Shown here: positions 1 to 37,026 of the stretch, one piece after another | Layout: each line of letters starts with the position of its first letter | Numbering within the stretch: position 1 is the stretch's first letter | Source of the DNA: Acidobacteriota bacterium | GTDB taxonomy: Bacteria; Acidobacteriota; CAIWXX01 | Direction: 5' to 3' | Length of the DNA: 37,026 nt | Assembly: GCA_016191015.1 (NCBI GenBank) | Contig: JACPPM010000160.1 | Span: 1 to 37,026 of the forward strand | The notes under the pieces: generated by a model | Database searches by the model: none | Seen by the model: the letters and a program-made list of their open reading frames with translations, nothing else | What the model was told of the DNA's origin: nothing | Program-made: the position numbers and the translations under genes

Positions 1-24
1 ACCCTGAGCTCCGGAGATGACTGC

Positions 25-130
25 TCCGTTCCTGCATTCCTCCCTTCCTGCTTTCCTGAGAGGGGTTCGGAGGATCTCACCCACTCGAACGTTTTGCCAT
101 TTCGTGTCAACACTCAACTTCTCAGACACT
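25..130 (+). repeat. Dispersed ~105-bp repeat, copy A
   Basis: First of four related intergenic sequences. It opens with TCCGTTCCTGCATTCC, continues with TTCCTGCTTTCCTGAGAGG and ends with GCCATTTCGTGTCAACAC followed by a CAACTT box. The other copies are at 4275-4379 (reverse), 11217-11325 and, more diverged, 28760-28840. An open reading frame crosses this copy, but it is only repeat sequence and I do not call it a gene. Confidence 0.8.
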
Positions 131-164
131 AACGACCCGACTTTGTCGCGCGCATGTCGAGAGC

Positions 165-193
165 TTGACGACAAATCCGCGGCGTCTTATATT
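165..193 (+). promoter_or_regulatory. Sigma-70-like promoter for the OmpA-family gene
   Basis: TTGACG at 165-170 and TATATT at 188-193 are separated by exactly 17 bases. The expected start of transcription is near 200, which gives a leader of about 85 bases before the ATG at 285. The promoter lies downstream of repeat copy A and points into the OmpA-family gene. Confidence 0.6.
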
Positions 194-284
194 TGCGGCA
201 TGATCCCTGGCGGATGCTCCGCTGGCTACTCGTGTCTCCAGTTGTCAGCGGAACTGTCCAGGCGCGATTGAAGGGAGGAGTCCG

Positions 285-1430
285 ATGAAAGCCGTGTGGT
301 TACGTGCCGATGCGATCTGCATGTCGATCGCCTTTTTTGTCTCACTGGGGTCAAGCTCTGCTCAGCCCGGGCCGGAACCGTGGCCAGGCCTCACACCGTC
401 CGAGCCTGTCGTCTGCGGCGGTGATGAGGACAGCGTGATCCAGGGATACCTGATCAAAACGGCCGGGAATGGGGTCCTCGTGGATGTCAATTGTGACATC
501 CAGATCAGCGACAGTCACATTGTGGCCGGCCGCGCGGGGATTCTTGTGCGCGGCAATGGCAACGTGGAGCTCAGGAACTGTTATATCGAAGGAGGCGAGG
601 CAGCGATCGAGGTCCAGGGGAACGGCTCAGTTACCTACTCGGGGAACACCCTTCGGGGCGGTACCAAGGCGTCGCAGAACGCCGAGTTGGTCGATCGTGG
701 CGGCAACAAGGTCCTCGCCGGCGCGGCGGTGGCACCTTCCGTGCCCGCGGACAGGGAGTCCGAGGTTCGCATCGGAGCCACGGGGATCGAGGGCTCCGAG
801 GGCAGCATAAGCATCGGGCCCGGCGGTGTCGTGGTTTCTGACAATGGCGGTGATCGGGTGGCGGTGCGAGAGGATGCGGGCGTGAGCCTGTTTTCAGGAG
901 ATGCATCAGTTGTTGCTGATAGCGGGGCTGTGCGCCTTCGGGAAGGAAACGAGGCAGTCACGATCACGGGCGACTGGCGGGTCGTCACAGGCACACTCTA
1001 CAAGGCGGATGACACGGCGCGACTCCTGACGGAGCTCGGCGCGACATCCACTGGCGGCGAGATTCAGCTCCAACTGGCGGGTGACGTTCTCTTCGACTTC
1101 AACAGCGCCGCTGTTCGCGCCGACGCCGTGGCCCAACTGGCCAAGGTCGCCCATGTGATGCGCCAGAGGGCTACTGGTCAGATCGACGTGGTCGGCCACA
1201 CGGATTCGGTAGGCGGCGATGAGTACAACCTGAAACTGTCTCGGCAACGAGCTGCGGCAGTCATGCGATGGCTCAACGAAAAGGAGGGGATCCCGGCCTC
1301 TATGCTGGTTGGGCACGGAATGGGGTCGAAGAAACCCGTGGCTCACAACACGATGCCGGATGGGAGCGACGATCCATCAGGGCGGGCCAAGAACAGGCGC
1401 GTCGAGATCCGATTCGCGTCTTCCCAGTAG
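285..1430 (+). CDS. Secreted OmpA-family protein with beta-helix-like N-terminal region
   Basis: A 381-residue envelope protein. The N-terminus has a hydrophobic signal-like segment ending near SSSAQ (residues 22-27). Residues about 40-150 contain short repeating NGNVEL/GNGSVTYSGN units that resemble right-handed beta-helix rungs. Residues about 265-378 form an OmpA C-terminal domain, with the GDVLFDFNSA strand, the GHTDSVGG loop, NLKLSRQRA and the terminal KNRRVEI. This domain binds peptidoglycan in known OmpA/Pal proteins, so the protein probably anchors to the wall from the outer membrane or periplasm. The start is supported by an AAGGGAGGAG ribosome site just upstream and by the promoter at 165-193. 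The N-terminal part is not the usual OmpA beta-barrel, so its role is unknown. The tyrS gene converges on it from the right. Confidence 0.9.
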   Translation: MKAVWLRADAICMSIAFFVSLGSSSAQPGPEPWPGLTPSEPVVCGGDEDSVIQGYLIKTAGNGVLVDVNCDIQISDSHIVAGRAGILVRGNGNVELRNCYIEGGEAAIEVQGNGSVTYSGNTLRGGTKASQNAELVDRGGNKVLAGAAVAPSVPADRESEVRIGATGIEGSEGSISIGPGGVVVSDNGGDRVAVREDAGVSLFSGDASVVADSGAVRLREGNEAVTITGDWRVVTGTLYKADDTARLLTELGATSTGGEIQLQLAGDVLFDFNSAAVRADAVAQLAKVAHVMRQRATGQIDVVGHTDSVGGDEYNLKLSRQRAAAVMRWLNEKEGIPASMLVGHGMGSKKPVAHNTMPDGSDDPSGRAKNRRVEIRFASSQ

Positions 1431-1472
1431 GGCTGGGCCGATCCGGCGCAGCCCTCCGCCCCGGCGGCTCAC

Positions 1473-2690
1473 TCACCGGAAGAGATCGACGATGTAGAAC
1501 CCGCGCTTGCCGACCTTGATGTGCACCTCGCGGGGTGAGGATGTCTCGACGCGGATGAGCGGGTCACTGATGCGGGCCCCATCGAGCGAGACGCCGCCCT
1601 GTTCGATCGTGCGGCGAGCGTCGGCCTTGGACTTGGTGATGCTGAGCTTGGCCAGGAGCTCGATCAGCGGCACCGCCCCGTCCTGGCACGGCCAGCGGAG
1701 GCGCGTCATCTCGTCGGGTGCCCCCTTCTGAGCAAACACCCGCTCGAACTCCTCCTCGGCCTGCTTCGCGGCTTCCTCACCGCAGTAGCGCGCGGTCAGC
1801 ATCAGCGCCAGATCCTGCTTGACCCGCTTCGGATGGCGGCGCCCTTCCTGAATGTCAAGCCGAAGTTGGCGGATGTCTTCGAGGGTGAGGTCGGTGAGGA
1901 GCTCATAGTATTTGAACATCAGCTCATCGGTGATCGACAGCAGCTTTCCATAGATCTCACGAGGCGGTTCGTTGATGCCGACGTAGTTGCCGAGAGACTT
2001 GCTCATCTTCTCGACCCCGTCGAGGCCTTCGAGAAGCGGCATCGTCAGGACGACCTGCGCGTCCTGCCCATACTCGCGCTGCAGCTCCCGTCCCACGAGC
2101 AGGTTGAATTTCTGGTCCGTCCCTCCCAGCTCGACGTCCGCCTTCAACGCAACCGAATCGTAACCCTGCGCGAGCGGATAGAGGAGCTCGTGGACAGAAA
2201 TCGGAAGGCCGGATTTGAAACGCTTGGAAAAATCGTCGCGCTCCAGAATCCGCGCCACGGTGTATCTCGCGCACAGCCTGATGAAGTCCTCACTCGTGAA
2301 CGCCGAGAGCCATCGGCTGTTGAAATCGATCACGGTTTTCTCTGGATCGAGGATCTTGAAGACCTGCTTCTTGTAGGTCTCCGCGTTCTGGAGAACCTCA
2401 TCGCGCGTCATCGGCTTCCGCGTCACGTTGCGGCCGCTCGGGTCGCCAATCATCCCTGTGAAATCGCCGATGAGGAAGACCGCCCGGTGACCGAGGTCCT
2501 GAAACTGCTTCATCTTCTGGAGGAGAACGGTGTGGCCCAGATGCAGATCCGGAGCCGTCGGATCGAATCCCGCCTTCACGATCAAGGAGCGGCCCGATCG
2601 CAGCTTCGCCAGAAGCTCCTCCTCGCGGATGATCTCGACAGCGCCCTTCTTCAGAAGCCTGAGTTGCTCTTCAGCCGGTTTCATGCTCAT
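1473..2690 (-). CDS. tyrS: Tyrosyl-tRNA synthetase
   Basis: Charges tRNA-Tyr with tyrosine in the cytoplasm. The HIGH-type motif appears as HLGH, the class I signature as KMSKS, and a C-terminal S4 RNA-binding domain carries [14 protein letters not shown]. From the start chosen here the protein has 405 residues, the normal length for the bacterial TyrZ-like subgroup. The frame is open back to 2843, but that extension runs through the dispersed hairpin repeat at 2779-2858. I therefore start at MSMKPAEEQ (2690); the ATG at 2684 is also possible. The ribosome site is weak (TAGGG). It is the last gene of a minus-strand run behind purN, about 190 bases downstream of it. Confidence 0.97.
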
Positions 2691-2778
2691 AACGCGCAGT
2701 ACCCTAGCAGAGAGAGTCGGAGGCCGCAACGGCCACGGATCGCCAATGCGGAGGAATCGGTCCCCGGGCATGCCCGCA

Positions 2779-2858
2779 TCGTCATCCTGAGGAGCCGGGC
2801 GGAGCCCGGTGACGAAGGATCTCCAGCACGCGCCCGGGGTCATGGAGGAGATCCTTCG
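2779..2858. repeat. REP-like hairpin repeat (CATCCTGAGG...GAAGGATCTCC family)
   Basis: Contains GTCATCCTGAGGAG, a GCCGGGCGGAGCCCGG hairpin core and CGAAGGATCTCC (2813-2824). A perfect inverted copy of the last element, GGAGATCCTTCG, lies at 2847-2858, so 12-base arms flank a 22-base loop. A second member of the family is at 14498-14543, inside the start of purM. This copy lies between purN and tyrS and could act as a transcript-processing or attenuating hairpin, but it lacks a T-tract. Confidence 0.75.
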
Positions 2859-2881
2859 GCTCGGCAGCGACGTGCGCGAGT

Positions 2882-3505
2882 CTACTTCGCCGCGCCGAAC
2901 GTCACCCGCCGGCCTCGCACTACCACGCGCCCGCTCAGAACCGTCCGGATCGCGCGCCAGTAGGTGTCGTGCTCGCGCTCGAGGATACGCGCCGACAGCG
3001 ACTCCTCGGTATCCTCATCCTGCACCGGCACGGTCTGTTGAAGGATGATCGGGCCCGTATCGACGCCGGCATCCACGAAATGCACCGTGCAGCCACTTAC
3101 CTTGACTCCGTACTCAAGCGCCTGGCGCTGTGCATGCAGTCCCGGGAAGGATGGCAACAAGGCAGGGTGAATGTTGAGAATGCGCCCCGGAAACTGTTGG
3201 ATGAATTCCGGCGTGAGGATCCGCATCCATCCGGCCAGGCAGACCAGGTCCACGTCGCGGGCCCGCAACGCATCGGCTACAGCCAGGTCGTATTCCGCGC
3301 GCGTCGGGTGCTGCCGGGGATCGAGGAAAACAGCGTCGATCCCGCGGTCGCGGGCCGCGCCCAGTCCGGGCGCGTCGGCCTTGTTGCTCACGACCAGATC
3401 GACACGGGCCGCAAGATCCCCGCGCCGGATCCGTTCGGCAATCGCAACGAAGTTCGAGCCCCGGCCCGATAGGAGAACACCCAGTCCGCGCCCGTCCGCG
3501 CTCAT
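2882..3505 (-). CDS. purN: Phosphoribosylglycinamide formyltransferase (PurN)
   Basis: Transfers a formyl group from 10-formyl-tetrahydrofolate to GAR, the third step of purine synthesis. The 207-residue length fits the family. The phosphate loop is SGRGSN (residues 13-18). The catalytic trio is visible as N111 and H113 in [12 protein letters not shown] and D149 in VDTGP. The gene lies about 10 kb from the main pur operon, but on the same strand. It is followed by a REP-like hairpin repeat and tyrS, and preceded by the vapBC pair. Start at ATG 3505; no strong ribosome site is obvious. Confidence 0.97.
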
Positions 3506-3552
3506 GGGGTCCGATTGTACCGCAAAAGGCCGCCCGCTCCAGCGTCAGTCGT

Positions 3553-3954
3553 TCAGGGCAGCGCCCGAAAGCCGGCGCGTTGGAAGTGGACATCGAACGT
3601 GAAAACCCGCTTGACCGAGGCTCGCGTCATGAGAGCAAATGATATGCAGTCGGTGAAACTCACCCTCTGATCGGCGTACTTCTCGAACAGATCCAGAGCG
3701 TTCTGTTCATCCTGGTCGTCAGGTCGCACGATGGTCAGGTGCGAGGATGCGTAGAGATTCCGCGCCCGCTCCGCGGCAAACCCGTACCCTGCCCGCCGGC
3801 CAAGCAACGTGATAGTTTCGTCCAGCACATAGCTGCTGGTGAGGCAGCGTTCCCTGGCGGCGGCTAGCCGATTCCAGTATGCCGCAGCTCGTTCGTGGTG
3901 TTGGTCCCGAGTCAGGTGGCGTGCTAGGAGCGCACCCGTATCGACGTAGATCAT
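3553..3954 (-). CDS. vapC: PIN-domain toxin (VapC-like ribonuclease)
   Basis: A 133-residue PIN domain protein. The acidic active-site residues can be placed at D5 (MIYVDTGALL), E46 (VLDET), D102 (SFTDC) and D121 (FTFDVHF). That is the full Mg-binding set of the family, so the enzyme should be active. VapC toxins cleave tRNA or rRNA to stop growth; the target of this one cannot be read from sequence. Its ATG overlaps the stop of the upstream antitoxin (ATGA at 3951-3954), the usual translationally coupled antitoxin-first order. The pair lies between purN and a dispersed repeat, consistent with insertion as a mobile module. Confidence 0.9.
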   Translation of the reverse strand: MIYVDTGALLARHLTRDQHHERAAAYWNRLAAARERCLTSSYVLDETITLLGRRAGYGFAAERARNLYASSHLTIVRPDDQDEQNALDLFEKYADQRVSFTDCISFALMTRASVKRVFTFDVHFQRAGFRALP

Positions 3955-4190
3955 CCCTCGTCGCCGTAGAGATAGGCATCATGACGGTCGGAGAGGTCTC
4001 TCGGGGCAGGGCCTCGGTAGATCGCCGCGTCGTCATACATCGTGTCGGTTGCCTCACCCCGGGCGCCCTTCCCAGCAGAGTCTTTCAGCGAGCTGCGGAT
4101 GAGCTCGCCGAGGGAGATGCCCAGTTTCCTCGCGCGCAACACGGCGCGTGTCTTGAGGTCATCCGGAAGCATGACGGTTGTTCTTCGCAT
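3951..4190 (-). CDS. vapB: Ribbon-helix-helix antitoxin (VapB-like)
   Basis: A 79-residue protein. Its first ~40 residues look like a ribbon-helix-helix fold: a TTVMLPDDLK strand followed by LRARKLGISLGELIRSSL. This part should bind DNA, and the acidic C-terminal tail (DRHDAYLYGDEG) should bind and block the PIN toxin. The frame is open upstream to 4424, but that part is repeat copy B. I chose ATG 4190 because GGAGGAG sits seven bases upstream and the protein then begins at the fold. The next in-frame ATG at 4220 lies inside the promoter. It is co-translated with the toxin through a 4-base overlap and probably represses its own operon at the site at 4212-4240. Confidence 0.85.
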   Translation of the reverse strand: MRRTTVMLPDDLKTRAVLRARKLGISLGELIRSSLKDSAGKGARGEATDTMYDDAAIYRGPAPRDLSDRHDAYLYGDEG

Positions 4191-4211
4191 TGCTGGTCTC
4201 CTCCACCGAGG

Positions 4212-4240
4212 CTTATACATAGTTATGTAGCCATAATCAA
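4212..4240 (-). promoter_or_regulatory. vapBC promoter with operator palindrome in the spacer
   Basis: On the minus strand, TTGATT (4235-4240) and TATAAG (4212-4217) are 17 bases apart. A perfect inverted repeat, TACATA-AC-TATGTA (4216-4229), lies in the spacer and overlaps the -10 box. Short palindromes of this kind are typical operators for ribbon-helix-helix antitoxins, so the VapB-VapC complex would block RNA polymerase directly. Transcription would begin near 4205, about 15 bases before the vapB start. Confidence 0.65.
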
Positions 4241-4274
4241 GATCGCCGGAGAGTGGCCCGATCCGCGTCTCCTG

Positions 4275-4379
4275 GTGTCTGGGAAGTTGAGTGTTGACGC
4301 AAAATGGCAAGAAATGTGAGGCGGCTAAATCTTCCGAGCTCCTCTCAGGAAAGCAGGAGGGGAGGAATGCAGGAACGGA
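4275..4379 (-). repeat. Dispersed ~105-bp repeat, copy B
   Basis: Read on the minus strand it matches copy A closely, including TCCGTTCCTGCATTCC, the CTTTCCTGAGAGG block, TTGCCATTTTGCGTCAACAC and TCAACTT. The outer flank (about 4400-4435, minus strand) also shares GTGAGAGCGTTC with copy C. It lies directly upstream of the vapBC promoter. Confidence 0.8.
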
Positions 4380-4589
4380 GCGGTCGTCTCGGCCGATCGG
4401 GGTGGCTCGGAAGAACGCTCTCACTCTCCACGCTCCACGCTCTCACGCGCGGCGACATCTCTGACTGAATGCTGGTCTAGGTTGCAGGTCAGCCCGGAGG
4501 GCTTCATAATGCTCCCTGAGTGGGTGCGATCCGAAGCTGGGCAGGTCGAAGAACATCTCCGGACCCTTCGAATCAGGGAGGTCTTGCAC

Positions 4590-6245
4590 ATGAAGCCTGA
4601 CTGTTTGACGGTTGCGATCGTCCTTGTCATGGCCGCCGCGCATCTTGCCGCTTCGCCCTTTCGTCAGGTGCGCATCCCGGCGCCCGGCATGATCGACGAT
4701 ATCGCGGTCGGTGATTTCAACGGAGACGGCTACGCCGACATCGCGATCCTCGACGCTTCGGCCAAGAAAGTGCGCGTTTTCGTCGGGGACAGCAGCATGG
4801 GATACGCACGGCAGGTCACCAAGGGTTACTCGAAAATCGGTGAGCTGTTCGGTGGGCTGGCCGATTTCACCGGCGACGGTCTTCTGGACATCGCCGTCGA
4901 CAGCGTGTGGGCGACGACCTGGTTCGCGGTCCTGCCCGGGAAAGGGAATGGAGAATTCCTGGCGCCAAAGCCCTTGAACTCGAGCACGAGCGAGCCGAAA
5001 TTCAGATCGCTGTCCGCCTTCGACCTTGACGGGGATGGCCGCTCGGACCTCGCCGGGCAGCAGGACTACTACGGCAGTAGTCCAAGCTCGCTTCTGGCCT
5101 TCCGCAACCTCGGCGGAAACAAGTACCAGGTACTGACGATCGCTGATGGAGCAGAGTATCAAGGCCTGACCACAGGCGACTTCGACCGTGACGGGTTCTC
5201 TGATGTCGTGACCGGCGACCTGGACACCGATTCGGTGTACTTCTACAAGAGCAACGGAGACGGGACGTTTGCTGCGCCGGTGAGAACGGGTGTCGGCAGC
5301 ATCGGCACGGCGATCGAGGGAGCCGATCTCAACCGCGATGGGAAGCTCGACCTGGTCGGCGGAGGCAACTTTCTCGGCGAATCCTGGGCGATGATGGGCA
5401 AGGGCAACGGTCAGTTCATCAAGCGGAAGCTGTTGCCCGGGTCGTTTGAGAGTGTCAACAATGGCATCACGATCGCCGACTTGCTCGGCGGCACCGCCCC
5501 GGACATCGCCTCAGGACGTACGAGCGGCATCACGCTGTGGGAAGGCAAAGGGAACGGCACTTTCGCTTCGCCTCAGCACCTCGCGACTTACACCCGATTC
5601 GATCGCAACGACTACTTCTCGAGTGGGGGAACGAATCAGGCCGCCGGGGACCTCAACGGCGACGGCAAAATGGACCTCGTGGGAGCTCAGTGGGAGTACA
5701 TGGGCTCGAGCGATCCCGAGATGTCGAATCTCGTCCTGTTCGTGAACGGCCAGCCAGCCGGGAGCTTCACGATTTCCAACTTGTCCCACAGCACGCTCAC
5801 CTACGCAGGCGGAATCGTCACGATGATCGGAAGCGTGCAATTCCAGGGCACCGGTCTGGCCCTCAAGTACGCGGGGGCGCCGGTCCTCACGGACAACGCC
5901 TTCATGGAGCTCACCGTGAACCTGGACTTCCCGTCCCCGATGGACGACTATGACTTTACATATCAGGCCACAGGCGCGTTTCTGAACCTTCTGGGACAGA
6001 GCAGCGGCACGATCTCATACAGCCTGACGCTCCCGACGACAGTCATCTCGACCGCGACACCCTCGATCAGCGTCGAGGAGCTCTACGTATGGGACTACAA
6101 CCTTCTCCGGAGTAACGAACTGCCCGCGGCGCGATCGCATCGGACTGCCACTCCGCGTGCACGCACGGCGACAAGTATGGAGGGGCGCGTAGCCCTGGTG
6201 GGCGCGCGGCAGTACGGATCAGTCGACCAGAATGACTCCCCGTGA
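4590..6245 (+). CDS. Secreted FG-GAP/VCBS repeat protein
   Basis: About 551 residues. A signal peptide (LTVAIVLVMAAAHLAAS) is followed by FG-GAP-type repeats with calcium-binding loops: DFNGDGYAD, DLDGDGRSD, DFDRDGFSD, DLNRDGKLD and DLNGDGKMD. These repeats build integrin-alpha-like beta-propellers in surface or secreted proteins. The ~150 residues after the propeller look beta-rich but match nothing I recognise. The start at 4590 has AGGGAGG eight bases upstream; the frame is open to 4482 but lacks a signal there. The last ~45 residues are arginine-rich and unlike the rest. The stop codon lies in a 42-base copy of the end of purM, so the C-terminus may have been replaced by a rearrangement. 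Confidence 0.85.
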   Translation: MKPDCLTVAIVLVMAAAHLAASPFRQVRIPAPGMIDDIAVGDFNGDGYADIAILDASAKKVRVFVGDSSMGYARQVTKGYSKIGELFGGLADFTGDGLLDIAVDSVWATTWFAVLPGKGNGEFLAPKPLNSSTSEPKFRSLSAFDLDGDGRSDLAGQQDYYGSSPSSLLAFRNLGGNKYQVLTIADGAEYQGLTTGDFDRDGFSDVVTGDLDTDSVYFYKSNGDGTFAAPVRTGVGSIGTAIEGADLNRDGKLDLVGGGNFLGESWAMMGKGNGQFIKRKLLPGSFESVNNGITIADLLGGTAPDIASGRTSGITLWEGKGNGTFASPQHLATYTRFDRNDYFSSGGTNQAAGDLNGDGKMDLVGAQWEYMGSSDPEMSNLVLFVNGQPAGSFTISNLSHSTLTYAGGIVTMIGSVQFQGTGLALKYAGAPVLTDNAFMELTVNLDFPSPMDDYDFTYQATGAFLNLLGQSSGTISYSLTLPTTVISTATPSISVEELYVWDYNLLRSNELPAARSHRTATPRARTATSMEGRVALVGARQYGSVDQNDSP

Positions 6246-6255
6246 GCCTCTGACG
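6214..6255 (-). pseudogene. Copy of the 3' end of purM
   Basis: These 42 bases match 13464-13505, which hold the last codons of purM and five bases beyond, at 38 of 42 positions. On the minus strand they still encode a tail ending ILVD then stop, against TLVD in the real gene. I see no further purM sequence on either side. The segment supplies the stop codon of the FG-GAP gene on the opposite strand. Confidence 0.5.
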
Positions 6256-6486
6256 TAAGCGCCGGGAGGCTTCGTCGGAGCAGCCTGGCTATCTCCACCG
6301 GCTTCAGACACGGCCATGTCGTACATTGGGGCCGCGATGCCGGAGACATCGGAATTGTTGCTGATGCCCTCCAGAGTCCTGTGCCGTGACAGATCCTCGT
6401 GAGAGGGATGTCAACCCCGGGCGATCTCAATGCGTCTAATATGGAACCGTGATCTGCACATGCCGATCCTACAGGAGATGAATCGT

Positions 6487-8475
6487 ATGAAGTGCCTCAT
6501 GTCCGCGTTGTGCCTGCTCTCTTTCCTGGCCGCTTCTGCCGGCTCGGGCGAACCGCCCTCCGGTCTGAGCTACTCCATTCAGGCCGATATCGATGCCCGA
6601 GCCAAGGTCGTGCGGGCGAAGGCCACCGTAGCGCTCCCCTCCACCTCCGTCACGGATGCGCGTGAGGTAAGCCTGGATCTGAAGTCGTCGGGCACGACGC
6701 CAGATGGCCGGCCGCAACTCACGATTCAACGCGTTTATCTACCGGGCTGGCAGCGGGATGCGTCGATGAAGGAGGCAGACGGGGTCCTCCGCGTCCAGAT
6801 CCCGCAAGGAGTGTCGCTCCCGAGCGTCATCCAGCTCCTGATCGAATACTCCATCCCATTCGATTCGGACTCGCTAAAGAACTATGGCTACTACCTGTAC
6901 TCGATGTGGTACCCGGATGTCGTCTCGTCGGGCGGTGCTGAGATGCGGTTCCGTGATTTCTCTGTTTCGATGAGCTATCCGGTGAGCTTCACCGTGCTGA
7001 CGACGGGCGCCCGTGAGGGCTCGTCGACGGAGAGGGCGGGGATCAAAACCGAGCAGTTCGTGGCGCCGCACGTCGAAGGATTCGCGCTTGGCTTCGGTGA
7101 AGGGTTCGTCCTCACGCCGATGGAACGAGGCGGAACCCGGGTGATCGCCTTCTGCCAGCCGGAGCTCGCCGCGACGTATCGCACGATCGCTGAAGCCTCG
7201 CTGGATGCGATCTCCTGGTATAGGGAGACGTACGGGTTCTCGCCCCTGCGTCAGATTGGAATCCTGCAGGGCCCCAAGCAGTGGGCCGGCGGCTACCCGA
7301 TGCCAAACATGTTCATGGTGCATCGCGGGAGACTGGATCGGGACTTCATCGAGTGGATCACGGCGCATGAGGTGGGCCACTACTATTGGGGCCTCTATGT
7401 GCTGGGCGACACCGAGGATCTCGACTGGCTCGAGCTGGCCAACGGAATCTGGGCAGATCAGCTCTACATGGCGCGGAAGAGGGGGAGGTCGCTCGATGAG
7501 CAGTGGCGCAGCGACGATGCAGGCGACTGGTACGTCGACTTCGTGAGGGGCATGATCGGCAACCATGAACAGCGGCTCGGCATCACCGAGGAGGAGGAAA
7601 CAGCACTCGATTTCGACTACAACTCCCTGGTCCGGCACGCGAAGGGGGCGGTCGGCCTCTTCCTCCAGGCCCGCCGCATAGGATCGGAGAAGTTCCTGGC
7701 CCTGCAACGTCAGATCCTGAACGAGTACGCGCATCGCCCCCTCCCCGTTTCGGAGTTCGTCGAGCGACTCGAGAAGGCAGGTGCCGCTGGGGCCGGCGAG
7801 TTCTTCAAGAAGTGGAAGCGCGCGGACGCAACCATAGCGTATGCGGCGGAGCTGGTCGAGGTAACGCCCGACCCGGATGGAGTGACGTGCAAGATCTCGG
7901 TTGCGCGTCAGGGCACAATCCCGTATCCGGTTTCGGTCGAGGTAAGAGACACCGCTGGGCAGGCGATCAGAAAGGAGCTCCCTGGTGTGGAGAGCGAGGA
8001 GACGTTCGAAGTGACCTTGTCCACCGCTCCCTCGGAAATCTGCCTCGACTCCGATGGCATCCTGCCGATGTGGAACAGCTCGCACGCCGGCATACGTCGG
8101 GTCTTCCTGCGCGCGCTCTACTCTGAGTCGCTGACGGAACCGTTTGTCCAACTCGCTCCTCTTTATCTCACGGAGCATCCCGATGACGCACGGATCCGCA
8201 TGACGCTCGCCGCCGCCCACTTCGATCGCAGGCGCTACGCCGACGTGATTGCGCTCCTCGAAAGCAAGCTCGATGCCCCTTGCAGCTACCGCGTGGGCTG
8301 CATGTCCGCCATGTACCTGGCTCGAGCCCTCGGCCAAGTCGGACGCCGCTCGGACGCCGCCGCACTGCTCGCGAGCGTCCGCGACGCCAGCGAAAAGGAG
8401 GGACTGCACGATCGCTGGACCGCGGCAGAGAAGGAGTTGGGAATGGCCGAGCCGGGTCGCCGCTCGGAGCGCTGA
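6487..8475 (+). CDS. Secreted M1-like (gluzincin) metallopeptidase with altered active site and TPR-like tail
   Basis: About 662 residues with an N-terminal signal peptide (LMSALCLLSFLAASAGS). A beta-rich N-domain leads to a peptidase domain with HEVGH at residues 294-298, followed by YYWG as in the QWFG of M1 enzymes. In the M1 family the third zinc ligand is a Glu 19 residues after the motif (WLNEG). Here the aligned text is WLELANG, so Glu falls one position early and Leu takes its place. No GxMEN exopeptidase motif is visible; the matching region reads AGGYPMPNMF. The enzyme may be altered or inactive. The C-terminal ~130 residues (ARIRMTLAAAHFDRRRYADV) look like TPR helices. The start at 6487 has AGGAG about nine bases upstream. 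It follows the FG-GAP gene on the same strand. Confidence 0.8.
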   Translation: MKCLMSALCLLSFLAASAGSGEPPSGLSYSIQADIDARAKVVRAKATVALPSTSVTDAREVSLDLKSSGTTPDGRPQLTIQRVYLPGWQRDASMKEADGVLRVQIPQGVSLPSVIQLLIEYSIPFDSDSLKNYGYYLYSMWYPDVVSSGGAEMRFRDFSVSMSYPVSFTVLTTGAREGSSTERAGIKTEQFVAPHVEGFALGFGEGFVLTPMERGGTRVIAFCQPELAATYRTIAEASLDAISWYRETYGFSPLRQIGILQGPKQWAGGYPMPNMFMVHRGRLDRDFIEWITAHEVGHYYWGLYVLGDTEDLDWLELANGIWADQLYMARKRGRSLDEQWRSDDAGDWYVDFVRGMIGNHEQRLGITEEEETALDFDYNSLVRHAKGAVGLFLQARRIGSEKFLALQRQILNEYAHRPLPVSEFVERLEKAGAAGAGEFFKKWKRADATIAYAAELVEVTPDPDGVTCKISVARQGTIPYPVSVEVRDTAGQAIRKELPGVESEETFEVTLSTAPSEICLDSDGILPMWNSSHAGIRRVFLRALYSESLTEPFVQLAPLYLTEHPDDARIRMTLAAAHFDRRRYADVIALLESKLDAPCSYRVGCMSAMYLARALGQVGRRSDAAALLASVRDASEKEGLHDRWTAAEKELGMAEPGRRSER

Positions 8476-8532
8476 GCGGTGATGCCGGCTGATTCTACCG
8501 CTCCGGCTCAAGTTATTTTCCCATCAGACGCC

Positions 8533-8910
8533 TCATAACGGTGCCCATAAGGCGCCGGACCGCGTCTCTTCCATCACTCCCCCTCCAAACCCGTGAGTCA
8601 GCACGAACAAGCGGTCGTCGCGCAGGCGCAAATCAGAGACGTAGATGTAATCCACGTATCGATAAACGACTCGTTGACCTGTTTCGTCCGAGTACTGCAC
8701 GAAGGCGCTCGAAAACGCATCGCTCGCCTTGATCGATACTGTGACATCGCCGCCGAGAACCACCTGCAAGTCCCAATACGCAGGCGCAGCGGGGTTTTTC
8801 GGGGGATGACGAACGAGCGGGGTCGCTGCCCAATAGTCCGCGACGATCCGACGATACGTGGGCGTCTTGTAGACCGCGAAGCAGCTCGCGTAGATCCCGA
8901 CCGACAACAA
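8533..8910 (-). CDS. Hypothetical protein, possibly co-transcribed with the S8 protease
   Basis: A 125-residue frame with no family I recognise. The N-terminus is mildly hydrophobic (LSVGIYASCFAVY), and the rest reads like beta-strand protein (DVTVSIKASDAF, RVVYRYVDYIYVSDLRLRDDRLFVL). The start is a TTG with GGAG about 11 bases before it. It lies in the same frame as the upstream protease, 54 bases after that gene's stop, with no other stop between. It could be an independent short gene or the detached end of a longer protein. Protein-like composition makes a real gene likelier than a shadow, but confidence is moderate. Confidence 0.5.
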   Translation of the reverse strand: MLSVGIYASCFAVYKTPTYRRIVADYWAATPLVRHPPKNPAAPAYWDLQVVLGGDVTVSIKASDAFSSAFVQYSDETGQRVVYRYVDYIYVSDLRLRDDRLFVLTHGFGGGVMEETRSGALWAPL

Positions 8911-8964
8911 TCTGCGGTTATCTCCGAATGGACTTGCCCGTTCTGTCTCACAGGACTTTGACGT

Positions 8965-10248
8965 TCACTTGGAGCGCGGCGAAAGCTTCTTGATGAGGAG
9001 CACGGGGTCGAGTATGGGGCCGAGTCTGATCGGAGTGCCTTCGTATGGATACTGTATTGTCCTGCCGGTTTTCAGCGCCGACGTCCAGAATCGGCCTGGA
9101 GTAATGGAGGGATTGACCTGTGCCGCCAGGGCGTACATGCCTGCGATGTACGGGATGGTCCAGCTCCAGCCACCCTGACGGTAGAAGACGTAGTCCGTCG
9201 CACCGGTCGGACTCGCCGTGACCCTCGAGTCGGAAGGCGCGAGGAGGCGATTGGAGTACCAGGGGTCGTCGGGATTCGACTGGAAATCATCGGCCCACCA
9301 GAGGGCGGGGCGGCAGGCGGCGAAGCGATTTGGATCCGCCAGAGGCCACCTCCCGAGCGCATGGAATCTTCTGAGCGGATGAATATCCTCCATGGAGGAC
9401 GAGATGACGAGAAGCCCAGCGTTTTCGGCGTCCGCAACCGCCTGGGTGATCTCCTCGTACCCGTTCTCCCCAGGGTTCCAACCCACTTGCATGGCGATGA
9501 CGCGGATCTTCCGATCACTGGGCAACTGCTCGTTGATCCGCAGGATGCGCCGGATCCCTCGGGCGTAGTAAGTGAAGTTGTAAGTGAATCCTCCGTTACC
9601 GCTCCAGTCAACGGCCCATGCACCGATGTAGTACAGGTCAGCGCCCGGCGCGACGCCCAACGTCTTGCCCACGGCAATCGAAGCCACTGCAGCGCCGTGC
9701 ATCTGCGCCTCGACCCCAGAGTCGATGTTGATCTCCTCGTAGAGTCTCAGCTGCGTCGCGTATTCGACATGTTCCGTGAGTAGGGGCTGATCGATGATGG
9801 CGATCCCGACGAAGTGCCCCGTCGTGCCGTTGGCATGAAGGTCGCGGACTCGTAAGCCCGGTGACAGATCGAGCGTCTTGATCTGAAGCGGATCAAATGA
9901 GGCCGGCAATCTGTCCTTCGGCGGCCAGATGGTGACGTCATCAAACGTGGCATACATGAGGTCGTCGTAGGAGGCACTGAGGTCGAGAGCCGTGAGGTCA
10001 TACCCGCGCAGATCCATGCCCAGCCAATCCGCATTCGGATCATACTTGGGCACGGTCGTCATCGCCCCTCGTCCGTAGTCGGCCGAGGCCGGCCTGCGGT
10101 CGATCTTCGGGAACTTGATTGCCGGAGACGAGAGGCGAAGTGCGTCGCCACCCGATCCACGCCAGTGCTTCTCGGAGGCCGATGCCACGGAAATCACCGA
10201 GCCGGACATTAGGAACAACAACGAGATCACACGCGCCGGACCGTGCAT
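8965..10248 (-). CDS. Secreted subtilisin-like (S8) serine protease, divergent
   Basis: About 427 residues with a clear signal peptide (RVISLLFLMSGSVISVASAS). The S8 triad can be placed as Asp153 in GIAIIDQPLL, His184 in MHGAAVASIAVG followed by the usual LGVAPGADLYYI, and Ser362 in GWSWTIPYIAGMYALA, which stands for the GTSxAxPxVAG motif. The oxyanion-hole Asn normally found in an AAGN segment is missing; the matching text is LVISSSMED. The start at 10248 has GGAAGGAG upstream; the frame is open ten codons further but the signal peptide begins here. A long N-terminal region before Asp153 has no recognised domain. It may form a unit with the small gene downstream. Target unknown. Confidence 0.85.
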   Translation of the reverse strand: MHGPARVISLLFLMSGSVISVASASEKHWRGSGGDALRLSSPAIKFPKIDRRPASADYGRGAMTTVPKYDPNADWLGMDLRGYDLTALDLSASYDDLMYATFDDVTIWPPKDRLPASFDPLQIKTLDLSPGLRVRDLHANGTTGHFVGIAIIDQPLLTEHVEYATQLRLYEEINIDSGVEAQMHGAAVASIAVGKTLGVAPGADLYYIGAWAVDWSGNGGFTYNFTYYARGIRRILRINEQLPSDRKIRVIAMQVGWNPGENGYEEITQAVADAENAGLLVISSSMEDIHPLRRFHALGRWPLADPNRFAACRPALWWADDFQSNPDDPWYSNRLLAPSDSRVTASPTGATDYVFYRQGGWSWTIPYIAGMYALAAQVNPSITPGRFWTSALKTGRTIQYPYEGTPIRLGPILDPVLLIKKLSPRSK

Positions 10249-10370
10249 ACCTTTCTCCTTCCTGAATACCGATGACACCTATTCCATGTACACTCAACGG
10301 CCAGGATATACGGGCCCCATATCACCTGTCCATATTGTACGCGCACACGACGGATCCCATCCCAGCTTTC

Positions 10371-10575
10371 TCAGAAGGCCAACCGGCAGCGGAACATGAC
10401 AACCATCTCCGGCCGCCGATTGCCTGTGTTCGCGTCGCCCTTGAAGTTCGTCTGGTCGTGGTCGATCGCGTACTTGATGCACTTGTTCATGTACTAGTCG
10501 AAGGCAATGCCCCAGGCTTTCGCCTGCCGCGCGGATCTCGTCGGGTCGGCAAACGCCATGGCGTCGACATCGAGT
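10371..10575 (-). pseudogene. C-terminal fragment of an outer-membrane porin
   Basis: Reading the minus strand gives LDVDAMAFADPTRSA, QAKAWGIAFD, then TAG, then YMNKCIKYAIDHDQTNF, and the frame ends with VVMFRCRLAF and a stop. This matches the end of OprO/OprP-like porins: the ADPxxSA...AWGxxxxWY block, a YxQTxF strand and a final aromatic-ended strand. The stop replaces the Trp expected before YMN. Only about 65 codons remain and no upstream porin sequence is present. The fragment abuts a piece of a sigma-54 activator. Confidence 0.65.
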
Positions 10576-10807
10576 TGCGAGGAGCGCGCCGGTCTCGACG
10601 ACCCGTAGCAGCTTGGCCTGGTGCGCGATGGTGATGTTTCGCGATCTCGTCCAGGAACAGCATGCCGATGTCCACCAGCTCGAATCGGCCCACCCGATGC
10701 GACTTCGCAGAGTGCTCCGAGGCTGCCGAGGTGAGGGTCTCCGTCGGCGCGCTCTGCACGATCTCCTTCGGCACACAGCGCACACGCCACGAATGGGCGA
10801 GCCACCG
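10576..10807 (-). pseudogene. Frameshifted AAA+ core of a sigma-54-dependent activator (NtrC family)
   Basis: Pieces in three frames line up with the NtrC-type AAA+ domain. In order they are RPFVA (as in RPFVAVNCAALP), PKEIVQS, VGRFELVDIGMLFLDEIA (the Walker B region) and HQAKLLRVVETG. The GAFTGA loop region is degraded to ASEHSAKSHR. The Walker A end, sensor II, receiver and DNA-binding domains are absent. The piece begins right after the stop of the DUF4386 remnant and ends in the porin fragment. It cannot encode a working protein. Confidence 0.7.
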
Positions 10808-11120
10808 TCACCGATCGGGCTCGACCGTCCCGGATGGCCGCAACCCCTTGAGCAGAAGCCAGAAACTCAGTGCTATTTCGAAGATAGCTATGGGCACGTC
10901 GAACGAGTACGGGTTCACTGTCTTGCCGAAGCCCTGGAAGATGAAGAAAACAAAGGCAGATACTCCAACCCACACAGACGAGATCACGCCCCAGGCAGCC
11001 AACCCTCTAGGGATACAGCGCGACTTCAACCATAAGTAGCTGCATACTGTGGACGCAAATCCACAACGCGGCGGAGCCGCAACCAAAGAGGTTGCGTCTC
11101 CGCCGCGCGTGAGCGCGTCC

Positions 11121-11137
11121 GGCGCGCTGCGCGCGCC
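11121..11137. other. GC-rich stem-loop
   Basis: GGCGCGC and GCGCGCC arms flank a TGC loop. It lies in the GC-rich flank of repeat copy C, and similar hairpin-rich sequence flanks copy D near 28700. No T-tract follows, so I do not call it an intrinsic terminator. Confidence 0.5.
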
Positions 11138-11216
11138 TTGAGCGTGGAGCCGGAGCCCTGAGCGGAGCGAAGGGGTGAGAGCGTTCCGTGCTTTCCTGAG
11201 CGACAGAGAAACCCGG

Positions 11217-11325
11217 TCCGTTCCTGCATTCCTTCCTTCCTGCTTTCCTGAGAGGGGGTTCGGAGGATCTCGCCCTCTCGAGAGTCTTGCCATTTCGTGT
11301 CAACACGCAACTTGTAAGAGACTAA
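11217..11325 (+). repeat. Dispersed ~105-bp repeat, copy C
   Basis: Nearly identical to copy A over TCCGTTCCTGCATTCC, TTCCTGCTTTCCTGAGAGG, TTCGGAGGATCTC and GCCATTTCGTGTCAACAC. The flank at 11175-11186 shares GTGAGAGCGTTC with the flank of copy B. It occupies the middle of a decayed DUF4386 gene. Confidence 0.8.
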
Positions 11326-11466
11326 AAAGAAGAGACCACGGTCGTCCATATGAACAAGTAAGTGAATCCCCACGACTTTGGCAGCTTTGTGTTGTGACGA
11401 GTCGATAGCGCTGATTGTCATTTCATTTCCTCCCCAGAGATCGGGCACAGCGGGTTGGAACAGCTT

Positions 11467-11877
11467 TCATGTGAGATTGTCGATATGGCCTTCTTGCTCC
11501 TTGCTCTCGCCGGTGGATGGTCCAAACCCGCAACGTTCGCGCATGCGTTGCCGGAATCGCTCCCGCTCCTCCGGAGTCATGACCTCGAACCGCTCGGCCA
11601 CACGATCCGCCACGCGATCGGCCACGCGATCGACGATGCCACGGCTGCGGACATTGGAGCGGCCGGAACCGTGGAATCCAAATCCGCCGAACAGGATTCG
11701 GCAGATGGCCAGCATCCCCAGCGCCTGCCAGAAGGTGAGCGCGCGCCAGCCGAAGAGCGGCGGCAGGAGCCAATTCCACAGCAGCTTCACCACTTCGCCG
11801 CCGACGAACATGAATAGGAGCAATCCCAGGATCGCCAGTGGAGCGATGAAAAGCACTCTCATTGATCTTTTGCTCAT
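11467..11877 (-). CDS. Small membrane protein paired with an ECF sigma factor
   Basis: A 136-residue protein with one or two membrane segments (LFIAPLAILGLLLFMFVGGEVV, residues about 9-30, and a weaker one near WQALGMLAICRILFGG). A charged cytoplasmic-type tail follows, with RVADRVADRVAERF and MTPEERERFRQRMRERCG. The tail resembles the helical MTPEERxxFR segments of small periplasmic or membrane stress proteins. The gene starts three bases after the sigma factor stop, so the two are surely co-translated. That position suggests an anti-sigma or sensing role, but no zinc-binding anti-sigma motif is present. This is inference. Confidence 0.75.
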   Translation of the reverse strand: MSKRSMRVLFIAPLAILGLLLFMFVGGEVVKLLWNWLLPPLFGWRALTFWQALGMLAICRILFGGFGFHGSGRSNVRSRGIVDRVADRVADRVAERFEVMTPEERERFRQRMRERCGFGPSTGESKEQEGHIDNLT

Positions 11878-11880
11878 TGT

Positions 11881-12471
11881 TCAGTCCCTCTCGTTCGTAA
11901 GTTCCTCGTAAATGTCTTGCAACCGCGCACGCAGATGCAGCACCGCATAGCGCTTGCGCGAGAGCAAGGTGTTGACGTTCACACCGCTTTCCGCGGACAG
12001 CTCCTTGAAGCTGCGCCCCTCAAGCTCGTGAGCGACGAATACTTCCCGCTGCTCGTCGGGCAGCTCTTCGAGCGCATGTTCCAGCTCATCCAGCAGCAGA
12101 CTGCGGAGGTAGAGCGCATCTGGTCCGGCATCGGGCGAAGGCAGCAGATCTGCCAACTGCAGCGGTTCGTCGGTTTCGTCCGCGACGGCCGTATTGCTGA
12201 AGCTCAGCGGCTTCTTCTTGCGGAAGAGATCGGTGATGCGATTGCGCGCCACGCGGAACAGCCAGCCGGTGACGTGGTCGATCGGCATCAGCAGGCGGTT
12301 CGCTTCCACCAGCTTGGAGAAGACGTCCTGCAGAATGTCCTCAGTGTCGCGTGGGTCAGGCACGCGCGAGCGGATGAAGTTGCGCAGCCGGGACTGCTCC
12401 CGCTTCACCACTTCCGAGATCCGCCGATCTTGTTCTGCCATCCGCCACGGTTTTCTCAGCGCTTCGTCCAT
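11881..12471 (-). CDS. ECF-type RNA polymerase sigma factor
   Basis: A 196-residue sigma-70 family factor lacking regions 1 and 3. Region 2 covers about residues 25-95, with DPRDTEDILQDVFSKL and GWLFRVARNRITDLFRKK. Region 4 covers about 130-185, with LEELPDEQREVFVAHELEG and the helix-turn-helix text FKELSAESGVNVNTLLSRKR. It directs polymerase to an unknown regulon, probably in response to an envelope signal. The start is uncertain: ATG 12471 has no clear ribosome site and ATG 12441 is an alternative. The next gene encodes a small membrane protein three bases downstream, the likely partner. Confidence 0.92.
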   Translation of the reverse strand: MDEALRKPWRMAEQDRRISEVVKREQSRLRNFIRSRVPDPRDTEDILQDVFSKLVEANRLLMPIDHVTGWLFRVARNRITDLFRKKKPLSFSNTAVADETDEPLQLADLLPSPDAGPDALYLRSLLLDELEHALEELPDEQREVFVAHELEGRSFKELSAESGVNVNTLLSRKRYAVLHLRARLQDIYEELTNERD

Positions 12472-12492
12472 CTACTGGCTGTAGACGAATGA

Positions 12493-12843
12493 GCGAGACG
12501 TATATTGTAGGTTGAATATCTTTTCGAGGCCGGCGCATGGACACAAAAGAGGTCTTGGAGGCCAGAGTGCACGGCGCGGCGAATCGTCGTCCGCGTCAAT
12601 GCACACCTATAATCTTGGGGGATTTCTGAATGGAATGTTAGCCCTTCGTGGACGTTCCCGGCCGATTCCACGCCAGTCTCCAGCGCCAGACTGCTGATTT
12701 ACTGTAGTCATTCCTTCGGGCGCCAGCGGCACGACGGATCACCACTGCATCCGGGTGCACAGGCCGTCATGGGCGAGCTGAGGCTGGCCGCCTGCGGCTA
12801 CGGGATGACACAGTCGGGAGTGTCCAAAGGGGGAATGAAATTC
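12493..12843. other. Intergenic stretch without a recognisable gene
   Basis: About 350 bases between the sigma factor and hicA. The left part should hold the sigma factor promoter, but I could not settle on one; a TACAAT lies about 35 bases upstream of the 12471 start without a good -35 box. A TATAAT on the plus strand near 12608 also lacks a -35 box. No coding frame here looks protein-like, and no repeat family from this window occurs here. Confidence 0.5.
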
Positions 12844-13029
12844 TCAAGGCTCTGGAATCTCGAGGTCTCTGCAGATTTTTCGAGCCAAGCAGTCATCGAT
12901 CTCCTTGTGGCGCGGAACGGTGGACGCCTTCCTCTTCTTTCGATTGACGCACACGGTGTGGTTACCGCCTTCGCGCAGAAATTCGCATCCGTTCGCTGTC
13001 AAATGCTCGACGAGATCCCGTCTCTTTAC
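12844..13029 (-). CDS. hicA: HicA-like toxin, apparent loss of start codon
   Basis: A 61-codon frame matching HicA: KRRDLVEHLTANGCEFLREG, the catalytic-type His in GGNHTV, TVPRHKEIDDCLARKICRDL and IPEP. HicA toxins are small double-stranded-RNA-binding ribonucleases that cut mRNA. Unusually, the codon at the expected start (13027-13029) is GTA, not GTG or ATG. An in-frame TGA lies only eight codons upstream with no normal start between. The frame overlaps the end of hicB, as in coupled TA pairs, but antitoxin-first. The next possible start is TTG at codon 10, which would lose the first helix. The toxin may be silent, or use a non-standard start. Confidence 0.75.
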   Translation of the reverse strand, partial: VKRRDLVEHLTANGCEFLREGGNHTVCVNRKKRKASTVPRHKEIDDCLARKICRDLEIPEP

Positions 13030-13247
13030 GCCGTGATGTGGACCGGTTCACGGATGACATCGGCACCTTTGAGCTCCTCTTCAGCAAGTGCGCGGTTCGC
13101 CTCCAACACGAGTTGGATGGCCTCTTCAAGGTTGGCCCTGGCCTCATCGAGTGTGGCGCCTTGTGTATTCGCGCCCGGTAGCTCTTCGACGAGGCCGATG
13201 TAACCTTGGGGAACCTTCCTGAAGACGGCAGTGAACTGGATGGACAT
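13026..13247 (-). CDS. hicB: HicB-like antitoxin
   Basis: A 73-residue protein with the partial RNase H-like HicB fold: FTAVFRKVPQGYIGLVEELPG, then TQGATLDEARANLEEAIQL, ending VIREPVHITA. This is the short form with no separate DNA-binding domain. It would neutralise the HicA partner encoded in the overlapping frame downstream. The start at 13247 has GGAAGGTG about six bases upstream; the frame is open to 13304, but that part is promoter DNA. The stop is TAA, overlapping the place where HicA should begin. Confidence 0.88.
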   Translation of the reverse strand: MSIQFTAVFRKVPQGYIGLVEELPGANTQGATLDEARANLEEAIQLVLEANRALAEEELKGADVIREPVHITA

Positions 13248-13272
13248 GAAACACCTTCCGAATAACACTTCA

Positions 13273-13301
13273 ACCATACAACATAGCACGTGCCGCGTTA
13301 A
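13273..13301 (-). promoter_or_regulatory. Possible hicBA promoter
   Basis: On the minus strand TTAACG (13296-13301) and TATGGT (13273-13278) are 17 bases apart, about 26 bases upstream of the hicB ATG. Both boxes match sigma-70 consensus only partly. No clear operator palindrome was found. Confidence 0.4.
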
Positions 13302-13468
13302 CACGCACGCGGAAGATCGAGACCATCAAGCAGGTCGTCCTCTGATGACACGCAACTTCGTGGTGCCGGAGTCATGCTCACCTCCCGGCCGAGGCCGGTA
13401 TGATGCTCAATGTCTCGATCCCGCCTTCGATCAGCGTCGCGTGCGCGACTCGATCCCTGTCGAACGGA

Positions 13469-14557
13469 TCAGTCGACCAGGGTGACTCTCCGTGAGCCTC
13501 GGACGACCCGGCCTATTTCGTAGCAGTCTGCCTTCTTGGCGCGGAGGTAAGTCACAACGGCATTCACGTCATGCCGGCCGACTGCGAACACCATGCCGAT
13601 GCCCATGTTGAACGTGCGGTAGAGCTCGGCTTCCTCCAGGTGCGCCGCCTTCCTCATCACGTCGAAGACCGGCAGGACGGGGAACGAACGACGCCGGATC
13701 TGCACTTCGCAACCCGCAGGCAGGATGCGCGGGATGTTCTCGAGGAAGCCGCCGCCGGTGATGTGGGCCATCCCGTGGAGCAGCCGGCGTTCGATCAGCG
13801 GCTTCAGGAGCGGATGATAGGCCCGGTGCACGGCCATCAAGGCCTCGGCAACCGTGCACCCAAGCTCGTCCATGTAGCTCTCCGGGCGCTTCTTCAATAC
13901 CTCGAAGAAAATCTTGCGGGCCAGGGTGTAGCCGTTGGTGTGGAGACCGGTTGAAGGCAGACCGATAAGCTGGTCCCCTGCGCGAATGCGGCGGCCGTCG
14001 ACAAGCTGCGCGCGGTCCACCATTCCCACGATCGTGCCGGCAAGATCGTATTCGCCCACAGGGTAGAACTCGGGCATTTCCGCCGTTTCCCCGCCGATCA
14101 GCGCCGTACCGGTCTCGCGACATGCCACGGCCATCCCGGCCACGACCTGCTCGACCACGCCCGGATCCAGCTTTCCCGTCGCGAAGTAGTCGAGGAAGAA
14201 AAGCGGGCGCGCTCCCTGCACCAGAATGTCATTGACGCAGTGATTGACGATGTCCTGCCCCACCGTGTTGTGTATGCCGGTCATGAAGGCGAGCTTGAGC
14301 TTCGTCCCGACCCCGTCGCAACTGCTCACCAGAACAGGCGGGCGACGGGTCGAGGGCATCCGGTAGAGGCCGCCGAAAAGGCCCAAATCGGCGAGCACAT
14401 TCGAATTGAAAGTCGAACGCGCGTGCGCCTTGATCCGCCGGACCGCCTCATTGCCCTTCTCGATATCAACGCCCGCGGAGGCATAACTGACGCTCGAGGA
14501 GATCCTTCGTCGGCCGCCCGAAGCGGCCTCCTCAGGATGACAGTCCCGGCTGGTCAT
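13469..14557 (-). CDS. purM: Phosphoribosylformylglycinamidine cyclo-ligase (PurM), repeat-derived N-terminus
   Basis: Makes AIR from FGAM with ATP, the fifth step of purine synthesis. Family motifs are SYASAGVDIEKGNEAV, DGVGTKLKLA, GGETAEMP, STGLHTNGYTLARK and ITGGGFLENIPR. Homology begins only at SYASAGVDI, near residue 24. The residues before it (CHPEEAASGGRRRIS) are encoded by a REP-like repeat at 14498-14543. There is no ATG, GTG or TTG between the repeat and the conserved part, so translation probably starts at ATG 14557, with a weak CAGGGA site just upstream. It begins seven bases before the purF stop boundary and is the last gene of the operon. The last 14 codons also exist as a copy at 6214-6255. 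Confidence 0.96.
   Translation of the reverse strand: MTSRDCHPEEAASGGRRRISSSVSYASAGVDIEKGNEAVRRIKAHARSTFNSNVLADLGLFGGLYRMPSTRRPPVLVSSCDGVGTKLKLAFMTGIHNTVGQDIVNHCVNDILVQGARPLFFLDYFATGKLDPGVVEQVVAGMAVACRETGTALIGGETAEMPEFYPVGEYDLAGTIVGMVDRAQLVDGRRIRAGDQLIGLPSTGLHTNGYTLARKIFFEVLKKRPESYMDELGCTVAEALMAVHRAYHPLLKPLIERRLLHGMAHITGGGFLENIPRILPAGCEVQIRRRSFPVLPVFDVMRKAAHLEEAELYRTFNMGIGMVFAVGRHDVNAVVTYLRAKKADCYEIGRVVRGSRRVTLVD
14498..14543 (-). repeat. REP-like repeat inside the purM 5' end
   Basis: On the minus strand it reads CTGTCATCCTGAGGAGG, a GCCGCTTCGGGCGGC hairpin core and CGAAGGATCTCC. The two ends match the repeat at 2779-2858, while the hairpin core differs in sequence but keeps its fold. It is translated in frame as part of PurM. 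Confidence 0.75.
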
Positions 14558-14563
14558 TCCCTG

Positions 14564-16027
14564 CTAGTCGCGGCGCACGAGCTCGCCGACAGCCAACGGG
14601 CGCTGGCGGATGTCCTCGATCTCGTCCTCTTTCTGGAAGAGCTTGAGCTGCGCGAGTTGTTCCTGCGGGAACTCGACGGGGTACTTCAGCGTGTAGCAGG
14701 CCGTGCAGTATCTGTCATCGTGGCCCACGGCGCGCATCAGCCCTTCCAGACTCAGATATCCGAGCGAATCGGCGTCAAGAAACCTCCGTATCTCCTCGAC
14801 CGTGTGACTCGACGCAATGAGGTCCTTCGGATACGGAGTATCGATCCCGTAGTAGCACGATCCGATCGTCGGCGGGCAGCTCACCCGAAAGTGAACCTCC
14901 TTCGCCCCCGCCATGCGCACCATCTTGACGATCTTGCGACTGGTGGTGCCGCGGACAATCGAGTCGTCGATGACGATGACACGTTTGCCTTCGAGCAGGC
15001 CGCGGACGGGATTGAGCTTCACGCGCACCCCGAAATTGCGAATCGACTGTTTCGGCTCGATGAACGTCCGGCCGACATAGTGGTTGCGGATCAGCGCGAA
15101 CTCGAAGGGAATGCCGGACTCCTGGGAGAACCCGATCGCAGCGCACACGCCGGAGTCGGGAACGGGCACGACCAGGTCGGCATCGGCCGGGTGTTCGCGG
15201 GCGAGGCCGCGCCCGAGCAGGTTTCGTGTGAGGTTCACACTCCGCCCGTATACCGTGCTATCCGGCCTCGAGAAGTACACATGCTCGAAAATACACTGCG
15301 CAGGTTTCTCCGGTGGAAACGGGGTGAGCGAGCGGATGCCGTCTCGCGAAATCACAACCAGCTCGCCCGGCGCCACGTCGCGGATCCACTCGGCATCCAC
15401 AATGTCGAACGCGCATGTCTCGGATGCCGCCAGCGTGGACTCACCCAACCGGCCGAGCGAGAGCGGGCGGAAGCCGCGCGGGTCCCGCACGGCGTACATC
15501 TTCTCGGGTGTCAGGAACACCAGGGAGAACGCACCCTTCACCTGCATCAACGCCTCGGTCAACGCATCCTCGAAGCTCTCAGCGCGTGATCGGGCGATCA
15601 GGTGGAGGATCACCTCGCTGTCGGATGTCGACTGGAAGATCGCGCCCTCCTTTTCGAGCTGGCTGCGGAGCTGCAATGCGTTGACGAGATTCCCGTTGTG
15701 CACCAGCGCGATCTGCCCTCGATGGCTATCGATCAGGATCGGCTGCGCGTTGAGCAGGTGGCTCTCGCCAGCCGTCGAGTACCGAACGTGGCCCACGGCG
15801 TTGTACCCGCGCATGGTCGACAGGTCCGCCTCGCGGAAGATGTCGGAGACGTGCCCCATCCCCTTCAGCACTTTGATCCGGCCACCGCCGTTCAGATGAG
15901 CGATGCCGGCGCTCTCCTGGCCCCGGTGCTGCAGGGCATAGAGGCCAAGGAAGGCGACGCGAGCCGCCTCGGCGTGGTCGAACACTCCATAAACGCCACA
16001 CTCATCGTGAAACTTGTCGCTGCGCAT
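14564..16027 (-). CDS. purF: Amidophosphoribosyltransferase (PurF)
   Basis: Commits PRPP and glutamine to purine synthesis by making phosphoribosylamine. The start at 16027 (MRSDKFHDEC) has GGGAG about seven bases upstream; the frame is open to 16078 but overlaps the end of purL. The catalytic Cys is residue 10, so a nine-residue propeptide must be removed, as in the Bacillus type. Other motifs are LQHRGQESAGI, VRYSTAG, the PRPP loop VIVIDDSIVRGTTSRK, and the likely iron-sulfur cysteines in CIFEHVYF, RVSCPP and YCTAC. The enzyme should thus be the 4Fe-4S, oxygen-sensitive form, inhibited by AMP/GMP in the family. It lies between purL and purM. Confidence 0.97.
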   Translation of the reverse strand: MRSDKFHDECGVYGVFDHAEAARVAFLGLYALQHRGQESAGIAHLNGGGRIKVLKGMGHVSDIFREADLSTMRGYNAVGHVRYSTAGESHLLNAQPILIDSHRGQIALVHNGNLVNALQLRSQLEKEGAIFQSTSDSEVILHLIARSRAESFEDALTEALMQVKGAFSLVFLTPEKMYAVRDPRGFRPLSLGRLGESTLAASETCAFDIVDAEWIRDVAPGELVVISRDGIRSLTPFPPEKPAQCIFEHVYFSRPDSTVYGRSVNLTRNLLGRGLAREHPADADLVVPVPDSGVCAAIGFSQESGIPFEFALIRNHYVGRTFIEPKQSIRNFGVRVKLNPVRGLLEGKRVIVIDDSIVRGTTSRKIVKMVRMAGAKEVHFRVSCPPTIGSCYYGIDTPYPKDLIASSHTVEEIRRFLDADSLGYLSLEGLMRAVGHDDRYCTACYTLKYPVEFPQEQLAQLKLFQKEDEIEDIRQRPLAVGELVRRD

Positions 16028-16074
16028 GCTGATCTCCCGGGGCGCCGACCGACACGTCGCGTGGTGCCGAACCC

Positions 16075-18288
16075 TCACTGGAGCTGCCTCGCGAACGACC
16101 CCGACCAGGCTTCGAACAGCTCCGCCATCGCGACGTCGACCACCCTGACCCCCCTCCAGGCCAATTGTAGCGCATTTCCCCCAACAATTCCCACTTTTCT
16201 TGCGGGACAGCCCACGCGGGCAGCCAGCGACTCGAAAGCCGCCGCATCACCGGGCGCAACGCTCGCCACGACCCGCGCCCCACCCTCGCCGAAGGCAGCC
16301 AGAGCGAAGTCGCCATTTTCAGAGCCTAACGCATCGAGAGCGACCGATACGCCGTGGAGCCCTCCGGGAGCGAAGCCGGATTCGGCGAGCGCCACGGCCA
16401 AACCTCCGTCGGAGCAATCATGCGCCGAACGCACCAATCCCCGAGCCGCGGCGTCGACGCACAGATCGATCAACGCCTGCTCAGCCTTCAGATCGACCGC
16501 CGCCGGAACCCCCGCCGACAGGCCGTGAACCGTACGGAGGTATTCGCTCGCCCCCAGCGACACCGCCCCGGCGCCGCACACATAGATCACATCCCCCTCG
16601 GCCTTGAACCACTGGTCGACGACCTTGGTGGCATCCTCGAGCAGCCCCAGGACCCCGATCACGGGTGTGGGATGGATTCCCTTCCCGGCCGTCTCGTTAT
16701 AGAAGCTGACGTTACCGCCTGTGATCGGAACCCCGAGCGCCCGGCACGCCTCGGCTATCCCGTCGATCACGTCCGAGAACTGCCCCATGATCTCGGGCTT
16801 CTCCGGGTTGCCGAAATTCAGGCAGTTCGTGGCGGCGATCGGGCGCGCACCCGAGCACGCAACATTGCGCGCCGCCTCGGCAACCGAGGCCATCGCGCCC
16901 GCCATCGGTTGGGCCGCAGTATAGCTGCCGTTGCCATCGACGCTCAGCGCGATCGCCCTTCCCGTCCCCTTCACCCTCAAGACCGTGGCGTCGCTCCCGG
17001 GAAGCACCAGGGTGTTGGTGCGCACCATGTGGTCATACTGCTCGTACACCCACCGTTTGCTCGCGATCGGCGGTGCCGAGAGGAGGGCGATCAGTGCCGC
17101 GCGCGGATCGACGTGCGGGAGCGAGGGCAGAGCGCCGCCGGCGCAGGCGGGCGGGCTGAGTGGCCGCGTGTAACGCGGTGCGTCATCAGTGAGGGTTCTG
17201 TTCGGGATCTCGGCCAGGACCGTCTCCGCGTTCCGAATCCGCAGGACCGGGTCTGCGATAACCGTGCCCACCACAGACGACTCGAGCCCCCACTTCTTGA
17301 AGATCGCTCCGACATCCTGCTCCCGCCCACGCTCGGTCACCAGCAACATGCGCTCCTGTGACTCCGAGAGCATGATCTCGGTCGGAGTCATCCCCTCCTC
17401 GCGCAGCGGGACCAGCTCGATCTGCAGCTCGATCCCGGTTCCGGCGCGAGCGCCCATCTCGCAGGTCGAACAGGTCAGCCCGGCCGCACCCATGTCCTGG
17501 ATGCCCGTGACGAGGCCCTTTTTCATCGCCTCCAGACAGGCTTCCAAAAGCAGCTTCTCCATGAAGGGATCACCGACCTGGACATTCGGCCGCTTCGCCT
17601 GCGCATCCTCGTTGAACTCGGCCGAGGCCATCGTGGCCCCGTGGATGCCGTCGCGCCCCGTGCGCGCGCCCACGTAGATCACGGGATTGCCGATGCCCGA
17701 CGCTTTCCCATAGTGGATGTCCCCGTGGCGCGCGATGCCGACGCAGAGGACATTGACCAGGGGGTTGAACGAATAACAGTCGTCGAACATGATCTCGCCG
17801 CCAGTCGTCGGGATTCCCATGCAGTTGCCGTAGCCGGCGATGCCGGAGACGACTCCTTTGAGGATGCTCCGGTTCTGTGGCTTCTCGAGCGGGCCGAAGC
17901 GGAGGCTGTCCAGAATCGCGATCGGCCGCGCGCCCATCGTAAAGATGTCACGGATGATCCCACCGACACCCGTCGCGGCCCCCTGGTACGGCTCGATGAA
18001 CGAAGGGTGGTTGTGGGATTCGATCTTGAAGACGGCTGCCAGGCCGTCCCCGATGTCCACGATGCCGGCATTTTCTCCCGGCCCCAACAGCACGCGCTCT
18101 CCCCGCGTCGGGAGACGCCGCAGGTGCACCCGGCTGCTCTTGTAGCTGCAGTGCTCGGACCACATCACCGAGTAGATCTGGAGCTCGAGATTGTTCGGCT
18201 CGCGGCGAAGATGGTCGCAGATAGCCTCGTACTCCTCCGTCGTGAGATTCAGGTCCGCCAGGCTTTTCGCCGCGACACCGGGACTCAT
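16075..18288 (-). CDS. purL: Phosphoribosylformylglycinamidine synthase subunit PurL (small type)
   Basis: ATP-dependent synthetase subunit that converts FGAR to FGAM with ammonia delivered by PurQ. The length of 737 residues fits the small PurL that needs PurQ and PurS, both encoded next to it. Motifs include [50 protein letters not shown] and, in the second half, [11 protein letters not shown] and [11 protein letters not shown]. The start ATG at 18288 overlaps the purQ stop by four bases (ATGA), so the two are translated together. It ends 47 bases before the purF start. Confidence 0.97.
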
Positions 18289-18986
18289 ACGCAGCTCCCC
18301 GCGATCGCTCGAACCACGGAGGTGAAGATGATCTTGCCGTCCTCGCAGCCGAGCGCCGCCTCGCTGGCACGCTCAGGGTGCGGCATCATCCCGACCACGT
18401 TCCGCGCCTTGTTGCAGATTCCCGCCACTCCCGCCATCGCTCCGTTGGGATTCCAGGCCGGGTCCACCTCGCCTGCCGGCGACGTGTATCGGAAGACGAT
18501 CCGAGCCTCGTCTTCGAGCGCCCGGACAGTGTCCGCAGCGGCATAGTAGTTCCCCTCCATGTGCCCGATGGGGATTTTCAGGACGCGGCCGGGAGTGATG
18601 ATCGAGGTGAACGGCGTGCGATCCGTCTCCACTCGCACGTAGACATGCTTGCAGACATACCGGAGGCTGGCGTTGCGCAGCATGGCGCCGTCGAGCAGGC
18701 CGCATTCCAGAAGGATCTGGAATCCGTTGCAAATACCGATGACAGGTCCGCCCTTTGCAGAGAAGTCAGCCACCTCCTGCATAACCGGTGAGAACTTCGC
18801 CAGCGCGCCGCAGCGCAGATAATCGCCGTATGCGAATCCGCCCGGAAGGATGACGCAGTCGCTGCCGCGCAAGTCCCGATCCCCATGCCAGAGAAAAACG
18901 GCCTCTTCGCCGAGGACGTGCTTCACGACGTGGTAGGCGTCGTGGTCGCAGTTGCTTCCAGGAAAGATAACGATCCCGAACTTCAT
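18285..18986 (-). CDS. purQ: Phosphoribosylformylglycinamidine synthase glutaminase subunit PurQ
   Basis: A class I glutamine amidotransferase of 233 residues that frees ammonia from glutamine for PurL. The nucleophile is Cys86 in GICNGFQ, the His and Glu lie in MMPHPER near the end, and the N-terminus [13 protein letters not shown] is typical. The ATG has GGAGGAGG a few bases upstream, a strong site. It follows purS by 17 bases and overlaps purL by four. Together PurS, PurQ and PurL form the three-part complex found in Bacillus and most non-gamma bacteria. Confidence 0.97.
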
Positions 18987-19003
18987 CGTTCCTCCTCCAG
19001 CCG

Positions 19004-19255
19004 TCAGGACACCAGCGAGCAGACGAACGTCTCGAGGATGGGGTTCGAAAGAACCGTTTTGGCCGCATCCTGAGCGGCGGCCAGCGCTGCCTGCGACGTC
19101 TCCGCGGTGACGACCAGGTCGAACATCTTTCCCTGACGGACCTCTTCGAACCCAGTCTTCCCCAGGCTGTCGATCACGTGCTTGATCGCCAGGCCCTGCG
19201 GATCCAGAACCCCGTTCTTCAGCGTCACAATCACCCGTACCTTGTGCTTCGTCAT
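19004..19255 (-). CDS. purS: Phosphoribosylformylglycinamidine synthase subunit PurS
   Basis: An 83-residue subunit that bridges PurL and PurQ and helps channel ammonia. Recognised by VRVIVTLKNGVLDPQG, IKHVIDSLG, the FEEVRQGKMFDL segment and the Asn-Pro near the end (LSNPILE). AAGGAG lies just before the ATG. It sits between purB, ten bases upstream, and purQ, which fits the usual gene order. Confidence 0.95.
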   Translation of the reverse strand: MTKHKVRVIVTLKNGVLDPQGLAIKHVIDSLGKTGFEEVRQGKMFDLVVTAETSQAALAAAQDAAKTVLSNPILETFVCSLVS

Positions 19256-19265
19256 CGCGTCTCCT

Positions 19266-20588
19266 TCATGCCGTCTCGTCCTCCCGGAACACTCTCGCGA
19301 AGATCGTGCCGACGTGCTTCAGATGCGGGGCCAGGTCGAAGCAGCGCTCCACCGACTTTCTTGGCACGAGCGCGGCGATCCGGCGATCTCCGAGAATCCG
19401 CTGTTTGAACGTTCGTCTTCGCGGGCGCAGGGCCTCGGCCCACGCCTCCATGGCATGGGTCTGCACGATCGCGTAGGCATCCTCGCGGAGCATTCCATGC
19501 CGGACGAGGGTGAGGAGCACCTCTTGCGAGTAGACGAGGCCGCCGGTCAGCTCAAGGTTGCGCAGCATCGCATCCGGGTAGACATACATCCTATCTACAA
19601 GTGTAGTGAATTTCTCGGTCAGGTAGTGGGCGAGGATGAAGGTGTCCGGGAGGATCACACGTTCGACGGAGGAGTGCGAAATATCCCGTTCGTGCCAGAG
19701 CGCGATGTTCTCGAGACCGGCCAACAGATTGGACCTCAGCAGTCGCGCCAGCCCCGAGATCTGTTCGCACTGGATCGGGTTCCGCTTGTGGGGCATGGCG
19801 GATGAGCCCTTCTGGCCCTTCTGAAAAAACTCCTCCGCTTCGCGAACTTCGGTCTTCTGCAGATGTCGGATCTCGATGGAGAATTTCTCGAGCGAGCTGC
19901 CGAGCAGGGCCAGCGAGGCGAGCACCTCGGCATGGCGGTCGCGCTGGAGGATCTGGGTCGAGATGGGGGCGGGCAGAAGGCCGAGGGTGCGGCAGACCTG
20001 CTGTTCGAGGGCGGGGGGCAGATGCGCGAATGTGCCGACTGCGCCCGAGATCTTCCCGTAGTTGATAGTCTCACGGGCGTGCGCGAGGCGCTTCTCGTGT
20101 CGTCCGAGCTCGGCGTACCAGAGGGCGAGCTTGAGTCCGAAGGTGGTGGGCTCCGCGTGGATGCCATGGGTGCGGCCGATCGTCGGCGTCCGGCGGAGCT
20201 CGAAGGCGCGCCGTCTGAGGACACGGCGGAGCTTCGAAAGGCTCTGCATGAGAAGATCGATCGAGTCACGGATCTGGAGGGCCAGGGCGGTGTCCACGAC
20301 GTCTGAGCTGGTCATGCCCATGTGGATGAAGCGCGAATCGGGGCCTACATTCTCTGCGACGGAGGTGAGAAAAGCGATGAGATCGTGGCGCGTCACCGCC
20401 TCGATCTCGCCGATGCGTTCGACAGAGAACATGGCCTTCTTGCGAATCGTGTCGAGCGACCGGCGAGGGATCTTGCCGAGCCCGGCCCACGCCTCGCAGG
20501 CTGCGATCTCGACCCTGAGCCATGTATCGAACTTCGCCTGTTCGGTCCACTTCTCGCCCATCTCGGGCAGTGTGTAGCGCGGGATCAC
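19266..20588 (-). CDS. purB: Adenylosuccinate lyase (PurB)
   Basis: Releases fumarate from SAICAR and from adenylosuccinate, acting twice in the pathway to AMP. The 440-residue length fits the family. Signature motifs are MGMTSSDVVDTA, GRTHGIHAEPTTFG with the general-acid His, and the flexible catalytic loop GSSAMPHKRNP. Translation starts at GTG 20588, with GGAGG about nine bases before it. It is the first pur gene of the operon and lies about 90 bases after the M16 peptidase. That gap contains AGCTAATGGCTAACGG-like simple repeats and no clear promoter, so the start of the transcript is uncertain. Confidence 0.97.
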   Translation of the reverse strand: MIPRYTLPEMGEKWTEQAKFDTWLRVEIAACEAWAGLGKIPRRSLDTIRKKAMFSVERIGEIEAVTRHDLIAFLTSVAENVGPDSRFIHMGMTSSDVVDTALALQIRDSIDLLMQSLSKLRRVLRRRAFELRRTPTIGRTHGIHAEPTTFGLKLALWYAELGRHEKRLAHARETINYGKISGAVGTFAHLPPALEQQVCRTLGLLPAPISTQILQRDRHAEVLASLALLGSSLEKFSIEIRHLQKTEVREAEEFFQKGQKGSSAMPHKRNPIQCEQISGLARLLRSNLLAGLENIALWHERDISHSSVERVILPDTFILAHYLTEKFTTLVDRMYVYPDAMLRNLELTGGLVYSQEVLLTLVRHGMLREDAYAIVQTHAMEAWAEALRPRRRTFKQRILGDRRIAALVPRKSVERCFDLAPHLKHVGTIFARVFREDETA

Positions 20589-20678
20589 TCGATATAGCCT
20601 CCGGTAGCCATCAGAGCCTGGTTCCCAATGAAAGAAGCCATTTGCCGTTAGCCATTAGCTGTGAGACAGAGGGGTTGG

Positions 20679-21977
20679 TCAGAAGACATTCAGATCGATT
20701 CCTTCCAGATCGATCTTGGACTTCGAGCCCAGCACAACGAGAGAGATTTCGGAGGGGACGAAGAGGCGCTGCGCCAAACCCACAATGTCATCGAGGCTGA
20801 CGGCGGTGATGGCATCGAGGATCTCGTCGGGGGTGAACTGGCGGCCGAAGTACATCTCGTTGAGGGCGAGGGCGGCCATGCGGGCTGAGGAGCTTTCGAG
20901 GCCGAGCATGAGGCTGCCCTTGAGATGGGCCTTGCTGTCCTCGAGCTCCTGTGACTCGATCTCCCCACGGCACAGCTTGGCGATCTCGTCCATGACCAAC
21001 CGGATCGTCCGGATCGATTCCGAATGGTCGACGGCCGTGTAAACGGCAAGGCTTCCGGCATCACGGAAGCTGGTGTTGTACGAGTGGATCGAATAGGCCA
21101 AGCCGCATTTTTCTCGTATGTTCTGAAAGAGCCGGCTGCTCATGCCGCCACCCAGGATGTCGTTCAACACAAAGAGCGCGTAGCGGTCGTCGTGGGCCCT
21201 GTGTAGGCCCGGGAAACCGATATTGATATGGGTCTGCTCGAGATCCTTTTTTCGCAGGTAGACGCGCCCCGGATGGGGCACGGGAGATGGTTCGATCGAG
21301 GTCCCCGCGGGCAGCTTTCCGGGAGATCCGAAGCGTGTGGCGAAGAAGTCCGTCAGGGCGTCGTGGTCGACGTTTCCCGCGGCCGAGACGATGATATTAG
21401 AAGGAGAGTAGCTGTCGTGGAAGAATGAGACGATCCGGTCGCGCGCGAGCGCACCCACGGTCTGCTCGGTGCCCAGGATCGATCTGCCGAGGGAGTGATT
21501 GGCGAAATACGACTCATAATAAACTTCGCCGATGTAATCGCCCGGGTCGTCCTGCACCGACTTGATCTCTTCGAAGATGACCTTCCGTTCGTTTTCCAGC
21601 TCGCCCGGGTCGAAGGCCGGATGGGTGAGGATGTCGGCGAGGAGATCAAGCGCGACCGGCAAGTGCTCATCCATCACCTTCACCGAGAAGGTGGCGAACT
21701 CCTTGGAGGTCGACGCGTCGGTGAGCCCTCCCGTCCGGTCGATCGTCCGTGCGATCTCCCGGCAGGACCGGCTCTCCGTGCCCTTGAAGACGAGGTGCTC
21801 GATGAAATGCGAGATCCCCGAGTCGGCGGCCGATTCGTCGCGCGAGCCTTTCTTGACCCAGATCCCCACCGCCGCCGACCGCAGCCGCCCCATGCGCTCG
21901 GTCAGAACAATCAGCCCACCCGGCAGAACGCTCTTCTGATACCAAGCCCCCGGTGGGCCCGGACGCCGCCCCGTCAT
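20679..21977 (-). CDS. M16-family zinc peptidase (processing-peptidase-like)
   Basis: About 432 residues. The inverted zinc motif HxxEH is present as HFIEH in ISHFIEHLVFKGT, and the third ligand is the Glu in ENERKVIFEEI, at normal spacing. The C-terminal half holds the second M16 fold, with NIVVSAAGNVDH-like and GLAYSIHSYNTSFRDAG segments. It therefore resembles single-chain bacterial peptidases of the MPP-beta/PqqL type, which usually work as dimers. The chosen start, ATG 21977, is followed by the family's usual YQKSVLPGGLIVLTE; a GTG at 22019 is also possible, and neither has a good ribosome site. It is the first gene of the run into purB. Confidence 0.92.
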   Translation of the reverse strand: MTGRRPGPPGAWYQKSVLPGGLIVLTERMGRLRSAAVGIWVKKGSRDESAADSGISHFIEHLVFKGTESRSCREIARTIDRTGGLTDASTSKEFATFSVKVMDEHLPVALDLLADILTHPAFDPGELENERKVIFEEIKSVQDDPGDYIGEVYYESYFANHSLGRSILGTEQTVGALARDRIVSFFHDSYSPSNIIVSAAGNVDHDALTDFFATRFGSPGKLPAGTSIEPSPVPHPGRVYLRKKDLEQTHINIGFPGLHRAHDDRYALFVLNDILGGGMSSRLFQNIREKCGLAYSIHSYNTSFRDAGSLAVYTAVDHSESIRTIRLVMDEIAKLCRGEIESQELEDSKAHLKGSLMLGLESSSARMAALALNEMYFGRQFTPDEILDAITAVSLDDIVGLAQRLFVPSEISLVVLGSKSKIDLEGIDLNVF

Positions 21978-22221
21978 CGGAAGGAACGGCCTTCGACGAG
22001 TCGCCGCCGGGAGGCGCACCCGGTAGCCATGTCCGTTTCAGCCATCATACCTGTAAGTCCGCAAGTGTAGCATAGGGCCCGTCGCCCTTCAAATCAGGGG
22101 TGCTCACCGGGGATCTCGCGCGCCTCCGGTGCTGCGGAACGCCTGCTTCGCCGCCCTAATCCGGAGACAACATTGCAAGCGATTGAAAGCCCGGGCCCGC
22201 GAGAAGGGTGCAGGTGCGACA

Positions 22222-22352
22222 ATTTCGTAGAGACCGGCGGAGACTCGTAGAGACTGGTAGAGACTGCCGAGAGGAGGAAGGTCGGGCTGCGAAATCAGGG
22301 CTGCACCGATGGCTGCGAAGTCTCTACGAATCTCAATGAGTCTCTACGAGTA
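22222..22352. repeat. Inverted cluster of TCGTAGAGAC units with 20-base spacing
   Basis: TCGTAGAGAC occurs at 22225-22234 and 22245-22254, with a partial copy ending at 22264. The reverse complement GTCTCTACGA occurs at 22320-22329 and 22340-22349. Each pair repeats every 20 bases, and the two pairs face each other, so the RNA or DNA could fold into a long hairpin. No protein-like frame crosses it. It lies in the 620-base gap between the M16 gene and the DUF62 gene. Confidence 0.7.
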
Positions 22353-22411
22353 TCTCCCGCTCGTAAGTGAGCACCGCCGCGACGAAGGCGACGAAGCGAA
22401 TGCGCCCTTAT

Positions 22412-22650
22412 CGCGGGATCTGGCAAGACTACGGCAAAGTCCCGGAAACCGCAGATTTCACAGATTGACTCACAGATGTCGCCGATTGCTTCGCGCCGAC
22501 CCGAGAGTGAGGAGCAAGTTGCTCGTGGGTTGAATGCTGGAAGAATCTGCGTAATCTGCGCGGAAATCTGCGCCATCTGCGGTTTCCCACGGAACGGCCT
22601 CGCCCGAGTCGGCGCCTCAACTTTGCCGCAGTCCTGCGGGATCTGGGAAC
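22412..22650. repeat. Inverted pair of CGCAGATT-type dispersed repeats
   Basis: The left arm has GACTACGGCAAAGT then GGAAACCGCAGAT (22444-22456). The right arm has ATCTGCGGTTTCC (22575-22587) then ACTTTGCCGCAGTC. The right unit, read on the minus strand, also contains GAGGCGCCGACTCGGGCGAG and repeated CGCAGATT boxes. The same unit recurs at 30739-30825. The left copy lacks the central part. Nothing else is recognisable in the gap at 22073-22655. Confidence 0.75.
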
Positions 22651-22655
22651 CTCGC

Positions 22656-22684
22656 TTGACGCTGGCGGGGGTCTTGACTATAGT
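22656..22684 (+). promoter_or_regulatory. Promoter of the DUF62-transpeptidase unit, near-leaderless
   Basis: TTGACG (22656-22661) and TATAGT (22679-22684) are 17 bases apart. Transcription should start near 22691, only about six bases before the ATG at 22697. No ribosome site fits in that space, so translation may be leaderless. Confidence 0.6.
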
Positions 22685-22696
22685 CACGATTGCCTC

Positions 22697-23512
22697 ATGG
22701 CTACATACGTCAGACCCCACGTGATCGCTCTTCTCACTGATTTTGGATGGGAGGATCCCTACGTCGGATGCGTGAAGGGGGCGATCATGAAGCTCAACCC
22801 CTCGGTGCAGGTCTTGGACGTCTGCCACACGCTTCCCGCGCACGACATCGCGGCGGCTTCGTTCCTTCTGGGGTGCGTCTACCGGGATTTCCCGGAAAAG
22901 ACAATATTTGTGTGCGTCGTGGATCCGGGCGTCGGATCTGAACGTCCCGTTCTGATTGCGACGGTCGGGCTGCGCTATTTCATCGCTCCTGACAACGGAC
23001 TTCTGACGACGGTTCTCGAGGATCCGGACATCGGCTCGGTCATCCGGGCCACCGAAGCGCACTATTTCTCGCCATCTCCGTCGCCGACATTCCACGCCCG
23101 CGATATCATGGCGCCCCTCGCGGGCTGGATTACAAAGAACGTCGCGATCGAAAACATGGGTGAGAGATCCACCGAGTACACGAAAATCGAGATTCCCAAG
23201 CCGCGACTTCTGGGCGGAGCGCTCATCCAGGGACGCATCTCGATGATCGACCGATTCGGAAACTGCATCACGAACATCTCGCGCCAGCACGTGGAGGCGG
23301 TTACCGGAACAGGCAAGAAGTTTTCGAAGATCGTAGTCAATGGCCGCGAAATCACGACCTTTTGCGAATACTACGCCCAGAGCCCCGGGGCCAGCCATCC
23401 GGTCTGTCTTTTCGGTAGCCTCGGATACTTGGAAGTCGCATGCAACCAGGGTTCGGCCTGCGCGACACTTGGCGTGAACGTCGGCGCCGAGGTCGGCCTC
23501 GTTTTCGATTGA
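22697..23512 (+). CDS. S-adenosyl-L-methionine hydrolase (SAM hydroxide adenosyltransferase, DUF62)
   Basis: A 271-residue member of the fluorinase/chlorinase fold. Members of this branch split SAM into adenosine and methionine using water. Motifs are LLTDFGWEDPYVG, VVDPGVGSER, DNGLL and TFHARDIMAP. The catalytic triad of the hydrolases can be placed at D76, R83 and H133, and I see no sign of the halogenase-specific insertion. The biological purpose of this family is still unclear. It has a good promoter but no ribosome site, so it may be translated from a leaderless message. The transpeptidase gene begins 25 bases after its stop, so the two are probably co-transcribed. Confidence 0.92.
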   Translation: MATYVRPHVIALLTDFGWEDPYVGCVKGAIMKLNPSVQVLDVCHTLPAHDIAAASFLLGCVYRDFPEKTIFVCVVDPGVGSERPVLIATVGLRYFIAPDNGLLTTVLEDPDIGSVIRATEAHYFSPSPSPTFHARDIMAPLAGWITKNVAIENMGERSTEYTKIEIPKPRLLGGALIQGRISMIDRFGNCITNISRQHVEAVTGTGKKFSKIVVNGREITTFCEYYAQSPGASHPVCLFGSLGYLEVACNQGSACATLGVNVGAEVGLVFD

Positions 23513-23537
23513 ACCCGCCTTTACGAAGGCTCCGCAG

Positions 23538-25217
23538 ATGGTCCTCGACTACAAGAACTACTCGAAGGGATACAAGACCAAGCCTCCGCGCCGACGGCTG
23601 GGGCGATATGTCCTGATCCTCGTCGCCATTGGAGCCGTCTACGGGTCCCTCTATCTTTACGCGGGCCGCCGTCTTTCACGCGGGCGGGTCCTTGCGGAAC
23701 AGGGAGACATCGCGGAGGCGCGGAAGAGCTTCGAGGCAGTGAGGAAGCTCCATGTGCGTGGCCGGGAAGCGGAGGATGGGCTTGGGGTCGTCGAGCTTCT
23801 CGGGGGCAACATCGCCGCCGCGCGCGAGCACCTCCTGAAAGGGGGGGACTCGGCCTTCGATCCGGCCCGCGTCGTGAGCACCTTTGTCGCGCGCGGTCAG
23901 TACGCGCAGGCGGTTCAGTACGCGGAGTACGCACACGGATGGGACAAGGCGCCGTCACTTGCGATCGAGTTCGCGGCTGCTCAACTCGGCCTTCAGAAGG
24001 CGAATGAAGCCGGGAAACTCCTGGGCACCCAGCCACCTCCAAGGGATCAGGCACTCGCAGCTCGCAAAGAGAGCGTTCAAAAAGTCCTGGACGTGGCCCG
24101 GAAAAGCGGCCAGTTCACCTTTGTCTCAGATCGATCCAACACACCGCTCGCGAGCTATCCTTTCGGATCACAGGTTGCGCCGGTCGACGTGGAGATCGCA
24201 GGCGGGCTCCGCCTGGGCACAGGCTTGTCGGGCGAAGACGCTCACAATCACACGCTTCTGAACATCGACCGTGAGCTGCAGGATGCCGCCGCCGCCTCTC
24301 TCAACTACCCCGGTGCTGTCGTGGTCATCGATCCGAAGACGGGGGAGATTCTCGCGGCCGTCTCGAACCCGCCGCCCGGAGATACGTCGACCAACGTGGC
24401 GTTTGAGGCTCTGTTCGAACCGGGGTCGATCATCAAGCTCCTGACGCTCTCGGCCGCACTCCGGGCCGACCTGGACTTCTCGACAATCTTTCCGTTCAAA
24501 TGTACCGGCTCCCTCGACTGCGACGGACAGCCTTTCTACGACTGGGCGGTCCACCGCGAGGTCGAGGACATCGATCAGGCCACGGCCGAATCGTGCAACA
24601 TCGCGTTCGCCCGAATTGGCATGGCGCTCGGCCGGGAGGCGCTCAGGCGCGAGCTCCGAGCTTACGGATTCGACAGGCCGCCAGAAGCGGCGGCGCCTAT
24701 CATGAGGTTTGGGCTGACCAAAGATGCGCCGGCCGACAGCATGCACACCGCTCATTATTCCGTCGGGCTGGAAGATCTTTCGATCTCGCCGGTCCACGCG
24801 GCGATGATTGCAGGGGCGATCGCAAACAACGGGAACGTGATGGTGCCACGACTCCTCCGCGAACGGCGCAACATTTTGCAGGAGCCGTATTTGCACAGCC
24901 AGCCGGACACGCTGTTTTCGACCGGAATCTCGGAGGAAGATCGCGCCACTCTTGTGCGCGTGATGACGAAGGTGGTCGAGAGTGAGACGGGCACCGGCCG
25001 GAGGGCGGCTGTCGAAGGATTGCCGTTCGCCATAAAGACGGGCACATCCGGGCGCCGCGAGCTTGGGCTCGACTCCGTCCTCATTGGCATCGCACCGCGC
25101 GAAGCCCCGAAGATAGCATTTTGCATTTATGCGCACGGGGCGGGGAAGGCCGAGCTCGAGGGAGCGCGGATCTTGAAGGAGTTCCTGACCCGGGTGAAGG
25201 CTCGCCTGCAGACCTGA
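23538..25217 (+). CDS. Membrane-anchored TPR-transpeptidase (penicillin-binding protein, class B-like)
   Basis: 559 residues. A single membrane anchor (LGRYVLILVAIGAVYGSLYLYA, about 21-42) is followed by helical TPR-like repeats to ~190 (GRVLAEQGDIAEARKSFEAV). A transpeptidase domain follows. All three active-site motifs are present: SIIK (S297, K300), SCN (352-354) and KTG (500-502). It should cross-link peptidoglycan in the periplasm and bind beta-lactams. The usual class B pedestal domain is absent; TPR-like helices take its place. That arrangement is rare and suggests a scaffolded or sporadically used enzyme. It follows the SAM hydrolase by 25 bases and converges with the MglA gene, eight bases away. 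Confidence 0.88.
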   Translation: MVLDYKNYSKGYKTKPPRRRLGRYVLILVAIGAVYGSLYLYAGRRLSRGRVLAEQGDIAEARKSFEAVRKLHVRGREAEDGLGVVELLGGNIAAAREHLLKGGDSAFDPARVVSTFVARGQYAQAVQYAEYAHGWDKAPSLAIEFAAAQLGLQKANEAGKLLGTQPPPRDQALAARKESVQKVLDVARKSGQFTFVSDRSNTPLASYPFGSQVAPVDVEIAGGLRLGTGLSGEDAHNHTLLNIDRELQDAAAASLNYPGAVVVIDPKTGEILAAVSNPPPGDTSTNVAFEALFEPGSIIKLLTLSAALRADLDFSTIFPFKCTGSLDCDGQPFYDWAVHREVEDIDQATAESCNIAFARIGMALGREALRRELRAYGFDRPPEAAAPIMRFGLTKDAPADSMHTAHYSVGLEDLSISPVHAAMIAGAIANNGNVMVPRLLRERRNILQEPYLHSQPDTLFSTGISEEDRATLVRVMTKVVESETGTGRRAAVEGLPFAIKTGTSGRRELGLDSVLIGIAPREAPKIAFCIYAHGAGKAELEGARILKEFLTRVKARLQT

Positions 25218-25225
25218 GCGGGCGG

Positions 25226-26536
25226 CTATTCCACGATCGGCGTCTTGAATACCAGCTTGATCGTGAACCGTATTTCGAGCGAGTCGGGATGCGATTGGAT
25301 GCCGAGGGAGGAGATATCGACGGGCACGACGATTTCTGCGCCGGCTGAGGCGGAGCGTGCCGGTTCTTCGGAGGCGGCTGAACCGAGGTCGAGTGGTCCT
25401 TCGAGCTCGTCGAAGGGCGCTGTCAATGCGGGGGCGCGCGCGGATTCGGCGGACAATATGGCAGAAACGGTGGAGGAGGGACGTGGCGATCCGGCAAGCG
25501 GTCCGGGCATCGGGGGTGCAGGCGTTTCCGGCTCCGGCCGCGCCGGCTCTGGGGTGAGCGTCTCGTGCGGACGTTTCAGGATGTCCCTCGCCCCGTCCGC
25601 TCCCACAATCTCGTGGATATCGGCGATCTCCTCCAAGTCGGAGAGGGAGATGAAATCATCTTCCATCTGAGCGCGTCTGGGTTTTAGCTCGAGTTGCTCG
25701 AAATCGGGACGAGGCAGGGACGTAAAGGTCTGGTCCGATTCGGTATCCATCGGGAATGACTCGGCCCCCTCAGCCTCCAGGCTGTGCGCCAGGACCTCTT
25801 CGGTCTTCAGCCTTGCAGAGCCCGGCTCCAACATCTCATCCTCCCCCGGCAGGACATCCACGGACTCCGGCTCCTCGACCACCGGCTGCTCCTCCTCCGA
25901 CGGCGTGTACTTCTTGAATGTCGGTGCTGCCGTCTCCCTTTCGGCTGATACGAATTTCCCGGAAAGGCTCTCGAGGACCAGCCGGCATATCGCGTGGAAT
26001 GTCTCGTTGACCCCGTCACCGCGCAAAGCTGAGGCTTCAAAATAGGGCCACCTGTGCCGGTTGAGGCGCTCATTCATCGAAGACACCGACAGAATGTTCG
26101 GAAGGTCTCGTTTGTTGAATTGGAGAACGAGCGGGATGTCGGAGAGGTCGATTCGCTTCTCGGCGAGGTTCGTCCTCAGGTTCTCCATGCTCTCCTCGTC
26201 GCTCTGCAGCATTTCTGCCTGTGAGTCGGCCACAAAAACGACGCCATCGACGCCCTGCAAAACGAGCTTTCGTGTCGCGTCGTAAAAGACCTGGCCGGGA
26301 ACGGTATAGAGCTGGACCCGAGTCTTGAAATCCTTGATCCGCCCCAACTCGATCGGGAGGAAGTCGAAAAAGAGCGTCCGATCGGTTTCAGTCGCGAGCG
26401 AAATCATCTTGCCCTTGCGCTCGACCGGCAGCGTGTCGAAGATGGACTTGAGATTGGTTGTCTTTCCTCCCAGTCCCGGGCCGTAGTAGACGATCTTGGC
26501 CGTAATCTCCCTGGTCGCGTTGTTGATGAGAGCCAT
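25226..26536 (-). CDS. MglA-family GTPase with long acidic, proline-rich tail
   Basis: Residues 1-195 form a Ras-like MglA GTPase: P-loop GPGLGGKTTN (19-28), the MglA-specific switch TVPGQ (78-82), NKRD (141-144) and EASA (167-170). MglA proteins set cell polarity and motility by cycling between GTP and GDP, usually with an MglB partner, which I do not see here. Usual MglA is about 195 residues; this one continues for some 240. The tail is rich in Glu, Pro, Ala and Ser, looks disordered, and ends in a beta-strand-like block (SLEIRFTIKLVFKTPIVE). Tail function is unknown. The start at 26536 has only a weak GGGTG upstream. Confidence 0.9.
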   Translation of the reverse strand: MALINNATREITAKIVYYGPGLGGKTTNLKSIFDTLPVERKGKMISLATETDRTLFFDFLPIELGRIKDFKTRVQLYTVPGQVFYDATRKLVLQGVDGVVFVADSQAEMLQSDEESMENLRTNLAEKRIDLSDIPLVLQFNKRDLPNILSVSSMNERLNRHRWPYFEASALRGDGVNETFHAICRLVLESLSGKFVSAERETAAPTFKKYTPSEEEQPVVEEPESVDVLPGEDEMLEPGSARLKTEEVLAHSLEAEGAESFPMDTESDQTFTSLPRPDFEQLELKPRRAQMEDDFISLSDLEEIADIHEIVGADGARDILKRPHETLTPEPARPEPETPAPPMPGPLAGSPRPSSTVSAILSAESARAPALTAPFDELEGPLDLGSAASEEPARSASAGAEIVVPVDISSLGIQSHPDSLEIRFTIKLVFKTPIVE

Positions 26537-26735
26537 CAGACACCCATCACGGCCGGAGCTCCAGCGGATACCTTCCCGATGAATCCTGCGGGCTCGCGCC
26601 TGCCTGCGCCAGGAGACCCCGGCCGTTGAGCACTAGATTTCAGACCACTCTGATCGCACATGGTACAACTCGCGACTGCAAAGTTATCTTACACGATTCC
26701 CGGGATGCAAGGGAATTCTCGGCGCCACTAAATTC

Positions 26736-26764
26736 TTGCGGTTGCGAATGTCATCCAATATAAT
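26736..26764 (+). promoter_or_regulatory. Strong sigma-70-like promoter for the 77-aa protein
   Basis: TTGCGG (26736-26741) and a perfect TATAAT (26759-26764) are 17 bases apart. The start of transcription should be near 26771. The AAGGAG ribosome site at 26779-26784 follows closely, then the GTG at 26793. Confidence 0.7.
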
Positions 26765-26792
26765 GCAGTCGCTTACTTAAGGAGTGTGATCC

Positions 26793-27026
26793 GTGGCAGA
26801 GTTCAATACCATCGAAGAGATGATTCTTTATCATGCCAAGAAATATTATAACGACGCCTTCGTCAAGAAGGAGTCTTACGGGTTTCACGTGGTGCTGGTT
26901 GTCGATCCCAAAGAGACCGGCGACGTAACCAAGCTGAAGAACAAGGCCCTCGCGTACGACATCATCGAGCGGGGGATAACGGCACGAGTCGACAAGCCTG
27001 GGGAGATAGTCGTGTTCGTGCCATAA
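26793..27026 (+). CDS. Small conserved-looking hypothetical protein
   Basis: A 77-residue cytoplasmic protein that I cannot assign to a family. It has an amphipathic first helix (TIEEMILYHAKKYYNDAF), then strands (GFHVVLVVDP, ARVDKPGEIVVFVP) around a helix (VTKLKNKALAYDIIERG), so it may be a small alpha/beta domain. It starts at GTG, with AAGGAG at eight bases, under a very good promoter. The DUF4388-DnaJ-TPR gene follows about 130 bases later on the same strand and may share its transcript. High expression is likely from the signals, but the function is unknown. Confidence 0.8.
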   Translation: MAEFNTIEEMILYHAKKYYNDAFVKKESYGFHVVLVVDPKETGDVTKLKNKALAYDIIERGITARVDKPGEIVVFVP

Positions 27027-27157
27027 GAAAGGCGCGAGACATCGTGGATGTGACGGAGATCTCGAGACGAGTCGTGGCCGGGAGTTGCGGGTACGCGAAA
27101 CCCCGCCACCGGCGCCGCCGCTAGAGCCTGGGCAGCGCTGGAGTGGGAGTAGCGAAA

Positions 27158-28696
27158 GTGCAGGGCCAGCTGGAGGGTCTGTCCCTTCCCGAGACTTTTA
27201 GGAGGATTCTGGCTGAGAAGATGACGGGGAAGCTGCGCATTGCGGCTGGTCCGCTTGAGAAGTGCATCTTCTTCCGAAACGGCCAGATTGTGTTCGCCAC
27301 GAGCAATCATCCACAGGAGCGGCTCGGAGAGATTCTGTTCAAGGAAGGAAAGATCAACGCGCACGACAAAGACACGGCGAGCAACTTCCCTATGCCCGGA
27401 AAGAAATTCGGAGATACGTTGGTTGAGATGGGGAAGCTCACTGAAGCCGAATTAAAGAAAATGGTCTACAAGCAGGTGATGCTGATTTCCAGCTCGGTGT
27501 TCCTGATGCAGGAAGGCAGTTACGCCTTCAGCGAGGATGCGCGATCCCCCCAGGAAATCGGCATCACGGGTGTCTCGACGCATGACATCGTACTGAACGG
27601 CATCCGCGAGATGCCCTTCAAAGACGAGATGCGCCAGAAGTTGGGCCCTTCGACGCGCCCGTTGAAGCTCACGGCCGATGCGTACCGCATCGCGGAAATT
27701 GTGACCCTGAAGCCGAATGAAGGCTTCGTTGTTTCGAGAATCGACGGTGTGGCCACGTTGAACGAGATCTCGCCCCTGGTTCCCGCGGAGGAATTCGACA
27801 CGTACAGGCTCTTGTACGGGCTCCACGTCCTGGGACTCCTGGTCGAAAACCCGGAGCGCCATACGTCCGCGGATGCGGTGCGGGAGAGCGGAGCGAAACC
27901 GCCTGGGACCACCAGGGGACCTTCCAGGGAGCATGCAGCGGGCGATCCGGAACAGGGGGGTGACCGCGATGTGCGGACCATTTTCAGCCAGCTTGACCAC
28001 CTCGACCTCTATCAACTCCTCGGGGTCCCCAATAATGCCTCAACCCCTGCGATCAAGAAGACCTATTACCGAATGGCCAAGATCTACCACCCGGATCGCT
28101 TTCAGTCAGAGGGCGACAAGGCGCTGCAGAAGAAGGCCGAGCGCGTTTTTGCAAAAATGACCGAGGCGTACGAAGTGCTGGTGGACGCGCAGGCACGAAT
28201 GTCGTATGATCACAGAGGCTCTGGGGAGTATCGGAAGGTCGACGAGAGGAGAGAAGAGAAGATGGCAGAGAAGGATGCCAAGGGCGCAGCCGATCAGGCG
28301 TCGGCCCAGGAGAATTACAAGAAGGGGACGGAGCTCTACAAGTCGCGGAAGTACGCAGAAGCCATCGAGCCACTCTCTCAGGCCGCCAAGATGAACCCTC
28401 GAAACCTCGAGTTTCAGCTTGCACTCGGGTGGGCACAGGCCAAGAACCCTCCGACCCGCAAGGAAGCCGAGAAGACGTTTTTGCGCGCCGTCAACCTCGA
28501 CAAGTTGAACGCCGAACCGTATGTCGCGATGGGAAAGTTCTACAAGGAGATCAAGGACTTCGTAAAAGCCGAAGCACTCCTCACGCGTGCCCTGGCGCTC
28601 AATGACGAACACGAAGAGGCCCAGAAGGAGCTCGCGTCGCTGCCCGGAAGGCAGGAAGAGAAGAAGAGCTTCTGGAGCCGCCTGACCGGACGGTAG
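27158..28696 (+). CDS. DUF4388 (PATAN)-DnaJ-TPR protein
   Basis: A 512-residue scaffold-type protein. The N-terminal region (QGQLEGLSLPETFRRI, FFRNGQIVFATS, RLGEILFKEGKI) is a DUF4388/PATAN domain, found in deltaproteobacterial and acidobacterial signalling proteins. A J-domain follows at about residues 285-350, with the Hsp70-activating HPD in IYHPDRF. TPR repeats then run to the end (YKKGTELYKSRKYAEAIEPL, VALGKFY-like and ALLTRALALN units). It may recruit Hsp70 to a regulatory complex, but this is inference. Start: GTG 27158 has GGGAG nine bases upstream; GTG 27143 is the alternative. Stem-loop 28703-28717 follows the stop. Confidence 0.88.
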   Translation: MQGQLEGLSLPETFRRILAEKMTGKLRIAAGPLEKCIFFRNGQIVFATSNHPQERLGEILFKEGKINAHDKDTASNFPMPGKKFGDTLVEMGKLTEAELKKMVYKQVMLISSSVFLMQEGSYAFSEDARSPQEIGITGVSTHDIVLNGIREMPFKDEMRQKLGPSTRPLKLTADAYRIAEIVTLKPNEGFVVSRIDGVATLNEISPLVPAEEFDTYRLLYGLHVLGLLVENPERHTSADAVRESGAKPPGTTRGPSREHAAGDPEQGGDRDVRTIFSQLDHLDLYQLLGVPNNASTPAIKKTYYRMAKIYHPDRFQSEGDKALQKKAERVFAKMTEAYEVLVDAQARMSYDHRGSGEYRKVDERREEKMAEKDAKGAADQASAQENYKKGTELYKSRKYAEAIEPLSQAAKMNPRNLEFQLALGWAQAKNPPTRKEAEKTFLRAVNLDKLNAEPYVAMGKFYKEIKDFVKAEALLTRALALNDEHEEAQKELASLPGRQEEKKSFWSRLTGR

Positions 28697-28702
28697 CCCT
28701 GC

Positions 28703-28717
28703 CGCGGCGAAGCCGCG
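28703..28717 (+). terminator. Stem-loop after the DUF4388-DnaJ gene
   Basis: CGCGGC and GCCGCG arms enclose a GAA loop, seven bases after the stop codon. No T-tract follows, so it may end transcription weakly, protect the 3' end, or belong to the GC-rich flank of repeat copy D. Confidence 0.35.
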
Positions 28718-28759
28718 CGAGAGCGCGTGCCCTTCCAGTCTGAGCGTCCGAGGAGACGG

Positions 28760-28840
28760 CTCCTTTCCTTCATTCCTCTCTTCGTGTTTTCCTGAGAGGG
28801 CTCCGGAAGATCCCGCCTCCTCGGTGGTCCTACCTTTTCG
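28760..28840 (+). repeat. Dispersed ~105-bp repeat, diverged copy D
   Basis: Keeps CTTCATTCCTC, TTTTCCTGAGAGGG, CTCCGGAAGATC and a CTACCTTTTCG block at the positions seen in copies A to C, but the GTCAACAC end is lost. It lies between two convergent genes. Confidence 0.6.
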
Positions 28841-28861
28841 GAACCGAGCCGCGCGGACTCG

Positions 28862-30637
28862 TCATTCGATCGTGTACTTCCGCCCCGCGTTGGCCTTCTT
28901 GAGATATTCCATCAGAGGGTTGAAGTATTCAAGCATGGCGCGGGCCGAGAGGTCTTCGCCCGTTTTCTCTCGCAGGACAGCGCGCCAGTCCTTCGTCTGT
29001 CCGGGGCTCATGATGTCCCGGATGAATGTCCCTGTCTCCTTGCTGCCGAAGTAGTTGGCCGCGTGCGGATCCTGCTTCAGGATCCTCCGGGCGATGTAGT
29101 CATGGAGCTGGAACTTCAGGACGGTTCCGAGCGCATAGTCGTAGTACTGAGCGGGATCGTCGTTGATATGAGTCTTCGTGGCGGCGTCGCAGTAGTCTCC
29201 ACCGCGGTCAGACGGCGGCACGATCCCCTGGTATTTCTTCGCGTACACCCACCAGCGCGCGTTGTACTCGGCGGGGGGCAGGTTCTTCTCGTATAGATCA
29301 TGCTCGAAGTGTGTCATCGTACCGGCAGAAAACGGGATGAAGACGGCGGAGGCGCCGGATAGAGCCTCGTTCAGCAACCACTGTGTCTCGTCAATCTTGG
29401 CGTCCTTCGGCAGGAGCCCGACCCCCTCGAGATAGGGGCGCTGCGAGGATGCCAGGCCGATCAGGTCGCCCATGCCTTCGTGATACGATCGGTTGGCTCC
29501 TTCGCGCAGAAGCAGCGGGACGCCGGGGTTCGAGTAGGCGATGTAGTAGTGGATGTGGCCGAGCTCGTGGTGAGCCGTCTTGAACCAGTCTGCTGTCGGC
29601 GTGACGCTCATCAGGGACCGGTAGTCGTCCTCGAGATTCATGTGCCAGGCCGATGCATGGGTGTTCTTCTTGCGGCCGGCCTCGGCCGGATACAGGTCGG
29701 ATTTCTTCCAGAAGTTCGTGTTGACCGCTGGGAAGCCCATCGATTCGTAGAATGATTCGGCCTGCTGCACGACCCACTCGCGCGACTTCCCCTTGAAGAG
29801 CGAGTCCATGTCGACTGCATCGACCAGGCCAGGCCAATTCTGCCCCCAGCGATTCGGAAGCCAGTGGGCCGGGAGCATGTCCGGCACGGGCTGGTCGTAT
29901 CGCTGAGCCAGTTCGTAGCGGCAGTATGTGTGGAGCTCGCGATAGAGCGGACGCAGATCTTCGAGAATCCGATCCATCAGAGCCATCAGCTCCGCGGTCG
30001 ACATCCCATAGTCGGCCACCTCGAGATCGAAGTATGAGCTGAACCCCATCTCGCGAGCGACACGGTTGCGCAGCTCCTGGAGTGTCTCCAGCCCTCCGCG
30101 AAGTTCCTTCCCGACCTCCTTCGACGCCGTCCAGACCTTGAGCCGTTCATCGAGGTCGCGCGACTTGACCAGCGAGTCATCGATGTCATTGGGGGTGACC
30201 GTCTTTCCATCGACTTTGAACTCGAATCCGAAGAGTTTTGCGGACTGGTCGGATTCGGCCTTCACGAGCCTTGTGACAACATCCGGAATCGTCCCGGGGC
30301 GATGCGCCGCTGCCAGCCGGATCTTTTCCAACTGCCTGATTTGCATGGGATCGAGCCTGTCTTTCTGGGCCAGCAGTGCCTTGACCTGTTCGATCGTCTC
30401 CTTGCGTCCGACGAATTCCGACAGCGCCTCGTTGGCCTTCACTTCGGCCCCGCTGTGCTCGTCGGTGATGTCGGTGTTGGCGAGCCACATTGCCTCCTGC
30501 GCGACCGTATACACCCTTTGGAATTCGTCCGTGTAGGCTCGTATGAATTGATCAGCCTGCCGTCGCGGATCTTCCGCACGTGCGATGACAGCGGCAGCGA
30601 AAACGAACAGGCAAACGAGAAAATTTGTGCGCATCAT
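28862..30637 (-). CDS. M2-family peptidyl-dipeptidase (bacterial ACE-like)
   Basis: A 591-residue secreted zinc dipeptidyl-carboxypeptidase resembling angiotensin-converting enzyme. A signal peptide (NFLVCLFVFAAAVIARAED) targets it to the periplasm. The zinc motif is HHELGH, followed by IHYYIAYSN, and the third ligand is the Glu in SYHEGMGDLIGLA, all as in ACE. The length fits the single-domain bacterial forms, and FEHDLYEKNLP and QLHDYIARRIL are also typical. The start at 30637 has GAGGAG nine bases upstream; an ATG at 30634 directly follows it. It should remove dipeptides from peptide C-termini in nutrition or turnover. It converges on the DUF4388 gene across repeat copy D. Confidence 0.95.
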   Translation of the reverse strand: MMRTNFLVCLFVFAAAVIARAEDPRRQADQFIRAYTDEFQRVYTVAQEAMWLANTDITDEHSGAEVKANEALSEFVGRKETIEQVKALLAQKDRLDPMQIRQLEKIRLAAAHRPGTIPDVVTRLVKAESDQSAKLFGFEFKVDGKTVTPNDIDDSLVKSRDLDERLKVWTASKEVGKELRGGLETLQELRNRVAREMGFSSYFDLEVADYGMSTAELMALMDRILEDLRPLYRELHTYCRYELAQRYDQPVPDMLPAHWLPNRWGQNWPGLVDAVDMDSLFKGKSREWVVQQAESFYESMGFPAVNTNFWKKSDLYPAEAGRKKNTHASAWHMNLEDDYRSLMSVTPTADWFKTAHHELGHIHYYIAYSNPGVPLLLREGANRSYHEGMGDLIGLASSQRPYLEGVGLLPKDAKIDETQWLLNEALSGASAVFIPFSAGTMTHFEHDLYEKNLPPAEYNARWWVYAKKYQGIVPPSDRGGDYCDAATKTHINDDPAQYYDYALGTVLKFQLHDYIARRILKQDPHAANYFGSKETGTFIRDIMSPGQTKDWRAVLREKTGEDLSARAMLEYFNPLMEYLKKANAGRKYTIE

Positions 30638-30738
30638 GTCGTCAAGCTCCTCACAGATGACCCGTCACCCGCCGCTCGGCGGGAGCGGGCAGTCTATCAC
30701 ACGCCGGTTCGGACGCGGACGCGGGAACATCGATCCCG

Positions 30739-30825
30739 AGCGCTGCGGCAGGGTCGAGGCGCCGACTCGGGCGAGGCCGGCCCGTGCGAGATGGCGGATG
30801 GCGCAGATCTCCGCGCAGATTGGCG
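30739..30825 (+). repeat. CGCAGATT-type dispersed repeat, third copy
   Basis: Contains GCTGCGGCAGGGTCGAGG, CGCCGACTCGGGCGAGGCC and GGCGCAGATCTCCGCGCAGA. It matches the reverse complement of 22556-22632 along its whole length. It lies just upstream of the response regulator promoter and downstream of a GC-rich inverted repeat near 30667-30695. Confidence 0.75.
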
Positions 30826-30837
30826 GTGGGTCAACAT

Positions 30838-30866
30838 TTGCAACTCCCGCCGATTTGATCTATTCC
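30838..30866 (+). promoter_or_regulatory. Possible leaderless promoter of the response regulator
   Basis: TTGCAA (30838-30843) and TATTCC (30861-30866) are 17 bases apart. Transcription would start at about 30873, next to the ATG at 30874. No ribosome site is visible before the ATG, which agrees with leaderless translation. Confidence 0.4.
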
Positions 30867-30873
30867 TAGCGGG

Positions 30874-31554
30874 ATGACGCGCCGAATTCTGATCGTGGAC
30901 GACGAGCAGGACATCCTGGCGCTGCTCCGGTACAACCTCCAGCGCGAAGGATACGAGGTTCAGGCCGCGATAGACGGACGGCAGGCGATCGAGCAGGCGC
31001 GGGGCCTCCCGGACCTCATCCTGCTCGACATCCTGATGCCCGAGATGGACGGGTTCGAAGTCGCGCGTCGTCTCAAGCAGGGCAGCACGACCTCGCGCAT
31101 CCCCGTGCTGTTCCTGACAGCGCGCGCCGGTGAGATCGATGAAGTGGTGGGGCTCGAGCTCGGCGCCGAGGATTATATCGTGAAACCGGTGAGCATGCCG
31201 AAGCTGCTGGCCCGCATTCGGGCTGTCTTTCGGCGACTGGAAGGCCCGCCCGTGATCGGTTCCGGCGTCATTCGCCTCGGCCCGATCGAGATCGACACGG
31301 CGAGCTACGTGGTCCGGGTCGACGCACACGAAGTTCCGTTCACGAAAAAGGAATTCGATCTCCTGGCTCAGCTGGCGTCCAGATCCGGCAGCGTTCTCAC
31401 GCGCGAAGCGCTCCTGGATTCCGTCTGGGGAAATGACATCCACATCATCGATCGGACCGTGGATGTGCACATCCGACGCATTCGCGAGAAGCTCGGCAAG
31501 CATGCCGACATCATCGAGACGGTGAAGGGCGTGGGATACAGAGCGCGGTCGTGA
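30874..31554 (+). CDS. PhoB/OmpR-type response regulator
   Basis: 226 residues. The receiver domain has the acidic pair D9-D10, the phosphate acceptor D52 (LILLDILMPEMDG), the LTA switch region and the conserved Lys in YIVKPV. The C-terminal winged helix (about 130-225) contains FTKKEFDLLAQLASRSGSVL, TREALLDSVWG and VDVHIRRIREKLG, as in PhoB. It should bind direct repeats at promoters when phosphorylated. In most genomes the histidine kinase follows directly; here the next sequence is a Rieske-oxygenase fragment, so the regulator is an orphan. Expression may start from a leaderless message. Confidence 0.96.
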   Translation: MTRRILIVDDEQDILALLRYNLQREGYEVQAAIDGRQAIEQARGLPDLILLDILMPEMDGFEVARRLKQGSTTSRIPVLFLTARAGEIDEVVGLELGAEDYIVKPVSMPKLLARIRAVFRRLEGPPVIGSGVIRLGPIEIDTASYVVRVDAHEVPFTKKEFDLLAQLASRSGSVLTREALLDSVWGNDIHIIDRTVDVHIRRIREKLGKHADIIETVKGVGYRARS

Positions 31555-31589
31555 GGCACACCGACGCTCGCCTCCGCCGAAAGAGCACG

Positions 31590-31853
31590 ATGCGCTACTC
31601 GAAGTCTGACTTCTTCGTCGATCCCGATATCTCCCGCGCAGAGACTTTGCCTGCGGCGGCGTTTACGGACCCGGAGTATCTGGAGCTCGAGCTGCAGACG
31701 GTGTTCGCCCGCATGTGGCTGCTCGTTCCTGAATCGAGCGGGTGGACCTCGCGGGCAATTCACGATCCGTGAGCGACATGGTACGGCGCCGCGGAGCGCG
31801 CATCCCGTTTTCGCTCCTTGGCCACGATCTCGCGCTTCCAGGCTTCTCTGCAT
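31590..31853 (+). pseudogene. N-terminal fragment of a Rieske ring-hydroxylating dioxygenase alpha subunit
   Basis: The first frame reads YSKSDFFVDPDISRAETLP, FTDPEYLELELQTVFARMW and LLVPE, which resembles the start of ring-hydroxylating dioxygenases (SRAETLPA...F..E...IFARxW). It stops at 31772. A shifted frame then continues with GARIPFSLLGHDLALPGF to 31853, the next part of such proteins. The Rieske CxH...CxxH residues and the iron-binding domain are absent. A GTG at 31551 overlapping the regulator stop is another start, but the homology begins at 31590. Confidence 0.65.
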
Positions 31854-31954
31854 GAGACTGAGCCCGCGCGCGATCAATGGTGTAGAATGTGCCGTAGAGC
31901 CGGTCCAGTACATTCTGAGGGCAGGATAGAAGAGGGAGGCGCGCGGGAAGTTCC

Positions 31955-32209
31955 GTGGGAAGTCGTGAGGAAAGCAGACCGACAGGGCGCGTTTCGGCGG
32001 CAATTCGGGATTTTCTGACACCGATCGTGGGTGAGTTCGTCGCGCGAACGTCGGTCAACATGGCGTCCAAGCGGATCGGTAAGCCGCCTGAAACTCTCAC
32101 GAAGGTTGACCTGAATCCGATGGCCGAGGCGTTGAGGCCGGCACTGCGGACAGTCGTCGGGACGGCCGCGGATTCTCTCGTCGCACAGATTAAGGAACTT
32201 TCGGTCTGA
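31955..32209 (+). CDS. Hypothetical protein
   Basis: An 84-residue frame that I cannot place in a family. It is helix-rich (IRDFLTPIVGEFVARTSVNM, NPMAEALRPALRTVVGTAA) and ends VAQIKELSV. The text vaguely resembles small helical domains seen beside signalling proteins, with an FVAxxxV...KxGKxPE pattern, but I do not trust that enough to name it. It starts at GTG with GGAAG close upstream and GGGAGG further off. The membrane protein gene follows 14 bases later, so the two could be co-translated. Confidence 0.55.
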   Translation: MGSREESRPTGRVSAAIRDFLTPIVGEFVARTSVNMASKRIGKPPETLTKVDLNPMAEALRPALRTVVGTAADSLVAQIKELSV

Positions 32210-32223
32210 TAGAGAGGGGCGGA

Positions 32224-33045
32224 GTGGCTGCGTCGTCGACACCTCCACGGATAGAGAAGAGCCCCGGCGTGCGTCCGTCATCGGCTATCGCGATCGGTGC
32301 CGTGGCGGCGATTGCGGTGCTCGCCATAATCACGGTGTGGGATCTGCTCGCGCTTTTCACGACTCTGCACATCTTGGATGCGATCGAATGTGTGACTCTC
32401 CTGGGGAGCGTTATTTCTCTCTGGGGACTCGTCCGTGCGATGGGCACCGAAGGCGCCGCATCCAAAGGGTGGATGATCCTTTTCGGTGGAGTATCCACGT
32501 ACTTTGCAGGCGAGATCGTATTCACTACGCACCGATTCGTCACGATCAGTCAGGTCATTTTCCCGTCCGTGGCCGACCTGTTCTTCGTTACAGGTCAGTT
32601 GCTTATTGTCGCTGCGCTGCTCTGGCTGATCCTCGCCTACTCTACCTCCGGTCTGCCGATGGGGAGTTCGTCGAGCTACCTGGTCGTGCTGATCGTCGTG
32701 GCCAGCCTTGCCATATTCCTGGTCGGTCGGTTCACGCTTCCGATGTGGGCCGACCCGAGCTTCAGTTACGGCTGGAAGCTTGTCACGACCATCTACAGCT
32801 CACTCGATCTCGCGACGCTCTGCGCCGCCCTCGTCTTGCTCAGGGTCGCCATCCTGTTCCGCGGCGGGGTGGTGGCGCAGGGATGGGCGGCCATTGCGGT
32901 CGCCTTCGTCTTCATGACTGCCGGCGACACCTTTTTCGGCATCGGCGTCGACGAGCGGTACGCCGGTCTCGCCTTTCTGGCCTCGTATGCCTCCTTGACC
33001 TTCGGTGCCCTCCGCCATGCTGAAATCGTCAGGAGTATGAAGTAG
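32224..33045 (+). CDS. Multi-pass membrane protein, MASE-like sensor fold
   Basis: 273 residues with about seven to eight membrane helices (IAIGAVAAIAVLAIITVWDL, CVTLLGSVISLWGLV, LLIVAALLWLILAY, YLVVLIVVASLAIFLVG and others). It carries no enzyme domain. The helix pattern is like the 7-8 TM sensor modules that precede kinase or GGDEF domains in other proteins, but here the protein ends after the last helix. The GTG start has AGAGGGG just upstream. It follows the 84-aa gene by 14 bases. Function unknown; a membrane sensor or transporter-like partner is possible. Confidence 0.75.
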   Translation: MAASSTPPRIEKSPGVRPSSAIAIGAVAAIAVLAIITVWDLLALFTTLHILDAIECVTLLGSVISLWGLVRAMGTEGAASKGWMILFGGVSTYFAGEIVFTTHRFVTISQVIFPSVADLFFVTGQLLIVAALLWLILAYSTSGLPMGSSSSYLVVLIVVASLAIFLVGRFTLPMWADPSFSYGWKLVTTIYSSLDLATLCAALVLLRVAILFRGGVVAQGWAAIAVAFVFMTAGDTFFGIGVDERYAGLAFLASYASLTFGALRHAEIVRSMK

Positions 33046-33276
33046 ATCCTCTCGCTGTCCGCACCGCAGGGGATTCGAGCGTGCTCGCACTGCCGCAGCC
33101 CACGGTGACGCGACGCGGTGTTTTTGAGCTCCACGGCACAATCGTAGCTCGGCCACGTGAGGGACCCATGACGGCGATGCCAAGCGTTCCTGACGAGGTG
33201 TTGCCGGCGAGGGTATAAGTCTGCGGGTCGGACAGGGTAGAATCCCTCGGTGATCGGCACGAGAGAGGAGGACTCG

Positions 33277-34314
33277 ATGGAGCGCATGATTGAGTTTCGA
33301 AGCGATACGATGACCCGCCCGTCCCCAGCGATGCGCCAGGCGATGTTCGACTGCGAGGTGGGCGATGATGTGTGCGAGGAAGATCCCACGGTCAACCGGC
33401 TCCAGGAGATGGCCGCGGCAACCCTCGGCAAGGGGGCGGCGTTGTTCGTCCCGAGCGGCGTCTTCGGGAATCAGTGTGCGATCGGGGTTCACACGCGGCC
33501 GGGAGATGAGGTGATCGTCTCGGAGACGGCGCACGTGGTTGAGCACGAAGCGGGTGCGGCGGGGGTGCTGAGCGGCGTGCAGCTCCGCACGATCGAACCG
33601 CGGACTGCGAGCTACATCACCGCCGCGGAGATTCTGCCGCGCCTGCGCATCGGCGAGGACATCCACTTTCCCCGTTCGCGATTGATCGTGCTGGAGAACG
33701 CGCTCTCGGACGGCTCGGTCATGCCGGTCGAGGCCATGGCCGAGGTCAGACGTCTCGCTGACGAGCACGGTCTGGCAGTGCATCTCGACGGCGCGCGTCT
33801 CTTCAACGCCGCGATCGCCCTCGGAGTCGAAGCCCGTGCGATCGCGGCCCTCTGCGACAGCGTCACGTTTTGCCTGTCGAAGGGCCTGGGCGCACCAGTC
33901 GGAAGCGTGTTGTGCGGCTCGGCCGATTTTATCAGAGCCGCGCGGAAGCGCCGGAAGATCATGGGCGGCGCGATGCGTCAGGTCGGCGTTCTCGCCGCCC
34001 CGGGAATCGTCGCACTCACGGAAGGAATCGGTCACCTGCGCCAGGATCACGAAAACGCCCGGCTGCTCGGCGAGCTTCTCGCCAGGATCCCTGGTGTCGC
34101 CATCGATCTCGCGAAAGTCCAGACCAACATGGTGTTCATCCACATCGACAGGCCGGGCAAGAGCGAGGAAGGGCTCGTCGATTTCCTCGCCACCAAGCGT
34201 ATCCTGACATATCCACCGATGGCCTGGGGTATCCGCTTGGTGACGAGCCTCGAGGTCACGCCCGAAGACGTCCGAGCGCTCGCGGCGGCGGTCGCGGACT
34301 ACCTTGTGGCGTGA
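33277..34314 (+). CDS. ltaE: Low-specificity L-threonine aldolase
   Basis: 345 residues, a PLP enzyme of the aspartate-aminotransferase fold that cleaves threonine or allo-threonine to glycine and acetaldehyde. Motifs are FRSDTMTRPS, EDPTVNRLQ, VPSGVFGNQ, ETAHVVEHE with the His that stacks on PLP, HLDGARLFNA (Asp171) and FCLSKGLGAPVGS, where Lys202 should bind PLP. The start at 33277 has AGAGGAGG about seven bases upstream; nine codons of open frame lie before it. About 230 bases before the gene hold no other coding sequence that I recognise. A beta-elimination role is possible, since the wider family includes such lyases. Confidence 0.94.
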   Translation: MERMIEFRSDTMTRPSPAMRQAMFDCEVGDDVCEEDPTVNRLQEMAAATLGKGAALFVPSGVFGNQCAIGVHTRPGDEVIVSETAHVVEHEAGAAGVLSGVQLRTIEPRTASYITAAEILPRLRIGEDIHFPRSRLIVLENALSDGSVMPVEAMAEVRRLADEHGLAVHLDGARLFNAAIALGVEARAIAALCDSVTFCLSKGLGAPVGSVLCGSADFIRAARKRRKIMGGAMRQVGVLAAPGIVALTEGIGHLRQDHENARLLGELLARIPGVAIDLAKVQTNMVFIHIDRPGKSEEGLVDFLATKRILTYPPMAWGIRLVTSLEVTPEDVRALAAAVADYLVA

Positions 34315-34409
34315 TTCGCTGTGATGGTTGGAGTGGCTCGCCGAGCCGGCACTCACGGTCCAGGCGGTGCGACGATGAGCCAATCATGGTGACATCAAGA
34401 AGGCGCCAA

Positions 34410-36161
34410 TCATTCGCGAGATTTTGTGGACTGGACTTCGAATCGCGCCGTACATGCCTTGTGTGCCGTCATAGTAACGATGCCATCTTTGCAATCTGAG
34501 TGCCCAGACCAACCTCTAAAGACCGAACCGCTTGCGGGTACCGGCAGCAGATTGACGACAATGCCTCTTTCATAGCCTAGGGAGGCGCCCCTTCCGCACG
34601 TCACTCCTGTAGGGTCCACAGTTACCGATCCTCTTCCACTTCCCGCCGTTGTGAGCATCAGGCGCTTGATCGGTGAGTGGCCAAATTCAAAAGCACCAAT
34701 ATCCGGTCTACCAATTCTCTCGCGGCAGTCTAGATCCGTTGACGGTGCTCCGTGTGCCAATCCAGCATCAATCGCGGCACTTCCCGGTGACAAATGAAAA
34801 TTCCCACCAGTTGAATTCACAAACCCCGGATCGGCCGATATGTTCCCATTTCGTCCGGTAAAGCCGGGTTGCGAAGTTATGCAGAATTTTACCTGGTCTG
34901 GTTTGACCTCTCTGTAGAAATTGTATCCAGAGAGATCAAAGATTGTATTGATGATGCTCAGGCCACCTACGCTGTTGCCGCTGGCGCCATCCAGGTTGCT
35001 AACCACGCCCACACCTCCACAATACCCGCGGGAGCATGGCGAAAAGGTGTTGTTCATGATCTTTACCCCCTGAACGCGGTTTCCTGCCGAGGCCGGATCA
35101 AACTTTCCCCCTATGAGGCTAATCTCACTGACCCCAATCATTAAGTTGTTGACGATTTGGGTGTTTGAGACGGTGTTCCGCTGTGCTTTGCCCTGACCAC
35201 CAACGATCTCGATGCGAGGCGATACCGAGAAGAAGTTTTCAGAGATCAGAGTTGAATCGACCACGCTTTCCGAATTAGGAAGTGGATCCTGCAGATTGAA
35301 GACAATGATATTGGATGCCTGGAGCATCGCGTTCCGAACGATCCGTGTATCCAAAACCTTGTTCCCGGATCCGCCGGCCGTTTCAATTGAAATTCCAGAA
35401 TTAAAGAGCGTGTTGCCCTCGATGAGCACGTCTCGAATTAAGCAATTCTTCCCATTTGCCGCTACATTTACAGCCGTGCCGTGGACCTTGCTCAAAAACG
35501 TATTTCGAATGATCCGGACGTTTGTAATCACTGCGTCCAGGGATTGACCTTCCGGTTCCATGTACACTCTCACTGCCGCCCCATTTGGGGGCGCGGTTAG
35601 ACTATATTCGAACATGTTATTTTCGATATGAATATTTGAAATCGCTTGTCTCTCAAGAAAAGCAGGGCTACGGCCAGCCCGGACGGCAAGACCATCCCAG
35701 AATGCACCAGCCAGTCGAAAGCGGCTCATCGAGAAGTCGGAAGCATGAACGTAGAATAGGGCGCGAGAGATGGCGACTGCACTGCCATCAAGAGTGATAC
35801 TTGGCTTGCCACTCACTTCAGTCAATCCAGTGAGAGTTAACCCATTCCGCGTGACTTCCAGCGGCTGAAGGAGAGCGATCTTCTTTCCTGATAGCCCGGC
35901 TGTGAACGTGATCAAGTGGGGTCCAGTTACGTTGTTTGCTGCGGCAATCGCTTCGCGCAGAGAAATTCCATCCGGGCCAGGATTGCCGACCAGAGCGTCA
36001 GGGGTGGATACGTCCCCATTTACGACGTCTGCTATCGTCGTAACGACAATGTCGGCTGCATACAGTCGAGTCGCAAGGGAGATGATAACCGTAGTTAAGA
36101 ACATGTGACGTTTCATAAACCGAATCGACCGGACCATCTCACGCTTTCTCTCAATAGTCAT
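34410..36161 (-). CDS. Secreted parallel beta-helix surface protein
   Basis: 583 residues. A signal peptide (MFLTTVIISLATRLYAAD) is preceded by a long basic stretch. The N-terminus has the DGISLREAIAAAN motif common in surface repeat proteins, then a beta-helix of repeating xIxNNxF turns (HIENNMFEYS, RIIRNTFLSK, LIEGNTLFNS, KIMNNTFSPC). A choice-of-anchor segment follows (SPGSAAIDAG, DIGAFEFG), and the end is an InlB-like GSGRGSVTVDPTGVTC...FRGWSG domain. Likely role: adhesion or carbohydrate binding outside the cell. The coding DNA looks more AT-rich than its neighbours, which suggests transfer. The start at 36161 has GGTG nearby; ATG 36116 is also plausible. It converges with the threonine aldolase gene. 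Confidence 0.85.
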   Translation of the reverse strand: MTIERKREMVRSIRFMKRHMFLTTVIISLATRLYAADIVVTTIADVVNGDVSTPDALVGNPGPDGISLREAIAAANNVTGPHLITFTAGLSGKKIALLQPLEVTRNGLTLTGLTEVSGKPSITLDGSAVAISRALFYVHASDFSMSRFRLAGAFWDGLAVRAGRSPAFLERQAISNIHIENNMFEYSLTAPPNGAAVRVYMEPEGQSLDAVITNVRIIRNTFLSKVHGTAVNVAANGKNCLIRDVLIEGNTLFNSGISIETAGGSGNKVLDTRIVRNAMLQASNIIVFNLQDPLPNSESVVDSTLISENFFSVSPRIEIVGGQGKAQRNTVSNTQIVNNLMIGVSEISLIGGKFDPASAGNRVQGVKIMNNTFSPCSRGYCGGVGVVSNLDGASGNSVGGLSIINTIFDLSGYNFYREVKPDQVKFCITSQPGFTGRNGNISADPGFVNSTGGNFHLSPGSAAIDAGLAHGAPSTDLDCRERIGRPDIGAFEFGHSPIKRLMLTTAGSGRGSVTVDPTGVTCGRGASLGYERGIVVNLLPVPASGSVFRGWSGHSDCKDGIVTMTAHKACTARFEVQSTKSRE

Positions 36162-36329
36162 CGCATCACCTTTTCGAATCCTGCCGGTTCAAACTCCTCA
36201 TGAAAGCAATACTTTGCACACTGCTGAGGGTCGGAATGGGGCGTCATCGGACGGGTTTGGGTCGAAACCATACCCAAGGTGTAGGACGAAACGATCGTCG
36301 CGTCAAGTTCTCGATGCAGTTCTGCGCGG

Positions 36330-36760
36330 ATCGGGTCATGCCCTCCTGCATTGTTGCGGTAGCTCGACCATCAATACCTGTCCGCCGTCCTCATGATCCT
36401 CGCCCGCTTGGGATTCAAATGGATGTATCGCGGACACTCATGCAAGTACCCGGCGTCCCGCACCAAGATCGCTTCGTGGCGCCCCCGCCACAACGCGCGG
36501 ACGCGTTTGTGGCGAAAGTTGAATCGGCACACGTAGTGGCCCTTCACGTGCCGCATCCTGCGAGAGGGGTCCGGATCAGCATGATTGGGGTTCCCGCAGA
36601 AGGCATGGACATCAAGTGCCCCGACTTCCAGCAGCGTCCCGACAATCGTAAGATAGCTCCGGCGATCTTCATCGTCCAGGTACACCGCGGCTCGCGCCAC
36701 CCCACGAGCCCTGAAGCGGTAGGGTACCCAGTCAAACTCAACCCGCACCGCGCGATTCAT
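36330..36760 (-). pseudogene. Decayed REP-associated tyrosine transposase (Y1/RAYT)
   Basis: Minus-strand pieces match RAYT proteins: MNRAVRVEFDWVPYRF, YLDDEDRRSYL, VHAFCGNPNH, MRHVKGHYVCRFNFRHKRV and YIHLNPKRARI. The HUH metal motif is broken, because PNH is followed by a frameshift; the missing piece LIRTPLAG is in another frame. After DRY a TGA replaces the residue before WSSYRNNAG. The catalytic domain is therefore not intact. It could once have mobilised hairpin repeats such as those in this window. Confidence 0.75.
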
Positions 36761-36793
36761 CGATCCATCCGACCAGCCCACAGCTCGGGTCAA

Positions 36794-37026
36794 GCCAGAA
36801 TGACGACTGAAAGCACGGTCCGATGGAGCAGTCCGATGAACAACATCGCTTCCAGGTCGGCGCGCTGCCTGCCGGATGCGAGATCTGAGCCATTCGCGTT
36901 GTGGAAGACCGGGGGAGTTTCATGAGGATGCGGGGTGAAAAGAAACTCGACCCCCCGCCGGTAGCCCGAATAGGCGATTGATTTTGCGTCGGAGAGGCGA
37001 CCGAATGGGCCCAGGGAGGAGCGGTG
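36794..37026. other. Window end, no gene recognised
   Basis: About 230 bases beyond the transposase remnant. Short open frames are present on both strands but none reads like a protein. No hairpin or repeat from the other regions was found. It may be the start of another decayed element that continues outside the window. Confidence 0.4.

Follow-up and report, generated by a model that had tools for sequence, protein, structure and literature searches.

A dispersed palindromic repeat probably encodes part of the N-terminal tail of PurM in an Acidobacteriota genome

Introduction

When a short palindromic repeat lies at the start of a gene, is it part of the protein? We address this question at purM in a 37,026-nucleotide contig of an Acidobacteriota bacterium (the window), where the reading frame crosses a repeat before it reaches the conserved core of the enzyme. 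Repeat-coded protein ends have already been described for other repeats in other bacteria, and this genome adds examples. The CGTC-tagged REP superfamily, with the tag variants CGTC and TGTC, is characterized in the passages considered here by stems of 8-9 bp, loops of 4-5 nt and a short unpaired tail that is mostly CCA (Di Nocera et al. 2013, PMC3733652). According to the same passages, these REPs occur inside genes, N-termini included, and repeat-coded protein ends are described. The passages also warn that N-terminal overlap need not mean translation; for P. putida, C. koseri and S. maltophilia they argue that the majority of such N-terminal REPs stay untranslated. In Rickettsia, the palindromic elements RPE-1, RPE-4 and RPE-6 lie in frame in genes that code for conserved proteins, and proteins with an N-terminal RPE-1 are reported to be expressed (PMC3733652 and PMC10969869, in the parts considered). 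Judged from sequence, the purM locus is very probably a good example of this known kind: a real repeat that codes for an N-terminal tail of a conserved enzyme with one gene copy.

Results and Discussion

purM has one canonical start before codon 54, six bases past purF

The features of the purF-purM junction are as follows.

13469..14557, minus strand: purM (phosphoribosylformylglycinamidine cyclo-ligase), 362 aa, stop included; the stop codon ends at 13469
14555..14557, minus strand: ATG of purM, the sole canonical start before codon 54; 6 nt past the purF stop and in the purF frame
14564..16078, minus strand: purF, upstream of purM; GTG 16078 is the start as listed and ATG 16027 is likelier

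The purM product matches TIGR00878 (NCBIfam purM) with an E-value of 1.9e-113 and 379 bits against a cut-off of 236.35. Residues 23-353 span profile positions 1-331 of 332, so the match is full-length. This is the single purM over that cut-off in the whole genome, a 6.43 Mb assembly in 349 contigs with a listed completeness of 100%. The purF product matches TIGR01134 from residue 27 (522.8 bits), and its gene stops at TAG 14566-14564. Six bases, CAGGGA, separate this stop from ATG 14557. The purine-rich hexamer abuts the ATG directly, closer than the usual spacing of a Shine-Dalgarno sequence.

The N-terminus of PurM reads MTSRDCHPEEAASGGRRRISSSVSYASAGVDI and can be laid out as MTSRD-CHPEEAASGGRRRISS-SVSYASAGVDI. 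Scanning for start codons, we found no further ATG, GTG or TTG in frame between codon 1 and codon 54. Codon 54 lies past Y25, G29 and V30, three residues that do not vary in an alignment of 47 PurM proteins (47 of the 99 listed references were used). An earlier note on this DNA had claimed that no other start precedes the conserved SYASAGVDI, and the scan agrees. The only near-cognate codons in frame before the core are ATC19 and GTC23. The start region (-20 to +40) folds at -15.9 kcal/mol, and a comparison with 19 other gene-like ORFs of the window (-8.5 to -28.6) gave no sign of unusual structural blocking of the purM start; a 121-nt fold has a z-score of -0.66.

The segment in purM belongs to a dispersed repeat family

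We counted 93 matches to the pattern TCATCCTGAG-N(3-30)-GAAGGATC in the genome, as against 0 for a reversed control pattern. We modelled the 40-nt form as a 5 bp outer stem and a variable 7 bp inner stem closed by a 3-nt loop. The five outer pairs are set by the search pattern and are uninformative on covariation; among 25 distinct 40-nt copies, all 7 inner pairs have changed on both sides, which is covariation. Inner-stem cells are paired in 98.3% of cases versus 83.5% in shuffles, and sliding the partner abolishes the pairing. The purM segment is thus a true dispersed repeat, and on these grounds, copy number and inner-stem covariation, the earlier note was right to place a repeat in the N-terminal region of purM.

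An inverted mate lies within 45 bp of 50 of the 93 copies and is absent from the other 43, the purM copy among them. The two letters ahead of TCATCC are CG in 42 copies, TG in 42, GG in 7 and AG in 2 (n=93); the purM copy carries the TGTC tag. The three bases directly downstream of GAAGGATC are TCC (62), TCA (20), CCA (4) or others (7), again for n=93. The first two stem pairs are A-U and U-A in 25/25 distinct 40-nt copies, a constancy fixed by the search pattern that is no independent proof. At least one match to the pattern occurs in 11 of 60 relatives, and the sole same-family genome found, G001, has two.

One abundant subtype consists of near-identical paired copies whose flanks are also conserved, on the left over about 25 bases, and lies near several contig ends (for example C112 25-128, C308 65-100 and C339 65-100), as if it had recently spread and were breaking the assembly. 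The purM copy is among the diverged copies, outside this subtype.

To delimit the repeat we kept 18 diverse copies of the 50 with the 40-nt form, leaving out the abundant GAGCCGGGC subtype. The left edge is sharp: a G directly precedes TCATCC in 18/18 copies, which in purM is G(-1) at 14541, and columns further upstream are low in information. The right edge, at about 14496, is softer. These edges divide the start of purM into two parts.

14496..14541, minus strand: palindromic repeat copy, 46 nt; core pattern at 14501-14540; codes for about C6-S21 of PurM
14542..14557, minus strand: 16 nt with the ATG and codons 2-5, unshared with other copies (flanks, column information) and probably native

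Residues 1-5 and 22 onward therefore lie outside the repeat. The earlier note had the purM frame opening in repeat sequence and some 23 residues derived from it. ATG 14557 instead lies 16 nt outside, in DNA that the other copies do not share, and the edges give about 16 residues. Its broader proposal of a PurM tail taken from the repeat survives in part: a repeat-encoded tail is the best reading, and the start codon and first five residues are non-repeat.

The repeat is very probably translated, into a tail that PurM could bear

Because no ATG, GTG or TTG occurs until codon 54 and purM is single-copy, translation should pass through the repeat. Use of ATG 14557, and with it translation of the repeat, is very probable; the exception would be a start at the near-cognate ATC19 or GTC23. 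A single gene copy, an open frame and the lack of another canonical start make a repeat-encoded N-terminal tail the best reading of the sequence. As regards canonical starts, the purM repeat escapes the caveat on N-terminal REPs raised in the passages cited above (PMC3733652).

The roughly 16 repeat-encoded residues very probably sit in a floppy, unstructured tail, as judged from an AlphaFold model of PurM (47 sequences, mean pLDDT 93.2, pTM 0.90). Mean pLDDT is 45 for residues 1-10 and 58 for residues 11-20, all coil; the shallow alignment in the tail also lowers pLDDT, so these values support disorder and are not proof of it. The best PDB relatives align from PurM residue 24, at residues 4-6 of their chains. 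In 107 of 109 relatives' loci (29 + 80; nearest starts found mechanically, unannotated), the conserved Tyr follows the nearest start at a distance of 2-18 codons, and in the other two at 30 and 59 codons. In the window 24 codons separate start and Tyr, or about 8 without the 16 repeat codons, and a lead of about 8 residues is the usual length among the 109 relatives.

Among conserved enzymes, we found purM to be the one clear case in which translation of the N-terminal tail has to pass through the repeat. An inverted pair of the same repeats lies upstream of tyrS (window 2782-2858), and the longest tyrS ORF (ATG 2843) crosses the pair. We did not accept tyrS as a further case of this kind, since its conserved domain begins at residue 56 and codons 25, 39, 52 and 54, all starts, come before it. 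Because several starts follow before this domain, the repeat need not be translated, and automatic annotation could give TyrS a false repeat-coded N-terminus. Likewise rejected was a DUF6677 ORF on contig C312, where starts at codons 58, 74, 76 and 89 follow the repeats and the domain runs from residue 102 of 217. Three ORFs that we named by eye, presumably GWxTD-like, GT-like and YchF-like, were rejected from their reading frames. As with tyrS, the start codon may have been called wrongly for many annotated genes whose N-terminus overlaps a REP, since another start lies downstream. With a single gene copy and no later canonical start before codon 54, the purM locus offers a clean way to test whether cells really make REP-coded N-termini.

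How the repeat came to lie in purM

Most likely, the repeat entered purM by inserting in frame shortly after a native start codon. A REP-type palindromic element would have inserted at the purF-purM junction, a few codons into purM, and its orientation and phase would have kept the purM frame open. Ribosomes ending purF at TAG 14566-14564 would start purM at ATG 14557, 6 nt on, and read through the repeat, adding about 16 repeat-encoded residues before the SYASAGVDI core as an unstructured tail that the enzyme tolerates. The identity and edges of the repeat, the open frame, the lack of another canonical start and the single purM are observed, and the disorder of the tail is predicted by the model; from these we infer that ATG 14557 is used, that purM is coupled to purF, that an insertion took place and is tolerated, and that ATG 14557 was already the start before it. 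We regard this explanation as a whole as probable. The earlier note held that the enzyme kept its frame by taking residues from the repeat; a tolerated in-frame insertion after an existing start is more likely, and PurM would not have needed the repeat for a start.

An empty pre-insertion site was not seen in any close relative, and no other members of the genus are among the 60 relatives. The fetched purM locus of G001 has no repeat end, and its PurM is 73% identical to that of the window. The distance from purF stop to Tyr codon is about 100 nt in G001 versus 78 nt in the window, and this junction is too diverged to serve as the empty site. A GTG lies 26 codons before the Tyr in G001, whose PurM may itself have a longer lead. 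A search of 396 genomes from the phylum, with a pattern that sees one layout only, found the repeat followed by the purM core in one, the window's own.

The main alternative, which we consider unlikely, is an insertion of the repeat between purF and purM that cost purM its native start, by removal or displacement, and led to recruitment of a chance upstream in-frame ATG. The whole tail would then be new and the repeat still translated, so this account differs from the preferred one in origin only. It would suit an ATG 14557 without a well-spaced Shine-Dalgarno sequence and purF-purM junctions that vary among relatives. The length of the repeat as delimited also speaks for it: 46 nt is not divisible by 3, and to keep the frame an insertion after the native start would have had to come with a few bases duplicated or lost. 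Insertion after the native start nevertheless fits better, because the lead that remains once the 16 repeat codons are taken away, about 8 residues, is usual in relatives.

That the repeat is untranslated, with PurM starting at ATC19 or GTC23, at or past the repeat end, and the repeat serving as an mRNA hairpin, seems to us decidedly unlikely. A GAAGGA inside the repeat lies just upstream of both codons and could favor such a start, but near-cognate starts such as ATC and GTC are rare and weak, and ATG 14557 is only 6 nt past the purF stop. The passages that hold most N-terminal REPs of three species to be untranslated lend it a precedent; their argument rests on shorter homologous proteins, whereas here no canonical start occurs before codon 54 (PMC3733652).

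We see only a slim chance that the in-frame insertion is functional, its hairpin setting how often ribosomes from purF make PurM and its tail fixed in the lineage; the hairpin begins within the coding region, 16 nt past the A of the ATG. A mis-joined junction or misplaced repeat in this draft genome, which is in 349 contigs with several repeat copies near contig ends, is highly improbable, as the purM copy is internal to a 37-kb contig, diverged rather than of the abundant near-identical subtype, and crossed by an intact purF-purM frame.

Relation to known REP systems

Compared with the CGTC REPs as given in the passages considered (PMC3733652), the window repeat likewise is a short palindrome with an unpaired C/TGTC at one end, its stem opens with A-T and T-A pairs, opposite-orientation dimers are frequent, and sites lie close to the 3' ends of genes. 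It differs in having 5 + 7 bp stems instead of 8-9 bp stems with 4-5 nt loops, and Acidobacteriota are not named among the carriers in those passages. The repeat thus resembles CGTC REPs in tag, first pairs and dimers, and its stem and loop lengths keep it from being a settled member. Short 24-nt copies of the repeat may be nearer to CGTC stem and loop lengths.

The Rickettsia RPEs, as far as the cited passages describe them, share with the purM repeat that they are palindromic, in frame and in genes for conserved proteins; they differ in phylum and sequence, and many Rickettsia genes are affected. GTAG REPs, or REPINs, with their RAYTs (PMC3116915 and PMC8049555, in the parts considered) are similar in that short palindromes occur as inverted pairs scattered through a single genome, but they have another terminal tag, and no recognizable two-ended copy of the window repeat lies near any of the five matches to the Y1 transposase PF01797 in the genome (3 over cut-off, 2 under). 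The fetched loci of the three over-cut-off genes (L189, L190 and L191) held no copy ends within one mismatch, and one isolated end motif occurs at each of the two under-cut-off loci.

In our literature searches the repeat peptide HPERSEGS was not found, and the matches listed for the letters of TCATCCTGAG all look unrelated by title. REP combined with Acidobacteria gave, by title, nothing on the window repeat except PMC3733652, and purM with an N-terminal extension gave nothing related.

Repeats also supply the ends of other genes

Proteins can gain new ends from repeats: three more genes of this genome take their stop codons from them. The frame of carB ends inside a repeat copy (L146 1500-1540; contig C101 14503-14542), which supplies about the last 13 residues (about 500-512) and the stop codon; in the near-full matches, alignments to carB homologues of relatives extend no further than query residue 472-497. 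The frame that follows carB is one we take by eye to be QueC-like. In an aldehyde dehydrogenase gene (PF00171; L140, about 1501-1509) and an arginase-family gene (PF00491; L153, about 1524-1532), the last two residues and the TGA come from the first bases of a repeat copy.
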